DNA of 64,000 bases from an uncultured delta proteobacterium (GTDB lineage: Bacteria; Desulfobacterota; Desulfovibrionia; Desulfovibrionales; Desulfovibrionaceae). This document shows, in pieces, positions 1 through 64,000 of this stretch. The position numbers and the translations under genes are program-made. Numbering within the stretch: the stretch's first letter is position 1; each line of letters opens with the position of its first letter. The stretch lies in contig CAILNX010000037.1 in assembly GCA_903835685.1 (NCBI GenBank), positions 1-64,000 on the forward strand, written 5' to 3'. The notes under the pieces are model-generated. The model saw only the letters and a program-made list of their open reading frames with translations. It did not search any database and had not been told where the DNA came from.

Positions 1-2469
1 CATCAGCAACAGCTGTCTTTGTTTTCTTGTCTTTGATGCTCCGCAGCTTGCTGCGGGGTAGTTCACTATACGAAATAATTCTCCACTCCATTTTGATGTA
101 TCGGTAGTAATATCCCATTCCCAACTTCCGACATGAGCAATAGATTCAGTTCTTGTCAGCATTTCTTGCTGATAGCGTAACTCTTGTTCAATTTGTTTAC
201 GCTCGGTGATGTCGGTATGGGTGCCACTCATTCGAAGGGGTCGGCCATCAGCATCGCGTTGAACAACTCTGGCTTGGTCTAGTATCCATCGGTAGTGGCC
301 GTCCTTGGTCATCATCCGGTATTCCGCCCGGTGCATGGGGGTCAGGCCTTGGAGATGGGCCTGGATTGACTGCCAAGCCCACTCCCGGTCGTCCGGGTGG
401 AGGAAGTCCTCCCATTGGTTGACAGTGAACTCGACGTCTTTCAGCGTATACCCGAGCATCTCCGCCCATCGCTCATTTCGGACGACGACTCCTGTCTCCA
501 AATTCCAGTCCCAGAACCCGAGTTGGCTGCCTTCCAATACGCAGGTGAGGCGAGACTCGCTCTCAAGCAAGGCCACCTCTGTCCGTTTGCGCTCAGTGAT
601 ATCGGTAAAAACCACTATCCCCGCCACAACCACCCCGGTCTCATCCCGGATGGGCGCAGCGTTGGCTGAAACAAATCGGTCGTCAGAATTATCCCGGCGA
701 ACGATAAAATCACGGCTACATGTTTCTCCAAACATTATTGCGCGAGCTAATGGGACTTCATCGGGACGAAGAGGCCTGCCATCAAAATCCAGAATCTGCC
801 AACTCTTCACGTACTGTTCGATGCCGACTCCGTTCACGACACTTTCTCGGTCTCCGCCTCGGATAAGCAGTCCTGCATCGTTCACATAGCGCAGCATACC
901 ACTAGGGGCGTCGGCAATTGCAATGCCCGCTGGGCTTTGGTCCATGGCCGCCTGAAGTGAGGCTTTTGCATATTGAAGCTCTTTCTCTACTCGGCGTCGC
1001 TCCGTTACGTCACGGAACACGCCTAGGACAAACTTTTGCCCACCAATCTCGAAGTGACTGGTTTGCACCGACGTATGGCGAACTTCCCCGCCAGCAGCGC
1101 AGAGAGAAACCTCCTCAATCTGCCCTGGTGTGGTCACAACGCGGCGGAAGTCTTCGGTCATCCCATTGGTGACTGGCACAGTAGGGGGATGCAGCTCTCG
1201 CTGTGGCATCCCGATGAGTTGCTCTCTCGTCCGTCCAAAATACCTTTCCGCAGCCAAGTTGCATTCAACCAGAATACCCGTGTCTATGTCGGCCACAAGG
1301 ACAGGGTCACTCACTGAAGAAAACAGGGCGCGATGGCGTTCCTCACTTTCCCGTAATGCATCTTCGGCTCGTTTCCGCTCTGTCATTTCCTTTGAAAGTG
1401 TTTCGGCCATTTGGTCAAAGGCTTGCCCCAGTTTCTGGATTTCACGGCAACCCGTAAGGTCGCCGATTCTGGCCGCAAGGTTCCCGCTAGCCAGTTGGCT
1501 CGTCGCTTGAGTGAGGCGGTCCAAGCCTTGGCCAATGGTCGTGGTGCCTAGGAAACGAGCAGTCAGAAGAGCCAAAATTGTAGCACCGATGAGTAGCAAT
1601 ACCGCCGGGGCCAAATGAAATATCATTGCTGCCATTGTTATGTTTGGCATACCGGAAATAACTATGATGTAGGGATTATCTGTAGGAGTAAGACGAAGTT
1701 TCACGAACCCGAGTACTAAATCAGTGCCACCTGGTCCTGGGGCGTAGTAGGTCCCATCATCAGAATTTGAATCGTTTATTATCTTAACAGCGTAGGGCGA
1801 AAAGAAAGTTCCGAGTGGAGCGTTTTCATCGAAAGGAAATCGATAAGAGCGGACATAGTCGTGGTCTAAGAGTATGCAGCGCGTAAGAGGAGGCAGCGTT
1901 ATGCCCTGGAAAAATGAGTCGTATTGGTCCAGTCGAATTGCGGCGACTAGGACCGCTTTCATGACGCCGTCAGCGGTGAACACAGGAGTCGAGAAATGAA
2001 ATATAGGGTGTTTGATTAATCTACCAACAGTGTATTCTCCGGCACTGAACCGTCGGGTTAGAATCGTATCCTGGAAATATTTGCGGTCAAAGACGTTGAT
2101 GGGTTCCAGGAGTTCATGGCTGGCGCTCACCATCGTCCCCTGCATGTCCGCGTAGAAAACGTTGGTATAATTGGGGTGGACGTTGAGCAATTCCTTGAAG
2201 AGCTTATGCATGGCCGGAGCGTCAGCGGCTTGCACCTCCGGCAATCGGGCTAGGGTGTATAGGAAAACACGGGTGTTTTCAGTAAGGAGCTGTTGCTGGA
2301 AGGCTACAGACTTGGCCAGGATTAGTGCTTTATCGCTGGTATCCGAAACCGAACGCCGGTAGTCTACCACCCCGTAAATAACGATGACCAAGAGGGCCGG
2401 GAAAATGGCATACAGCACCAAAATATAGAGGTTTTTTCGGATGGACCACCGCTTGATGAATTCGAGCAT
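1..2469 (-). CDS. Multi-PAS membrane sensor (histidine kinase or cyclase type), C-terminus cut off
   Basis: An unbroken frame of 823 codons runs from an ATG at 2469 to the window edge with no stop. GGAAGG upstream is a fair ribosome binding site. Order of parts: membrane segment at about residues 13-34, periplasmic Cache-like sensor domain at about 40-270, second membrane segment at about 280-305, HAMP linker at about 308-360, then PAS domains near 380-495, 510-625 and 640-760 and the start of a fourth after 775. Each PAS ends in a DxTERK-type linker. No kinase, GGDEF or receiver domain is visible, so the output is unknown. The fourth PAS is broken at residue 802, exactly where the repeat at 31-66 begins; the last 22 codons are repeat and unknown DNA. 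Codon use is much less GC-rich than in the genes to the right, which suggests transfer. It is either a truncated gene or one whose frame simply continues beyond the window. Confidence 0.8.
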   Translation of the reverse strand, partial: MLEFIKRWSIRKNLYILVLYAIFPALLVIVIYGVVDYRRSVSDTSDKALILAKSVAFQQQLLTENTRVFLYTLARLPEVQAADAPAMHKLFKELLNVHPNYTNVFYADMQGTMVSASHELLEPINVFDRKYFQDTILTRRFSAGEYTVGRLIKHPIFHFSTPVFTADGVMKAVLVAAIRLDQYDSFFQGITLPPLTRCILLDHDYVRSYRFPFDENAPLGTFFSPYAVKIINDSNSDDGTYYAPGPGGTDLVLGFVKLRLTPTDNPYIIVISGMPNITMAAMIFHLAPAVLLLIGATILALLTARFLGTTTIGQGLDRLTQATSQLASGNLAARIGDLTGCREIQKLGQAFDQMAETLSKEMTERKRAEDALRESEERHRALFSSVSDPVLVADIDTGILVECNLAAERYFGRTREQLIGMPQRELHPPTVPVTNGMTEDFRRVVTTPGQIEEVSLCAAGGEVRHTSVQTSHFEIGGQKFVLGVFRDVTERRRVEKELQYAKASLQAAMDQSPAGIAIADAPSGMLRYVNDAGLLIRGGDRESVVNGVGIEQYVKSWQILDFDGRPLRPDEVPLARAIMFGETCSRDFIVRRDNSDDRFVSANAAPIRDETGVVVAGIVVFTDITERKRTEVALLESESRLTCVLEGSQLGFWDWNLETGVVVRNERWAEMLGYTLKDVEFTVNQWEDFLHPDDREWAWQSIQAHLQGLTPMHRAEYRMMTKDGHYRWILDQARVVQRDADGRPLRMSGTHTDITERKQIEQELRYQQEMLTRTESIAHVGSWEWDITTDTSKWSGELFRIVNYPAASCGASKTRKQRQLLLM
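31..66 (+). repeat. Partial third copy of the 113-bp hairpin repeat
   Basis: These 36 bases are identical to the right-hand end of the two 113-bp repeats at 18758-18870 and 19286-19398. They include the hairpin with an 8-base arm, a CTTG loop and the terminal GTTCAC. The 30 bases to the left do not match the other copies. The right end falls inside the reading frame of the sensor gene, as the right ends of the other copies fall inside another frame. Confidence 0.85.
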
Positions 2470-2871
2470 GGGACCTTCCAGGAGAGTTTGATGAAAGCTC
2501 TTGCGCCTACTGAAAAGGAAACGTCCATTTTCAAACGGCTCGACCTTCTGCCCAGGCGGCCCCGCTACATTGTGAGGCGACCTGTAAAGCATACGTCAAT
2601 CATTACTGATGTAACGTAATTTCGCTTACCTGTGATGGTCAATTCTGGCAAGCTGAATGTGTTGAATGTCAGGCCGCCTCTTTTCAAATGAGGGCGTTAA
2701 GGTTCTGGCTTGCAGCTTTGCCGTGGCTGGTTGCTGACTCGGCAAAACTTGGCAGCCTAGCCACTTGGGCCGGGCAGGGCAGGGCAGGGTGGGGAGAGGG
2801 TAAACCCTTCAGAATCCCTGCCCGAAAATCCCGAAAAACCACCTAAAAAGTTACACCAGGGTGACATCAAC
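2470..2871. other. Intergenic stretch between truncated sensor and tRNA terminator
   Basis: About 400 bases without a convincing gene. It contains the leader of the leftward sensor gene. An imperfect palindrome at about 2590-2616 (TACGT...ACGTA ends) could be an operator. A short GGCAG/GGGCA tandem run lies near 2775-2795. No RNA gene is recognisable. Base composition is intermediate between the AT-richer left part and the GC-rich right part. Confidence 0.4.
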
Positions 2872-2898
2872 GAAAAAGCCCTGTCCGAGGACAGGGCT
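2872..2898 (-). terminator. Terminator after the tRNA unit
   Basis: On the minus strand a 9-bp stem (AGCCCTGTC/GACAGGGCT) with a CTCG loop is followed by five T. It lies downstream of tRNA-Gly and the broken tRNA-Cys and probably ends their transcript. Confidence 0.8.
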
Positions 2899-2942
2899 AA
2901 TATCGTTACGGCTATTCGCTTTGCGGTCGTGGCGCATGCGCC

Positions 2943-2979
2943 TTTGCAGACCTCTGCCTTACCACTTGGCTATGCCGCC
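2943..2979 (-). pseudogene. 5' half of tRNA-Cys(GCA), broken in the anticodon loop
   Basis: Starting 8 bases after the CCA of tRNA-Gly, the minus strand reads a typical tRNA-Cys: acceptor strand GGCGGCA, D-arm GCC-AAGTGGTAA-GGC, anticodon-stem strand GAGGT and loop CTGCAAA with anticodon GCA. The match stops there. The following bases (GGCGCATGCGCC, itself a palindrome) cannot pair with the anticodon stem, and no T-arm or acceptor 3' strand follows before the terminator. The anticodon loop is a known crossover point for some tRNA-targeting integrases, so this may be an attachment-site remnant. It cannot yield a functional tRNA. Confidence 0.75.
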
Positions 2980-2987
2980 TTTTTCGC

Positions 2988-3062
<75 letters not shown>

Positions 3063-3076
3063 TCACGGGAAGAAGG

Positions 3077-3105
3077 CTTGTATACCTGCCGTGCACACCT
3101 GTCAA
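3077..3105 (-). promoter_or_regulatory. Sigma-70-type promoter of the tRNA unit
   Basis: Minus strand -35 TTGACA (3100-3105) and -10 TACAAG (3077-3082) are separated by 17 bases, 15 bases before the tRNA-Gly 5' end. TATACA, two bases nearer, is an alternative -10 with a 15-base spacer. Confidence 0.65.
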
Positions 3106-3311
3106 CCGGGAAATTGGGAGTTGCGTATTTCTTGCGACCGGGCAGGGGGCGCGCAGGCCCGGCCTGGGCCGTGCGGCCTCAATCGTTGCAAAAACTACAT
3201 ATTTTTAGTGGGTTATCCGCCTTTACTTTCCTTATGAGATTGTATATTAACCACCACTTTACTTCGTCATGCCTGTGCCTTCAGCAAATCCGGCATGCGA
3301 GGAGGATGTGT

Positions 3312-3674
3312 ATGGATCCCAAGGACATTGAGTATTTTCGGGGAGTTTTGAACCAGTCTTTGGATGAAATCCTTCAGCAGGGTCAAGCCACCCTGGAGGA
3401 CATGACCGACACCAACGAGGTGTACGCCGACCCGGCCGACCGGGCCACGGCTGAATCCGACCGGGCCTTCACCCTGCGCCTGCGGGACCGGGAGCGCAAG
3501 CTCATCAAGAAGATCCAGCAGGCCTTGAAGCGCATCGAGGACGGCGAATTCGGCATCTGCGCCGAGTGCGGCGAGGAGATTGGCATTGCCCGGCTCAAGG
3601 CCCGGCCCGTGACCACCCAGTGCATCAACTGCAAGAGCAAGCAGGAGGATGACGAGCGGGTGCGGGGCGACTAG
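3312..3674 (+). CDS. dksA: DksA/TraR-family RNA polymerase-binding protein
   Basis: This 120-residue protein has the DksA plan: an N-terminal coiled-coil region with an acidic turn (DPADRATAESDR near 40-51) and a four-cysteine zinc finger, C83-x2-C86 and C104-x2-C107. DksA proteins enter the secondary channel of RNA polymerase and, with ppGpp, adjust rRNA and amino-acid promoters. A full GGAGG at 3301-3305 sits 6 bases before the ATG at 3312; the in-frame ATG at 3306 touches it and is unlikely to be used. The length is at the short end for DksA (about 120-150), as usual in this group. It stands alone between the divergent tRNA unit and the rqcH-like gene. Confidence 0.9.
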   Translation: MDPKDIEYFRGVLNQSLDEILQQGQATLEDMTDTNEVYADPADRATAESDRAFTLRLRDRERKLIKKIQQALKRIEDGEFGICAECGEEIGIARLKARPVTTQCINCKSKQEDDERVRGD

Positions 3675-3799
3675 TGCCACGCTCTGCAATGAGGTTCAAG
3701 CAAGAAATAAGAATAAATATAATTATTTCTTGTCCTTCCTCGCTTGCGAAAGACGCAGTCAATTCCGGAACGCGACACGAACTCTCTGCATTGACCTGA

Positions 3800-5344
3800 A
3801 TGGACGCCCCTTTTTTCCGAACGTTGGCCGCCGAACTGGCGGCCCAGTTGTCCGGAAAACGTCTGGGCAAGGTTTTTGCCCCGGCCGACGGGAGTTACAC
3901 CCTGGAGATTCAAGGCCTCAAAGAACGGCATCTGCTTTTCAGGCCAGCCAAATCGGCTGGCCTTTTCTTTTTGTGCGACCAGAAGCCCGAGAACCCGGCC
4001 GCGCCGCCAGCCCGGGTCATGTGGCTGCGCAAGCGCCTGTCCGGCCGCCGCCTGCTGGGCCTCACCGCGGACTGGCCCTTCCTGCGCCTGGCCTGGGAGC
4101 TTTCCCCGGGCGAGGGCCGCTTCCTGCTCCTGGACCTGCGTGAGGGCCTGTCCCTGGTCAAGGAACTGGAGCCTGGGTTCGGGGCGGAACCGGCTTGGCC
4201 GCCTCTGGCGGACATCCTGGCCCGGGAGGACATCTGGCGGGACCATCCGCACCTGTCCCCGCCCTTGCGCCGCCGCCTTGCCCAACTTGATGGGGGGGCG
4301 GGACAGGCGGCGGCGCAGGCCCTGCTCGACAGCCTGCGCCAGGATCAGGCCCGGGAATTCTTCGTGCATTTCCGGGACGAGGCCCCGGTGGGCCTGGGGC
4401 TGTGGCCCGAGGACGGCCTTGGCCGGGTCTCCCGGCCCTGCGTCTCGGCCCTGGAGGCGGCCGCCGTCCTGGGCCGGGCCGTGCTCTTTCCCCATCTGGC
4501 CCGCGTGGTCCAGGCCCCGGAACGGGCCGAGGCCGGGCGAGAGGCCAAGCGTCTGCGCCGGGCCTTGGTCAAGCTGGACCAGGAGGAGGCCAGGCTTGAG
4601 GGCCTGGCCCTGGTCAAGGCCCAGGCCGAGGCCTTGCGGGCCGGGCTCTATCTTTTAGGAAGGGAATCCGGCGCGAAACAGGCCCTGCTGCCTGGCCCGG
4701 ACGGGGTTGAATGGACCATTCCTCTGGACCCGCTGCTGACCCCGGCCGAGAACATGGCCGCGCTCTTCGCCCGGGCGGCCAAGGCCGACCGGGGCCGCCC
4801 CCATCTGGTCCGCCGCCGGGCCGAGATCACCGCCCGCTTGGCGGCCCTGGAGGCCGGGACCTTCGAGGCCGCGCCTTCTTCGGCGTCTCATCGGGAATCC
4901 GGCGCGGCCCTGGCCCAGCTTTCGGTGATCCCCAAGAAGCTCCAGGGCCTGGCCGTGTCCCTGTTCCGCTCCAGCGACGGGTTCCTCTTGATCCGGGGCA
5001 AGAACCGGGCGGCCAACCAGAAGCTCTTCACCGTGGTGGCCGCGCCCTTTGATCTCTGGCTGCACGCGGCCGACGGCCCGGGCGCGCACGTGATCCTGCG
5101 CCGGGACCATCCGGGCCGGGAGGTTCCGGATCGGACCCTGGAGGAGGCGGCCCAGTTGGCCGCGCTGAAAAGCTGGAAGTCTGGGGACGCCCTGGCCGAG
5201 GTGATCTGCGCCCTGGTCAAGGACGTGCGGGCGGTGAAGGGCGCGGAGTTGGGGCGGGCCTCGGTGCAGAAGATTTACAAAAGCCTGCGGGTGGCCGTGG
5301 ACCCGGAGGTGGAGAAGAGGCTGGCCGTGGCGGGCCAGGAGTAG
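3800..5344 (+). CDS. rqcH: NFACT-family ribosome quality control factor (RqcH/Rqc2 homologue)
   Basis: The 514-residue protein has an N-terminal NFACT/FbpA-like domain, a charged helical middle (about 225-290, coiled-coil-like) and a C-terminal NFACT-R domain (DUF814), seen as LLIRGKNRAANQKLF near 395 followed by DLWLHAADGPGAHVILR. Family members bind obstructed large ribosomal subunits and add alanine tails to stalled chains; older annotations call them fibronectin-binding proteins. No signal peptide is present, which supports an intracellular role. The ATG at 3800 gives the full conserved N-terminus (FFRTLAAELA). The gene is very GC-rich and its stop is 10 bases from the convergent hydrolase gene. 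Confidence 0.85.
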   Translation: MDAPFFRTLAAELAAQLSGKRLGKVFAPADGSYTLEIQGLKERHLLFRPAKSAGLFFLCDQKPENPAAPPARVMWLRKRLSGRRLLGLTADWPFLRLAWELSPGEGRFLLLDLREGLSLVKELEPGFGAEPAWPPLADILAREDIWRDHPHLSPPLRRRLAQLDGGAGQAAAQALLDSLRQDQAREFFVHFRDEAPVGLGLWPEDGLGRVSRPCVSALEAAAVLGRAVLFPHLARVVQAPERAEAGREAKRLRRALVKLDQEEARLEGLALVKAQAEALRAGLYLLGRESGAKQALLPGPDGVEWTIPLDPLLTPAENMAALFARAAKADRGRPHLVRRRAEITARLAALEAGTFEAAPSSASHRESGAALAQLSVIPKKLQGLAVSLFRSSDGFLLIRGKNRAANQKLFTVVAAPFDLWLHAADGPGAHVILRRDHPGREVPDRTLEEAAQLAALKSWKSGDALAEVICALVKDVRAVKGAELGRASVQKIYKSLRVAVDPEVEKRLAVAGQE

Positions 5345-5353
5345 GGGGCGACT

Positions 5354-6331
5354 CTACGCCTCACTCCCCAGCATCCCCATCGCCAGGTCCTGCTCGTTGG
5401 CCAGGCGGTTCTTCACCCCGGCCTGCACGGCCTCGGTGGAGGACCCGAACTGGGTCTTGCGGCCGGCATAGACCTCCTGGATGATCCCCTTGGCGAATTC
5501 CTTGCTCTGGCCTTCGGGCATTTTGGAGATGGCCCGGCTGAAGATGTCCGCCGCGCCCGTGGGGCCGTGCTGCACGGCCGTGCTCCAGAGCACTTCCTTC
5601 AAGGCCGGGGGAAAGGCCTTGATGTCCACACCCGTGCGCTCAAGGACCTTGTCCATGGCCGGGGAATAGTAGGTGTCCCGGATGAAATTATTCTGTAACT
5701 GCTCGAATCGTTTGGGGTTCTCCGCAGCGATCTTCTTCCATTCCGCAGGCATGGCCCCGCTGGTGGACTTGGTGTTGGCCGGGCCTGCGTTTTTGAGCCG
5801 ATTGCCCCAGTCCGGGGCCTTGTCCTTCAGATAATCGACGAAGCGGTCCATGCTCCCCACCCGGGAGGCGATCTGGAATTTCCCGTAGGAGGTGCCGCCT
5901 ACCTCGTCGTAGCCGATGGCCTCGATGCCCTTGCCTGCGGACTCGAAGCGGGCCGAGAGTCCGCCCACCCCGTCCTCGGACCCGCTGCGGGGCATGGGCA
6001 GGCGGGAGAACAGGGGTGCGTCCGGCGAGCCTTGGCGCAGGCCGTTCTGACCTTGGGGCGCGGCCTTGGCCGCCTGCTCGAACAGGGATTTGATGCGGGC
6101 CAGGACCCCGGCCGCGTCTCCGGCCAGGCCGTCGGCCACCAGATGCGGGTCGAAAATGGGCACGTCCGGGGCCTGGGCGGGCCGTTCCAGGCGTTCCCGG
6201 GCGGCTGCAAGCTGGTCCGAGAAAGAGCCCTGGGCCGCCATCCTGGTCCCGGACAACGGGGCGATCCGGGGCAGGCGGGCATCGACCGGTATGCCCGGGC
6301 CGATGGCGAGCGGGGTGGTGGCGAAGGTCAT
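5354..6331 (-). CDS. Protein with VgrG3-like C-terminal hydrolase domain
   Basis: This 325-residue protein has an unstructured, Pro/Ala-rich N-terminal third (about 1-125). Its globular C-terminal part starts at LSARFESAGKGIEAIGYDEV and continues with GGTSYGKFQIAS. That pattern matches the C-terminal domain found on VgrG3-type spikes, a chitosanase/lysozyme-like fold that cuts cell-wall glycans; the Glu in FES is the probable acid. No VgrG spike domain and no classical signal peptide are present, so it may be secreted by another route, for example with flagellar rod assembly, or be a prophage-derived lysin; both are guesses. AGGAG lies about 8 bases before the ATG at 6331. Confidence 0.65.
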   Translation of the reverse strand: MTFATTPLAIGPGIPVDARLPRIAPLSGTRMAAQGSFSDQLAAARERLERPAQAPDVPIFDPHLVADGLAGDAAGVLARIKSLFEQAAKAAPQGQNGLRQGSPDAPLFSRLPMPRSGSEDGVGGLSARFESAGKGIEAIGYDEVGGTSYGKFQIASRVGSMDRFVDYLKDKAPDWGNRLKNAGPANTKSTSGAMPAEWKKIAAENPKRFEQLQNNFIRDTYYSPAMDKVLERTGVDIKAFPPALKEVLWSTAVQHGPTGAADIFSRAISKMPEGQSKEFAKGIIQEVYAGRKTQFGSSTEAVQAGVKNRLANEQDLAMGMLGSEA

Positions 6332-6497
6332 GGGGCATTACTCCTGGGTCAAGAATCCGACATCTCGATGACTTCCAAGCAAGGGCCGTGCCTTTCTGTG
6401 TAATCATATGATATAAAACAAGTATTTTCTATGACTCCGAACGGGCTGAAGTTTTCGGGGAATCCGCCGAAAAGATCAGCGAGGAAAGGGGGCGAAC

Positions 6498-6989
6498 ATG
6501 GACCGGGTGGTGGATTTACGGGCCTTTCGCACCGCTCAGGGAGGCGGGCCGGACTGGTCGAACGAACCAATCGAATCGGACGGGCCTGACCTGTTCGGCG
6601 GGTCCGGCGAATTCGGAGGTTCGGGCGGGCAGCCGGGCCAGGTCGAGCCCCGGCGGCGCGAGCCCTGCGTGTCCCTGTACGATCTCATCCCCCGGGACTT
6701 CACCCTGACCGAGGAGATCGTGCATGGCCTGCTCATGGTCCGGGAGGTGCTCTCCTGCGTGCTGCCGGGCCAGGGGGCCTGGCGTGGGCCGCTGTTGACC
6801 TTGTTCGACGCCGCCCACCACCGCCAAAGCCCTGACGATCCGGATTTTTTGCGCAAGCTTCAGGGTTTCAAGAACTTCCTGGAGCGCTTCATCACCCTGG
6901 AGAACGCCCGGGACCTGGGTACGGCCGTGGTTATCTTGACTCTCATCAGCCGCTCTCCGGCCGAGCGCCGCCCGCGAGTACAGTCTTAA
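6498..6989 (+). CDS. Conserved hypothetical protein
   Basis: This 163-residue protein is preceded by a G-rich ribosome binding site (AAAGGGGGCGAAC before ATG). Residues 20-55 are Gly/Pro/acid-rich and probably disordered. The rest (about 60-150, from SLYDLIPRDFTLTEEIVHGL) is predicted helical and soluble. No signal peptide, membrane segment or metal motif is seen. The 3' end overlaps the convergent mutY end by 44 bases. I do not recognise the family. Strong third-position GC bias supports a real gene. Confidence 0.6.
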   Translation: MDRVVDLRAFRTAQGGGPDWSNEPIESDGPDLFGGSGEFGGSGGQPGQVEPRRREPCVSLYDLIPRDFTLTEEIVHGLLMVREVLSCVLPGQGAWRGPLLTLFDAAHHRQSPDDPDFLRKLQGFKNFLERFITLENARDLGTAVVILTLISRSPAERRPRVQS

Positions 6990-8121
6990 GCCTCGGGTCG
7001 TCCAGCATGAAGGCGATGAGCCTTCGGTGTCCGGCCGGAAAGGCGTAATCCGTCAGTTCCTCGGGCCGCACAAAGGCCCCGGCCGTGGCCTCGTTCAGCT
7101 TGGGCCGCACGGAGTTCCCGTCTTCGGCTCGGCAATAGAAGCCGTACATGGTCACCCGGTACTTGGTGTAGGAATATTTCACGGTGGTGATGGGCGACAC
7201 TGGGACCACCGGGGTTTCCGTCTCCTCCAGGTACTCCCTCCGCAAGGCCTCCTCGGCCGTCTCCCCCTTTTCCATGACCCCGCCCGGGAATTCCCAGAGT
7301 CCGGGCCACACGTCGTTGTCCCGGCGTTTCTGGATGTACAACCGGCCCGCATGGGCCAGGACCCCGGTGGCCATGTTGATGCGCACCACCTCCTTGGGCG
7401 GGGCGGGCAGGGGGCGCAAGGCCACGGTCCCGGCGGCCAGGGCGCGGCACCAACTGGCCAGGGGGCAGTCCGCGCAACGCGGGTTGCGGGGCAGGCAGAC
7501 CAGCGCGCCCAGCTCCATGAGGGCCTGGGTCAGGTCCCGGGGCGCGCCCTGTTCCGGGGATGTGGGCATGAGGGCCAGGACCGCCTGACGGATGAGGGCC
7601 CGGGTCCGGGGAGATTTGACCGGCGCGTCCAGGTCCAGGACCCGGGCCAGGGTCCGCTCCACATTGGCGTCCACTGCGGGCACGGGCCGGTTGTAGGCGA
7701 TGCTGGCCACGGCCCCGGCCGTGTACGGCCCCACCCCGGGCAGGGCGGCCAGACCCTCGGGGTCAGCGGGAAAGACCCCGGCGTGATCCTCGGCCACCAG
7801 GCGGGCCGCCTGGCGCAGGTTGCGCGCCCGCAAGTAGTAGCCCAGCCCTTCCCAGGCCTTGAGCACGGCCTCTTCCGGGGCCTGGGCCAGGCTGTGCACG
7901 TCCGGAAAGCGGGCCAGGAAGCGGTTGAAAAACGGGACCACCCGGTCCATCTGGGTCTGCTGGAGCATGATCTCGGACACGAAGACCTGATAGGGGTCGT
8001 AGTCCCCGCGCCAGGGCAGGTCCCGCCGACTTGCGGCGAACCAGGTGAGCAGGGCGCGGGAAAGGGCGGCGGCCGTGGCCGGGTTCAGGAATGTGTTCAT
8101 GGGGTGACGTTTCAGAGACAT
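6946..8121 (-). CDS. mutY: A/G-specific adenine glycosylase MutY with Nudix domain
   Basis: The enzyme removes adenine mispaired with 8-oxoguanine. In the 391-residue protein the catalytic Glu50 (VSEIMLQQTQ), the helix-hairpin-helix LPGVGPYTAGAV (127-138) and catalytic Asp151 (AVDANVERT) are all present. The 4Fe-4S ligands are C209-x6-C216-x2-C219-x5-C225. The C-terminal part carries a Nudix-like 8-oxoG recognition domain (GGVMEKGETAEEALRREYLEE); the glycine usual after the REUxEE core is replaced, so this module probably recognises rather than hydrolyses. The ATG at 8100 is an alternative start; neither has a strong ribosome binding site. Confidence 0.93.
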   Translation of the reverse strand: MSLKRHPMNTFLNPATAAALSRALLTWFAASRRDLPWRGDYDPYQVFVSEIMLQQTQMDRVVPFFNRFLARFPDVHSLAQAPEEAVLKAWEGLGYYLRARNLRQAARLVAEDHAGVFPADPEGLAALPGVGPYTAGAVASIAYNRPVPAVDANVERTLARVLDLDAPVKSPRTRALIRQAVLALMPTSPEQGAPRDLTQALMELGALVCLPRNPRCADCPLASWCRALAAGTVALRPLPAPPKEVVRINMATGVLAHAGRLYIQKRRDNDVWPGLWEFPGGVMEKGETAEEALRREYLEETETPVVPVSPITTVKYSYTKYRVTMYGFYCRAEDGNSVRPKLNEATAGAFVRPEELTDYAFPAGHRRLIAFMLDDPRLKTVLAGGARPESG

Positions 8122-8134
8122 GGGTTTTCTTGCT

Positions 8135-8163
8135 TTGACTTTCCAGGGATTGTGCTCTAATCA
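8135..8163 (+). promoter_or_regulatory. Sigma-70-type promoter for the EipA-like gene
   Basis: A -35 TTGACT (8135-8140), 17-base spacer and -10 TAATCA (8158-8163) lie in the divergent mutY/EipA-like intergenic region, about 70 bases before the ATG at 8232. Confidence 0.6.
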
Positions 8164-8231
8164 TTTATAAATGGCAAATTGCCAATAACAACGCCGGATG
8201 GGCTTTGGCCTGTTCCGGGGAGGTATGATCC

Positions 8232-8912
8232 ATGAAGAGAACGTCCGTGATCGTGGCGGCCCTGTGCCTCGCCGCCCTGCTTCTGGCCCAGATGACGCCC
8301 ACCCCGGCCCAGGCCCAGGCCCAGGACCTGACCGGGGGCAAAACCGGCAACGCGACGACGGCCACGACGGCCAAGTCGGCCAAGTCGGCCAAGACGGCCA
8401 AGAGCAAAAAGGCCCAGCCCGACGGCAACAACACCTACAGCAAGGAAGAGATCAAGCAGGCGGTGGAGGGCTTTTTCGCCGGGACCTCCGAGGGCTTGGC
8501 CAACATCATCGAGAAGTGCTTCAACGACCTGGGCCGGCCCGTGGGCTACATCACGGGCGGCGAGGGTGGCGGGGCCTTCATCGTGGGCCTGCGTTACGGC
8601 GAGGGCACCCTGCACCTGAAGAACGTGGGCGAGCGATATCTCTATTGGCAGGGACCGTCGGCCGGTTGGGACTTCGGCGGCGACCTGGCCAAGAACTTCA
8701 CCCTGGTCTACGGCATGACCAAGCTCAATCAGATTTACAAGCGCTATCCGGGGGTGGACGGCAGCGCCTACCTGGTGGGCGGGTTCAGCCTGAACTACCA
8801 GCGGCGGGGACCGGTGACCCTGGCTCCCATCCGCTCGGGCGTGGGCTTGCGTCTGGGGGCCAACGTGGGCTATCTGGACTACACCAAGGAGAAGAGCATC
8901 AACCCGTTCTAG
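8232..8912 (+). CDS. EipA-family (DUF1134) envelope protein
   Basis: The 226-residue protein has a Sec signal peptide (about 1-29, ending AQAQA), a low-complexity linker of repeated AKS/AKT units (about 46-60) and a conserved DUF1134 domain from about 70 to the end. The domain shows NTYSKEEIKQAVEGFF, the Gly-rich ITGGEGGGAFIVGLRYGEG, and RSGVGLRLGANVGYLDY. In alphaproteobacteria the EipA family is periplasmic and contributes to envelope integrity; the exact role here is not known. A clear sigma-70-type promoter precedes it. The AKS repeats correspond to a short GGCCAAGTC tandem in the DNA. Confidence 0.75.
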   Translation: MKRTSVIVAALCLAALLLAQMTPTPAQAQAQDLTGGKTGNATTATTAKSAKSAKTAKSKKAQPDGNNTYSKEEIKQAVEGFFAGTSEGLANIIEKCFNDLGRPVGYITGGEGGGAFIVGLRYGEGTLHLKNVGERYLYWQGPSAGWDFGGDLAKNFTLVYGMTKLNQIYKRYPGVDGSAYLVGGFSLNYQRRGPVTLAPIRSGVGLRLGANVGYLDYTKEKSINPF

Positions 8913-8934
8913 GGCGGCGTCCCGGGAGGACCCC

Positions 8935-9039
8935 ATGGTCCTTGATTGGCCCGAGGCCGACGCCCTGCCTGCCTCGGGCCGGGTCCAGGGGGTCCAGACC
9001 CTGGTCCGGGCGGCCATGGACCGCATGGTCCCGCGCTGA
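8935..9039 (+). CDS. Possible 34-residue small protein
   Basis: An ATG 22 bases after the EipA-like stop is preceded by a good ribosome binding site (GGGAGG, 5 bases). The frame gives 34 residues with no signal peptide or recognisable motif, starting MVLDWPEADALPASG. It would be co-transcribed with the upstream gene. It may also be a chance frame in GC-rich DNA. Confidence 0.25.
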   Translation: MVLDWPEADALPASGRVQGVQTLVRAAMDRMVPR

Positions 9040-9114
9040 AAGGGCTCCTGCCCCGGTCTTTTCATCCTGAAGGCCTCGACAAAATCAGTCTTCCCCCTTG
9101 CTTGAGAGGCCAAG

Positions 9115-12100
9115 GTGGGGCATTATGCCACAATGCTCCAACGAGAACTCCCCAACCAGGCTCGCCCCTCTTTCAGGCTGAACCTCGCGGCGGCTTTCTG
9201 CGGCGGCCTGACCCTGGCCTTAAGCGGCCTGGGGTTCCTGGCCGGGCTCAGCGGCTGGCTCTTCCTGACCCGGATCATGCCAGGGCGGGTGCCCATGGCC
9301 TTGAGCACGGCCCTGCTCTTTTGTCTGAGCGGGGTCTCCTTGATTCTGATGTCCCGGCCATCCGGGATCGGACGCTGGGCCTGGGTCTCCCTGATCCTGT
9401 CGGTCCTGGTCCTGTACGGGGGATTCGAGGACCTGGGCGAGTTCCTCCTGGGTCTGGACCCGGACTGGGACATCCTGGATCGTTTGGGACAGGCCGTTCA
9501 GGATATCCTCCATATTCCCCACACCCCCATGTCCCCCGTGAGCTCCGTGCTTTTTGCCGCATCCGGCCTGGCCCTTTGCCTTTTGACGCCCTTTCCGGTT
9601 CGGTCCCTTTGGGTGGATCGGGCGCGCAACCTGGCGGGCCTTTTCGGCGGAACGGTCTTCCTGGTCGGTCTGACCCTTCTTCTGGCGTATCTCTATGGCT
9701 CCCCCTTCCTGTATGGGACCGCTACGGTTCCGGTGGCGGTCACGACCGCGACCGGATTTCTGATCCTCGGCGCGGGGATCGTCTGCGCTGCCGGGGAACG
9801 AGCGCTCCCCCTGCGTCCGTTCCTGGGCAACTCCACCCAGGCCAGGCTCCTGCGCGTGTTCCCGCCCATCCTGTTCGTCATCACCCTGGCCCACCCCCTG
9901 TTCACCCGGGTGTTCCTGGGCACATTTGAAATCAATGACGCCCTGGTCCATTCCATCTGGGGCGCGCTCTTCTCCAGCCTGACCGCCGTGCTGGTCATCC
10001 AGGTCGGGCGGGTCATCGGGGGCGGACTGGACCGCGCGGAGCGGATCAGGGGCCAGGCCGAGGAGGCCCTGCACCTGTCCTTTCTGGACATCCGGCGACA
10101 GCGCGCGGAATCCGAGGCCCTGCGCCAGGCCGTCTCCCTGGTCCTGTCCACCCAGGACTTCCCCAAGGCCGCCAGGCATATTTTCGAGGCCTGCCGGGAA
10201 CTGATCGGGGCTCGAGCCGGGTACGTGGCCTTGATGAGCGTTGACGGGGTTGAGAACGAGGTGCTTTTTCTCTCGCCCGGCGGCCTGCCGTGCACTGTGG
10301 ACCCCGCCCTGCCCATGCCCCTCCGGGGCCTGCTCGTCGAGGCCTACCGCACGGGCGCAACGGTCTATGAGAACAATTTCCCGGCCAGCCCCTGGGCGGA
10401 AAATGTTCCTGAGGGGCATGCGGCCCTGGACAATGTCCTCTTCGCCCCCCTCATGCTCGGCGGCCGGGCCGTGGGGGTGATTGGGCTGGCCAACAAGGAG
10501 GGCGGATTCGACCAGAACGACGCCCGCTTGGCGGCCTCTTTCGCCGAACAGGCGGCCATCGCCCTGCGCAACAGCCGCATGCTTGAGTCCCTGACCAGCA
10601 GCGAGGCCCGCTTCCGATCCGTGGCCCAGACCGCGGCCGACGCCATCATCACCATGGACGCCGAGGGGCTTATCACTTTTTGCAACGAGGCCGCAGTCTC
10701 CCTGTTCGGGTATCCGGTCGAAGAAATCCTGGGACGCCCGGTCACGGATCTGATGCCCCAGGAGTTCCGGGCCGCCCACCAGGCCGGGCTGCGCCGGTTC
10801 CTGGACACCGGGCGGGCCACGGTGTCCTGGAAATCCATGGAGCACGTGGGCCAAAAAAAAGACGGGAGCCGGTTCCCCCTGGAGTTGTCCCTGACCGTCT
10901 GGCAATCCGAGAGCGGCCAGCAGTTCACCGGCATCATCCGGGACATCTCGGAACGCAAGCGGGTGGAGGCCGATCTCCAGGCCGCCACCAGTTCGGCGGA
11001 ATCAGCCAACCGGGCCAAGTCCGAATTCCTGGCCAACATGAGCCACGAAATCCGAACCCCACTCAACGGCGTGCTCGGCATGCTCCAACTCATGGAGACC
11101 ACCTCCCTGGACGAAGAGCAGCGGGAATATATCCTGAACGCGGTCAAGGCTTCCAAGCGGTTGACCGGGCTTCTCTCGGACATCCTTGATCTGTCCAGGA
11201 TCGAGGCCGGGCGGATGGTCCTGGACGAAGCGGAATTCGAGATCAAAAGCCAGAAGGACTCCACCTTGGAGCTGTTCGCCCTGGCCGCCAGGCAGAAAGG
11301 CCTGGCCCTGGATTTTGTCATTGATGAACGGGTGCCGCCAAAATTGATCGGGGACAAGGCCCGGCTGCGCCAGATTCTTTTCAACTTGATCGGCAACGCC
11401 CTCAAGTTCACCGGCCAGGGGCACATCCATGTCCGGGTCTTCCCCCTGCCGACCCCCTGCCAGAGCTGCCTGCGGGTCCTGTTCACCGTGGAGGACACCG
11501 GCATCGGAATCCCCGACGACCGGCTCAAGGACGTCTTCGAACCCTTTGTGCAAGGGACGCAATCCTATGTCCGCCAGCACCAGGGCGCGGGATTGGGGCT
11601 CTCCATCGTCCGCAAACTGGTGAAGCTCATGGGCGGCGACCTGTCCATCGACGACACCGAAGGCGGGGGCACCACCGTCTACTTCTCCCTGCCCTTCAGG
11701 CTCCCGGAAACCCAGGCCGGGCAGACCGGCCAGGACTCCCGATCCCTTGGTCCTCCGGCCGGGGACGTTCTGCGGATTCTCTTTGCCGAAGACGACGAGG
11801 TGAGCCTTCAGGCTGGCAAGCGTATGCTGGAGAAGGCCGGGCATGTGGTGAGCGTGGCCCAGAACGGCCAGGAGGCGCTCAAGCTCTTTTCCGGGCAGGA
11901 TTTCGACCTGGTCCTCATGGACATCCAGATGCCGGTGCTGGACGGGGTCGCGGCCACCCGGGCCATTCGGGATACCGCGTCCTCGGACGGGAAGTCCCAT
12001 GTCCCCATCATCGCCATGACCGCCTACGCCATGATCGGAGACCGGGAAAAGTTCCTGGCCGCCGGGATGGACGGCTATATTTCCAAGCCGGTGGACATGG

Positions 12101-12162
12101 AGAAACTCATGGCTGTCATCGAGACGGTCATGGCTGAAAAGGGGAAGGGAAAGAGGCAGTGA
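9115..12162 (+). CDS. Hybrid sensor histidine kinase (membrane, GAF, PAS, HisKA, HATPase, receiver)
   Basis: The 1015-residue protein starts with an integral membrane region of about eight helices (23-300), followed by a GAF domain (about 340-485), a PAS domain (about 495-615), a HisKA dimerisation domain with His644 ([12 protein letters not shown]), an ATPase domain with N-box [10 protein letters not shown] (756-765) and GLGLS G2 box, and a C-terminal receiver with Asp935 ([12 protein letters not shown]). It should autophosphorylate His644 and relay to Asp935. No partner histidine-phosphotransfer protein or DNA-binding regulator is adjacent. The start is GTG at 9115; ATG at 9133 is an alternative. 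It is convergent with gpmA, 17 bases away. Confidence 0.92.
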
Positions 12163-12179
12163 GGGGGAGGGGTTACGCC

Positions 12180-12923
12180 CTACGCTTTGCCCTGATTGGC
12201 CACGGCCCTGGCCGCCGCCTCCACTGCCGCCGCGTCGCCCAGATAATAGTGGCGCAGGGGCCTTAAATCCTTGTCCAGCTCGTAGACCAGGGGCACGCCC
12301 GTGGGGATGTTCAGCTCCATGATCTCGGCCTCGCTCATGTCGTCCAGATACTTGACCAAGCCGCGCAGGGAGTTGCCGTGGGCCGCGATGAGCAGGCGCT
12401 GGCCGCTTTTGATGGCCGGGGCGGCTACCTCGTGCCAGTAGGGCACGACCCGGGCAATGGTCATCTTCAGGCTTTCGCCGAGCGGCAGGTCGGCCTTGGA
12501 CAGGGAGGCGTAGCGCGGGTCCGCGCCCGGGTGGCGGGGGTCGCCGGGTTCGAGGAACGGCGGGGGCGTGTCGTAGCTGCGTCGCCAGATTTTCACCTGC
12601 TCGTCCCCGTATTGCTTGGCCGTTTCGGCCTTGTTCAAGCCCTGCAAGGCCCCGTAATGCCGCTCGTTGAGCCGCCAGGTGCGGACCACCGGCAGCCACA
12701 TGAGGTCCATCAGGTCCATGACCATCCACAGGGTGCGGATGGCCCTTTTCAGCACCGAGGTGTGGCACAGGTCGAAGCCGTAGCCTTCGGCCATGAGGGC
12801 TTTGGCCCCTTCCTCGGCCTCCTTGCGGCCCTGATCGGACAGGTCCACGTCGGTCCAGCCGGTGAAGCGGTTTTCCAGGTTCCACTGGCTCTGGCCGTGG
12901 CGGAGCAGCACGAGCTTGAACAT
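12180..12923 (-). CDS. gpmA: 2,3-bisphosphoglycerate-dependent phosphoglycerate mutase
   Basis: This 247-residue cytosolic glycolytic and gluconeogenic enzyme interconverts 3- and 2-phosphoglycerate. The catalytic motif [12 protein letters not shown] (His9) is at the N-terminus, followed by [16 protein letters not shown]. The second-histidine region [18 protein letters not shown] lies near residue 180. Length and motifs match the dPGM family throughout. GGAGG precedes the ATG. It is a single gene between the convergent hybrid kinase and lrgAB. Confidence 0.95.
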
Positions 12924-13090
12924 GGTCGGCCTCCTTGGGGTTCGGGGATTACGGCTTGGGCATAGCCCATTTTATGGGCTTTGAAAATGAGAAGGGGGGG
13001 GCAGGGCCGCGCCATGAGAAAAATACGAAAGGTGTTTCTAACAAAACAACATTCTTTTTTTTTTCTTATCTTGGGCTTTGAGTCAGCGGG

Positions 13091-13780
13091 CTAGAAAAGC
13101 AGGGCCGCCGCCAGGGGCGCCAGCGCGGCGGTGAATATCCCGGCCAGGATCATGGCCAGTCCGGCCATGGCCCCGGGAAGATCACCCTCTTGGAGGGCGA
13201 TGGCCGTGCCCTGGGCGTGGCACATGGTCCCGAGCGCCAGTCCCCGGGACATGGGCTCGCGGATGCCCATGAGGTTCAGCATCCAGACGCCCACGAGCGC
13301 GCCCAGGGTGCCCGTGGCCACCACGAAGGCCGCGCTCAAAGGCGGGATGCCTCCGTACAGCGCGGAGATTTCCACGGCAAAGGGGATGCTCACGCCCTTG
13401 GGCAGGATGGAGGCCACCACCTGGTCCGGCAGGCCCCCGATCCGGGCCAGGTACCCGGCCGAGAGCATGGCCGTAAGCGATCCCAGGGCCACGCTGCCCG
13501 CGATGGCCCCCACGAAGCGGCGCAGGAGCTGGCGGTGGCGGTAGAGCGGCACGGCCAGTCCGACCGTGGCCGGACCCAGGAGCGCGGTCATGATGTCCTT
13601 GGCCGGGGCGTAATCCTTGAAGGGGACGCCCAGGACGATGAGCACGGCCAGGACCACCCCGGCGCTGACGATGAACGGGTTGAGCAGCGGGTGGCGGAAA
13701 CGCTGGCAGAGCGCCCGGGCGGCCAGGTAGGTGGCCAGGGTGAAAAGGACCCAGACGGCGGTGGACAGGCCCGGGGTCAT
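13091..13780 (-). CDS. lrgB: LrgB/CidB-family membrane protein
   Basis: The 229-residue protein has about seven membrane helices and the conserved LrgB stretches LNPFIVSAGVVLAV, KSVSIP-like PKGVSIPFAVEIS and CHAQGTAIAL. The family acts with LrgA in holin-like control of murein hydrolase activity, or as a pyruvate/glycolate-type transporter pair; the sequence alone does not separate these. The ATG overlaps the lrgA stop by 4 bases (ATGA), which implies translational coupling. The same frame stays open far upstream through thiC, but that part is a shadow of the thiC gene. Confidence 0.88.
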   Translation of the reverse strand: MTPGLSTAVWVLFTLATYLAARALCQRFRHPLLNPFIVSAGVVLAVLIVLGVPFKDYAPAKDIMTALLGPATVGLAVPLYRHRQLLRRFVGAIAGSVALGSLTAMLSAGYLARIGGLPDQVVASILPKGVSIPFAVEISALYGGIPPLSAAFVVATGTLGALVGVWMLNLMGIREPMSRGLALGTMCHAQGTAIALQEGDLPGAMAGLAMILAGIFTAALAPLAAALLF

Positions 13781-14136
13781 TTCCCCCTCCGCAGCAGGGC
13801 CTGGCTGAGCCGCCCGGCCACGGCCAGGGCCAGGGCCGAGCTGACCACGATGGCCACGGCCAGCGCCAGCCAGTGCTCGGCGAACATCCCGCCCCAGTCC
13901 AGGAGCCCGGCCGTGATGGGCACGAAGAAGAAGACCAAGTGCTTGAGCAGGAAGTCGGCGGCCAGCTCCACCTGCCCAAGCTTCACCACGCCCAGGCAGA
14001 GCAGGACGAAGAGGACCAGCACGCCCAGCACGTTGGCCGGAACCGGCGCTCCCGTGGCCTTCACCAGCCAGGCGCTGCCCCAGTAGATGGCCGAGAGCAG
14101 GGCCAGTTGGCCCAGGGCCTTCAGGGTTTCCGTCAT
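13777..14136 (-). CDS. lrgA: LrgA/CidA-family holin-like membrane protein
   Basis: This 119-residue protein has four membrane segments and the family core PVPANVLGVLVLFVLL (31-46), followed by HLVFFFVPITAGLL (about 65-78). It is holin-like and expected to form a membrane complex with the LrgB partner encoded next, with which it overlaps by 4 bases. A terminator at 14153-14177 separates it from upstream thiC, so the pair is probably transcribed on its own. Confidence 0.88.
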   Translation of the reverse strand: MTETLKALGQLALLSAIYWGSAWLVKATGAPVPANVLGVLVLFVLLCLGVVKLGQVELAADFLLKHLVFFFVPITAGLLDWGGMFAEHWLALAVAIVVSSALALAVAGRLSQALLRRGK

Positions 14137-14152
14137 ATGGCCACCTCAAGTC

Positions 14153-14177
14153 AAAAAGGGGGAGCCGCGCTCCCCCT
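14153..14177 (-). terminator. Terminator after thiC
   Basis: The minus strand has a 9-bp GC-rich stem (AGGGGGAGC/GCTCCCCCT), a 3-base loop and then TTTT. It lies between the thiC stop and the lrgA start. Confidence 0.85.
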
Positions 14178-14225
14178 CGTGACGCATTCGGCATCACCCC
14201 AATATAAGCCCCAAGGCCCGCGCGG

Positions 14226-15494
14226 CTAGTCCTCGCGCATGCGGATGGCGCAGAACTTTCCGCACATGGCGCATTCCTTTTCCTGGGAATGCTCCTTGCG
14301 GCGCTGGCGAACCATGTCCGGGTCCAGGGCCAGGCGGGCCATGCCCTCCCAGTCCAGGTCCATGCGCGCCTGGGAAATGTCCAGGTCCCGCTGCCTGGCC
14401 CTCGGGCTGCCGGTGGCCGACTCCCCGGCCTGGGCCGCGATGAGGCTGGCCATGACCCCCTGGCGTACGTCCTCTTCCCCGGGCAGGGTGAGGTGTTCGG
14501 CCGGGGTGAGATAGCACAGGAAATCCGCGCCGTTGACCACGGCCAGAGCCCCGCCGATGGCCCCGGAGATGTGGTCGTAGCCCGGAGCGCAGTCCGTGAC
14601 CAGGGGTCCCAGGACGTACAGCGGCGCGCCATTGGTCAGGCGCTTGATGCCCTTGATCTGGGATTCCACGAGGTTGAGCGGCACGTGTCCCGGACCCTCG
14701 ATCATGGTCTGGACCCCGAAGGCCAGGGCCTGCTGGGCCAACTGTCCCAGGGTGATGACCTCCTCCCACTGAGCCCCGTCGCCCGCGTCGGCCCCGGCCC
14801 CGGGCCGCAGGCCGTCGCCCAGGCTCAAGACCACGTTGTGCTTGAGCGAAATGTCCAGGATTTCCTGGTAGTGGGTCAGGAAGGGGTTCTCCTTGCGGTG
14901 GCGGCGCATCCAGCGGAACAGGATGGACCCGCCCCGGGACACGATGCCCAGGACCCGGTCCTTGTCGGCCATCTCCGCCCCGCGCAGGGTCACGCCGCAG
15001 TGCACGGTCATGAAGTCCACGCCCTGTTCGGCCTGGCGCTTGATCTCGTCCAGGATGTCGGCCGGGGTGAAGTCGGCCGGGTCTTTGCCCGCAGCCACCA
15101 TGCGCTGGGCCACGCCGTAGATGGGCACCGTGCCCAGGGGCAGCCGGGTGGAGGAGAGCATCTGGAGGCGGATTTCATCCAGGTCCCCGGCCGTGGACAG
15201 GTCCATGACCGCGTGCGCCCCGGCCTTGGCCGCGATTTTGAGTTTCCTGATCTCGGTCTTCACCTGGCACATGAAGGGCGAAGTCCCGATATTGGCGTTG
15301 ACCTTGACCTGGGCCGGGCGGCCGATGAGCGTGGGCAGGACCTTTAAGTGCCCGGGGTTGGCCAGAAGGACCATGGTCCCCTGGGTCACGGCCTCCAGGA
15401 TGGCCTGGCGGGTGAGTCCCTCTCGCTTGGCCAGGGAGGGCAGGTGCTTGGTCAACAGGGCGTTCAGAACGGGGTTTTTTTCCAGGATGGACAT
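14226..15494 (-). CDS. thiC: Phosphomethylpyrimidine synthase ThiC (short form)
   Basis: This radical-SAM enzyme converts aminoimidazole ribotide to hydroxymethylpyrimidine phosphate for thiamine. The 422-residue protein shows NANIGTSP, AVMDLSTAGDLDEIR, VPIYG, DFMTVHCGVT, SRGGSILFRWM, LSLGDGLRPG, MIEGPGHVPLN and GPLVTDCAPGYDHI. The C-terminal cluster motif is C-x2-C-x3-C (CAMCGKFCA), one residue shorter than the usual C-x2-C-x4-C. Short ThiC paralogues of the BzaF type make hydroxybenzimidazole for cobamides, so that alternative is worth testing. The start is chosen for GAGG 6 bases ahead of ATG 15494. Only 53 bases separate it from the upstream protease gene, leaving no room for a TPP riboswitch. 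Confidence 0.88.
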   Translation of the reverse strand: MSILEKNPVLNALLTKHLPSLAKREGLTRQAILEAVTQGTMVLLANPGHLKVLPTLIGRPAQVKVNANIGTSPFMCQVKTEIRKLKIAAKAGAHAVMDLSTAGDLDEIRLQMLSSTRLPLGTVPIYGVAQRMVAAGKDPADFTPADILDEIKRQAEQGVDFMTVHCGVTLRGAEMADKDRVLGIVSRGGSILFRWMRRHRKENPFLTHYQEILDISLKHNVVLSLGDGLRPGAGADAGDGAQWEEVITLGQLAQQALAFGVQTMIEGPGHVPLNLVESQIKGIKRLTNGAPLYVLGPLVTDCAPGYDHISGAIGGALAVVNGADFLCYLTPAEHLTLPGEEDVRQGVMASLIAAQAGESATGSPRARQRDLDISQARMDLDWEGMARLALDPDMVRQRRKEHSQEKECAMCGKFCAIRMRED

Positions 15495-15547
15495 GGATTC
15501 CTCGGGGTAGGGGTTTGTGACGGCCGCCACGGTGCGCGGCCCCGGGT

Positions 15548-16843
15548 CTATTGTACTGATTTGCGCCCTGGCGTCCAGGGGGCGTCCGGGGCTGTCGGCC
15601 CTGGGCTCATCTTTTCCAGGGCGGCCACCCGGGCCACCAGGGGCGGGTGGGTATAGTCCAGGGCCACGGTGAGCGGATGCGGGGTCAGGTTGGAGAGATT
15701 GTCCAGGGACAGCTTGCGCAGGGCCTGGACCAGGGCCGCCGGATCGCCGGTGGTGCGGGCGGCAAAGGCGTCGGCCTGGTACTCGAAGCGGCGCAAGAGC
15801 CCGTTGAAGGCCACGGACAGGACCAGGGACAGGGGCGTGTACAAAAGGCCGAAAAAGACCAGCCCGGCGGCCGGGCTCATGCGCTCGGGCGGCAGGCCGA
15901 AGGCGGCGAACAGCCCGGGGCTGTTCAGGAAAATCGAGAGGAGCCAGAAGATGAGGCCGGACTTGACCAGACCGATGACAATCTGTTTGCGGATGTGCCC
16001 CATCTTCCAGTGCCCCACCTCGTGGGCCAGCACGGCCAGGATTTCCCGGGGCGTGTGCCGCGTAACCAACGTGTCGAAGAGGGCGATGCGCCGCTTGGAC
16101 CCGAATCCGGTGAAAAAAGCGTTGGACTTGGTGGAGCGCTTGGAACCGTCCATGACAAAAAGCCCGGTGAGGGTGAAGCCGTTGCGCCCGGCGTACTCCT
16201 CCAGGGCCTGGCGCAGTTCGCCGGGTCCCAAGGGGGTGAAGCGGTTGAACAGGGGCAATATCCAGGTCGGGGCCACATAGGCCAGGGCCAGGGAGATGAG
16301 GGCGGTGACCGCCCAGCAGTACAGCCAGGCGTAAGGCCCGGCCGTGGCCAGGAACCAGAGCACGGCCCAGAGCACCGGGCCGCCGATGGCCAGGGTCAGG
16401 ACCCAGCCTTTGAGCTTATCCCACACAAAGACGGCCGGGGTGGTGGTGTTGAACCCGAAGCGGGCCTCCAGCACAAAGGTCTCGTGCAGGTCGAGCGGCA
16501 GGCGGAGCAGGTCCGAGGCCAGCCAGAGCGCGGCGATGAAGACCAGGCCCGTGACCAGGGGGGAGAGGCCCAGGCCCCGCGTCCAGAGGTCCAGGACGTT
16601 GAACCCGCCCAGGAGCATGACCGCCAGGGTCAGGGCGGTGAAAAAGGCGTCCTCGCGGCCTTCGTGGCCCATGCGGGCCTTGGCGTAGTCCTGGGATTTG
16701 CGGTATGTGTCCGCATCAAAGAGGTCCGCGAACCCGGCCGGGGGCGCGGGGGGCAGGGCCTTGCGGTTCAAGGACCGGGCCAGGGTGCGCAAGCCCCAGG
16801 CCAGGCTCAATGAGGCCACGATCACCGCCAGATACCAGTTCAT
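15548..16843 (-). CDS. Ste24-type M48 family zinc metalloprotease
   Basis: This 431-residue integral membrane protease has about seven hydrophobic helices. The zinc motif is His274-Glu275-x2-His278 (LAHEVGHWK) with third ligand Glu354 (FEYQADAF). The N-terminal half, with EARFGFN and TTPAVFVWDKLKG, is the Ste24/CAAX-prenyl-protease-1 plan rather than short HtpX. In bacteria such enzymes are thought to act in membrane protein turnover. The ATG at 16843 is the true start; the frame stays open upstream only as a shadow of the divergent Mut7-C gene. The two ATGs are 24 bases apart, so their promoters must overlap the opposite coding regions. Confidence 0.9.
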   Translation of the reverse strand: MNWYLAVIVASLSLAWGLRTLARSLNRKALPPAPPAGFADLFDADTYRKSQDYAKARMGHEGREDAFFTALTLAVMLLGGFNVLDLWTRGLGLSPLVTGLVFIAALWLASDLLRLPLDLHETFVLEARFGFNTTTPAVFVWDKLKGWVLTLAIGGPVLWAVLWFLATAGPYAWLYCWAVTALISLALAYVAPTWILPLFNRFTPLGPGELRQALEEYAGRNGFTLTGLFVMDGSKRSTKSNAFFTGFGSKRRIALFDTLVTRHTPREILAVLAHEVGHWKMGHIRKQIVIGLVKSGLIFWLLSIFLNSPGLFAAFGLPPERMSPAAGLVFFGLLYTPLSLVLSVAFNGLLRRFEYQADAFAARTTGDPAALVQALRKLSLDNLSNLTPHPLTVALDYTHPPLVARVAALEKMSPGPTAPDAPWTPGRKSVQ

Positions 16844-16867
16844 TCCGTATTCCTTTGGACCGCGAAC

Positions 16868-17629
16868 ATGGACGTCATACTCATCTTCGAGGGCGACACG
16901 GCCGAGCTTCTTCAGACCCGCCACGACCAGGGGCGGGTGGCCTGGCCCGTGACCCGGCGGGCCTCGATCAAGGACGTGGTCGAATCCCTGGGCCTGCCCC
17001 ACACCGAAGTCCACTCCCTGCTTGTCCAGGGCCAGGAGGTGGGCTTCAACCATATCCTTGAGCCTGGCCAGGAGGTTCGGGTGCGCGGCCCGATCCGGCC
17101 CGTGGACCTGTCCCAGCCCTCGCTTCTGCGCCCGGGTCTGCCTTCGGCCGCCTCGCCAGGTCGGGACTTTGCCCCGGGCTTTCTGGTGGACGAGAACGTG
17201 GCCAAGCTGGCCATGCTCCTGCGTCTGCTCGGCCACGACGCGGCCTATGACCGGACGTGGGAGGACTCTCTTATCGCCGAGACGGCCCAAGCGCAAGGCC
17301 GGGTGGTCCTGACCCGGGACAAGGCCCTGCTCAAGCGGGCCAGGATCACCCACGGTCGCCTGATCCGCTCGGCCCTGCCCCGGGACCAGCTCCTGGAAGT
17401 GGCCGGACTTTATGGCCTTGCCCCCCTGGGCGCGCCCTTCACCCGCTGCCTGCGCTGCAACACGCTCCTTGAGCCCGTGGACAAGGCCGCTGTCCTGCAC
17501 CGCCTGGAGCCCAGGACCAAAAAATACTACACCGAATTTTTCCGCTGCCCGGGCTGCGACCGGATCTACTGGCCGGGCTCCCACCACGGCTTCATGGCCG
17601 GGTTTTTGGAGGAGTTGAAACTCGGGTGA
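16868..17629 (+). CDS. Mut7-C RNase-domain protein with ubiquitin-like N-terminus
   Basis: The 253-residue protein has an N-terminal ubiquitin-like fold (about 1-80, ending in GQEVRVRGP). A Mut7-C (DUF82) PIN-like nuclease domain starts at FLVDENVAKLAMLLRLLGHD (about 103-122), followed by VVLTRDKALLKR. A C-terminal zinc ribbon is formed by CLRCN and CPGC. The Asp residues of LVDEN and TRDK are the expected metal ligands of a PIN-like RNase; no substrate is known. ATG at 16868, divergent from the M48 protease. Confidence 0.85.
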   Translation: MDVILIFEGDTAELLQTRHDQGRVAWPVTRRASIKDVVESLGLPHTEVHSLLVQGQEVGFNHILEPGQEVRVRGPIRPVDLSQPSLLRPGLPSAASPGRDFAPGFLVDENVAKLAMLLRLLGHDAAYDRTWEDSLIAETAQAQGRVVLTRDKALLKRARITHGRLIRSALPRDQLLEVAGLYGLAPLGAPFTRCLRCNTLLEPVDKAAVLHRLEPRTKKYYTEFFRCPGCDRIYWPGSHHGFMAGFLEELKLG

Positions 17630-17731
17630 ATTCCTGGCCGCGCCTGACTTGAAAAGAGTGACAGGAGGTTATAAGGGATAGGTTGATATGCGTCGATATT
17701 TCTTCACTCCTGTTTCTCCCGGAGTCCCTGC

Positions 17732-18637
17732 ATGACAGTCCAGCCGTCCCAGACCAAGAACATCAAGGAGCACATCGCCCGGGCCAAGGCCCACGTGGGC
17801 AAGCAGGACGTGATGCGCGCCCTGCATTCCCTGTGCGAGGCCCTGGGCGTGCTGCTCAAGGCCCAGGTTTTTGGCCGGGAGAAATTCGAGATCGGCATTC
17901 TGGTGGACGAGGTCCTGCGCTCCCTCAACCAGTACCCGGAGGTCAAGGCCGTGGCCGGCGCGGACCTGTCCTTTCCCAAGGGGCAGGAAAAGGCCCTGTT
18001 CCTCTCCTTGCGCAGAATTTACGGGGAGATCAAGGAAGCCCGGGACAAGGTCCAGTTGGAAACCACCCGAGCCCAGAAGATGGAGATCGACGAACTCATT
18101 CTCCAGGGCCAGGCCCACTTAAGCCAGAAGAATTTCATTGAGGCCCGCAAATATTTTCGTCGGGCCACCGAGCGCTTCCCGGACGAGCGGGGCATCCTGG
18201 TGGACGTGGGCCAGCGCCTGATCAAGGCCGGGCAGTTCGCCGAGGCCCTGGAGTACCTGGAGCGCGGCATGGAGCGGGACCCCACGGACCCCCGGCCCTA
18301 CTCCCACCTGGTGACCTGCTATGAGGCCCTGGCCGAACCGGACAAGGCCGAGGATCTGTTGAACAACATCCTGCGCCGGTTCGGGGCCAACGAGTCGGTG
18401 TTCCTGCGCCTGGCCAGGCTGCACCTGCACAAGCGCAAGTTCAACGAGGCCTTTGAGGCGGCCGACCAGGCCCTGATCAAGAACCCCCTGTCCCGGGACG
18501 CCATGAAGATCCTGGACGCCGTGGGCCCGAAACTTTTCGGCGGCAGCTACCAGCGCAAGACCCCGGTCCCGGTGGCTCCGGCTGCGGCTGCGGCCGATGA
18601 GGCCGCGCCGGTCAAGCCCGTCAAGCTGGACATGTAG
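17732..18637 (+). CDS. TPR-repeat protein, conserved hypothetical
   Basis: The 301-residue soluble protein has a helical N-terminal domain (about 1-130, KNIKEHIARAKAHVGKQDVMRAL) and three to four tetratricopeptide repeats (about 133-260) such as FIEARKYFRRATERFPDE and FAEALEYLERGMERDPTDP. The tail is Ala/Pro-rich. No signal peptide or enzyme motif is seen. It is probably an adaptor, partner unknown. It is the last host-like GC-rich gene before the low-GC repeat island, which starts 20 bases after its stop. Confidence 0.8.
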   Translation: MTVQPSQTKNIKEHIARAKAHVGKQDVMRALHSLCEALGVLLKAQVFGREKFEIGILVDEVLRSLNQYPEVKAVAGADLSFPKGQEKALFLSLRRIYGEIKEARDKVQLETTRAQKMEIDELILQGQAHLSQKNFIEARKYFRRATERFPDERGILVDVGQRLIKAGQFAEALEYLERGMERDPTDPRPYSHLVTCYEALAEPDKAEDLLNNILRRFGANESVFLRLARLHLHKRKFNEAFEAADQALIKNPLSRDAMKILDAVGPKLFGGSYQRKTPVPVAPAAAAADEAAPVKPVKLDM

Positions 18638-18757
18638 CCTCACTAATATGGAATATATATGAGCGGAGTCCCTGCATATTTGTTAAGGGTATTCAGCTCG
18701 GTCCTGACAGGCTGTTCAGCCTTGTTACTCGTCAATGCCGCAGGTCGGATTTTCCCT

Positions 18758-18870
18758 TTCAATCACTGCGGGTTGATTCCTCGAAGCTCGCTTCGTTTAC
18801 TCTTGGTTTGAGGAGTCTGTTCTGGGCCTTATGCCTTTGATGCTCCGCAGCTTGCTGCGGGGTAGTTCAC
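18758..18870 (+). repeat. 113-bp hairpin repeat, copy 1
   Basis: Identical over all 113 bases to copy 2 at 19286-19398. It contains two stem-loops. The first has a CGAAG/CTTCG stem with a CTCG loop (18782-18795), nested in a longer GATTCCTC/GAGGAGTC pairing (18775-18782 with 18810-18817). The second has a CTCCGCAG/CTGCGGGG stem with a CTTG loop (18843-18862). It has no coding capacity of its own and ends in GTTCAC. Confidence 0.95.
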
Positions 18871-18889
18871 TTGGGCACAGTCGCACGAT

Positions 18890-19339
18890 TTGTTAGTTCT
18901 TGACGCTTCGTTGCGCATTTATGCTTTTATTAAGGGCAGTGATTTTACTATTTATGTACGACAGAATTGGGGCTATTTACTGCTTATTGCTTTTTTTGCT
19001 GGTGAGCTGCTCTCAACTTCTTGGGAATTTTTTGTCGTACATCGACTTTATGGAGACCGGAGAAGTGGTTATGGGCCGAGAGATGAATTTGAATTTGTCG
19101 AGTATGAAATATCGAATTATATCAAAGGTGCATTCCTCTTTATTTTTGTTGTTGCCTGCACACTTTTCTTGTGTTCAAGAGAAATGTTTGTCTTTCCACT
19201 TGCGACTATTGCATTTATTGGGGCGTTTATTGCGATTTACTTTAGTATTAAGGAGCAAAATCATCTTGCTCACAAAGAATGTTTATTCAATCACTGCGGG
19301 TTGATTCCTCGAAGCTCGCTTCGTTTACTCTTGGTTTGA
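18890..19339 (+). pseudogene. Middle piece of the interrupted membrane protein
   Basis: The frame opens directly after the TAG inside repeat copy 1 and can start at TTG 18890. It runs for 149 codons with three hydrophobic segments (about 29-50, 83-99 and 101-119) and ends in repeat copy 2. Its last 17 residues are encoded by repeat sequence. No binding site precedes the TTG. An automated caller would probably call it a complete gene; I read it as a fragment. Confidence 0.5.
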
Positions 19340-19398
19340 GGAGTCTGTTCTGGGCCTTATGCCTTTGATGCTCCGCAGCTTGCTGCGGGGTAGTTCAC
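19286..19398 (+). repeat. 113-bp hairpin repeat, copy 2
   Basis: Exact direct copy of 18758-18870, 415 bases downstream of it. Upstream reading frames enter both copies in the same phase, and the downstream frames leave both in the same phase. The flanking bases outside the 113 bp differ between copies, so no target duplication longer than a base or two is visible. Confidence 0.95.
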
Positions 19399-19684
19399 CG
19401 AAGAATTCATTTTTATCATAAACGATCCTAGCCAATCAGTTTTTCAGATATCAGAATTGTATTACAATTTTCATAGATTGTGGTGCGGAGTGACTTGTTG
19501 TGCTTTTCTGCTTTTAATCCATTTTTCCGCTTATTGTTTTTTAGGTGAAATTAAAAATATAAATAATGTGTTATGTTTTTTTATTGGTATTTGTGTAGTC
19601 ATATGTGTTTCATTTTATATATCGATATATTATAGAAATTATGCAAACTACTTCACCAGGATCAATTTCAGACGGAAGAAATGA
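19399..19684 (+). pseudogene. C-terminal piece of the interrupted membrane protein
   Basis: The frame is open from the TAG in repeat copy 2 to the TGA at 19682. There is no ATG at its start; TTG 19457 is the first usable codon. It encodes about 95 residues with two hydrophobic segments (CCAFLLLIHFSAYCFLG and VLCFFIGICVVICVSFYIS) and a basic end (FRRKK). It is very AT-rich. It reads like the 3' end of a membrane-protein gene that has lost its start. Confidence 0.5.
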
Positions 19685-19706
19685 TTTTCGAGTGCCGCTA
19701 ACTCGT

Positions 19707-19740
19707 AAAAAAACGGCCGAGGCTTAAAAGCCCCGGCCGT
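19707..19740 (-). terminator. Terminator of groESL
   Basis: The minus strand has a long stem ACGGCCGGGGCT/AGCCTCGGCCGT with one mismatch and a TTAA loop, followed by seven T, 28 bases after the groL stop. Confidence 0.85.
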
Positions 19741-19767
19741 TTCTCATTTCTTAAAGGGATGCGCGGT

Positions 19768-21447
<1,680 letters not shown>

Positions 21448-21472
21448 TCAGGCGACTTTACGGGGGACGGGC

Positions 21473-21763
21473 CTAGTTCTTCACGATGGCCAGGATGTCG
21501 TCCTCGCGCATGATGAGCAGTTCCTCGCCCAGGACCTTGATCTCGGTTCCGGCGTACTTGTTGAAGAGAACCTCGTCGCCTTCCTTGACTTCCAGCTTCA
21601 CGCGGTCGCCCTTCTCGTTGCACTTGCCCGGACCCGTGGCCACGATCTTGCCGCGCATGGGCTTTTCCTTGGCGGAATCCGGGATGATGATGCCGCCAGC
21701 AGTCTTTTCTTCGGACTCCAGGCGCTTGACCAGAACACGATCATTGAGTGGTTTCAGCTTCAT
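21473..21763 (-). CDS. groS: Co-chaperonin GroES
   Basis: The 96-residue co-chaperonin forms the heptameric lid of GroEL. The mobile loop region [18 protein letters not shown] (about 17-34) and the roof region are conserved. I start it at the ATG at 21763, 7 bases after a perfect GGAGG; the upstream in-frame TTG at 21769 is only one base from that site. First gene of groESL. Confidence 0.97.
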
Positions 21764-21794
21764 TTTCAATCCTCCACATGGGTTTTTGAAAGAA

Positions 21795-21821
21795 TTGGCA
21801 CTCCCGCCAGGAGAGTGCCAA
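21795..21821 (-). promoter_or_regulatory. CIRCE-type operator (HrcA site), variant arms
   Basis: A perfect 9-bp inverted repeat TTGGCACTC-N9-GAGTGCCAA lies in the groES leader. The classical CIRCE is TTAGCACTC-N9-GAGTGCTAA; this one keeps the 9-base spacing and has one symmetrical change in each arm. Position and symmetry strongly suggest HrcA repression of groESL. Confidence 0.88.
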
Positions 21822-21874
21822 CCAAAGGGCAGTGCTCCGCATCCGCAGTCATTTTGTTCCCGCGTCGAGGTGGG

Positions 21875-21902
21875 GAATTAATCACCTTTGAGGCCGTGTC
21901 AA
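21875..21902 (-). promoter_or_regulatory. Sigma-70-type promoter of groESL
   Basis: Minus strand -35 TTGACA (21897-21902), 16-base spacer, -10 TAATTC (21875-21880). Transcription would start some 45-50 bases before the CIRCE-type operator, which then lies in the leader. No sigma-32 pattern was recognised. Confidence 0.6.
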
Positions 21903-22033
21903 CCAAAAGCGCAAAAAAAAACTGGAAGGGCATCGGCCTCCTGCCCTCCAATCATCGACCATATACTCCCAGAAAGTCACGAAGACAAGACCAATGGGCG
22001 ACACATTGGATACCTCCGCCCAAGGACTGCCCG

Positions 22034-23092
22034 CTAGGGCATGAGCGGGGCCAGATCGAGGCCCTCGGCCAGGGGCAGGCCGCACATCAGGTTGGCGCAG
22101 GCCAGGGCCTGGCCCGAGGCCCCCCGGCAGAGGTTGTCGATGGCCGAGACGATGATGAGCCGACCGGTGCGCGGGTCGGTGATGATCCCGATGTCGCAGA
22201 GCATGGTCCCGCGTACGTGCCGGGTCTCGGGCAGGGTCTCCAGTGGCAGGACCCGGACCCAGGGCTCGTCCTGGTAGTATTTGGCGTAGGCCGCATGGAT
22301 CTCGTCCTGGGAGGTCCGGCCCGGCCGCAGCTTGGTGTAGATGGTGGACAGGATGCCCCGGTTGATGGGCAGAAGATGGGTGTTGAAGGACACCACCAGG
22401 TCAGCGCCCGCGATGCGCGAGATTTCCTGCTCAATCTCCGGGGTATGCCGGTGTTTGGTCAGGTTGTATGCCCGGAAGGTGTCGGAAACCTCGCAGAACA
22501 GGGTGCCCACGGCAGCCTTGCGGCCCGCGCCCGAGGTCCCGGACTTGGAGTCGGCCACGATGCCGTCGGTTTCGATAAAGCCGTTCTCCAGAGCCGGGGC
22601 CAGCCCGAGGATCACCGAGGTGGGGTAGCAGCCCGGGTTGGCCACCAGCCTGGCTCCCACGATCTTCTCCCGGTTCAACTCAATGAGCCCGTATACGGCC
22701 TGGGACAGGAGCTTTTCGTGCCGGTGTTCGACCTTGTACCATTTCTCGTACACGGCCCGGTCGTTCAGCCGGAAATCGGCGCTCAAGTCCACCACGGACA
22801 AATCCCGGGCGCGCAGTTCGGCGGCCATGTCCATGGCCGCGCCGTGGGGCACGGCCAGGAAGGCCAGGCGGCAGGCCGAGGCGATATCGTCCGGGTCGGG
22901 CTTGGTCAGGACCAACTCGGCCAGGGTGCGTCCCTGGAGCCAGGGGTAGATGTCCCCGAGCTTCTTGCCCGCGTCAGTGCGGGAGGTGGCCCGGACCAGT
23001 TCGAAGCCCTCGTGCCGGGTCAAAAGCCGGACCAGCTCCATGCCGGTGTAGCCCGTGACGCCCACCAGGCCCACGGGGATTTTCGCGCCCAT
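22034..23092 (-). CDS. argC: N-acetyl-gamma-glutamyl-phosphate reductase
   Basis: Third step of arginine synthesis: NADPH-dependent reduction of N-acetylglutamyl phosphate to the semialdehyde. The 352-residue protein has the dinucleotide-binding GVTGYTGMELVRLL (11-24), catalytic Cys155 in ANPGCYPTS, and DSKSGTSGAGRK. AGGAG lies about 10 bases before the ATG. It follows the DUF1844 gene by 12 bases, so the two are co-transcribed. No ARG box was recognised. Confidence 0.95.
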   Translation of the reverse strand: MGAKIPVGLVGVTGYTGMELVRLLTRHEGFELVRATSRTDAGKKLGDIYPWLQGRTLAELVLTKPDPDDIASACRLAFLAVPHGAAMDMAAELRARDLSVVDLSADFRLNDRAVYEKWYKVEHRHEKLLSQAVYGLIELNREKIVGARLVANPGCYPTSVILGLAPALENGFIETDGIVADSKSGTSGAGRKAAVGTLFCEVSDTFRAYNLTKHRHTPEIEQEISRIAGADLVVSFNTHLLPINRGILSTIYTKLRPGRTSQDEIHAAYAKYYQDEPWVRVLPLETLPETRHVRGTMLCDIGIITDPRTGRLIIVSAIDNLCRGASGQALACANLMCGLPLAEGLDLAPLMP

Positions 23093-23104
23093 GCTTGCTC
23101 GCTC

Positions 23105-23413
23105 CTATTTGTTCTTGGCCACGTACCGCATGCGCAGTTGGCACAAGAGGTCGCACATGAGTTTCTGTTCCTGGGCCGTCAGATTTCCCTTGGTTTTCTG
23201 CTCCAGCATGGCCAGGATGTCGATGGTGTGCTTGGCCAGATTGGGGCGGGGATCGAGATGGCCGCTGACCGGGTCCGGGGTCTCGCCCAGATGGACCAGG
23301 GCCGAGGAACTCAAGGACAGGATAAAGGTGGTGAAATTGGCCTCGGGCATGGGGTAGTCGCCCAGGTTGCAGCCGCACGCGTTGCCAAGATCCTTCAAGG
23401 ACTCGCCGGACAT
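23105..23413 (-). CDS. DUF1844 family protein
   Basis: The 102-residue protein matches the small DUF1844 family: NFTTFILSLSSSALVHLGE, NLAKHTIDILAMLEQKTKGNLT and EQKLMCDLLCQLRMRYV. The first stretch is a moderately hydrophobic helix. No function is known. It lies upstream of argC in a two-gene unit. Confidence 0.85.
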   Translation of the reverse strand: MSGESLKDLGNACGCNLGDYPMPEANFTTFILSLSSSALVHLGETPDPVSGHLDPRPNLAKHTIDILAMLEQKTKGNLTAQEQKLMCDLLCQLRMRYVAKNK

Positions 23414-23576
23414 GATTTCCTCCTCGATGCATAGCCTGGAAAGGCCCTTACCTCATCAAAACCCCAGGCGCAAGAAAACCAGGCCCTGCCCTCTCGGCGC
23501 AAAGCCCGGAAAACCCCTCTCTCATTCTCCAGGGGGCTTGGATTCGACTCCCCCTTCAGGCTTGCTCCCTCTCGGT

Positions 23577-24086
23577 ATGGCGGGTATATTATCCCAAACA
23601 CTTGAGAGGGACGAACCAGTGGATGCAAAGGCGTGGTTTAGGACAACTTGGTTTGTGTCCATCCTCTCTCTTCTCGTGCCTTTTGGTTTGTATCAGCATT
23701 ATTATGATGATGTTAAAAATTCATTAGAAGTAGAATCGATATTAAAAAAAGATGTTTCTGAGCGCAACAGCACCATATATAGCTTATATGCCAAGCTAGA
23801 TTCATTGGGTATAGATTGTATTTTTGTTTCAACTTGCCGAGAAAATACAACTAATATCGACTTGGAAATTGGAAGACTGTTGGGGTATATTGAAGAGGAT
23901 GATGAAATAATTAATTATATTAATGATGAACTGCCAGGAATAGTAATGCTTAGAGACCTAGCGTATATATGTGCATTTGTTGGTCCTCCATCATGCTGGT
24001 TCCTTTACCTCTCTCTCACTTGGATACTCGCTGGCCATGTACCTTTCAAGAAGCTCAAGCACGGACAGTCCCAACCCCGTCCATAG
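23577..24086 (+). CDS. Low-GC orphan membrane protein
   Basis: This 169-residue protein has one hydrophobic segment near the N-terminus (about 23-42, WFVSILSLLVPFGLYQH), a middle domain of about 90 acidic and polar residues and a second hydrophobic segment near 128-155. The two ends would face the cytosol with the middle outside. The ATG at 23577 (MAGILSQTLERDEP) is where the AT-rich composition begins; the frame is open further upstream in GC-rich DNA but without a binding site. I do not recognise it. Base composition differs strongly from its neighbours, suggesting acquisition. Confidence 0.55.
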   Translation: MAGILSQTLERDEPVDAKAWFRTTWFVSILSLLVPFGLYQHYYDDVKNSLEVESILKKDVSERNSTIYSLYAKLDSLGIDCIFVSTCRENTTNIDLEIGRLLGYIEEDDEIINYINDELPGIVMLRDLAYICAFVGPPSCWFLYLSLTWILAGHVPFKKLKHGQSQPRP

Positions 24087-24144
24087 TCATGGAGCGCTTC
24101 GATTCTCATGCATTTTCTTTTTTAAAATGGTCTGAACCGTGCCC

Positions 24145-24168
24145 CAGGTCTAGGAGAGGCCTGTTTTT
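24145..24168 (+). terminator. Terminator after the orphan membrane protein gene
   Basis: CAGGTCT/AGGCCTG stem (with G-T pairs), 5-base loop and TTTTT, about 60 bases after the stop at 24086. Confidence 0.6.
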
Positions 24169-24186
24169 GCGGGAATGGATGGATGA

Positions 24187-24588
24187 TTAGCCAATCCTCT
24201 CAATAATTGCCCGGACCATTTCCATGTCCGACTTTCTAATGTGGTCATTGAGCCAGTAAAGAAGAAAATCTTTTAAGTCTGCAATCGCTAATTTTTTATC
24301 CCATAGTTTTGTTTCTAGAGCTAAAACCTCGATGACAAAATCGTCATGCTCTTTCTTGTGCTCTTCAAATCCAGCATAGCCATGGGCTGACATCCACTCT
24401 TCTTCGTGACTGAAATGATTGATTGCGTATTTATTAAGCATGTCAACATATCTTTCAAGCGACATATCAACACCGACTCCAGCCATATTGTCTTGCATGT
24501 TATTCATAATAAAGAATAAATATTGATGCTCTGTGTCAATTTCCGCGTTTCCCGTGAGGAGCGATTCGTCCCAATATATTGATGCCAT
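24187..24588 (-). CDS. Bacteriohemerythrin
   Basis: The 133-residue single-domain hemerythrin carries the di-iron ligand pattern: DTEHQYLF (His near 21), HFSHEEEW (His/Glu near 56-61), HKKEHDDF (two His near 75-80) and NDHIRKSD (His/Asp near 115-120). Such proteins bind O2 reversibly and are thought to store or buffer oxygen in anaerobes. ATG 24588 with GAGGG 8 bases upstream gives the standard length; the longer frame adds a non-conserved extension. Its codon use is AT-richer than the second hemerythrin in the window (53005-53409). Confidence 0.9.
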   Translation of the reverse strand: MASIYWDESLLTGNAEIDTEHQYLFFIMNNMQDNMAGVGVDMSLERYVDMLNKYAINHFSHEEEWMSAHGYAGFEEHKKEHDDFVIEVLALETKLWDKKLAIADLKDFLLYWLNDHIRKSDMEMVRAIIERIG

Positions 24589-25082
24589 AAGATAACCCTC
24601 TTCATGTAAGAATGGCCCCTCCCTCTCTTTTGGAACAAGGTCTTGGCAACCTGTTTTCAAAGGAGGAAGCTATCATTCTCGGAAAGGTAGTAACCCTTTG
24701 GGGGGGAAGGATGTCCCTTAATATTCGTGTTATCATGGGCTGAATCCTTGGCAAGTTGGGGTAATTGGTAGGGAGCGTGAGTAGAAAAGGGCCAGCTACC
24801 AGAGAGGATGACCAAACCGGCATCGAATCCCTGCCGCAGACGCTTTTAGCATCCCTGCTCCCTGACCGTTTGGATAAAGTAAGGAAGCAGAGCAATACGG
24901 TAGCTGGCCCCTTTGGGAATGATTGTAGCTGAAGTTGGGATTTAGGCAAGAAGGGAAAGGCAAGGGGAGGCCTTGGTAAAAAGAAAGGCAGGGGAGTTTT
25001 ACCTCAACCCTGCCCATCCTATTTATTGGGTATTGCCGTCTCTCTCTTCCAAAAGGGGTTTTTCTCCCCTCCCCCGGTTCTC
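24589..25082. other. Non-coding stretch with a long inverted repeat
   Basis: About 490 bases between typA and the hemerythrin gene, both on the minus strand. The left part holds the hemerythrin leader. The inverted repeat is described separately. I see no tRNA, no good reading frame and no clear terminator for typA. Confidence 0.5.
24785..24914. repeat. 130-bp unit with 16-bp inverted ends
   Basis: AAAAGGGCCAGCTACC at 24785-24800 is matched at 15 of 16 positions by the reverse complement of 24899-24914. Inside, CCAAACCGG (about 24814) can pair with CCGTTTGG (about 24866) with one bulge, giving a second nested stem. This looks like a structured RNA or a short terminal-inverted-repeat element. 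It occurs once in this window. Confidence 0.6.
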
Positions 25083-26927
<1,845 letters not shown>

Positions 26928-26957
26928 GGATTCTTTGCGGGGGGCGGGTAAAAAGGG

Positions 26958-26994
26958 AAAAAAAACCCCCGCCTCGCGACGAGGCGAGGCGGGG
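26958..26994 (-). terminator. Terminator between the RRM gene and typA
   Basis: The minus strand has an 11-bp perfect GC stem (26984-26994 with 26967-26977), a 6-base loop and eight T. Confidence 0.9.
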
Positions 26995-27017
26995 AAGGGC
27001 GTTTGGCCTGGTAGGGA

Positions 27018-27287
27018 TCAGTAGCGGCGGGCCGGGCGTTCCTGGCGTTCGCGAGCTTCGTTGACTTTCAGATTGCGTCCGCCGAATTCTTTGCCATCAA
27101 GGGCTTCGATGGCGGCCATGGCTCCGTTGTCTTCCATCTCCACGAAGCCGAAACCCCGGGGACGGCCGGTTTCCCGGTCGGTGACGAGTTTCACTGACTG
27201 GACTTCGCCGTATTGGGCGAAGAGGCCGCGGATTTCATCTTCGGTAGCCTTGAACGGCAGGTTTCCGACGTAAAGCGATTTGGCCAT
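27018..27287 (-). CDS. Small RRM-domain RNA-binding protein
   Basis: The 89-residue single RNA recognition motif protein has RNP2 (SLYVGNLPF, 4-12) and RNP1 (RGFGFVEM, near 46-53), followed by a short basic tail ([11 protein letters not shown]). Proteins of this kind are often cold-induced RNA chaperones in Gram-negatives. ATG 27287 has GGAGAGGAAG immediately upstream; the longer frame starts in the leader. A roughly 90-base leader with a 12-bp palindrome follows its promoter. Confidence 0.92.
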
Positions 27288-27377
27288 CTTCCTCTCCTTG
27301 AGGCGGAAAATAAGGTAACAGCCGCCAACGGGTCCGGCTCCCCTCATGAGCCAGTCCGGACTGCGGCGTAAAATAAA

Positions 27378-27406
27378 AAATTATCCCTCTTTCCTTTAAT
27401 AGGCAA
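27378..27406 (-). promoter_or_regulatory. Promoter and structured leader of the RRM gene
   Basis: Minus strand -35 TTGCCT (27401-27406), 17-base spacer, -10 TAATTT (27378-27383). The leader downstream contains CAGTCCGGACTG, a perfect palindrome, at 27352-27363. Long structured leaders are common in cold-shock genes; a role here is inference. Confidence 0.5.
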
Positions 27407-27578
27407 GCAAAATCTTGAACGGAAGTTTTCGACTTGCGGCCGGGGAGCCGGTGGCTTGGCCCTCTGGGCAGGCCGGGCCTGGGCAGCAGGGAACAGGAAT
27501 TTCCTGTGGTTCCAGCGTATCAGCTATAACATGCCTAATTTACATGTAATATTTTTTCTTATTTTTGGGTGGAAGTTC

Positions 27579-27596
27579 TTGTGAAATATTGACCAA
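27579..27596 (+). promoter_or_regulatory. Rex-like operator overlapping the sat -35 box
   Basis: TTGTGAAATATTGACCAA agrees with the Rex-type palindrome TTGTGAA-N4-TTCACAA in its full left arm and ends in the expected AA, with mismatches at three positions of the right arm. Rex is known to repress sat in Desulfovibrio vulgaris, and this site covers the -35 box. HcpR/FNR-type half-sites are similar and cannot be excluded. Confidence 0.6.
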
Positions 27597-27617
27597 GCTC
27601 CGAATCTGTCGTAGTAA
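27589..27617 (+). promoter_or_regulatory. Sigma-70-type promoter of sat
   Basis: -35 TTGACC (27589-27594), 17-base spacer, -10 TAGTAA (27612-27617), about 70 bases before the sat start. Confidence 0.6.
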
Positions 27618-27690
27618 ACGCTTCGCCTTATGGCGAGGCTCATCCGTGGCCGTACCCTGGCCCGGGAAAAATACGCACAAGGAGAAACAC

Positions 27691-28959
27691 ATGTCGAAGC
27701 TTGTTCCCCCGCATGGTGGCAAAGGTCTGGTTTGTTGCTTGCTTGAAGGCGGAGCGCTGGATGCCGAGAAAAAGAAGGCCGCCGGTCTGAAACAGATCGA
27801 AATTTCCTCCCAGGAAAAGGGCGACTTGATCATGATGGGCATCGGCGGCTTCAGCCCGCTGAATGGCTTCATGGGCAAGGCCGACTGGAAGAGCGTGTGC
27901 GAGAAGCTGACCCTGGCTGACGGCACCTTCTGGCCCATCCCGGTGATGCTGGCCACTGACGAAGCCTCTGTGAAGGCCGGCGAAGAGATCGCCCTGGTGC
28001 GCAACGGAACGCTCATGGCCACCATGAAGGTCACGGAAGTCTTCGAACTGTCCGAGGCCGAGAAGAAGTCCGAGTGCGAGAAGGTCTACAAGGGCGAAGG
28101 CCCGGACTCCGCCGAGGACAAGTTCTGGGCTGTGGCCATGGAAGACCATCCCGGCGTGAAGATGGTCATGGCTCGCCAGAAGCATTGCCTGGCCGGCCCG
28201 GTCAAGGTCCTCTCCGAGGGCGGTTTCCCCGAGAAGTTCCCCGGCGTGTACAAGCGCCCGGCCGAACTGCGCAAGGAAATGGACGAGAAGGGCTGGAAGA
28301 ACGTAGCCGCCCTGCAGCTGCGCAATCCCATGCACCGCTCCCACGAATACCTGTGCAAGATCGCCGTCGAAGTCATGGACGGCGTGGTCATCCACTCCCT
28401 GGTGGGGGCCTTAAAGCCCGGCGACATCCCGGCCGAAGTCCGCGTGGACGCCATCAACACCCTGGTGAAGCACTACTTCGTGGACAAGAACGTCATCCAG
28501 GCCGGCTACCCCCTGGACATGCGTTACGCCGGTCCCCGCGAGGCCCTGCTGCACGCCACCTTCCGTCAGAACTACGGCATGAACTACCTGATCGTCGGCC
28601 GTGACCACGCGGGCGTGGGCGACTTCTACGGCATGTTCGAGGCCCAGGTCATCTTCGACAACCTGCCCCAGAACGCTGTTGCGGGCAAGAACCTGCTGAC
28701 CCAGCCCTTGAAGATCGACTGGACCTTCTACTGCCACAAGTGCGACGGCATGGCCTCCCTGCGCACCTGCCCGCACACCAAGGACGACCGCGTCATCCTG
28801 TCCGGCACCAAGCTGCGCAAGATGCTCTCCGACGGCAGCCCGGTCCCGGATCACTTTGGCCGTGAAGAGGTCCTGGTCATCCTGCGCAAGTACTACGCCA
28901 CCCTGACCGAGAAGGTCGAAGTCAAGATGCAGCAGGCCGCTTCCGGCTCTGTGATGTAA
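27691..28959 (+). CDS. sat: Sulfate adenylyltransferase (ATP sulfurylase), dissimilatory type
   Basis: First step of sulfate reduction: ATP plus sulfate gives adenosine phosphosulfate and pyrophosphate in the cytosol. The 422-residue protein has the nucleotide-binding [13 protein letters not shown] (about 210-222) and [12 protein letters not shown] (about 305-316), and the Cys-containing C-terminal part [17 protein letters not shown]. It has no APS-kinase domain. This homodimeric form is typical of sulfate reducers. Codon use is more restricted than in neighbouring genes (preferred GAG, AAG, CTG), as expected for very high expression. ATG with AAGGAG; own promoter and terminator. Confidence 0.97.
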
Positions 28960-28987
28960 GTGACTTAAGGCCCTGATTTGAGTTCCC

Positions 28988-29017
28988 GAGAGGCGGCTTC
29001 AAGCCGCCTCTTTTTTT
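28988..29017 (+). terminator. Terminator of sat
   Basis: Perfect stem GAGGCGGCTT/AAGCCGCCTC with a very small loop, followed by seven T. Confidence 0.93.
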
Positions 29018-29100
29018 GTCTTCTTTGGCCTTGACCAAAGCCCCGGGCGCATCCACAATCGCCCGGCGAACATCCTCTCCCGCCACCAAAGGACTGCGCC

Positions 29101-31812
29101 ATGACCGTGAAGGAACGCCTGGGCCTGACCAAGGAGCCGCTTTTTCTCGTGGACGGCTCCTCCTTTCTCTACCGGGGCTTCTACGCCTACCCGGATTTGA
29201 AGCGCTCGGACGGGTTCCCGACCAACGCCATCTACATCGTGCTGCGCATCCTCACCCGCCTGCTGCGGGAGGAAAGGCCCAAGTACCTGGGCTTTTTCCT
29301 GGACGGCCGGGGACCGAATTTCCGTCACGCGCTCTATCCTGAATACAAGGCCAACCGGCCGCGCATGCCCGAGGACCTGGCCGTTCAAATCGACCCCTTA
29401 AAGACTGGCGTGGGCCTTCTGGGTCTGTGCCTGGAGGTGCCCGAGGGCGTGGAGGCTGACGACCGCATCGCCTCCCTGGCTGCGGCCTTCAAGGCCGAGC
29501 GCCCGGTGGTCATCGTGGGTTCGGACAAGGATTTGAAGCAGTGCCTGGACAGAGGCGTGTACCTGTGGGACCCGGGCTCCAAGAAGGACGCCATCTCCAC
29601 CCTGGACGACTTCGGCCAGGAGACCGGCCTGGCCCCCGGGCAATGGCCGGACTTCCAGGCCCTGGCCGGGGACAGCGCGGACAACATCCCGGGCGTGCCC
29701 GGCATCGGGCCCAAGACCGCCCTGGCCCTGCTCAAGGATTTCCCCACCCTGGAGGCCCTGCGCCAGGGCATCGACCGGGTGCCTGAATCCTCTCGCAAGA
29801 AGATCGCGCCCATGCTGGACCAGCTCTTTCTGTACCGGGAGCTCACCCGTTTGCGCCTGGACGGGGCGGGCGGGGTGGATCTCTCGGCCTTTGCCTGCCG
29901 GGACGATGACCGGGCCGCGCTCCTGGCCTACCTGAACGAATACGAATTCCGCAGCCTGGCCAAGGAATGGGCGGCCAACGGGTCCATGGCCGCCTCTGGC
30001 CCCGCCCTCTCTCCGGCCTTGGCCACATCCCCTGGCCCGGCCCGGGGCGCCAAGTCCGGGGCCAAGGCCAAGGCCCCGGTCCAGGCCCAGCTCTCGCTCT
30101 TTGACGCCGCGCCCCTGGCTCCGTCGGCCGGACCGGCCCCGGCCCTGCGCCGGGCGGCCACAGCGGCCGATCTTCCGGACCCGGCCGGGCAGACCGTGGG
30201 GCTGGTCCCGGTGGAACGGGGCTTTCACCTGGGGCTGGGCGATGTGGAATGGGGAATCTTTCTGGCGGACAACGAGGAGCCCGTGGCCGGGCTGGCCCAT
30301 CTGGCCTCCGCTCTTGCCCCGCGCCTGGCCTCGGCCCGATGCCTCGCCGTGCCCGGATGGAAGCAACTCCTGGTCGACCAGCCTGCCTGGGCGGATATCC
30401 CCGTGGCCCACTGGTTCGACTGCTCCCTGGCGGCCTATCTCCTGGCCCCGGAGGACCGCAACTATTCCCTGGACCGCCTGATCCTGGGCTTGGGCCTGGA
30501 CCCCGAGGCTCCGGCCGTGCATCCCGATGCCCCGGGCCTGGCGGTCCTGGCCCTGTCCGGGCTCCAGGAGCGCCGCCTGGCCGCTGCCGGGCTGGACCGC
30601 CTGGTCCAGGACCTGGAGCTGCCCCTGGTTCCGGTGTTGGTGGACATGGAGCGGGTAGGGGTGTGCATCGACGCCACGGCCTTTGCCGTCTACCTGGAAG
30701 AGGTCGGCGCTCAACTGGCCGCCCTGACCCGGGACATCCTGGCCCTGGCCGGAGAGGAGTTCAACATCCGCTCCAGCCAGCAACTGGGCCGCATCCTCTT
30801 TGACAAGCTGGGCCTGAAACCCTCGGGCAAGACCGAGGGTGGGGCCTTGTCCACCTCGGTGGAAGCCCTGGAAAAGCTGGCGGGCAAGCACCCGGTCATC
30901 GACAAGATTCTGGAATACCGCACCCTGGAAAAACTGCGCTCCACCTATCTGGAGCCCCTGCCCAAACTGGCCGACGCCGACGGCCGGGTGCACACCTCCT
31001 TCAACCAGTTGGCCACGGCCACGGGACGGCTGTCCAGTTCCGGCCCAAATCTCCAGAACATCCCCATCCGGGGTCCCCAGGGCAACCGCATGCGGGCCTG
31101 TTTCATCGCCGCGCCCGGTCATCTCCTGGCCGGGGCCGACTATTCCCAGATCGAGCTGCGGGTCCTGGCCCATTTTTCCCAGGACCCGGCCCTGGTGGAG
31201 GCCTTTGAGACCGGGGTGGACATCCACACCCGCACCGCCTCCCTGCTCCTGGACAAGGCCCCGGCGGACGTCGCCCCGGACGAGCGTCGCAATGCCAAGA
31301 CCGTGAATTTCGGCCTGATCTACGGCATGGGACCCCAGAAGCTGGCCCGGGAATTGGGGGTGACTTTGAACGAGGCCAAGGCCTTCATCGAGCGCTATTT
31401 CGCCAAGCTGTCAAAGCTCAAGGCCTTTTACGAGACCACGGTGAACGAGGCCATGGACCGGGGCTACGTGACCACCCTGGCCGGGCGTCGCCGTCTGTTG
31501 CCCGAACTGACCTCGCGCAACCAGAACCTGGCGGCCCAGGCCAAGCGCCAGGCCATCAACACCGTGATCCAGGGCAGCGCGGCGGACATCATCAAGATGG
31601 CCATGCTGGCCGTGCATGCCGATCCGAACCTGCGGGACTTAGGTGCCCGCCTGGTCCTCCAGGTTCATGACGAACTGTTGCTGGAAGCCCCGGAAGCCAC
31701 GGCTCAGGCTGCGGGCGAGGGCCTGAAGGCCCTCATGCAGAACGTCACCACCCTGGCCGTGCCCTTGAAAGTCGATCTGGCCGTGGGCCGGAACTGGGCG
31801 TTGGCTCATTAG
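29101..31812 (+). CDS. polA: DNA polymerase I, proofreading domain probably inactive
   Basis: The 903-residue repair and replication polymerase has a 5'-3' exonuclease/flap domain (about 1-290: LVDGSSFLYRGFYA, GSDKDLKQ, GDSADNIPGVPGIGPKTA), a low-complexity linker (about 300-345), a remnant 3'-5' exonuclease region (about 350-500) and the polymerase domain with motif A (DYSQIELRVLAH), motif B (RRNAKTVNFGLIYG) and motif C (QVHDELL). The usual exonuclease motif DxE is absent at its expected place (near VGLVPVERG) and the exo II Asn/Asp motif is not seen, so proofreading is probably lost, as in Taq polymerase. Confidence 0.95.
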   Translation: MTVKERLGLTKEPLFLVDGSSFLYRGFYAYPDLKRSDGFPTNAIYIVLRILTRLLREERPKYLGFFLDGRGPNFRHALYPEYKANRPRMPEDLAVQIDPLKTGVGLLGLCLEVPEGVEADDRIASLAAAFKAERPVVIVGSDKDLKQCLDRGVYLWDPGSKKDAISTLDDFGQETGLAPGQWPDFQALAGDSADNIPGVPGIGPKTALALLKDFPTLEALRQGIDRVPESSRKKIAPMLDQLFLYRELTRLRLDGAGGVDLSAFACRDDDRAALLAYLNEYEFRSLAKEWAANGSMAASGPALSPALATSPGPARGAKSGAKAKAPVQAQLSLFDAAPLAPSAGPAPALRRAATAADLPDPAGQTVGLVPVERGFHLGLGDVEWGIFLADNEEPVAGLAHLASALAPRLASARCLAVPGWKQLLVDQPAWADIPVAHWFDCSLAAYLLAPEDRNYSLDRLILGLGLDPEAPAVHPDAPGLAVLALSGLQERRLAAAGLDRLVQDLELPLVPVLVDMERVGVCIDATAFAVYLEEVGAQLAALTRDILALAGEEFNIRSSQQLGRILFDKLGLKPSGKTEGGALSTSVEALEKLAGKHPVIDKILEYRTLEKLRSTYLEPLPKLADADGRVHTSFNQLATATGRLSSSGPNLQNIPIRGPQGNRMRACFIAAPGHLLAGADYSQIELRVLAHFSQDPALVEAFETGVDIHTRTASLLLDKAPADVAPDERRNAKTVNFGLIYGMGPQKLARELGVTLNEAKAFIERYFAKLSKLKAFYETTVNEAMDRGYVTTLAGRRRLLPELTSRNQNLAAQAKRQAINTVIQGSAADIIKMAMLAVHADPNLRDLGARLVLQVHDELLLEAPEATAQAAGEGLKALMQNVTTLAVPLKVDLAVGRNWALAH

Positions 31813-31849
31813 GAATGAGGGGGGAGGAGCCTGGAAAAGGGCTGAACCC

Positions 31850-32149
31850 CTATTCCTTGTTGAGGCGCAAATACACGGTGGAAGTGTCGGTGTAGTCCTC
31901 GCCTTCCTCCCGGACCACCTTCTGGTAGAACTCGCAGTCCAGGCAGTTTCCGATCTTTTCGGCAAAGGCCCCCTGGGGCTTGCCGTTGCAGAAGGTCCCG
32001 GCCACGACCCAGCAGGCCCGCCCGGCCATGCGGCCCGAGTTGATGCCCTCGGCCTTGACCGTCGTTGGAACCGGGCAGGTTTTTTTCCCAGGGCCTTGGT
32101 CCTTCTCCATCCCGCATTTCTTGAACTCCCAGCAATTGAGCTTGACCAT
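31850..32149 (-). CDS. Two-CW domain cysteine-rich protein
   Basis: The 99-residue protein contains two Cys-Trp motifs: NCWEFKKCG at the N-terminus and RACWVVAGTFC near residue 45, plus NCLDCEFY near 68. Such two-CW proteins are frequent in sulfate reducers and other anaerobes; the cysteines probably bind a metal or a cluster. Its biochemical role is unknown. The gene stands alone, with clear coding bias. Confidence 0.8.
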   Translation of the reverse strand: MVKLNCWEFKKCGMEKDQGPGKKTCPVPTTVKAEGINSGRMAGRACWVVAGTFCNGKPQGAFAEKIGNCLDCEFYQKVVREEGEDYTDTSTVYLRLNKE

Positions 32150-32338
32150 GGCCTGCCTCCAAAATGGCGCAAGTCGGTGTTCGGATATTCCTATTACTAA
32201 TCACTTGTGCGTGTTCCTGCAATGGAAGAAGAGAGAGCGCGCGAAACCTCAAGTCGGCGGATTTTCTTTGGGCGGGCGCTTGGGTGAGATGGGGGGCCGG
32301 TTTTGGGCCGGGGGCAGGCGGGGGACTTGAGGCTGGGA

Positions 32339-33220
32339 TCAGGTCTTTAAATGCGCCACCAGTTCCCGGGCATGCACCGGCAGCTCCTCGAAACTGCGCA
32401 CGCAGATGGTCAGCTTGCGGGAGGCCCAGGCGTCCGTGAGGCGGATCAGGCGCAGGTCCATGGTTTTTTTGGCCCGCAGGGCCGCGGTCTCCGGGATGAT
32501 CCCGATGCCCACGTCCCGGGCCACCATGCGGCACAAGGCGTCGAAATTGCGCATGCGCACCCGGTAGGTCAAGTGCTTGCCCGTGCGGGCCGCGTGTCCG
32601 GCCAGGAATTTCTGCAGGGAGCTGTCCTCGGCCAGGCCGATGAACCCGTAGTCCAGAGTCTCGGCAAAGGAGATGCTCCGGCGCTTGGCCAGGGCGTGGC
32701 TGGGCGAGGTGATGAGCACCTTGCGGTCGATGTGAAAAGGGTAGGTCTCCAGCCCGCTGGTGTCCCCCACGTCGCCCAGGATGCCCACGTCGGCCCGGCC
32801 GTCGATGATCTCCTGCACGATCTCGCTGCTCATGAGCTCGCGCAGGTCGATGTCCACATGGGGATGCAGGTTCAAGAACCCGCTCAAGGCCTCGGGCAGG
32901 TACTCGGTCAGGGTGGTGGTGTTGCACACCAGGCGCACGTGCCCTTTCAGCCCCTGGGCGTACTGGCCCAGGTCCCCGCGCATGCGCTCCACCTGCTGCA
33001 ATATGGTCCGGGCATGGTGCAGCAAGGCCCGTCCGGCCGGCGAAGGCTGCACCCCGCGCCGACCCCGGATCAAGAGGGGCACGCCCAACTCCTCCTCCAT
33101 GCCCCGCACCCGCGCGCTGGCCGAAGCCAGGGCGATGTAGCTGCGCTCGGCCCCGGCCGTGATGCTCCCGGTCTCCACCACGTTCTGGAATAGCTGCAAA
33201 TCGGTCAGATCAAAGCGCAT
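32339..33220 (-). CDS. LysR-family transcriptional regulator
   Basis: The 293-residue regulator has an N-terminal winged helix (about 1-60: LTDLQLFQNVVETGSITAGAERSYIALASASARVRGMEEELG) and a substrate-binding domain (about 90-290). LysR proteins usually control a divergent neighbour and themselves; the divergent gene here is the small secreted coiled-coil protein at 33538. A 13-bp perfect palindrome lies between them. The ligand cannot be deduced. Confidence 0.92.
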   Translation of the reverse strand: MRFDLTDLQLFQNVVETGSITAGAERSYIALASASARVRGMEEELGVPLLIRGRRGVQPSPAGRALLHHARTILQQVERMRGDLGQYAQGLKGHVRLVCNTTTLTEYLPEALSGFLNLHPHVDIDLRELMSSEIVQEIIDGRADVGILGDVGDTSGLETYPFHIDRKVLITSPSHALAKRRSISFAETLDYGFIGLAEDSSLQKFLAGHAARTGKHLTYRVRMRNFDALCRMVARDVGIGIIPETAALRAKKTMDLRLIRLTDAWASRKLTICVRSFEELPVHARELVAHLKT

Positions 33221-33537
33221 GCGCGGCCTCGCTAGGGGTGGTGTGCCTTCGTCTGGGCCGAAGGCTTACTCCATATCTTCCACATTTACAAGCCAGGGCA
33301 AGGGGGCCAGGGTGCAGTCATCGCAGGGGCAAACGCCACTGCAATGCAGGGCTTAAGAGAAGAGAATGATGACCACATCAACTGTTGATATGAATGCTGT
33401 GCAATGTATCCACGTTGGCGGAAAAGGTTGCAGTCCGATCATGGCGGGCGGAAAATCCCGAAAAATGAACAGTTGATGACAATGAACCGGGCCTGTCCCC
33501 TAAAATTTCAACAGGTATGAACGAAAGGAGTACGACG
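33221..33537. other. Regulatory region between the LysR gene and the small secreted protein gene
   Basis: About 315 non-coding bases. The notable element is the palindrome at 33377-33389 and a related half-site near 33470. A possible small hairpin GCCTTCG/CGAAGGC lies near 33245-33270. No small gene is supported. Confidence 0.4.
33377..33389. promoter_or_regulatory. 13-bp palindrome, candidate operator
   Basis: ATCAAC-T-GTTGAT is a perfect dyad in the divergent LysR intergenic region. A partial copy with AGTTGAT occurs about 95 bases further on, near 33472. The arrangement fits a regulator-bound control region, but the binding protein is unknown. Confidence 0.4.
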
Positions 33538-33756
33538 ATGAAGACGATTCTGTGGGCCGTTGTGGCCGCTGTCATTCTGGTGCAGTTCACCGTGGCCAAC
33601 ACCGTGGCCAACACCCCGGCCAGCGCCGTGTGCGTGGACCCCCAGACCAATGTCCGGGAACTGGAGATGAAGGTGACCCAGTTGGAGCAGGAGCTGGGCA
33701 TGGTCAAGCAGGAGTTGAACATCTCCGGGTCCAAGAACGACATCCGGTTCGACTAG
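33538..33756 (+). CDS. Small secreted or membrane-anchored coiled-coil protein
   Basis: The 72-residue protein has an N-terminal hydrophobic signal or anchor (MKTILWAVVAAVILVQFTVA) followed by a short coiled coil (about 42-66, NVRELEMKVTQLEQELGMVK). ATG 33538 is preceded by AAGGAG at 7 bases; the ATG at 33517 has no site. Function unknown. It may be a small envelope adaptor. Followed by a terminator. Confidence 0.65.
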   Translation: MKTILWAVVAAVILVQFTVANTVANTPASAVCVDPQTNVRELEMKVTQLEQELGMVKQELNISGSKNDIRFD

Positions 33757-33768
33757 ACCGGCGAGCGT

Positions 33769-33799
33769 GGAGGACTCCAGGGGAGTCTCCGGGGTTTTT
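33769..33799 (+). terminator. Terminator after the small coiled-coil gene
   Basis: GGAGGACTCC/GGAGTCTCC stem with a 3-base loop, then GGGG and TTTTT. Confidence 0.7.
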
Positions 33800-33975
33800 A
33801 AGAAATTTCTTCAGACGCCACCGGGGATTCCCGGGAAAATGGCCCTGGCCCCCGACCGTTCCGGCGCGTTGGCGAACGAACCGGAACCCCACGGGGACAG
33901 GCCCGGCCGGTCTGAGAGAAAAACCTGCGAAAAATGCAGGGCGTGATTCTGGCAAGCTGTTCGGCAGGACGGCGG

Positions 33976-34007
33976 AAGGCGGCGTGCGAAAGTGCGCCGC
34001 CTTTTTT
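33976..34007 (+). terminator. Strong hairpin with T run, possibly bidirectional
   Basis: AAGGCGGCG/CGCCGCCTT stem, GAAA-containing loop, then TTTTTT on the plus strand. It lies immediately beyond the end of the minus-strand TPR gene at 34011 and may serve both directions. Confidence 0.7.
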
Positions 34008-34010
34008 CGT

Positions 34011-34547
34011 TCAGGCCTGGGTCTGGCCCTGGGCGATGGCCTTTTCCACGGCCTCGGCCATGTCCCCGGCCGGAGGCGGGGTTTCGGACTCCAGCAGGGC
34101 GATCTGGAGGTTGACCTCCCGCTGCACGGTCACGTTGGTGGGGTCGAAATAGATTTTCCAGACCACGGCCGCCTTCTGGGGGCGGTCCAGGCGGCACAGG
34201 ACCAGGCCCAGGTGCAGGAGGCAGAAGGGGTCCTTCTGGTGCTCGCGCAGGACCCGCTCGAACTCCACCTTGGCCTGGGGCAGGCGGCCCATACGGTAGA
34301 AGCACAGGCCCAGGCGGCGGCGCACCTCCATGTTGTCCATGTCCGCCAGCACGTATTCCCGGTAATGGCCCAGGGCGGCCTCCAGGTCACCGGCGGCAAA
34401 GGCCTGGTTGGCCTTGGCCAGAAGGGGGGCCAAGTCCTGGGCCGGGGCCTCGGGCGGCTTGGGGTCCCAAGGTTTGTCGCGCTTGAGGAAGGACCCGAAG
34501 AGCAGGGAACGGCGTGAAAATCCGGCGGGTTGGTCTGACTTGGACAT
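34011..34547 (-). CDS. TPR-repeat protein
   Basis: The 178-residue protein has a basic N-terminus (SRRSLLFGSFLKRDKP, a weak twin-arginine look without a proper hydrophobic stretch) and about three tetratricopeptide repeats (about 40-150; AGDLEAALGHYREYVLADMD, MGRLPQAKVEFERVLREHQ). Probably a cytosolic scaffold. It follows the small lipoprotein gene by 15 bases, so they share a transcript. Confidence 0.7.
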   Translation of the reverse strand: MSKSDQPAGFSRRSLLFGSFLKRDKPWDPKPPEAPAQDLAPLLAKANQAFAAGDLEAALGHYREYVLADMDNMEVRRRLGLCFYRMGRLPQAKVEFERVLREHQKDPFCLLHLGLVLCRLDRPQKAAVVWKIYFDPTNVTVQREVNLQIALLESETPPPAGDMAEAVEKAIAQGQTQA

Positions 34548-34562
34548 GCGCTCTTCCCTTGA

Positions 34563-34727
34563 TTAGGGCTCGATCCCTTCCTGTCCGTCCCGATAGCCCT
34601 TGTCGTACTGCTTGGTGGCGTTGTTGAAATCGCGTTCCGCCTTGCCCACCAGCTTTCCGGCCGCATAGCAGCCGCTGGTCAGGGCCAGGGCCAGGGCGCA
34701 CAGCCCGACCAAAATCCGATTGAACAT
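34563..34727 (-). CDS. Small lipoprotein
   Basis: The 54-residue precursor has a clear lipoprotein signal: MFNRILVGLCALALALTSGC, cleavage before Cys20. The mature part is only 35 residues, polar and helical (KAERDFNNATKQYDKGYRDG). GGAGG at 5 bases supports ATG 34727. Function unknown. Confidence 0.7.
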   Translation of the reverse strand: MFNRILVGLCALALALTSGCYAAGKLVGKAERDFNNATKQYDKGYRDGQEGIEP

Positions 34728-34838
34728 GCGAACCTCCAGGTGGGGGGTGAGACTTTCGCGCTGAACCGCTGTGTGGCTCAAATGTCGGAAAAAGGCAAGG
34801 GAGCGGGGCCGGTGCGGCCTCTCCGGGCGGCTGTGGCC

Positions 34839-35552
34839 CTACTTGCCCTGGCCCTCGGACTGCTTTTTGAGCTTCAGGTAATGGCTTAAGACCCGCTTGG
34901 CGTAGTCGTAGGCCCGCCAGGCGTGCCGATCCGGGTCCCCGGTGTGGTAGGCCCCGATGGCCTTCCAGGTCAGCCCGTGCCGGTCCAGGCAGTCGCGCAT
35001 GATGAAGGCCCCCAGCCGCACGTTGATCTCCGGCTCCAGCACGTCGGCCGGGTTGAGCCGGTATTTGCGCACCCAGAAGGAATTGATCTGCATCATGCCC
35101 AGGTCATAGGAACGAGGCCGAGACAGGTGCAGGGCGAAGAGGGCCTCCTGCTTGGTGCGGGGCAGAAAACCCCGGCCGTCCATGTTCACGGCCCAGGGGT
35201 TGTGGGAGCTTTCCTGCTTGGCGATGGCCCAGAGCAGGGGCGCGGGCACGTCGAACTCCCGGCTGACCTGGTTGAGCAGGGGGGCCAGGCGCGAGGGATC
35301 GTAGGGCCGCAGCTCCTTGGCCTGGTCCGGCAGGTCCACGGGCGCGTGCAGGACATGGTCCGGGAGCGTGGCCGAGGGTTCGGTCGGGGCCGGGGCCTTG
35401 GGGGGGGCTGGCGTGAGCCCGGCCCGGTTGGCCAGGGTTCGGTTCGGGGCCTGTTTGGCCGGTTTGGGGGCGTGCTGGCGCACCAGGTTCATGGAGGCCA
35501 GAAGGATCAGGGTGAAAATGACCGGGTAGAGGATGGAGAGAAAGCGCATCAT
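34839..35552 (-). CDS. Lytic transglycosylase (SLT domain)
   Basis: This 237-residue membrane-anchored murein hydrolase has an N-terminal anchor (about 4-22), a Pro/Ala linker (about 28-80) and an SLT domain with catalytic Glu114 (AIAKQESSHNPWAVN), DLGMMQIN near 150 and a C-terminal AIGAYHTGD. It cleaves peptidoglycan to 1,6-anhydro products in the periplasm. Co-directional with the two small genes after it. Confidence 0.9.
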   Translation of the reverse strand: MMRFLSILYPVIFTLILLASMNLVRQHAPKPAKQAPNRTLANRAGLTPAPPKAPAPTEPSATLPDHVLHAPVDLPDQAKELRPYDPSRLAPLLNQVSREFDVPAPLLWAIAKQESSHNPWAVNMDGRGFLPRTKQEALFALHLSRPRSYDLGMMQINSFWVRKYRLNPADVLEPEINVRLGAFIMRDCLDRHGLTWKAIGAYHTGDPDRHAWRAYDYAKRVLSHYLKLKKQSEGQGK

Positions 35553-35600
35553 GGCCGTTGCTCCGGCATGTCCTGGGCTTGTGGAATTTCCATCCTGGGG

Positions 35601-35630
35601 AAAAGGCCCGCCGCCAGGGGGCGGCGGGCC
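35601..35630 (-). terminator. Terminator of the cyclophilin gene
   Basis: The minus strand has a GC-rich stem GGCCCGCCGC/GCGGCGGGCC of 10 or more bp followed by TTTT. Confidence 0.85.
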
Positions 35631-35637
35631 GGAAAAA

Positions 35638-36147
35638 CTAGGCCTCGAAACGGGTCGCGCTGATGATGGTCACCGGGTCCACGGGAACGTCGCTGAAAGG
35701 ACCGGAGGTCTTGGTGCGCACCTTCTTGATCTTCTCCACCACGTCCAGGCCTTCGGAAACCTGGCCGAACACCGCGTAGCCATAGCCCTGGGGGGTGGCC
35801 TCGGTGAAGTCCAGGAAGGAGTTGTCCACCACGTTGATAAAGAACTGGGAGGTGGCGCTGTGCGGGTCGCTGGTGCGGGCCATGCTCAAGGTCCCCACGG
35901 TGTTCTTGAGCTCCAGGCTGGCCTCGTTCTTGATCGGCGCGCGGGTGGGCTTTTCCTTCATCATGATGGTGTAGCCGCCGCCCTGGATCATGAATTTGCT
36001 GATGACCCGGTGGAAGATCAGGCCGTCGTAGTGCTTGTCGTCCACGTAGACCAGGAAATTGGCCACAGTTTCTGGGGTCTTGTCTTCAAAAAGCTCGATG
36101 AGGATGTCGCCCATCGAGGTTTCCAGCAGGACCATGGGATTGGACAT
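35638..36147 (-). CDS. Cyclophilin-type peptidyl-prolyl isomerase
   Basis: The 169-residue protein speeds up proline isomerisation in protein folding. Family motifs: FHRVISKFMIQGGG (near 55-68), GTLSMARTSDPHSATSQFFINVVDN (near 92-116) and GYAVFGQVSEGLDVVEKI. It has no signal peptide, so it is the cytosolic form. It has its own terminator. Confidence 0.95.
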   Translation of the reverse strand: MSNPMVLLETSMGDILIELFEDKTPETVANFLVYVDDKHYDGLIFHRVISKFMIQGGGYTIMMKEKPTRAPIKNEASLELKNTVGTLSMARTSDPHSATSQFFINVVDNSFLDFTEATPQGYGYAVFGQVSEGLDVVEKIKKVRTKTSGPFSDVPVDPVTIISATRFEA

Positions 36148-36459
36148 ATCGGGTTCTCCTTGGGTGTCAAAATCAGTGCCGCGCGGCCTTTTCAGGAAAA
36201 AGCCCTGGCTGGCGCTGCTGGTGGCTTCCTAGACCAAATCCCGGTCCAAGTACAGGGTTTTCGCCCTGGCCCGGGCCAGGGCTTTTCCTGGCTGTCGGCG
36301 CGGGGTTCGGGGCTGGCGTAGGCCCCTGCTTTCCCAATCCCGGACCCTTGCCAGGCAGCCCTCCTTGCTCTAGGGTGGCCTCCAGAAATTGATCGTGCCG
36401 ACTTTAAACGCAACCATTTGAAATAATAGTTTCTAATCCTTTTTTAGAGGGAAGGGTTC
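36148..36459. other. Non-coding stretch with a 20-bp palindrome
   Basis: About 310 bases between divergent genes. A perfect 20-bp palindrome of GCCCTGGCCC and its complement lies at 36263-36282, with short T and A runs on both sides. It could be a terminator-like hairpin or a protein site. Nothing else is recognised. Confidence 0.4.
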
Positions 36460-36942
36460 ATGCCATTGAGCGACGAGGAAATCCGCAGCCATTTTGTCGA
36501 GGTGGTGATGAGCCGCGTCAATGCCGAGGCTGACCGGCGCAAGGAGGCCCTGCTGGAGTATTTCGGGTTGACCCTGCCCGGGGTCAGTACCGAGGAAAAG
36601 GACTGCCTGGCCCAGTGCATTCCCACGGTCCTGCCCAGCCTGTACCGGCGCTGGGCTTTTCTGTGTGCGGCCCGGCTCCTTCAGGCCGTGCCCAGGAACC
36701 AGTTGGAGCATCTGTGCGACGGTTCGGCGGCCAACGAGGCCGCCCTGGTCCTGGTTTTTATCATGTTCCTGGAGTCCGAGCGCATGGAGAAACAGATGGA
36801 CGAGGATTTGAAGGCTTACGGCCAGGCCCATTCCGGGGCAGCCGACCTGGGGGTGGTGGCTGCGGACTTCATCCGCTCCAGGATGGCCGGGATCAAGGCC
36901 GCCTTGCAGCCCGAGGGCGGCCCGGACCCGGGGCGTAAATAA
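36460..36942 (+). CDS. Conserved hypothetical helical protein
   Basis: The 160-residue, all-helical, soluble protein has no signal peptide. It has a stretch of moderate hydrophobicity near residues 85-110 (EAALVLVFIMFLESERMEKQ) and two cysteines near 48 and 69. I do not recognise it. AGAGGGAAGGG precedes the ATG. It lies 316 bases upstream of hmcA and is probably independent of it. Confidence 0.6.
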   Translation: MPLSDEEIRSHFVEVVMSRVNAEADRRKEALLEYFGLTLPGVSTEEKDCLAQCIPTVLPSLYRRWAFLCAARLLQAVPRNQLEHLCDGSAANEAALVLVFIMFLESERMEKQMDEDLKAYGQAHSGAADLGVVAADFIRSRMAGIKAALQPEGGPDPGRK

Positions 36943-37258
36943 GCCCTTTTTCCTTTTTTAGTGCTATGATTTCAGCAAGATGTCTTGAAGACTCCGAAGC
37001 GGCTCCGGCCTGTTTCCCGCACGCATTTATATTTTTATACTTGTATTTCAGCTCGGTATGTTTTCATATCCCGGAGATGTGAATTCTTCCCGAGCCCGGC
37101 CCACTTGACGTAACTGAATAAATCGTTTAGCAAAACGCCACCAAAATAAAGCCTTGTGAATTGGTAGGATTTGCGTGGAACGGAGCGAGCCCAATACTCC
37201 GTGACGAGAACCAGCGGCCGCCTTGTGGTCTGTAACTTTTGAGGAAGGGCGTAAGGGT
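36943..37258. other. hmc upstream region
   Basis: A non-coding, AT-richer leader. It carries a candidate promoter and, at about 37154-37167, a half-site-like TTGTGAATTGG that resembles the Rex/HcpR half-site seen at sat. The leader from the promoter to the hmcA ATG is about 120 bases. Confidence 0.4.
37105..37133 (+). promoter_or_regulatory. Candidate promoter of the hmc operon
   Basis: -35 TTGACG (37105-37110), 17-base spacer, -10 TAGCAA (37128-37133), in the AT-richer leader upstream of hmcA. Confidence 0.5.
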
Positions 37259-38926
37259 ATGGAGAGAGGAAAATCAGTGCTGCGATGGACTGGAGTCGTT
37301 GTCGCGTTGGCCGTGGCGCTCCTCGGCGTTGAAGCCTGGGGAACCAGCGGCGCGCCTGCCGCTCCTGACAAAATGCGGGCGGATATCGTCAAGATAGACG
37401 CCATGAAGGTCTACGGAAAACTTGAGCTGGCCCCGGTCACCTTCCTGCACGACAAGCACACCGATGCGGTGGCCAAGGCGGGCAAGGACTGCAAGGCCTG
37501 CCACAAGGAAGACGAGAGCAAGCGCCTTTCACTGACGTTCATGCGGCTCAAAGATGGCTCGCGTGAGGAAGTCAAGGAAATCTACCACGCCAACTGTTTC
37601 AAATGCCACAAGGAAGTGAAGGCCAAGGGCGAGAAGGCCGGGCCGGTGGACGGCGAATGCCGCCTCTGTCACGACGCCAAGCCCAAGACCGTTTCGGTCT
37701 GGAAGCCCGTCGTCCTGGACCGCTCCCTGCACGCCAGGCATGCCGGCTCCAAGGAAATCAAGCCTGCCGACGTCCAGTACAAGGACAATTGCGGGCGCTG
37801 CCACCACGAATTTGACGAAAAGACCAAGAAGACCTTCTACGCCGAGGGCAAGGAAGGCAACTGCGGCTACTGCCATCTGACCCAGGCCAAGACCCCGGTG
37901 GTCAAGCCCGGCGAGACGGTGGAGAAGACCATTCCCCGGGCCATTGACGCCGCCTCTCACGCGGCCTGCGTCTCCTGCCACCTGGCCCTGACCCTGGAGA
38001 AGAAGGACGCCGGCCCGGTCAAGTGCGCGGGCTGCCACACCGCGGACTCCCAGGCCAAGATCAAGGTGCTCAAGGAAATCCCGCGCATGAAGCGCAAGGG
38101 CCTGCCTGACGCGGCCCTGCTGGCCGCCCCCTACCTGGCGCCCATGAAGGAGCCCATCAAGGAAGGCAAGGTCCTGGCCGTGAACCCCGTGGCCTTCAAC
38201 CACAAGGTCCACGAGACCGTGTCCGACACCTGCATCGCCTGCCACCACGGGGCCATGGAGTCCTGCTCCAAGCGCTGCCATACGCTCTCTGGAGCCAAGG
38301 AAGGCCAGTTCGTGCTCCTGGATCAGGCCATGCACCAGCAAAAGAGCATGCGCTCCTGCGTAGGCTGCCACGCGGTGAAGCAGGCCGATCCCAAGTGCGC
38401 GGGTTGCCACAAGGTCATGCCCCAGCGTTCAAGCGAAGCCTCCTGCGCCAAGTGTCACGCGAAGCCCATGCCTGAAGAGGCCAAGGGCCAGGAACTGACC
38501 CTGGAGCAGAAGCAGGCCATCGCCACCAAGATGATCGAGGCCCGGGAGCCCATGGTCCCCCTGACCGTGGAGGACATCCCGGAGAAGGTGGTGGTCAAGG
38601 GCGTGGCCGACCAGTACGAGAACGCCGAATTCCCTCACCGCAAGATCGTCATGAAGCTGACCGAGGGCATGAAGGACAACAAGCTGGTGGCCGTGTTCCA
38701 CGACCAGTACTCCATCTGCGTGGGCTGCCACCACATGAGCCCGGCCTCCAAGACCCCGCCGCGCTGCGCCAGTTGCCACGGCAAGCCGTTCAACCCGGAG
38801 ACCCCCAACCGGCCCGGCGTCAAGGCCGCCTTCCACCAGCAGTGCATGGGCTGCCACCAGAAGATGAAGAACCCCAAGCCGGCCGATACCGCCTGTGTTG
38901 AATGCCACAAGGAAAAGAAGAAATAA
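37259..38926 (+). CDS. hmcA: High-molecular-weight cytochrome c HmcA, 16 hemes
   Basis: The 555-residue periplasmic multiheme cytochrome has a signal peptide at about 1-27. I count 15 CxxCH motifs and one CxxxCH (CSKRCH), 16 heme sites in all, the number known for HmcA. Many extra His residues act as distal ligands (for example CHHEFDE, CHHGAM). It receives electrons from periplasmic hydrogenase and type I cytochrome c3 and passes them to the membrane part of the Hmc complex. The start at 37259 is chosen because it begins the signal peptide and follows GAGGAAGGG. First gene of hmcABCDEF. Confidence 0.96.
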   Translation: MERGKSVLRWTGVVVALAVALLGVEAWGTSGAPAAPDKMRADIVKIDAMKVYGKLELAPVTFLHDKHTDAVAKAGKDCKACHKEDESKRLSLTFMRLKDGSREEVKEIYHANCFKCHKEVKAKGEKAGPVDGECRLCHDAKPKTVSVWKPVVLDRSLHARHAGSKEIKPADVQYKDNCGRCHHEFDEKTKKTFYAEGKEGNCGYCHLTQAKTPVVKPGETVEKTIPRAIDAASHAACVSCHLALTLEKKDAGPVKCAGCHTADSQAKIKVLKEIPRMKRKGLPDAALLAAPYLAPMKEPIKEGKVLAVNPVAFNHKVHETVSDTCIACHHGAMESCSKRCHTLSGAKEGQFVLLDQAMHQQKSMRSCVGCHAVKQADPKCAGCHKVMPQRSSEASCAKCHAKPMPEEAKGQELTLEQKQAIATKMIEAREPMVPLTVEDIPEKVVVKGVADQYENAEFPHRKIVMKLTEGMKDNKLVAVFHDQYSICVGCHHMSPASKTPPRCASCHGKPFNPETPNRPGVKAAFHQQCMGCHQKMKNPKPADTACVECHKEKKK

Positions 38927-38975
38927 CCGGGCAGGAATGCTCCAGAAATAAGCAAAGCAGCGAGGAGTGAGGTCC

Positions 38976-40022
38976 ATGCAACGAAGAAAATTCTTAGGCT
39001 TGTTGGGCGCTGCCGGGTTGATGACCACGGCCGTGGCCGGTCAGGCCCAGGCTGCTGGAAGCAAGCACTTCGAAGGCTATCCCGACAGCTTCGGAGTTCT
39101 CCACGACACCACCCGGTGCATCGGCTGCCGCAAATGCGAGGCCGCCTGCAACACGGTGAACAAACTGCCCAAGCCGGACAAGCCCTTCGACGACTTGAAG
39201 GTGCTTGAAACCGAGCGGCGCACCACGGATACGGCCTATACCGTGGTCAACAAATACGAGACCTCCAAGGGGCTCAAGTTCCGCAAGATCCAGTGCAACC
39301 ACTGCCTGGAGCCTGCCTGCGCCTCGGCCTGCTTCGTCAAGGCCTTCACCAAGAACCCCACGGGCTCGGTGACCTACGACGAGTCCGTGTGCGTGGGCTG
39401 CCGCTACTGCATGGTGGCCTGTTCGTTCAACATCCCGGCCTACACCTACAATGATCCGATCACCCCGAAGATCATGAAGTGCACCATGTGCCAGCCGCTC
39501 ATCGCCGAGGGCAAGCTCCCGGGATGCGTGGAGGCCTGCCCCAAGGAGGCCCTGACCTTTGGCAAGCGCGTGGACTTGATCAAGGTCGCCCGCGAACGCA
39601 TCCGCCAGTATCCCGACCGCTATGTGGACCAGATCTACGGCGAGCGGGAGATGGGCGGAACGGCCTGGATCTACTTGAACGGCGTGCCTTCGCCCGAGGT
39701 GGGCATGCGCGACGACCTGGGCGTGGCCTCGGCCCCGGAGCTGACCGGCGGCGCCCTGGCCACGGTGCCCATGATCGTGGGCCTGTGGCCCGTGCTTTTG
39801 ACCGGCATCTACGCCGTGTCCAAGCGCAAGGACAAGATCGCCAAGGAAGAGAAGCGTCAGGCCGTGACCGCCGCCTTGACCAAGGCCGCGGCTGACGCCG
39901 AGGTCAAACTCTCCGCCGCCCTGACCAAGGCCGAGGTGGAGAACAAGAAACAGATCGAAGTCGCGGTGAAAAAGGCTGTCGAGGAATCGGCGAAGCAGCC
40001 CAAAACCGAAGGGGAGGCTTAA
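38976..40022 (+). CDS. hmcB: Hmc complex iron-sulfur protein HmcB
   Basis: The 348-residue protein has a twin-arginine signal ([14 protein letters not shown]) followed by four 4Fe-4S cluster motifs: [37 protein letters not shown], and CTMCQP with CVEACP. A C-terminal membrane anchor lies near 255-275 ([17 protein letters not shown]), with a charged helical tail. It should sit on the periplasmic side and hand electrons from HmcA to the membrane subunits. Its stop directly abuts the hmcC ATG. Confidence 0.95.
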
Positions 40023-41216
40023 ATGAGCCAGGATACTGCCGCCGGAAAGGGCAACCTTTTCAATATCATCTCCGGCATCATCATACTGGCGGGACTGGTG
40101 GTCACCTTCCTGCGCTTCACCCAGGGATTGGGCGGAGTCACCAACCTGGACAACAACAACCCATGGGGCGTCTGGATCGGCTTCGACCTTCTGTGCGGAG
40201 TCGCCCTGGCCGCCGGTGGCTACACCACCTCGGCCGCCTGTTACATCTTCGGACTCAAGCGCTTCCACTCGGCGGTGCGCCCGGCCATCCTGACCGCGTT
40301 TCTGGGCTACGCCTTTGTGGTCTTCGCCCTGCACTACGACGTGGGTCGGCCCTGGCGTCTGCCGTACCCCATCTTCGTCTCTCCGGGCACGACCTCCCTG
40401 CTCTTTGAAGTGGGTCTGTGCGTGTTCCTGTACGTGAGCGTGCTGTTCATCGAGTTCACCCCGGCGGCCTTTGAGTGGCTGGGTTTCAAGAAGATCCGCA
40501 AGGTGGTGGTCAAGCTGACCCTGGCCCTGACCATCATGGGCGTGATCCTGTCCACCATGCACCAGTCCTCGCTCGGCGCGCTGTTCACCATCGCCCCGTC
40601 CAAGCTGCATCCGCTCTGGTACTCGACCTACCTGCCCGTGTACTTCTTCATCTCCAGCATCTTCGCGGGCATGTCCATGGTCATCTTCGAGGGCACCCTG
40701 TCCCACCACTACATGCACGGCCTGATGGACAAGACCCATCTGGACGAGGCCGACGGCGTGGTCCTGGGATTCGCCCGGGGGGCCTCCATGGTCATGATGG
40801 GCTACGTGTTCATCAAGATCATCGGCCTGGTCTCGGACGGGACCTGGCAGTACTTAAGCAGCGGCTACGGCCTGCTGTTCTTGACCGAGCTGCTCTGCTT
40901 CGTGGCCCTGCCCGCCATGCTCTACGGCATCGGATCGCGGGAGAAGAACTTAAAGCTCATCCGCTGGACCTCGCTTCTGACCGTGCTGGGCATCGTGTTC
41001 AACCGCTTCAACATCTCCATGGTCGCCTTCAACTACCAGTTGCCTTCGTCCCAGCGGTACTTCCCGAGCCTCATGGAGATCGTCATCTCCATCTTCGTGG
41101 TCACCCTTATCGTCACGGTCTTCCGGTTCATCACCACTCGGATGCCCATCTTCTACGAGCACCCCGAGTATGCTGAACACGAGGAAGAGCCTGCGGCTCA
41201 CGGCCACGGCCATTAA
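40023..41216 (+). CDS. hmcC: Hmc complex membrane subunit HmcC (NrfD-like)
   Basis: The 397-residue NrfD/PsrC-type membrane protein has about ten helices. It forms the main quinone-related or electron-passage subunit of the complex, with partner HmcB. The start follows the hmcB stop with no gap. The C-terminus is His/Glu-rich and cytoplasmic. Conserved in Hmc, Qrc and Dsr-type complexes; here assigned by operon context. Confidence 0.94.
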   Translation: MSQDTAAGKGNLFNIISGIIILAGLVVTFLRFTQGLGGVTNLDNNNPWGVWIGFDLLCGVALAAGGYTTSAACYIFGLKRFHSAVRPAILTAFLGYAFVVFALHYDVGRPWRLPYPIFVSPGTTSLLFEVGLCVFLYVSVLFIEFTPAAFEWLGFKKIRKVVVKLTLALTIMGVILSTMHQSSLGALFTIAPSKLHPLWYSTYLPVYFFISSIFAGMSMVIFEGTLSHHYMHGLMDKTHLDEADGVVLGFARGASMVMMGYVFIKIIGLVSDGTWQYLSSGYGLLFLTELLCFVALPAMLYGIGSREKNLKLIRWTSLLTVLGIVFNRFNISMVAFNYQLPSSQRYFPSLMEIVISIFVVTLIVTVFRFITTRMPIFYEHPEYAEHEEEPAAHGHGH

Positions 41217-41233
41217 TCCAGGAGGAATGTGAA

Positions 41234-41374
41234 ATGGACGCCATTTACACCCTGCATGACTTCATGCTCAACAGTAAGAACTGGATCTATATTCTCATGG
41301 GTCTCGGCCTGATCATGTACGTGTGCTGGTGGCTTTTCCTCACCAGCCGTGACGAGCCCAAGCGGATCACCTAG
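41234..41374 (+). CDS. hmcD: Hmc complex small subunit HmcD
   Basis: This small gene lies between hmcC and hmcE, with GGAGG 8 bases before the ATG. It encodes 46 residues with a single membrane helix (about 17-37, WIYILMGLGLIMYVCWWLFL) and a basic end. HmcD in D. vulgaris is a similarly tiny protein at the same operon position. Its function is unknown; it probably stabilises the membrane part. Confidence 0.88.
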   Translation: MDAIYTLHDFMLNSKNWIYILMGLGLIMYVCWWLFLTSRDEPKRIT

Positions 41375-41418
41375 CGCCTGGACGATACAGACCGAGCATA
41401 CCAGAAAAGGAGACGATC

Positions 41419-42099
41419 ATGTATGAGTTCCTGACTGGTCCAGCCCTGTGGCTGACCTTCATTATCTTCTTCGGCGGAGTCGTCTGGCGGGCCGTCTGGT
41501 ACGTCAGAGGCCTGGACTGGCAGATGGACCGGGTGGCCTACGGCTACCACAACGACCTGGCCATCAAGGGTGCCTTGAAGTCCATCCTGCACTGGCTGCT
41601 GCCCTTCGGCTCCCGGTGCTGGAGACTTAAGCCCGGGTTCTACCTCCTGTTCTTCACCTTCCACATCGGGCTTTTGCTCGTGCCCGTGTTCCTGATCGCC
41701 CACAACGTGATCCTTCAGGAGCGCTTCGGCATCAGCCTGTGGACCTTCAGCCCCCGCGTGGCGGACGTTCTGTCCATCGCCATGCTGGTCTCGGCCGTGT
41801 TCATCGTGCTGCGGCGCATCGCCCTGCCCGAGGTGAGGATACTGACCACCTTCTACGATTACCTGCTCATCCTCATCTCCACGGCCCCGTTCATCACCGG
41901 TCTTTTGTGCCGGTTCCAGGTCGGAGGGGACTATCACTTCTGGCTCCTGGCCCACATCATCACCGGCGAAATCTGGCTCATCGCGGTCCCGTTCACCAAG
42001 CTGTCCCACGCCATCCTGTTCTTTATGTCCCGGGCCCAGCTCGGCATGGACTACGGCATCAAGCGCGGCGGCAAGTACGGTCGCGGCCTGGCCTGGTAA
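41419..42099 (+). CDS. hmcE: Hmc complex membrane subunit HmcE
   Basis: The 226-residue integral membrane protein has about five or six helices and resembles the NarI/DsrM cytochrome b-type subunits. His residues in helices (FHIGLLLVPVFLIAHN, HIITGEIWLI, KLSHAILF) are candidate heme b ligands. It would carry electrons from HmcC towards HmcF. GGAG precedes the ATG. Confidence 0.92.
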   Translation: MYEFLTGPALWLTFIIFFGGVVWRAVWYVRGLDWQMDRVAYGYHNDLAIKGALKSILHWLLPFGSRCWRLKPGFYLLFFTFHIGLLLVPVFLIAHNVILQERFGISLWTFSPRVADVLSIAMLVSAVFIVLRRIALPEVRILTTFYDYLLILISTAPFITGLLCRFQVGGDYHFWLLAHIITGEIWLIAVPFTKLSHAILFFMSRAQLGMDYGIKRGGKYGRGLAW

Positions 42100-42129
42100 C
42101 TTCACCTCAAGACTTGAAGGAGCGGCTTT

Positions 42130-43533
42130 ATGCCCGAGGGAGTTTTTTGCAACAAGACGCCGGTGAGCACCGAAGAGGGGCTCCTCGCGCTTCTGGGCGA
42201 CAAGGGCGGTCGGCAATACTACGACGAGATGTCCCGTCTTGAGGTGAACAAGGAAGCGCTCAAGGCCACTCTCGACAAAACCTGCAAATCCCGTTTCCGC
42301 ACCTGGCTGGAAATCTGCGCCCACTGCGGTCTGTGCGCGGACTCCTGCTTCTTGTACCTGGTCAACGACCGGGACCCGGAACAGGTGCCTTCGTTCAAGA
42401 TCCAGTCCACCCTGGGTGAGATGGTGCGGCGCAAGGGGGACGTGGACAACGCCTTCATGCTGCGGACCATGGAGATCGCCTGGTCCAAGTGCACCTGTTG
42501 CAACCGCTGCGGCATGTACTGCCCGCATGGCATCGACATGGGCATCATGTTCGGTTATCTGCGCGGCCTGTGCTTCTCCCAGGGATTCGTGCCCTGGGAA
42601 CTGAAAATCGGCTCAGGGATGCACCGCATCTACAAGGCCCAGATGAACGTGACCACCGAAGACTGGGTGGGCACCTGCGAGTGGATGGCCGAGGAGCAGC
42701 AGGACGAGTGGCCGGGCCTGGAGATCCCCGTGGACCTCGAGGACGCGGACCTCATGTACACCTGCAACGCCCGCGAGCCCAAGCACTATCCCGAGGACAT
42801 CGCCGAAGTGGCCATCCTCTTCCATATCACCGGCGAGAAATGGACCGTGCCCAGCGAGGGATGGGAGCAGACCTGTCTGACCCTGTTCGCTGGCGACTGG
42901 CCGGCCTGCAAGGCCCAGACCGAGAACGTGTATGCGGCCATCGAGCGCCTGCGCCCCAAGCGGGTGGTGGGCACGGAATGCGGCCACGCTCATCGTTGCA
43001 CGGTGGTCGAAGGCCCGTACTGGGCCGGACGCCGGGACGGACTGCCGCCCGCGCCCTATCTGCACTACACCGAATGGGTGGCCGAAGCCCTGCGCACGGG
43101 CAAGATCAAGATCGATCCGGCCAAGCGCATCAAGGAGCCGGTCACCTACCAGGATTCCTGCAACTACATCCGCAACTACGGTCTCTCCGAGATCGTGCGC
43201 GAGATCATGGGCTACCTGGTCGAGCCCGGCTACTTCGTGGAGATGTGGCCCAACAAGGAGCACAACTACTGCTGCGGCGGCGGCGGCGGGTTCAACGGCG
43301 TGGGGATGTACCGCAAGCAGCGCAACAAGGCCCTTTTGACCAAACGCGACCAGATCCTGGCCACGGGCTGCAAGCTGGTCGTCTCGCCCTGCCACAACTG
43401 CTGGGACGCCATCCGCGACCTGGAAGAAGAGTACGAAATCGGAATTCGCTGGTCCTTCCTGAAGCCTCTTCTGATCAAGATGGCCATCATCCCCGAGCAT
43501 CTGCTGCCCAAGGAAGAGGAAGAAGAGGAATAG
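42130..43533 (+). CDS. hmcF: Hmc complex cytoplasmic iron-sulfur protein HmcF
   Basis: The 467-residue, HdrD/DsrK-related protein has two 4Fe-4S motifs near the N-terminus ([11 protein letters not shown] and [14 protein letters not shown]). Two CCG-type cysteine domains follow (TECGHAHRC in the middle, CCGGGGG and SPCHNCWD near the C-terminus) that may hold a special cluster, as in heterodisulfide reductase. It is the cytoplasmic end of the Hmc electron path. The C-terminus is very acidic (KEEEEEE). The operon ends here with a strong terminator; no rrf1/rrf2 regulator genes follow. Confidence 0.95.
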
Positions 43534-43562
43534 CCTCGGCTTCCCCCCCAAGAGAATGAGAC

Positions 43563-43596
43563 AAGGGCGCATCCCCCAGGGTGCGCCCTTTTTTTG
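43563..43596 (+). terminator. Terminator of the hmc operon
   Basis: Stem AAGGGCGCA/TGCGCCCTT with a 10-base loop and a run of seven T. Confidence 0.92.
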
Positions 43597-43740
43597 CGCG
43601 CCTGTCACGGCCCCTCGCGCATCCATTCCAGGCCAGCCCTGGCCTGTCGATTGACCTTTGCGGCCCAGGCTTCTATATATGGATACATGCTCCGGCGCAT
43701 CCGCGCCCCCCAACCATACCATCCACATGAGGAGGACCCC

Positions 43741-44289
43741 ATGGCCAAATCCGCCAAATCCGCCCGAGACGTGAAAAAGGCCGCTGTCATCGAGGCCCTG
43801 AACAAGGCCCGGTCCATGGAGCTTTACGCCATCTCCCAGTACATGAACCAGCACTATGGACTCGACGACAAGGACTACGGGGAGCTGGCGGCCAACATGA
43901 AACTCATTGCCATTGACGAGATGCGCCACGCGGAGATGTTCGCCGAACGCATCAAGGAGCTGGGCGGCGAGCCGGTGAGCGAGCCTGCGGGCAAGGTCCA
44001 GAAAGGCCAGGACGTGGGCAAGGCCTTCGCCTTTGACGCGAACCTGGAGGACGAGACCCTGGCGGTCTACAACCAGCTTGTGCTGTTGTGCCGGGAGAAT
44101 GGGGACAGCATGAGCCTGAAGCTTTTCGAGACCATTATCGCGGAGGAACAGGCTCACTTCAACTATTTCGACAACGTGAGCGGACATATCCAGACCCTGG
44201 GTGCGTCCTTCCTGTCCAAGATCGCCGGAACCCCGGCCTCCACCGGCCCGGCCTCCAAGGGCTTCGTGCTGAGCAAGGGTGGCGCGTAG
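43741..44289 (+). CDS. bfr: Bacterioferritin, Desulfovibrio type
   Basis: The 182-residue iron-storage 24-mer subunit has ferroxidase ligands Glu27, Glu60-x2-His63, Glu103 and Glu136-x2-His139. Met61 (DEMRHAEM) sits where the Met that binds the heme-type cofactor is found in bacterioferritins; the D. desulfuricans protein binds iron-coproporphyrin. GAGGA precedes the ATG at 43741. It likely detoxifies iron plus oxygen or peroxide. It stands directly after the hmc operon but behind its terminator, so it is separately expressed. Confidence 0.92.
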   Translation: MAKSAKSARDVKKAAVIEALNKARSMELYAISQYMNQHYGLDDKDYGELAANMKLIAIDEMRHAEMFAERIKELGGEPVSEPAGKVQKGQDVGKAFAFDANLEDETLAVYNQLVLLCRENGDSMSLKLFETIIAEEQAHFNYFDNVSGHIQTLGASFLSKIAGTPASTGPASKGFVLSKGGA

Positions 44290-44312
44290 GTCATCGTCAG
44301 CGAATACCAATG

Positions 44313-44348
44313 AAAAAGGGGCTGGCCGCGCAAACGGTCAGCCCCTTT
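44313..44348. terminator. Bidirectional terminator between bfr and the helicase gene
   Basis: GGGGCTG/CAGCCCC stem flanked by five A on the left and TTT on the right, placed between convergent genes and usable in both directions. Confidence 0.75.
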
Positions 44349-44367
44349 GATACTTTCGGGGTGCGGC

Positions 44368-46284
44368 CTATTGGCCTTCGGTGGGCTTGGGGCCGCCCTT
44401 GCGACGGCGGCGGCGCTTCTTCTTGGGGGCCTCGGCATCGCCGGTCACGTCCTCGCCCGCCAGGAATTCCGGGGCCAGGTTGTGCGGGTTGTCCAGGAAG
44501 AGCGCGGGCGGCCTGGCCGGGCGGGATTCCCGGGGCGGGCCTTCGGGCAGGGGTTCGCGGCGGACCCGGGGCGGGCCGTCAGAGGGGCGGCTCTCGGGGC
44601 TGCGCGGGGCCAGGTTGCGGCTTTCCGGGCTGCGTCCTGCAGGACTGCGGGGTTCGGAGGTGCGACCTTCCGCATTGCGGCTTTCGGGGCCACGGCTGTC
44701 GCGGCGTTCGCCCCGGGAGCTGTCGCGCGGGCCTGGGCCGCGTCCCTCCCGGCGTCCCTCGGGACGGGGGCCGTCGAAGCGGCCGCGCTCGGACGAGCGG
44801 GGCGGCCTGGGCACATACACCGGCGGGGCCGGGGGCGGGGAGGCGATGGTGCCCTGGTGGTACTCGTCCAGCAGCATGGCCAAGAGGGTCATGCCCTCGT
44901 CGGACTGGGCCAGGCTTTGGGCCAGGGGCAGCAGACGACCCTGGCGCTCCAGGTCCAGGGGACCCCTGGCGCGCAGCCGGGCTTCGAGTGCGGCGGTCAG
45001 GCGTTCGGACACGGCCGCAGCCGCTTCCTCGTCCGTGGGCAGGGTCCGCTCGGTCATGCGCACCTGATAGCGGGTGGAGATGCGGGCCAGTTCGATCTTC
45101 TGGATCACGTCCACCAGGGTGATGACCGTTCCGGCCGCACCGGCCCGGCCCGTGCGCCCGGCCCGGTGGATGTAGGAGTCCGGGTCCTCGGGGGGCTGGT
45201 ACATGATCACGTGGGTGAGCTCGGGCACGTCGATGCCCCGGCCGGCCACGTCGGTGGCCACCAGGAAGCGCACCCCGCCCTGGCGTACATTGGCCAGGAC
45301 CTCTTCGCGCTTGGCCTGGGTCAGGTCGGCCGAAAGTTCGTCCACGTCGTAGCCGAACGAGCGCATGACCTCGGTGAGATAGTGCACGTCGGCCTTGGTG
45401 TTGCAGAAAATGAAGGATTGGCCGGGGTTTTCCGTCTCAATGATGCGCATGAGGCTGCGGTCGCGGCGCATGCCGGGCACCAGGTAGAAGACGTTCTCCA
45501 CCTCGGCCACGTTCACCTGCTTGTCCGACAGGCTTAAGAATTTGGGTTCGCGCAGAAATTCGTGGGCCAGGCGCAGCACCGTGGGCGGGAAGGTGGCCGA
45601 GAACATGAAGGCGTCCACCCGGCGCTGGGGCATGTAGCGCTGAATGGCCTTCATGTCCGGATAGAAGCCGATGGACAGCATGCGGTCGGCCTCGTCGAAG
45701 ACCAGGACCTGAAGGTCGTCCAGGCGCAGGTTGCGCTTGAGCAGGTGGTCCAGGATGCGGCCGGGCGCGCCGACCACGAGCTGGGCTCCGGCCTGGAAGG
45801 CCTCGATCTGGGCACCGTAGCCCACACCGCCGTAGACCGCCACCACGTTTAAGCCCGAGTCGCCGAAAAGGGTCTTGGCCTCTTCGGCCACCTGGCGGGC
45901 CAATTCCCGGGTGGGCACCAGGACCATGGCCTGGCAGGTCTTGCGGTTGGGGTCCAGGCGCTCGAGCAGAGGCAGGACGAACGCGCCGGTCTTGCCGCTG
46001 CCGGTGCGGGCCTGGACCATGATCTCCTGGCCGTCCAGCATGTAGGGGATGGCCCGGGCCTGCACCGGGGTGAGGGAGGCCCATCCGGCCCGCTCGGCCC
46101 CTTGGCGGATCACCGGGGCGAGTTCTTCCAGGCAGGTCTCGGGCAGGGCGTTTTCCGGCTCCACCACTTCCTGGGTTTCTTGCAATGATTGGGCGCCGGA
46201 GGTTTCCGGACCCGTGGCCTTGGTCGATTCCGGGTCCTCGGGCAGGCCGGGGTCGGATATGGGAGGGGTTATTTCATCGTGCAT
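44368..46284 (-). CDS. DEAD-box RNA helicase with long low-complexity tail
   Basis: The 638-residue protein has an acidic 50-residue N-terminal lead and then the helicase core: Q motif region (SLTPVQARAIP), Walker A QARTGSGKTGAF, PTRELARQ, DEAD, SATFP, FIFCNTK and HRAGRTGRAG. From about 490 it has a tail made mostly of Arg, Glu, Ser, Pro and Gly with loose SPESR repeats, ending in KKKRRRRRKGG. Such tails bind RNA and can drive condensate formation. The start is ATG 46284 with GGGAG; GTG 46290 is also in frame. It probably helps ribosome or mRNA remodelling at low temperature. Confidence 0.93.
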   Translation of the reverse strand: MHDEITPPISDPGLPEDPESTKATGPETSGAQSLQETQEVVEPENALPETCLEELAPVIRQGAERAGWASLTPVQARAIPYMLDGQEIMVQARTGSGKTGAFVLPLLERLDPNRKTCQAMVLVPTRELARQVAEEAKTLFGDSGLNVVAVYGGVGYGAQIEAFQAGAQLVVGAPGRILDHLLKRNLRLDDLQVLVFDEADRMLSIGFYPDMKAIQRYMPQRRVDAFMFSATFPPTVLRLAHEFLREPKFLSLSDKQVNVAEVENVFYLVPGMRRDRSLMRIIETENPGQSFIFCNTKADVHYLTEVMRSFGYDVDELSADLTQAKREEVLANVRQGGVRFLVATDVAGRGIDVPELTHVIMYQPPEDPDSYIHRAGRTGRAGAAGTVITLVDVIQKIELARISTRYQVRMTERTLPTDEEAAAAVSERLTAALEARLRARGPLDLERQGRLLPLAQSLAQSDEGMTLLAMLLDEYHQGTIASPPPAPPVYVPRPPRSSERGRFDGPRPEGRREGRGPGPRDSSRGERRDSRGPESRNAEGRTSEPRSPAGRSPESRNLAPRSPESRPSDGPPRVRREPLPEGPPRESRPARPPALFLDNPHNLAPEFLAGEDVTGDAEAPKKKRRRRRKGGPKPTEGQ

Positions 46285-46428
46285 CCGCACTCCCTACACG
46301 AAAATTGCGCGGCCGTACACCAGGGGATTGACAGGCCCGTGGACAGCGGGGCAGGGTGGGTGTAGAAAGTATCAAGACTTTTTCATGAACGGGCGGTCCT
46401 CTCGTCCAAAGCGCGGAGATGTCCGGTT

Positions 46429-48681
46429 ATGGCGCAACAGAGCAGGAGACTCAGCAAGGAGAGGCCCGGGGCCTCCATGGCCCTGGCCTGCCTGGTTCTG
46501 GCCGGGCTGGTGCTCATCGTGTACGGCCGGACCCTGGGCCATGGGTTCGTCACCTTCGATGACCCGGTCTATGTCACGGACAACCCCTCCGTGGCCGCCG
46601 GTCTGTCCTGGGAGGGGATCAAATGGGCCTTCTCCTTCCAGGGACGGTCCTACTGGCATCCCATGACCTGGCTGTCGCTCATGGGCGACGCCAGCCTGTG
46701 GGGGCTCTCGCCCTTTGGGTTCCACCTGACCAACATGCTCTTGCACCTGGGCGGGGTGCTGGTGCTCTTCGCCTTTCTGGTGAAGACCACGGGCGAGCGT
46801 TGGGCCAGCCTGTTCGCGGCCGCGCTGTTCGCCGTGCATCCCATGCACGCCGAGTCCGTGGCCTGGATCACCGAGCGCAAGGACGTGCTCTCCGGGCTTT
46901 TCTGGATGCTCACCCTGTGGGCCTACGCCCGGTACGTGGATCGGCCGACCCTTGGCCGCATGGCCCAGGTGCTTCTCGGCCTGTGCCTGGGGCTCATGGC
47001 CAAGCCCGTGCTGGTGAGCCTGCCCTTTGTGCTTTTCCTGCTTGATTTCTGGCCCTTGCGGCGTCTGGACCTGGACCAGCCCGCCCGGCCCGCGCCTCGG
47101 GGACGCCTGGAGATGTCCCGGCCCTCGTCCCGGGACCTGGGCGAGGTCACGGTCTTTCGGCTCATCACGGAAAAAATCTGGCTCATCCTGCCCTGCGCCG
47201 TGGCCACGGCCCTGGTTCTTCTCTCCCACCCCCAGGAGGGCCTGGGCGGCCCCACGGTTTCCTGGGGCTTGCGGCTGGCCAATTCCCTGACGGCCTACTG
47301 GTGGTATCTGGGCAAATTCTTCTGGCCCACGGGCCTGGTGGTCTACTACCCCTTCCCGGAGGCGATCCCGTTCTGGAAGTCCCTGGTGGCCGGGATTGGC
47401 CTGGCCGCCCTGACCCTCTGGGTCCTGGCCGGGGGGCGCAAGCGGCCGCATCTGGCCGTGGGCTGGTTCTGGTTTCTGGTCACCCTCACGCCCATGTTCA
47501 ATGTCTTTCAGATCGGCCTGCGCTACGCCACGGCCGACCGTTTCGCCTACATCCCCTACCTGGGCCTGTACCTGGCCCTGACGTTCGAGGCCGCGCACCT
47601 GGTCACCTCCCTGCGCATGAAGCGGGGCATCGTCATCGTGGCGGTCTGTCTGGTGCTTGTGCCCCTGACCCTGGCCGGGGCGCGCCAGGCCGGATTCTGG
47701 AAGGACTCCCGCAGTCTGTACGGCCGGGCCCTGGACTTGAACCCGGACAACTGGTTCGCCCGGGACGGCCTGGGCGGAGCCTTGTTCCTGGAAGGCGGGG
47801 AGAGCCTGCCCCTGGCCCTGGAGAACCTCCAGGAGGCCGTGCGCTTAAATCCCAACCATCCCGAGGCCCGTCACAACCTGGGCCGGACCCTCATGGCCCT
47901 GGGCCGCCCCCGGGAATCCCTGGGGTCCTTCCAGGAGGCCGTGCGCCTGCGTCCGACCTTTGCCCTGGCCCACGCCAGTTGGGCCGAGGCCCTGAACCGC
48001 CTGGGCCTGCCCCTGGACGCCGTGGAGCACGCCCACACGGCCTTGAAGCTCAATCCTGACCTGGCCGAGGCGCACAACGCCTGGGGCCTGGCCTTAAGCA
48101 AGCTCGGCCGTCCCGAAGAGGCCCTGCCCCATTTCGAACAGGCCCTCAGAATCAAACCCGGCTCTGCCGACGCCCAGGGCAACTGGGGCGCGACCCTGAA
48201 CCAGGCCGGTCGTCCCGAGGAGGCCGTGCCCCATCTCCTGGCGGCCCTGGCCTTGAGCCCGGGCCTGGCCGAGGCCTGCAACAATCTGGGGAATTCCTAT
48301 TTGCGCCTGAACCGCCTGGACGAGGCGGCCGACCAGTACCGGGAGGCCGTGCGCCTCAAGCCGGATCTGGCCGAGGGCTGGCTCAACCTGGGCATGGTCC
48401 TGCTGCGCCAGGGCAAGGCCAAGGAGTCCATTCCGAATTTCCAGGAAGCCCTGCGCTTAAAGCCCGAACTGGCCGACGCCCAGGTGGGCTGGGGTCAGGC
48501 CCTGGTCAAGCTGCGCCGAGGGGACGAGGCCCTGATGCACTACGACGAGGCCCTCAAGGTCCGGCCCGGGGACGCGAACATTCAGGCCCTCATGGACCAG
48601 GCCCGCGTTGCGCCGCCGCCTCCGGCCAAGCCCCAGGTCACGGTCAAGGTCAAGCCCAAGGCTCCGGCCAAGAAGCGCTAG
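46429..48681 (+). CDS. TMTC-like membrane protein with TPR domain
   Basis: This 750-residue protein has an N-terminal half (about 15-430) with about 10 membrane helices and motifs typical of GT-C-fold proteins related to TMTC: FVTFDDPVYVTDNP, YWHPMTWLS, HPMHAESVAWITERKDVLSG and TADRFAYIPYLG. The C-terminal half (about 435-735) has some nine tetratricopeptide repeats; the tail is basic (KVKPKAPAKKR). The acidic DD after the first helix is the likely active site of a lipid-linked sugar transferase. Eukaryotic TMTCs O-mannosylate cadherins; the bacterial substrate is unknown. Assignment is from motifs only. Confidence 0.82.
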   Translation: MAQQSRRLSKERPGASMALACLVLAGLVLIVYGRTLGHGFVTFDDPVYVTDNPSVAAGLSWEGIKWAFSFQGRSYWHPMTWLSLMGDASLWGLSPFGFHLTNMLLHLGGVLVLFAFLVKTTGERWASLFAAALFAVHPMHAESVAWITERKDVLSGLFWMLTLWAYARYVDRPTLGRMAQVLLGLCLGLMAKPVLVSLPFVLFLLDFWPLRRLDLDQPARPAPRGRLEMSRPSSRDLGEVTVFRLITEKIWLILPCAVATALVLLSHPQEGLGGPTVSWGLRLANSLTAYWWYLGKFFWPTGLVVYYPFPEAIPFWKSLVAGIGLAALTLWVLAGGRKRPHLAVGWFWFLVTLTPMFNVFQIGLRYATADRFAYIPYLGLYLALTFEAAHLVTSLRMKRGIVIVAVCLVLVPLTLAGARQAGFWKDSRSLYGRALDLNPDNWFARDGLGGALFLEGGESLPLALENLQEAVRLNPNHPEARHNLGRTLMALGRPRESLGSFQEAVRLRPTFALAHASWAEALNRLGLPLDAVEHAHTALKLNPDLAEAHNAWGLALSKLGRPEEALPHFEQALRIKPGSADAQGNWGATLNQAGRPEEAVPHLLAALALSPGLAEACNNLGNSYLRLNRLDEAADQYREAVRLKPDLAEGWLNLGMVLLRQGKAKESIPNFQEALRLKPELADAQVGWGQALVKLRRGDEALMHYDEALKVRPGDANIQALMDQARVAPPPPAKPQVTVKVKPKAPAKKR

Positions 48682-48998
48682 GGCATGGGGATGGACACCG
48701 AGCGGAGGGGCGCTGCTGCGCGCGGAGCGCCGGGGCGGGTCTTGTTGGTCTGCTGATCCATGGCCAGGGAGGATTCGGTCAGGTTGCCGCGCTGGACCTG
48801 GGTCCGGTTTCGGGCGAAGTACTCGTCGGCATAGTCCCAGTTGTCGTTGCGCTTCCCCTTCTCCTTGTGCGACTCCACCTCCGCGCCCACGATGCTCCCT
48901 CCGGCCATGACCCCGGTCATGATCAGCGGGGCGGCGCAGCCAGTGGCCAGGACCAGGCTTGCGGCCAGGGCGAGAATATGGAGTGGCGTTCGTTTCAT
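48678..48998 (-). CDS. Hypothetical lipoprotein
   Basis: The 106-residue protein has a lipoprotein signal (MKRTPLHILALAASLVLATGC, lipobox LATGC). The mature part begins with a Gly-rich hydrophobic stretch (IMTGVMAGGSIVGAEVES), is polar afterwards and ends Pro/Ala-rich. Its stop overlaps the convergent TPR gene by 4 bases. Function unknown. Confidence 0.65.
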   Translation of the reverse strand: MKRTPLHILALAASLVLATGCAAPLIMTGVMAGGSIVGAEVESHKEKGKRNDNWDYADEYFARNRTQVQRGNLTESSLAMDQQTNKTRPGAPRAAAPLRSVSIPMP

Positions 48999-49251
48999 GG
49001 GGGCTGCCCCGGGGGGCATGGAATGCATAGCCTGAAGCGCTCAGCCTGGGAAGCCCAAAATGGGTTTGACACCCCAGGCCCGGGCAGCTATCTTTTCCGG
49101 ACCAAAGGGGAGTAGCCGCACGGGCAAAGTCAACATACCAGCGCCAAGCGCTTGGCTTTGCCGTTGGAAAGTCCAATCAGCAAGACCTTTGGCGTGAGAA
49201 ATCATGCCCGAGGTCTCGTTTTTTTCAGCGGACCCCCAAGGAGAACCAGCC

Positions 49252-50499
49252 GTGAAAAAACTCATCCCCCTGCTCCTGGCTGTTCTGGCCTGCCTGCCCG
49301 GGCTGCATTTCCGCCTGGCCGGGATTCATTTGGGCGCGCCCCAGACCGCGCTCATGGCCGGAACCGCCATCCTGGGGGCCTCCTTTCTGCTCCTGTGGGC
49401 CTGCGACGTGGCCCAGATGGACATTCCCCAGGCCCTGGCCCTGGCCGTGGTGGCCCTGATCGCGGTCCTGCCCGAATACGCCGTGGACATGTATTTCACC
49501 TGGCAGGCGGGCAAGCATCCCGAGGGGGCCTACGTCCAGTACGCCATCGCCAACATGACCGGGGCCAACCGCCTGCTCATCGGCGTGGCCTGGGCGGCCA
49601 TCGCGGGCATCCACTGGCTCAAGACCCGCCGATCCGTGGTCCTGGAAGAGGCCCGGCGCACCGAGGTGCTCTTCCTGGGCCTGGCCACGCTCTACGCCCT
49701 GGTCCTGCCATTGAAGGGGTCCCTGGCCTGGTACGACGGGCTGGTCTTCATCGGCATCTATCTCTGGTACATCCGCCTGGCGGGCCAGCGGCCCTGCGAG
49801 GAGTGCGAGATGGAAGGCCCGGCCGAGGTCATCGCGGGCCTGCCGCCCGGGCAGCGCCGCCTGACCACCGTGGTGCTCTTTCTCTTTGCCGCCGGGGTGA
49901 TCCTGGCCAATGCCGAGCCCTTCAGCGAGGGACTGGTGGCCACGGGCAAGCAGTTCGGGATCAATGAATTCCTCCTGGTCCAGTGGCTGGCCCCCATTGC
50001 CTCCGAGGCCCCGGAGTTCATCGTGGCCATCATGTTCGTCCTGCGCGGGCAGGCGGGCACGGCCCTGGGCAGCCTGCTCTCGGCCAAGCTCAACCAGTGG
50101 ACCCTTCTGGTGGGCATGATCCCCGGGGTGTACGGCCTGGCCCGGGGCTCCTTCGCCCTGCCCATCCCCATGAGCGGGTTCCAGATGCACGAGCTGCTGC
50201 TCACGGCCGCCCAGTCCATTTTCGCCGTGGTCCTGCTGGCCGACCTGTCCCTGGGCCTGCCCGGGGCCTTGATCCTCTTCGTTCTCTTCACCGGCCAGCT
50301 CTTAAGCCCGGTCTTTCTGGACGGCCATGCGGGGTTCATGCCCTGGGCCGTGAACGGCGAACAGGCCCACGTCCTGTTTTCGGTCTTCTACCTGTTGACC
50401 GCCTTGTATCTGTTCCTGATCAAGCCCAAGGCCGTGTTCGGCCTGCGCCACGGCCTGCGGGTGGACATTCCCTCGGTGTGCGAACCAAAGAATTTGTAG
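49252..50499 (+). CDS. CaCA-family sodium/calcium exchanger-like protein
   Basis: The 415-residue membrane protein has about eleven helices in two halves. Each half carries an alpha-repeat signature: AVLPEYAVDMYF in the first and PIASEAPEFIVAI in the second, whose acidic residues bind the exchanged cation. A cytoplasmic Cys-containing loop (PCEECEME) separates them. I start it at GTG 49252, 7 bases after AAGGAG; ATG 49204 has no site. It probably exports Ca2+ or another cation against Na+ or H+. Confidence 0.85.
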   Translation: MKKLIPLLLAVLACLPGLHFRLAGIHLGAPQTALMAGTAILGASFLLLWACDVAQMDIPQALALAVVALIAVLPEYAVDMYFTWQAGKHPEGAYVQYAIANMTGANRLLIGVAWAAIAGIHWLKTRRSVVLEEARRTEVLFLGLATLYALVLPLKGSLAWYDGLVFIGIYLWYIRLAGQRPCEECEMEGPAEVIAGLPPGQRRLTTVVLFLFAAGVILANAEPFSEGLVATGKQFGINEFLLVQWLAPIASEAPEFIVAIMFVLRGQAGTALGSLLSAKLNQWTLLVGMIPGVYGLARGSFALPIPMSGFQMHELLLTAAQSIFAVVLLADLSLGLPGALILFVLFTGQLLSPVFLDGHAGFMPWAVNGEQAHVLFSVFYLLTALYLFLIKPKAVFGLRHGLRVDIPSVCEPKNL

Positions 50500-50532
50500 T
50501 CAACTGCAATCATTCTGCGAAGGGTCAGCGCT

Positions 50533-51690
50533 ATGCCGGTTTCCCAGCGGGTCAAGGACATCACCCCCTTTCAGGTCATGGAAATCCTGGAACGCGGCCA
50601 CGAGCTGGAGCGCGCGGGCAAGCACGTGGTCCATCTGGAGATCGGCGAGCCGGACTTCGCCACGCCCGAATGCGTGAACGAGGCCGCCCGCCGCGCCATC
50701 CGCGACGGCCACACCCATTACACCCACAGCCTGGGGCTGATCGAACTGCGCGAGGCCATCTGCGAGTATTACGGGACCCGGTACGGGGCGGCCGTGCACC
50801 CGGACCAGGTCATCGTCACCCAGGGCACCTCCCCTGGCATGTTCCTGACCTTCGCCGCCCTGCTGCACCCTGGGGACAAGGTGGTGCTCTCGGACCCCTG
50901 CTACGCCTGCTACCCCAATTTCGTGACCTTTGCCGGGGGCCTGCCCGCGCCGGTGCGGGTGCTGGAGGACGACGGGTTCCAGTACCGGGTGGAGCGTATT
51001 GAGGAGGTCCTGGACGAGCGGGTGCGGGCCGTGCTCATCAATTCCCCGGCCAATCCCACGGGCACGGTGCTCTCGGCCGAGCGCACCCGGGCCATCGCCG
51101 GGCTCGGGCCGGTGGTGGTGTCTGACGAGATCTACCAGGGTCTGGTCTACGAGGGCCAGGAGCACAGCATTCTGGAGTTCACGGACAACGCCTTTGTGCT
51201 CAACGGCTTTTCCAAGCTTTTTGCCATGACCGGCTGGCGGCTGGGCTACCTGATCGCACCCAGACCCTACATCCGGCCCATGCAGCGGCTCTGCCAGAAT
51301 TTCTTCATCTCGGCCTGCTCCGTGTCCCAGTGGGCCGGGGTGGCCGCCCTGAAAGAGGCCTGGGAGGACGTGGAGCGCATGCGCCAAATTTACGACCAGC
51401 GCCGCCGCTTCCTGCTGAGCCGCCTGGAGGCCCTGGGCTTTTCGGTCAAGTCCCATCCCACCGGGGCCTTCTACGTCCTGGCCGGGGCCGGGCATTTGCG
51501 CGGCAGCGAGGACTCCCTGTCCCTGGCCTTCGACATCCTGGAGAAAGCCCTGGTGGGCGTGACCCCGGGCATTGATTTCGGCCCCGGGGCCGAGGGCTAT
51601 CTGCGCTTCTCCTACGCCAGCTCCCTGGAGAACATCGCCGAGGGCATGGACCGGCTGAAGCCCTACGTGCAAGAACACACCCGGGCCTAG
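50533..51690 (+). CDS. Class I/II pyridoxal-phosphate aminotransferase
   Basis: The 385-residue fold-type I aminotransferase has the PLP lysine Lys228 (NGFSKLFAMTGWRLGY), NPTGTV near 174-179, the substrate-facing IGEPDF near 37-42 and the C-terminal RFSYA. It is closest in pattern to aspartate/alanine-type aminotransferases; the exact amino acid is not determinable. It starts 33 bases after the exchanger gene and may be co-transcribed. Confidence 0.92.
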   Translation: MPVSQRVKDITPFQVMEILERGHELERAGKHVVHLEIGEPDFATPECVNEAARRAIRDGHTHYTHSLGLIELREAICEYYGTRYGAAVHPDQVIVTQGTSPGMFLTFAALLHPGDKVVLSDPCYACYPNFVTFAGGLPAPVRVLEDDGFQYRVERIEEVLDERVRAVLINSPANPTGTVLSAERTRAIAGLGPVVVSDEIYQGLVYEGQEHSILEFTDNAFVLNGFSKLFAMTGWRLGYLIAPRPYIRPMQRLCQNFFISACSVSQWAGVAALKEAWEDVERMRQIYDQRRRFLLSRLEALGFSVKSHPTGAFYVLAGAGHLRGSEDSLSLAFDILEKALVGVTPGIDFGPGAEGYLRFSYASSLENIAEGMDRLKPYVQEHTRA

Positions 51691-51766
51691 ACAGCCCGGA
51701 TCGCCGCGCATTGTCTTGGCGGCTCTTTTTGGGTATGCATCTCCCCGGACCCCTGGGGGACACGAC

Positions 51767-52006
51767 ATGAGATTCATTGAATACCTGGCCCGGGAAGGCT
51801 ACCGGCCCTATGAAGGGGCCGTGGACACCAGCGTGTACGCCTCCTTCCGCTGCCCCCATCCGCACAAGGCCTCCTGGCTTTTCCGGCCCGGCAGCTACCA
51901 GTGCGCCGGGTGCAAGGAGCAGTGCGAAACCGACAATCCCGGAGGGTTCCAGCTCTTTCTGGGGCAGGTCCCCGGCCGGACAGGGGATCGGGAGGGGCGG
52001 TCATGA
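51767..52006 (+). CDS. Small zinc-ribbon-like hypothetical protein
   Basis: The 79-residue protein has four cysteines in FRCPHPHKAS and YQCAGCKEQC that could form a zinc site together with His. GGGGGA lies about 7 bases before the ATG. It overlaps the next gene by 4 bases (ATGA), so the two are coupled. No known family recognised. Confidence 0.6.
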   Translation: MRFIEYLAREGYRPYEGAVDTSVYASFRCPHPHKASWLFRPGSYQCAGCKEQCETDNPGGFQLFLGQVPGRTGDREGRS

Positions 52007-52662
52007 ATGGTGGGCAGCGCAGATGGCTGGGAATCCTGGCCGGGGTGGCGGCCCTGCTCGGTCTCTTTTGCGGATCGGTCCAGGCCCTGGACGAGCAGGT
52101 GGGGGAGTGCTTCTGCCGGGAGTCCCTGGCCCGCATCCTGTGCAAGCCCGGGGCGGAGTTCAGCTATGTGGGCCGCCAGGAAGAGGACGCCTTTGTCTTC
52201 AACGTGTTCTACGGCTCGAAAAACTCCAATTTCGTGTGCACCTTCTACGAAGCGGGCGGCCGGGGCACGGTGGTCATCACCAGCAAGATTTGGCTGCGTG
52301 AGCGTCGGAGCCTGGATTTCATCCTGGACCGCTCCACCTTCTGCGCCGAGAGCAGCATACAGAACCCGAGCTGCCCCAGAAAACCACTGAAGTGCTGCCG
52401 GACCCCGACCCCGGACGAGGCCAGCTCGGCCAAGGCCGACTCCTTCTGGTACCGGCCCATTCCGCCGGAGCTCATGGACCCGGCCCGACTCGGCGGCACG
52501 GTCAATTCCACGGCAGGCCAGCTCAGCGTGCGTCCGCCCGAGCCCAAGACGCTGTTTCCCCCGGCCAACGCCACCCTGCCCGGGGATGTCCTGCCCGTGG
52601 TCAACGCCACACCGGCGGCCAAGGCCCCGCCCGCCAAGCCCTCCAAGGCCAAGAAGAAATAG
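52003..52662 (+). CDS. Secreted cysteine-rich hypothetical protein
   Basis: The 219-residue protein has a signal peptide (about 1-28, ending SVQA). The mature domain has about nine cysteines (GECFCRE, ILCKP, FVCTFY, TFCAES, PSCPRK and KCCRTP) and is probably stabilised by disulfides in the periplasm. The C-terminus is a Pro/Ala/Lys-rich tail (AKAPPAKPSKAKKK). It overlaps the preceding gene by 4 bases. Family not recognised. Confidence 0.65.
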   Translation: MNGGQRRWLGILAGVAALLGLFCGSVQALDEQVGECFCRESLARILCKPGAEFSYVGRQEEDAFVFNVFYGSKNSNFVCTFYEAGGRGTVVITSKIWLRERRSLDFILDRSTFCAESSIQNPSCPRKPLKCCRTPTPDEASSAKADSFWYRPIPPELMDPARLGGTVNSTAGQLSVRPPEPKTLFPPANATLPGDVLPVVNATPAAKAPPAKPSKAKKK

Positions 52663-52668
52663 GGGTTT

Positions 52669-52980
52669 TTACAGCTTCCGCCACCACGCGGCCAGGATGA
52701 CCAGGGGAATGGCCAGGTACAGGGGCCAGGGGGTCTGCATCTGGATGCAGGAGATGGCCAGACCCAGAAGCCCCAGGGCCAGAGCCCAGGCCTCCAGGTC
52801 CTTGCGCACGGTCCGCACCGTGTGCTCGTTCCAGAATCGGCTCCTGATCCGCTCCTCCAACTCCAGCCAGCCCTCGTCGTCGCCCCCGGCCTGGCGCTCG
52901 GACTGGAGCTTGTAGCCGCACTCCAGGCAGTAGCGGGCTTCGTCCTCGTTCTCGGCTCCGCATTTGATGCAGGTGATCAT
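52669..52980 (-). CDS. Zinc-ribbon membrane protein
   Basis: The 103-residue protein has an N-terminal zinc ribbon (CIKCGAENEDEARYCLEC, residues 4-21) and an acidic linker, followed by two membrane helices (about 65-82 and 85-100). The zinc ribbon would face the cytosol. Function unknown. It follows hemerythrin on the same strand by 24 bases. Confidence 0.7.
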   Translation of the reverse strand: MITCIKCGAENEDEARYCLECGYKLQSERQAGGDDEGWLELEERIRSRFWNEHTVRTVRKDLEAWALALGLLGLAISCIQMQTPWPLYLAIPLVILAAWWRKL

Positions 52981-53004
52981 GGTTGGCTCAACCCTGGGAC
53001 GTCT

Positions 53005-53409
53005 TTAGCTGGCCTGCTTCTTCTTCAGAAAAACCGCGTACTTGTGGTCGGTTCCCCGGATGTGCTTGATGAGCCACTGGGTCAGGAAACGGATGATCCC
53101 CTCCCGCACATTGGGCAGGCCGAGGCTCTGGCCCTGGTCGAAATTGCCGACCTTCTTGACGAATTCCCAATGCTCCAACTGGTGGGACTTCAGTTGGGGA
53201 TAGTCGTTCTTGGCCAGCAGGGACTCCTCGCATTCGAAATGCACGATGGTGTAGTCCTTGAGCCCCTCGATGACCGCGTGGACCTTGGGCTGGTCCTGCC
53301 CGGCCATGGTCTCGTCCAGGTCGTTGATGAGATCGATGAGCCGTTTGTGCTGGTCGTCGATTTCCGGGATATGGACGGACAGGGAGTCGTCCCATTCGAT
53401 GGCTTTCAT
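53005..53409 (-). CDS. Bacteriohemerythrin (second copy)
   Basis: The 134-residue single-domain hemerythrin shows ligand motifs EIDDQHKRL, HFECEESLL, HQLEHWEF and IKHIRGTDHKY. O2 binding through a di-iron centre is expected. It differs clearly from the copy at 24187-24588 and has the GC-rich codon use of the host. ATG 53409 fits the family start KAIEWDDSLSVHIPEID. Confidence 0.9.
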   Translation of the reverse strand: MKAIEWDDSLSVHIPEIDDQHKRLIDLINDLDETMAGQDQPKVHAVIEGLKDYTIVHFECEESLLAKNDYPQLKSHQLEHWEFVKKVGNFDQGQSLGLPNVREGIIRFLTQWLIKHIRGTDHKYAVFLKKKQAS

Positions 53410-53503
53410 GCGTGCGCCTCGCGGAAGGTGTATTTCGGCCGGACCTGGCCGGAGCTTCCCATGGGTACGCACCTACCAGAACCGGGGGGAGAAGACAATG
53501 AGG

Positions 53504-53836
53504 CTATTGACAATAGCCCATGCGGGCGCACATCTGGTGGTAGCTCTCGCCCTTGGCCCGGCGCTCCTGGATGGCCCGGATGAATTTGGGGCTGTAGGCG
53601 GTGAAGAACTGGGTGCAGGCCTTCTGGTCTCCGGCCGTCAGCAAGGCGCAGGGTTTGGTGTCCACCTCGATGTTCGTGGCCCCTACCGGGGCCGAGGAGG
53701 CCGAGAGATCCAGGATGATCTGGCAGGCCGAGCACTCCATGAAGCCGCCGTCCTGAGCCTGGACCTTGGTCGGGACCATGGCCCAGGTCAGGAGCAGGCC
53801 CAGGGCCGCGGCCAACATAACATATCTTTGTTTCAT
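53504..53836 (-). CDS. Secreted saposin-B-like protein
   Basis: The 110-residue precursor has a signal peptide of about 28 residues (ending KVQA). The mature part carries six cysteines in the saposin order: C-x2-C (ECSAC), then C-x10-C (PCALLTAGDQKAC), then C-x5-C (MCARMGYC). Between them lie amphipathic helices. Saposin-like proteins bind or disturb lipid membranes. This fold is known mainly in eukaryotes and is scattered in bacteria; the role here is unknown. The start is ATG 53836, divergent from the metallophosphoesterase gene. Confidence 0.75.
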   Translation of the reverse strand: MKQRYVMLAAALGLLLTWAMVPTKVQAQDGGFMECSACQIILDLSASSAPVGATNIEVDTKPCALLTAGDQKACTQFFTAYSPKFIRAIQERRAKGESYHQMCARMGYCQ

Positions 53837-53976
53837 TCTTTTTCCGCCTGTGGTGAGGATGCTGGCCGGGCCGGACTGGACCGGGTTTGCGGTTTGCGGT
53901 AAGACCGGGCAGCGCAGATGAACATACCCGCTCTTGGCCGGCAAGGGAAGGGGCAAGGACGACCTTGGGGGATGCC

Positions 53977-55095
53977 GTGCGGTTCTGGATGATCTTCGGG
54001 GCGGTTTTGACCGTCATGCATTTGGTGATCTGGGCCCAGGCCAGGCGGCACCTGCACCTCGGCCCCTGGGTGTCCATCCTGGCCCTGGCCGCGAGTCTGG
54101 CCCTGGCCCTTTTTTCCGTGTCCATCCAGTCCCTGCCCGAGACTTGGCCTCCGTCCGTGACCATCCCCATCTGGTGGATGGTCTATTTCTGGCTGGCCCT
54201 GGCCATTTTCCTCTTCCTGTCCCATCTGGCGGTCCTGGTCCTGGAAGGGGTCCTGGCCCTGTTCGGCTCGCCTGCCGCAGCCCTGTTGCGGACCAAAACC
54301 TGCTTTTTCGCGGTGCTGGCCTTCTCCTGCCTGGTGGTGACTTACGGGACCCAGGAGGCCGCCCAGGTCCGGGTGCTGACCAAGGAGATCGTATCCGCCA
54401 AGGTCAAGAAACCCCTGCGTATCGTGGCCGTGAGCGACATCCACCTGGGAGCCCTGAACCTGAACGGTCGGCTCAAGATCCTGGCCAACCGGATCAATGA
54501 CCTTGAGCCCGACGTGGTGGCCTTTGTGGGGGACATCGTCAACGACCACACCCAATGGCTGGGAACCGAGGCCGCGGTCCTGGCCGGGATCAAGGCCCCG
54601 CTCAAGGTCGGGGTCTTCGGCAATCACGAACGCTACGTGGGCGACGCGGTGAGCGCCTCCATCTTCGACCGCTCAGGGATCATCCTCTTGCGGGACGCCG
54701 CCCTGACCCGGCCAGAATGGAACCTGCGGGTTCTGGGCGTGGACGATCCGGGCCGCAGCACCCAGGTGACCGAGGATTTCGCCCAGTCCATCCGCACCGC
54801 GGCCCAGGGGCTTACGCCCGACGAGTTTTCACTCCTGCTCATCCATCGTCCCCTGGACTGGAAAGAGGTGGCAGTGCCCCTGGGCATTGACCTGACCTTG
54901 AGCGGGCATACCCATGGGGGCCAGATGTTCCCCTTTACCCTGATCGTGAACGCCATCTACGAATTTCCAAGGGGATTCTACGATATGGACGGAAAGCATC
55001 TGGCCGTGAGTTCCGGGGCCGGATACTGGGGGCCGCCCATCCGCGTATTGGCCCCCCCGGACATCATTCTCGTGGATGTGAAGCCTGCCAAGTAG
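53977..55095 (+). CDS. Membrane-anchored metallophosphoesterase
   Basis: The 372-residue protein has an N-terminal region with about four membrane helices (about 5-125) and a calcineurin-like phosphoesterase domain with SDIHLG (about 142), GDIVND, GNHE, and SGHTHGGQMFP near 310. The architecture matches YkuE/YaeI-like enzymes, often phospholipid or lipid A-related pyrophosphatases, placed at the membrane. Start is uncertain: GTG 53977 after GGGGGA or TTG 53965 after AAGG both fit; ATG 53989 would clip the first helix. Confidence 0.88.
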   Translation: MRFWMIFGAVLTVMHLVIWAQARRHLHLGPWVSILALAASLALALFSVSIQSLPETWPPSVTIPIWWMVYFWLALAIFLFLSHLAVLVLEGVLALFGSPAAALLRTKTCFFAVLAFSCLVVTYGTQEAAQVRVLTKEIVSAKVKKPLRIVAVSDIHLGALNLNGRLKILANRINDLEPDVVAFVGDIVNDHTQWLGTEAAVLAGIKAPLKVGVFGNHERYVGDAVSASIFDRSGIILLRDAALTRPEWNLRVLGVDDPGRSTQVTEDFAQSIRTAAQGLTPDEFSLLLIHRPLDWKEVAVPLGIDLTLSGHTHGGQMFPFTLIVNAIYEFPRGFYDMDGKHLAVSSGAGYWGPPIRVLAPPDIILVDVKPAK

Positions 55096-55331
55096 CCTCT
55101 GGAGAGACCGGCCGACCTGATCCGCAGGGGGAACGATTTTTTTTCATCTCTTTCTCCCGGCCCCAGACTTCTCCTGAGATTCCCAACTGCTGCGGATCAG
55201 GGGTTTCCGCGATCCGGCTTGACGAGGGAAAAGGAGGGGCGTAGACCCTTGCCAACCCGTCCAAGACTTTTTCTAGATTCCCAAGGCCCGGAGAACCGGC
55301 CCCGCCCGATTGCATGCCAAGGAGGAACGAC

Positions 55332-55496
55332 ATGTCTGACTGCACCGAAGACACCTGTCAGGAAGAAAAACACGACAGCCGCCTGATCGTGCCCTATCCC
55401 GGGGCTGACGAGAAATACGAAGACGACCACAAGGACTGGCGCATCTACAATCCGGGCAAGTACAGCGATCCGCTCTGGTCTCCGGACAAAGAGTAG
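55332..55496 (+). CDS. Small acidic hypothetical protein
   Basis: The 54-residue protein has a very good ribosome binding site (GGAGG, 7 bases). It is acidic, with two cysteines near the start (DCTEDTC) and aromatic residues in the C-terminal half (DWRIYNPGKYSDPLW). No signal peptide. Probably real from its binding site and codon bias; function unknown. Confidence 0.6.
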   Translation: MSDCTEDTCQEEKHDSRLIVPYPGADEKYEDDHKDWRIYNPGKYSDPLWSPDKE

Positions 55497-55634
55497 CCGC
55501 TTTCTCGCCTGCCTTTTTGTCCCAGGCTAGGCGCGTAATCCCACTATTTCCCATGGGTTAGAAAATAATGAGATTGTGCTTGACAGTAAAATAGGAATGG
55601 TTACTATTCCTACTACCAAGCCGAAGGAGGGCAT

Positions 55635-55979
55635 ATGGGCCAACTGCGCGAATTCAAGAATATGGACATTGACTGGGGTATGGCTCCTGAGGATGCCGTG
55701 ACCTTGTATCTGGAATGGGGAAACAACTCCTGGCACTCGGATTTTCAACCCGTACGATCCAAAAACGATTTTTCGACCTATTTCGTGGTCAACACCTGGA
55801 ATCCGCACCCCCGGGTGTTCCTGATCCGGCGTAACTCCGAGGAAGCCAAGGAACTGGCCTGTGTGGAGTTGCCTCAGGACCTCGGGTCGAGATTCATGGC
55901 CTCCATCGGAAATTTGAAGGGCATCCACAAGCCGACCCCGGAAATCCGCCAGTGGCTTGAACAAGAGATCAACGGATAA
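55635..55979 (+). CDS. Small conserved hypothetical protein of sulfate reducers
   Basis: The 114-residue soluble protein is rich in Trp (IDWG, LEWGNNSWH, NTWNPHP, IRQWLEQ), with GAAGGAGG just before the ATG. It resembles a small family I associate with Desulfovibrio (DVU0772-like), from memory only. No membrane or metal motif. It has a clear terminator, so it is a single-gene unit. Confidence 0.65.
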   Translation: MGQLREFKNMDIDWGMAPEDAVTLYLEWGNNSWHSDFQPVRSKNDFSTYFVVNTWNPHPRVFLIRRNSEEAKELACVELPQDLGSRFMASIGNLKGIHKPTPEIRQWLEQEING

Positions 55980-56009
55980 CTCTTTCTCCTCTCTCCATAC
56001 CCCTCTGCG

Positions 56010-56040
56010 AAAGGGCCGATTCATCGGCCCTTTCCCTTTT
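56010..56040 (+). terminator. Terminator after the 55635 gene
   Basis: AAAGGGCCGAT/ATCGGCCCTTT stem with a 2-base tip and then CCCTTTT. Confidence 0.85.
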
Positions 56041-56196
56041 GTGCTGGACGGCACACGGTTGACACATTTGTCGGCCCAGAATAGGGAATGATCAAGGAGG
56101 CACGGGTTTTCAGCCAGGTCCCATTGGCCCTGGCCCGTGGCCTGCCCGCTGCCTGATGAGTATCTCGCCCGCGATCTGGACAAGGAGGTCCGTACG

Positions 56197-56604
56197 GTGA
56201 AGTGCCTGCTGGTTGACGACGATCCCCGAGTGGTGGACCTGCTGCATAAATATTTAAGCGGCCAGGCCCAGTGCCAGACCGCTTCGGGCGGGCCGGAAGC
56301 CGTGGCCGCCTTCCGGCAGGCCTTGGCGGATCAGGCCCCCTTTGATGTGGTGTTCATGGACATCCTCATGCCGGACATGGACGGGCACGAGACCGTCAAG
56401 GCCCTGCGCGACCTGGAGAGCGGGGCTGGCATTGTCGGTCCCTCGGAATTCAGACTGGTCATGATCACCAGCGCGGCTGACGTGAAGAACGTGACCAAGG
56501 CCTTTTTCCGGGGCTATGCCTCCTCGTATCTGGTCAAGCCCTTTTCCAAGGAAAAGGTGCTTGGTGCCCTGGCCGCCAGCGCCCCCCGGGATTGTGGAGA
56601 ATGA
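56197..56604 (+). CDS. Stand-alone response regulator receiver
   Basis: The 135-residue CheY-like protein has acidic pocket LLVDDDP (4-10), phospho-acceptor Asp55 (VVFMDILMPDMDGHE), a threonine/serine site MITSA and Lys in VKPFSKE. No output domain. The start is GTG 56197 with AAGGAGG 8 bases ahead. It overlaps the chagasin-like gene by 4 bases, so the two are translated together. Confidence 0.88.
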   Translation: MKCLLVDDDPRVVDLLHKYLSGQAQCQTASGGPEAVAAFRQALADQAPFDVVFMDILMPDMDGHETVKALRDLESGAGIVGPSEFRLVMITSAADVKNVTKAFFRGYASSYLVKPFSKEKVLGALAASAPRDCGE

Positions 56605-57176
56605 CCTTCCGGATCATCCTGTTCCGCCTCTTCCTGCTATCCGGGCTTCTGGCCGCCGGGGCCTGCTCCACGTTGAGCGTGAGTTCCCCGGAGATGCTCA
56701 AGCTCGATGGGGAGATGCGTTACGTCCGGGACCTGGAGGTGGGCCAGACCCTGACTCTGGATGTGCGCAATCCCGGGGCCGGGGGATATGAGTTCGCCGG
56801 AACCCTGTTTGATCCGGCCATCCTGCGGCTGGAGAACAACAGCCTGATCCCGCCGGAAAAGGCCCGGCCCGGTGATTTCGGGAGGGCCACCTTCGAGTTC
56901 TTGGCCCTGGCCCCGGGCTGGACCGAGGTGGTCATCAAGATCCACCGGCCCTTTGAAAAGGATCTTCCGCCCGATATCTACAAGGTGGTGGAGGTCCGGG
57001 TGGGCGGGCAGAGCGCCCCGGCCAAGGCCGCCCCGGAATCCCCCAAGCCTGAACCCAAGTCCAAGCCCGAACCTACGCCCAAGCCGGAACCGGCCAAGAA
57101 AGACCCCGCGCAGTCCCAAGACCCGGCTGAAGCGCCCAAGAAGAGTGGCTGGTTCTCCTGGTTCCCCTGGTTCTAG
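56601..57176 (+). CDS. Chagasin-like (I42) protease inhibitor lipoprotein
   Basis: The 191-residue protein has an N-terminal lipoprotein-like signal (LLAAGAC at about 19-25). The domain at about 40-145 shows the three chagasin loops in altered form: NPGAGGYEF (for NPTTGY), ARPGDFGRATFEFLALAPG (for GxGG...A) and HRPFEKD (for RPW). Chagasins block papain-type cysteine peptidases. The last 45 residues are a Lys/Pro/Glu-rich tail ending GWFSWFPWF. The ATG overlaps the receiver stop (ATGA). Confidence 0.65.
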   Translation: MTFRIILFRLFLLSGLLAAGACSTLSVSSPEMLKLDGEMRYVRDLEVGQTLTLDVRNPGAGGYEFAGTLFDPAILRLENNSLIPPEKARPGDFGRATFEFLALAPGWTEVVIKIHRPFEKDLPPDIYKVVEVRVGGQSAPAKAAPESPKPEPKSKPEPTPKPEPAKKDPAQSQDPAEAPKKSGWFSWFPWF

Positions 57177-57217
57177 GACCACGACCACACATCTCTGGCC
57201 CTGACCCTGGCCCTGGA

Positions 57218-57637
57218 TTAGTCCGGTTTCCCGCCCCATTTCTGGATGAGTTCGATGAGCTGGGCCTTGCGCACGGGCTTGGTCAGAAAGACGTCGCATC
57301 CGGCCTGGGCGGCCTGCTCCTCGTTCTTCTTGGAGGCATAGGCCGTGATGGCGATGATGGGCGTGCGGGCGCGGCCGGTGTCCGCCTCGTGGCGGCGGAT
57401 GGCTTGGGTGGCTTCGCAGCCGTCCATGACCGGCATCTGGATGTCCATGATCACCACGTCAAAGGGTTCGGCCAGGAATTTCTCCACGGCCTGCTGGCCG
57501 TCCTCGGCCACGGTCATGACGAAGGGCGTGTGCTTCAAGTACAGTTCAAAAAGCATCACGTTGGATTCGCAGTCCTCGGCATAGAGCAGGCGCACTGCAG
57601 AGAGCGCCGGGCCGGGGATCGGGGGGCATTCTGACAT
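57218..57637 (-). CDS. Stand-alone response regulator receiver
   Basis: The 139-residue receiver has LLYAEDCESN (acidic pair near 21-22), phospho-acceptor Asp65 (VIMDIQMPVMDG), ITAYAS and a Lys in TKPVRK. No output domain. Its pattern is that of receivers detached from hybrid kinases; possible partners are the two hybrid kinases in the window. Convergent with the chagasin-like gene. Confidence 0.9.
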   Translation of the reverse strand: MSECPPIPGPALSAVRLLYAEDCESNVMLFELYLKHTPFVMTVAEDGQQAVEKFLAEPFDVVIMDIQMPVMDGCEATQAIRRHEADTGRARTPIIAITAYASKKNEEQAAQAGCDVFLTKPVRKAQLIELIQKWGGKPD

Positions 57638-57739
57638 GATGATTCCGTAGGTATTGGGGGGTGGGGACGATTGTTGGGTTGGTCCGGCCAGGGGAGGCGC
57701 AGGAGGCGCACTCGGCCGGGGTTCATGAGGGTCGTTCGC

Positions 57740-58108
57740 CTATCCCTTCTGGAGTGCGTCAATGAAGGTTTCCAGGTCGTTCTTGTCCCCGGGCTGAAAG
57801 TCCTCGGGGTAGAGCAGGGCGGACATGAAGAAAACCGAGCCCAGATCCAGGGCGGTGCCGGCGCTCTTGGAGAACCGCTCCAGGCGTTCGCGCACGGGCT
57901 TGGCCTGGGCCGGGTCTAGGGCGGCCAGGTGCTTTCCGGCCTGATCGGTCAGCCCGGCCAGGAGCGTGGCTTTTTCCACCATCTTGCGGCGATAGGCCTG
58001 GGAGTCGTTCTGATCGTGCAGCAGCAGGGCGGCCTCGGCCTCCAAGGACCGGACTTCCTGGGCCACGGATTTCAGCCAGTCCAGCATATCTTTCAGAGAG
58101 GATTCCAT
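57740..58108 (-). CDS. Hypothetical helical protein
   Basis: The 122-residue, all-helical, soluble, heptad-rich protein (LDWLKSVAQEVRSLEAEAALLLHD) has AAGGAG 6 bases before the ATG. No cysteine, signal or domain recognised. It may be co-transcribed with the receiver downstream. Confidence 0.6.
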   Translation of the reverse strand: MESSLKDMLDWLKSVAQEVRSLEAEAALLLHDQNDSQAYRRKMVEKATLLAGLTDQAGKHLAALDPAQAKPVRERLERFSKSAGTALDLGSVFFMSALLYPEDFQPGDKNDLETFIDALQKG

Positions 58109-58217
58109 GTGCGCTCCTTGAGGCCCTGTCCATGAAGACCTAGCCCTGACACGATACCCAAACATCGGGGGGGAGTAAAGCGGGCGGACGATATTTCCAA
58201 TCCATCCGTCCGCCCGG

Positions 58218-58421
58218 TCAGAGGCCCCCGCACATGCGCCGGAAGTTCTCGCATTCCAATCGGTTGGTGAAAGGGCAGGGGTCCCTGAAGAACCAATGTC
58301 GGCGGGGACACCAGAAGGAAGATTTGAAGGGTTGGTTGCAGCCTCCGGGGGCTTGCAGGGCCTGGCGCTTCTTGCCCAGGGAGAAAGAACCCGAATCGGT
58401 ACGAACCTGCCACAGCGACAT
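58218..58421 (-). CDS. Small cysteine-rich hypothetical protein
   Basis: The 67-residue protein has AAGGAGG 8 bases before the ATG. Five cysteines lie in the C-terminal two thirds (GGCNQ, WCPRR, DPCPF, LECEN, RMCGG), with several aromatic and basic residues. Likely metal-binding or disulfide-rich. Unknown family. Confidence 0.55.
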   Translation of the reverse strand: MSLWQVRTDSGSFSLGKKRQALQAPGGCNQPFKSSFWCPRRHWFFRDPCPFTNRLECENFRRMCGGL

Positions 58422-58655
58422 GACCAGACCTCCTTGGGGCCGGAGCATTGGTTCACTATGGTTTCCGCAGGGACGACATGGCCTCTGTCCGCTGTGATGC
58501 AAAATCCGCTCCATGGTGCGGGTAAACACCCGCCTGGCCCCCCTGGACATTGTCCCGGTTTGGTTCTAAATTTTCAAGTTCGCTGACGCATTCGGAACCG
58601 GGCGGCATTGCCCCTGGACAAAAAAGCCCATGCACCCGCAACCGGAGGATTTTCC

Positions 58656-59270
58656 TTGGCCATTCTGTCAACAAGCGTGAGCCTGACCCGCTACCGGATC
58701 GTGGAAGAGGTCGATCACGCCTTCTTGCGTTCCGTGCCTGACCGCCTGGTCAAATACGCCTTCCAGGACATCGATCACTCGGCTGACGAGCGGTCGTTTG
58801 GCTGGGTGAACCTCGACCACATGCTGGACACCCGCTGGCGGCGGTCCCCCCCGGAAAAAGGGGCCTACCTGGCCTTTACCATGCGCCTGGAGACCCGGCG
58901 CATCTCTCCGGCCGTGCTCAAGAAGCACCTGCTCATGGCCATGGAGGCGGAACTGGAGCGGGCCAAGGAGGGGGGCAAGGATTTCGTGGGCCGGGAGCGT
59001 AAAAAGGAAGTCAAGGAACAGGTCAAGCTCAAGCTCATGGCCCGCAGTCTCCCGGTTCCGGCCCTGTTCGAGGCGGTCTGGAGCCCCAAGGACAACTGGC
59101 TGTGGTTCGGAAGCACCAACGCCAAGGCCAGGACCCTTTTCGAGGACCTCTTTGCCCAGACCTTCGAGCTGACCCTTGAGCCCCAAACCCCGTTCTTCCT
59201 GGCTATGGACATCCTGGGCGAGGGCGCGGCGCAGGCCCTGGAACAACTTGAACCCACGGTCTTCGTGTAA
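58656..59270 (+). CDS. rdgC: RdgC-like recombination-associated protein
   Basis: The 204-residue protein resembles RdgC, a ring-shaped DNA-binding protein that limits RecA loading. Characteristic pieces: SLTRYRIVEEV, FGWVNLDHMLD, YLAFTMRLETRRISPAVLKKHLL, GRERKKEVKEQVKLKLMAR and the conserved WSPKDNWLWFGSTNAKA. It is shorter than E. coli RdgC (about 300), lacking the last part. The start is TTG 58656 with a perfect GGAGG 7 bases upstream. It forms a tight unit with the next two genes. Confidence 0.85.
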   Translation: MAILSTSVSLTRYRIVEEVDHAFLRSVPDRLVKYAFQDIDHSADERSFGWVNLDHMLDTRWRRSPPEKGAYLAFTMRLETRRISPAVLKKHLLMAMEAELERAKEGGKDFVGRERKKEVKEQVKLKLMARSLPVPALFEAVWSPKDNWLWFGSTNAKARTLFEDLFAQTFELTLEPQTPFFLAMDILGEGAAQALEQLEPTVFV

Positions 59271-59280
59271 GGAGTCGAGC

Positions 59281-59808
59281 ATGGATCTGCTTCTGTTGGC
59301 GGAACGGGAGAACACCCTGCTGGGCCGCGAGTTTCTGACCTGGCTGTGGTACAAGAGCGAGGCCCAGGACGGGGTGTTCAAGTCCCCGGACGGGGTGGCC
59401 TTCGGACTGCGTATGGAAAAGAGCGTGGCCGTGCGCGGGGGCGAGGGCGACAACGCGGCCGCAGCCATGGTCAGCGGCCCGGGCGGGGAGCTGGCCGAGG
59501 CCCGCACCGGCCTGCGGCACGGAAAGACCGTGGACAAGGCCGTGCTGCGCCTGTCCCTGGACTCCAACGACTGGGAGCTCAAGCTCTCGTCCCAGGACTT
59601 CGGCGTGGGCGGCATGAAGACGCCCAAGGTGGAGACCGAGTCCGGCGACGGGGTGGACCCGGACGCCCTGTTCCTGGAAAAGGTGTTCCTGATCGAAAAG
59701 GGTCTCTCTCTCGTGGATCAGGTTTTCGCCCGGTTTCTTCAGTTGCGTTTGAGCCCCGACTGGCCCGGCGAGGTGCGCGGGTTCCGGGCCTGGATCAAGG
59801 CCGAGTGA
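59281..59808 (+). CDS. Hypothetical partner of RdgC
   Basis: The 175-residue soluble protein starts 10 bases after rdgC with GGAG before ATG. It begins NTLLGREFLTWLWYKSE (about 11-27) and ends with an acidic tail (LDQGR-free, RAWIKAE). Tight coupling to rdgC suggests a joint function; the terminal part of longer RdgC proteins could be encoded here, but I see no clear similarity. Its stop overlaps the next start by one base (TGATG). Confidence 0.65.
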   Translation: MDLLLLAERENTLLGREFLTWLWYKSEAQDGVFKSPDGVAFGLRMEKSVAVRGGEGDNAAAAMVSGPGGELAEARTGLRHGKTVDKAVLRLSLDSNDWELKLSSQDFGVGGMKTPKVETESGDGVDPDALFLEKVFLIEKGLSLVDQVFARFLQLRLSPDWPGEVRGFRAWIKAE

Positions 59809-60380
59809 TGTCCGGCCTGCGTTCCCATCCCCTGCGTCTGGTGGCCCTGGGCGACAGCCTGACCGAAGGATGGGGTCTTTCCCCTGGGCAGGCCTGGCCC
59901 GCCCTGGTCGAAGGCCTTCTGGCCGCCCGGGGGCTCAAGCTGCGCATCAAGAACCATGGCATATCCGGGGACACCACCCTGGACGGGGTGGCCCGGCTGG
60001 GCTACGTGCTGGACGAATCGCCCCAGGCCGTGCTGGTCCAGTTCGGGGCCAATGATTTGATGCAGGGCCTGCCCGTGGATCTGGTGGAGCGCAACCTGGA
60101 GACCATCCTGACCCGGCTGGCCGAGGCTGGCATCCGGGCCATGCTTCTGGGGGTGCAGACCCTTCTGGACCGGGAGCCCGGGGCTGGTCCCCTCTTGGCC
60201 CGGACTTTCGAGGAGGCTGCCGCCAGGCATCAGGTCTTCCTTGCGCCCTGCATCCTGAATGATGTCCTGGGCCGACCCGAACTGCTCCTGCCCGACGGGG
60301 TGCACCCCAACGCCCGGGGCATGGCGGTCATGGCCCAGGGCCTGGCTCCGCTGGTCGCTGAACTGGTGGCCGGGCTCTGA
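59808..60380 (+). CDS. SGNH/GDSL-family esterase (TesA-like)
   Basis: The 190-residue hydrolase shows block I GDSLTEGWG with nucleophile Ser17, block II NHGISGDTT (Gly), block III GANDL (Asn) and block V DGVHPN (Asp and His of the triad). It resembles TesA-type thioesterase/arylesterases but lacks their signal peptide, so it is cytosolic. Start coupled to the preceding gene. Confidence 0.9.
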   Translation: MSGLRSHPLRLVALGDSLTEGWGLSPGQAWPALVEGLLAARGLKLRIKNHGISGDTTLDGVARLGYVLDESPQAVLVQFGANDLMQGLPVDLVERNLETILTRLAEAGIRAMLLGVQTLLDREPGAGPLLARTFEEAAARHQVFLAPCILNDVLGRPELLLPDGVHPNARGMAVMAQGLAPLVAELVAGL

Positions 60381-60390
60381 GAGATTATTT

Positions 60391-60807
60391 TTAGACCGTG
60401 TCCATGTCCCACAAGGAAAGGCCCGTGGTCTCGTCCAGGGTCCGCACCAGGGGCGGGCCTTCCACTTCCGTGAGCACCGCCTCGGCCGCATAGATGATGC
60501 AGTCCCGCATGGCGTGTCCGCCCAGGCAGTGCCCGTCCTCGCCGCTGATGACCAGATGCAGGTGGACCATGGCCCGGCCGTCCCGCAGGGAGATGTTGCC
60601 CAGGCCCGAGAGGATCTCCACCGGGCAGGACACGGCCTGGATCTGATAGCGCTTTTCTTCCTGCTGATAGAATCCGAGCATGGCCCCCTTGAGGGCGCCG
60701 ATGACCTGCACCGTTCCCCGGGTCAGGCCGTGTTGGGCTGCCAGGCGTTCCAGCTCGGGGACCAAGTCCCCTCCGTGCGTAAGGCGGGTCATGATGGTTC
60801 GGGCCAT
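60391..60807 (-). CDS. PPC-domain (DUF296) DNA-binding-type protein
   Basis: The 138-residue protein is a stand-alone PPC/DUF296 fold: LTHGGDLVPELERLAAQHGL, GTVQVIGALKGAMLGFY, VEILSGLGNISL, VHLHLVISGEDGHCLGGHA. In plants the domain is linked to AT-hooks; bacterial forms are single-domain trimers with a conserved His-rich metal site (HLHLV, HCLGGH). Function in bacteria is not settled. GGAGG 4 bases before ATG 60807. Confidence 0.85.
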   Translation of the reverse strand: MARTIMTRLTHGGDLVPELERLAAQHGLTRGTVQVIGALKGAMLGFYQQEEKRYQIQAVSCPVEILSGLGNISLRDGRAMVHLHLVISGEDGHCLGGHAMRDCIIYAAEAVLTEVEGPPLVRTLDETTGLSLWDMDTV

Positions 60808-60868
60808 GGCCTCCTCCTCTGACGCCCCGTGGGGCGCGGGAAAAAGGGAAGGAATACTGGACCCTTTT

Positions 60869-63526
60869 TTACGCGTTCGCTGGGGGGATGGCAAGGGGGC
60901 GCTGCATGGCGTTGGACAAAGCCCTGAGGAGCGTCATCATGTCGTAGGGCTTGGTCAGAAAGGCGTTCATGCCAGCGGCGCGGCAGGCTTCCTGGTCGTC
61001 GGGCAGGGCATGGGCGGTCAGGGCCACGATGGGGATTTTGGCCCAGGCCTTGTAGGCTGGGTCCGTGCGGATGATCCGGGTGGCGTGCAGGCCGTCCATG
61101 ATGGGCATGCGCAGGTCCATGATGATCACATCCACGTTTTCCGTGCGCAGAAGCTCCAAGGCCGCCTTGCCGTTCTCGGCCGCGATCACCTGGTGGGACA
61201 GGGAGAGGAGCAGGTGCTCGGTGGCCAGGCGGTTGATGATGTCGTCCTCGACCAGGAGGACCCGGATGGTGCGGGTGGGCAGGGGGCATGATCCCCGGGG
61301 ACTTTCCACCACCGGCGCTGGCTGGCTCCCGTCCGGCAGGCCGACCAGGACGCTGCAGGCAAAGGTGGAGCCCTGGCCCTGATTGCTGTCCACGGTGATG
61401 GCCCCTTGCATGAGCTCCACCAGCCGCTTGACCAGGGTCAGGCCCAGGCCCACGCCCCCGAAGGCCCGGGTGCGTGAACCGTCCAACTGGGTGAAGGGCT
61501 CGAACAACTGTTCGGCCTTGTCCTCGGGCAGGCCGATGCCGGTGTCCTGCACCGTGAAGATGAGCCAGCATTGCTTTCCGTCTGGCTTGGGAACAGCCTG
61601 GACATCAAGCCGAACCGAGCCCAGGGCCGTGAATTTCATGGCATTGCCCAGCAGATTGAAAAGGATTTGGCGGATACGGCCCTCGTCTCCCCGCAGGCTG
61701 CGAGGGACGTCCGGGGCCAGGCTGATTTGAAGATCGAGTCCCTTTTGGGTGGCCTGCCGCGCGTAGGCGTCCAGCATCGGAGTCAGGGCCTGGCCCAGGT
61801 TGAAATTCGTTTCCATGAGGGCCAGGGACCTGGTCTCGATCATGGTGATGTCCAGGATGTCGGCAATGAGCTGGGTGAGGTGGCGTCCGGTGTCCAGGGC
61901 GATGGCCAGGTATTCCTGCTGCTCGTCCGAGAGAGCGGTGGACTGCAGGAGCTGGAGCATGCCCAGGGTGCCGTTTAAGGGCGTGCGCAGTTCGTGGCTC
62001 ATGGTGGCCATGAAGGCGTTTTTGGCCCGGTTGGCCGCCTCGGCCGATTCCTTGGCCTTGGTCAGGGCCTCTTCGGCCATCTTCCGGCGGATGCCCAGGG
62101 CCAGGATGGAGGCCAGGCGTTCGAGGAACTGGAGGTCCTCCCGGGTGTAGTCGCGTTTGGCGTTCATGACCGCGATCTGGCCGGCCAGTTCCTGGCCGTG
62201 CAGGGCCGGAACCGACAGAAAGCTGTTCACCTGGGCATGGCCCGGAGGCAGGCCCGAGGACCGGGGGTCTTCTGCCGGGGCATTGGTCAGCAGGGGTTTC
62301 TTGTGGACCAGAACCCAGCCCCAGAGGCCGGTGAATTTGTTGAATACCGGGGTGTCGCACTCCCCGGCGCCTTCCTGCCGGGTGTCCTTGGTCAGGGTGG
62401 GGCAGACCAGGTGCCCGGTGGCCGGGTCGATGTAGCCCACGTACCCCTGTGGACTGTCCGTGAAGCGCAGGGCGATGCTTAAGGCGATCTCGGCGATGCT
62501 GTCCACGCTGTCGGCCTCAAGGGAGAGACGGGCCAGCTCCTCCAGAACCCCGCTCCGGCGCACCTCCCGGATGAGCCGCCGCTCCAGGTTTTTCCGGCCG
62601 GTCAAGTCCGAGATGGTGGCGAAGGTCCCCTGGAATTGCCCGGAGTCGTCGTACAGGGGGGTGGCGTTGAACAGGGTCCACAAGACTTCGCCCTGGCTGG
62701 TGAGCAGTCGGCGTTCGTACTTTTCGGACACCCCTTGCAGGCGGTTGGCCATGCGGATTTCATGGTCCTGGAGCTCATGGGGGTGGATGACGAAGGCCAG
62801 ACCTCGGCCGAGCAGTTCCTCGGCCGGACGGCCCAGCATGTCGCACAGGGTCGGGTTCACGTACACGGTGTTGAAGGCCTGGTCCGTGACGATGATGCCC
62901 TCGTTGGCCGTCTCCACGATGCGCCGGAATCTGGACTCGCTTTCCCGCAGGGCCGCGTCCATCTGCTTGGTGCGGATCTTTCGCCACATGGCGTCCATGA
63001 GCCGGATCAGGCAGCGGGTGTCCCGGTCCTGATAGGGTTCGGGCTTATCCTCCACCCCGGCCACGGCCACGATCCGGCCCTGGATCAGGATGGGCGTCAC
63101 CAGAAGCGAAGGTGTGGCGTCCGAGGCGTCCTGGCGCAGGATCGTCCCGGATCGGGCCACCTCCGGCCAGGGAAAGTCCCGGGGATCAAGGGCCGGGCCG
63201 CGATCCGGGAACTGGGCGGTTTGGCCTGCGGGGGCCGGGCGCGCATGCCGGGATTGCAACTCTCCGCGTTCGTTCAGAAGGACCAGATGGGCCCTGCGGC
63301 TCCGGGTGGCGGAAAGCGCGGCGTCCAGGGCGAAATCGATCAGAGCCTCGGGGGCCAGATCGTTCATGCGGCTTAAGTAGTCCAGGGCGTTCAGCAGGTG
63401 GTCGGTGGGGATGAAACGGTCTGATCCATCGGGATCGGGCAAAACCCCTCCCTGGATCTCTGGCGATCCGGGAGCAGGGGAGGTGGGGTGTCCCCTTGCG
63501 CTGGGCTTCGTCCGGTTCTTATTCAT
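60869..63526 (-). CDS. Soluble hybrid sensor histidine kinase (GAF-PAS-GAF-HisKA-HATPase-receiver)
   Basis: The 885-residue protein has no membrane helices. GAF-like domains lie at about 45-185 and 330-485, and a PAS domain at about 195-315. HisKA has His511 (MATMSHELRTPLNG), the ATPase region has FNLLGNAMKF (623-632), DTGIGL and GVGLGLTL, and the receiver has Asp804 (IIMDLRMPIMDG). It senses cytosolic signals and phosphorylates its own receiver. It has a proline-rich N-terminal 35 residues. Divergent from the galU-like gene. Confidence 0.93.
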   Translation of the reverse strand: MNKNRTKPSARGHPTSPAPGSPEIQGGVLPDPDGSDRFIPTDHLLNALDYLSRMNDLAPEALIDFALDAALSATRSRRAHLVLLNERGELQSRHARPAPAGQTAQFPDRGPALDPRDFPWPEVARSGTILRQDASDATPSLLVTPILIQGRIVAVAGVEDKPEPYQDRDTRCLIRLMDAMWRKIRTKQMDAALRESESRFRRIVETANEGIIVTDQAFNTVYVNPTLCDMLGRPAEELLGRGLAFVIHPHELQDHEIRMANRLQGVSEKYERRLLTSQGEVLWTLFNATPLYDDSGQFQGTFATISDLTGRKNLERRLIREVRRSGVLEELARLSLEADSVDSIAEIALSIALRFTDSPQGYVGYIDPATGHLVCPTLTKDTRQEGAGECDTPVFNKFTGLWGWVLVHKKPLLTNAPAEDPRSSGLPPGHAQVNSFLSVPALHGQELAGQIAVMNAKRDYTREDLQFLERLASILALGIRRKMAEEALTKAKESAEAANRAKNAFMATMSHELRTPLNGTLGMLQLLQSTALSDEQQEYLAIALDTGRHLTQLIADILDITMIETRSLALMETNFNLGQALTPMLDAYARQATQKGLDLQISLAPDVPRSLRGDEGRIRQILFNLLGNAMKFTALGSVRLDVQAVPKPDGKQCWLIFTVQDTGIGLPEDKAEQLFEPFTQLDGSRTRAFGGVGLGLTLVKRLVELMQGAITVDSNQGQGSTFACSVLVGLPDGSQPAPVVESPRGSCPLPTRTIRVLLVEDDIINRLATEHLLLSLSHQVIAAENGKAALELLRTENVDVIIMDLRMPIMDGLHATRIIRTDPAYKAWAKIPIVALTAHALPDDQEACRAAGMNAFLTKPYDMMTLLRALSNAMQRPLAIPPANA

Positions 63527-63644
63527 AAGCTAATGCTGCCTACTTGGGTTGAGTCCAAATAGCAAGCAAGGGACCCTGGCGCGATTGGCGCGTTTCTCTC
63601 ACATTGAAGGGTCCCAGGGCTTTACACGCGGCCCAGGCTCTGCC

Positions 63645-64000
63645 ATGGCTGGACCTGTGAGCACCTCTGTCCCCACCCTCATTCTCCCGGCCGCTGGTCT
63701 GGGCACGCGCATGCGCGCCGTGGACCCGAGCCGGCCCAAGGAGTTGTTGCCCCTGGCCGGGCGGCCGCTCATCCAGCACGCCCTGATCCAGGGCATGCTG
63801 GCCGGGGTGCGCACCGTGGTGGTGGTCCTGCGGCCGGGCAAGGAAATGATCCGGCGCTACATCGAGGAGCCTTTCACCCAGCGCACCCTGTTTCCCAGGG
63901 CCTGGGCCGAGATGGATCGGCTGGGCACCCGCCTGCGCATCGAGTTCACGGTCCAGGACGAGGCTGACGGCGAATGCGGGGCCATTCTCAGCGCCCGGGA
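63645..64000 (+). CDS. galU: UTP-glucose-1-phosphate uridylyltransferase-like protein, N-terminal part
   Basis: The first 118 codons of a nucleotidyltransferase are in the window; the gene continues beyond it. The signature LILPAAGLGTRMRAVDPSRPKELLPLAG and PLIQHALIQGMLAGV is that of GalU-type sugar-phosphate uridylyltransferases, which make UDP-glucose. The following QDEADGECGAIL is somewhat divergent from the usual Q.....GLGHA, so a related NTP transferase is possible. ATG 63645 has no strong ribosome binding site. Confidence 0.75.
   Translation, partial: MAGPVSTSVPTLILPAAGLGTRMRAVDPSRPKELLPLAGRPLIQHALIQGMLAGVRTVVVVLRPGKEMIRRYIEEPFTQRTLFPRAWAEMDRLGTRLRIEFTVQDEADGECGAILSAR

Follow-up and report, generated by a model that had tools for sequence, protein, structure and literature searches.

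The window analysed here is a stretch of 64,000 nucleotides (C37:1-64000) within a 3.94-Mb draft genome of 65 contigs. At 18659..19684 on its + strand lies a gene of unknown function which is interrupted by two copies of a short repeat. With both 108-bp units removed it reads as one open frame for a predicted membrane protein of 269 aa, for which no Pfam match and no plasmid homologue were found. The region of the gene (18644-19700) looks AT-rich in a GC-rich genome and is possibly acquired DNA. The repeat had been described in an initial annotation as a 113-bp unit, and the segments 18758-18870 and 19286-19398 are indeed identical at 113/113 bases. The block common to all insertions in the genome, however, is 112 bases long and opens with TCAA, the leftmost of the 113 bases not being conserved. 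The element proper is 108 bp (TCAC...GTTCAC), with copy 1 at 18763..18870 and copy 2 at 19291..19398, both on the + strand. The first four shared bases are the retained TCAA target in host DNA, which for copy 1 is also the left cleavage site (18759..18762, + strand; 19287..19290, + strand, for copy 2).

Folding placed a hairpin near each end of the element, with the two loops, CTCG and CTTG, that had been predicted. In copy 1 the left-end hairpin (CGAAG-CTCG-CTTCG) spans 18782..18795 (+ strand), and its place is conserved in the left ends of homologous insertion sequences (IS). The right-end hairpin (CTCCGCAG-CTTG-CTGCGGGG) spans 18843..18862 (+ strand) and is identical in the right end of an IS resident in the same genome. 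The element always begins with TCAC and ends with GTTCAC, and it has no terminal inverted repeats; the single repeat returned by an inverted-repeat scan falls outside the element. As had been proposed, every copy breaks off sharply on the right after GTTCAC, and there is no coding capacity. The 108 bp contain stops in all six frames and no transposase gene, which they would be too short to encode.

A search of the genome with the repeat gave 28 matches. Eighteen copies cover 107-113 bases and each is 100% identical, and nearly all of the partial matches are located at contig ends. One insertion divided between the end of C56 and the start of C11 was counted once, as was the end of C52, which repeats an insertion on C47. 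The 108-bp element has thus been recently copied to ~19 places in its host bacterium. The exact two-ended pattern was found in 0 of 347 other genomes searched of the class and was not found in viral contigs; no match to plasmids was obtained with blastn.

TCAA lies directly 5' of the element in 17/17 insertions with two readable flanks. The flanks are otherwise unrelated, having only the left TCAA in common, and no target-site duplication was seen. Since open-frame length by itself is a weak test in a GC-rich genome, empty sites were assessed by alignment with homologues. Exact removal of 108 bp from an interrupted EamA transporter gene gave a gap-free alignment with 11 relatives, in which the restored junction reads the conserved INLVP. 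In-frame continuity was likewise recovered in genes for CheD, PilZNR (YcgR), a kinase/response regulator and a B12-binding protein. Because removal of 108 bases, with TCAA kept, rejoins host genes exactly, insertion took place 3' of TCAA and neither duplicated nor deleted host bases. The first base of the right flank is C or T in 17/17 insertions, as against 34% of genomic TCAAN sites (p 9e-9). This resembles IS608, where C is favoured at +1 and purines are disfavoured (PMC5934647).

The initial annotation had also noted a third, partial copy of the repeat at 31-66 and no transposase nearby. The recurrence is real (window 28-66 and repeat positions 75-113 are 97% identical), but it belongs to a full IS200-type element, of which it forms the right end, and is no fragment of the shorter one. 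This right end occupies 37..66 (+ strand), with a hairpin at 39-58, and matches the right ends of other IS. Directly upstream, at 1..36 (+ strand), lies the 3' end of its tnpA (HQQQLSLFSCL, stop; the last 11 codons and the stop codon). The same sequence runs upstream at C42 and C22 as the C-terminus of tnpA. Three IS right ends, at the contig ends of C37, C42 and C22, are preceded by a common sequence encoding GDEAMLSKYVKNQGVSKDYKKLHQQQLSLFSCL and then a stop; they are 97% identical to the 108-bp element over 39 nt. Four left ends (C49, C36, C15, and C8), 87% identical to it ungapped over 53 nt, continue into MSQYIHKRHNVSVLLYHIVCPAKYR, the start of tnpA. To judge by the relatives described below, MSQYIHKRHNVSVLLYHIVCPAKYR and GDEAMLSKYVKNQGVSKDYKKLHQQQLSLFSCL are the two ends of an IS200-type TnpA, and contig-end fragments of this kind indicate at least four full IS copies in the host genome. 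No match to PF01797 was obtained in the draft, and neither the centre of the IS nor an intact TnpA was found there, each full IS being interrupted by a break in the assembly. The earlier statement that no transposase lies nearby holds only on account of such a break, and the TnpA with matching hairpin ends that was to be sought is represented by tnpA-end fragments with such ends.

Homologous IS in other bacteria have the same end layout. Plasmid relatives, about 70% identical at both ends, either are annotated as IS200/IS605 transposases or fall in regions lacking annotation. Two complete relatives in other bacteria encode a TnpA matching PF01797 with E values of 1e-38 and 8e-36. A decayed right end (TTTGATGCCCCGCAGTTTGCTGCGTGCGAGGTTCAC) at L058:1490-1522 (contig C51) appears to be an older relic of the IS200-type family in the same genome. 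Short IS200 elements can evidently break draft assemblies and so conceal their own transposase.

Orientation was compared with local GC skew. The strand carrying TCAA is the G-rich strand in 16/18 copies of the element (p 1.5e-4), although TCAAY sites are slightly rarer on that strand (45%). Ends of the IS lie on the G-rich strand in 5/7 cases, with two against the local skew. The G-rich strand is usually the leading strand. If this is assumed here, the orientation of the 108-bp element amounts to a bias to the lagging-strand template, as expected for IS200/IS605 elements, which use that template (PMC5371812).

Three other explanations of the repeat were considered. In the first, it would be a palindromic repeat of the REP/BIME type, spread by a domesticated TnpA-REP (RAYT). 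Such repeats are also short palindromes moved by a Y1 transposase, and a GTAG does stand beside the right hairpin. REPs, however, are defined by a GTAG 5' of the palindrome (PMC8266576), whereas here it is 3' of the right hairpin and none lies 5' of either hairpin. Moreover, the element has two unlike hairpins and fixed ends, it inserts at TCAA inside genes, the genome contains an ordinary IS200 whose ends are the same, and a search of the genome with PF01797 showed no RAYT gene. This explanation was rejected, with GTAG on the wrong side of the hairpin, and is very improbable. The second, a structured RNA or regulatory element (terminator, sRNA, or attenuator) kept for its function, is improbable to the same degree. 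The repeat folded as RNA is somewhat more stable than shuffled sequences (z -2.0), which is what speaks for it. Against this, the repeat has no match in Rfam (a scan of the window gave tRNA only), the interrupted genes are unrelated to one another and contain copies in either orientation, and the copies' 100% identity leaves no sign of selection as RNA, so it too was rejected. Least credible of all is a segmental duplication or repeated gene fragment without transposition, which the spacing of the two window copies (just 528 bp) might suggest but which was rejected by the 17 sets of unrelated flanks, the borders identical to the base and the exact restoration of host genes.

The repeat is thus almost certainly a non-autonomous IS200/IS605-type element, a palindrome-associated transposable element (PATE), presumably moved by the TnpA of a full-length IS. 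A non-autonomous, IS200/IS605-derived palindromic element was also the initial proposal, and it is borne out by the genome copies, the exact empty sites, the cognate resident IS and the PF01797 homologues. The copies, borders, target, absence of duplication, strand bias, homology of ends and tnpA fragments of the right type are direct observations, and the genome search and flank comparison that had been called for found copies well beyond the window, in unrelated surroundings. Nor did the element prove to belong to some larger insertion sequence already known. Mobilisation in trans by TnpA, as we infer it, would proceed as follows. Of an IS200-like element the PATE retains just the two ends, with a subterminal hairpin in each and a short putative guide before each hairpin. 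TnpA encoded by the genome's full-length IS copies would bind both hairpins on single-stranded DNA and cut after TCAA on the left and after GTTCAC on the right. The excised strand would then enter at another TCAA, on its 3' side and ahead of a pyrimidine, with preference for the lagging-strand template. In the middle of the PATE, CCTTATG is followed by CCTTTGATG, which looks like the start of tnpA joined to its stop. The PATE may therefore plausibly have arisen from a sister IS that lost its coding region.

A guide-like tetranucleotide precedes each hairpin on its 5' side. The left-end plan common to the homologues is target, linker, GGGT, guide, TTCC and hairpin. In copy 1 the putative left guide is TTGA (18773..18776, + strand), placed by analogy with G_L of IS608 and complementary to TCAA. 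On the same analogy, the left tetranucleotide may act as a guide that reads the target by pairing. The resident IS has guide TCAA and target TTAA, whereas the PATE has guide TTGA and target TCAA. In IS608, A+17 pairs with T-4 and A+16 with T-3 (PMC5934647). By that scheme the -3 pair would be T:A in the resident IS and C:G in the PATE. Guide and target covary in this way in 11/15 compiled left ends (9 combine A with TTAA and 2 combine G with TCAA); no clean fit was seen for two ends from Megaera, for Chroococcidiopsis or for an element of genome G685. The PATE could accordingly be a naturally retargeted derivative, with a single TnpA sending the IS to TTAA but the PATE to TCAA as a result of two base changes in the left guide (TCAA to TTGA). 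We advance this tentatively, rating it slightly below an even chance. If true, it would be a natural, one-genome counterpart of the experimental reprogramming of IS608 guides, and the parasite PATE could use sites other than those of its helper IS.

The element also accounts for peptide tails that recur at the ends of annotated proteins. IPRSSLR is the forward translation of the left element end and NYPAASCGAS the backward translation of the right end, both being footprints of the element as supposed. Within the window, ORF 18890-19339 terminates in HCGLIPRSSLRLLLV because element copies interrupt the gene at 18659-19684. The same cause applies on a Piscirickettsia plasmid (L062:1260-1847), where an inserted IS200 of this family cuts short the ORF of an IS30 transposase, whose tail, TPRSKLRGI, is encoded by the IS200 end. 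Relatives of the Piscirickettsia TnpA were not found in viral contigs. Both the unannotated repeat and the recurring protein tails are hence explained, the latter as reads through IS200-type ends.

Further sequences with all or part of this architecture were seen elsewhere. Two-hairpin, tnpA-less elements of ~90-100 bp lie after TTTAA at L168:1487-1600 (genome G401) and L169:1487-1590 (genome G364). They are apparently single, belong to other genomes of the phylum and follow the plan of the window element; the G364 element spans 93 bp, counted from TTAA through its right end. At L051:245-300 and L059:3590-3640 a single hairpin is present, the left-end guide region (GGGTTTAATTC) being fused directly to the right-end hairpin and GTAGTTCATT. 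These two may be minimal derivatives of this IS type, reduced to one hairpin. A scan of genome contigs with the right-end motif gave one single-hairpin locus, L059.

PATEs were defined in Haloquadratum (PMC3119063) and have been reported from cyanobacteria and Salmonella (PMC4853749), with a PATE-like sequence from Halanaerobium (PMC7290912). Like those of Haloquadratum walsbyi (PMC3119063), the present element is short and noncoding, has near-terminal palindromes, lacks terminal inverted repeats and target duplication, forms a homogeneous multi-copy type and has ends resembling those of a resident IS605-type element. It differs in its bacterial host, its TCAA target and a cognate IS200-like element whose only gene, so far as could be seen, is tnpA. 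The sequence of Halanaerobium hydrogeniformans (PMC7290912) is likewise an ends-only IS200/IS605 derivative in a bacterium, but a single one of 271 nt, as against ~19 identical copies of 108 bp here. A classical MITE would have terminal inverted repeats and a target duplication, and the 108-bp element has neither. With IS608 and ISDra2 (PMC5934647) it shares hairpins at both ends, a guide, here putative, 5' of the hairpin and insertion 3' of a short target kept at the left flank. IS608 itself (PMC5934647) has the target TTAC and the guide AAAG and carries both tnpA and tnpB; in comparison with it, the PATE has 5 nt between the putative guide and the foot of the left hairpin. The resident IS200-like element differs from the PATE in being full-length, in having tnpA and in its left guide and target. 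The 108-bp element therefore joins an already known kind and adds a clean, recently amplified bacterial PATE family in which target, borders and strand bias are all readable. The less ordinary point is that the PATE and the resident IS have different targets, and such a pair with differing guides offers a natural setting for testing guide-directed target choice.
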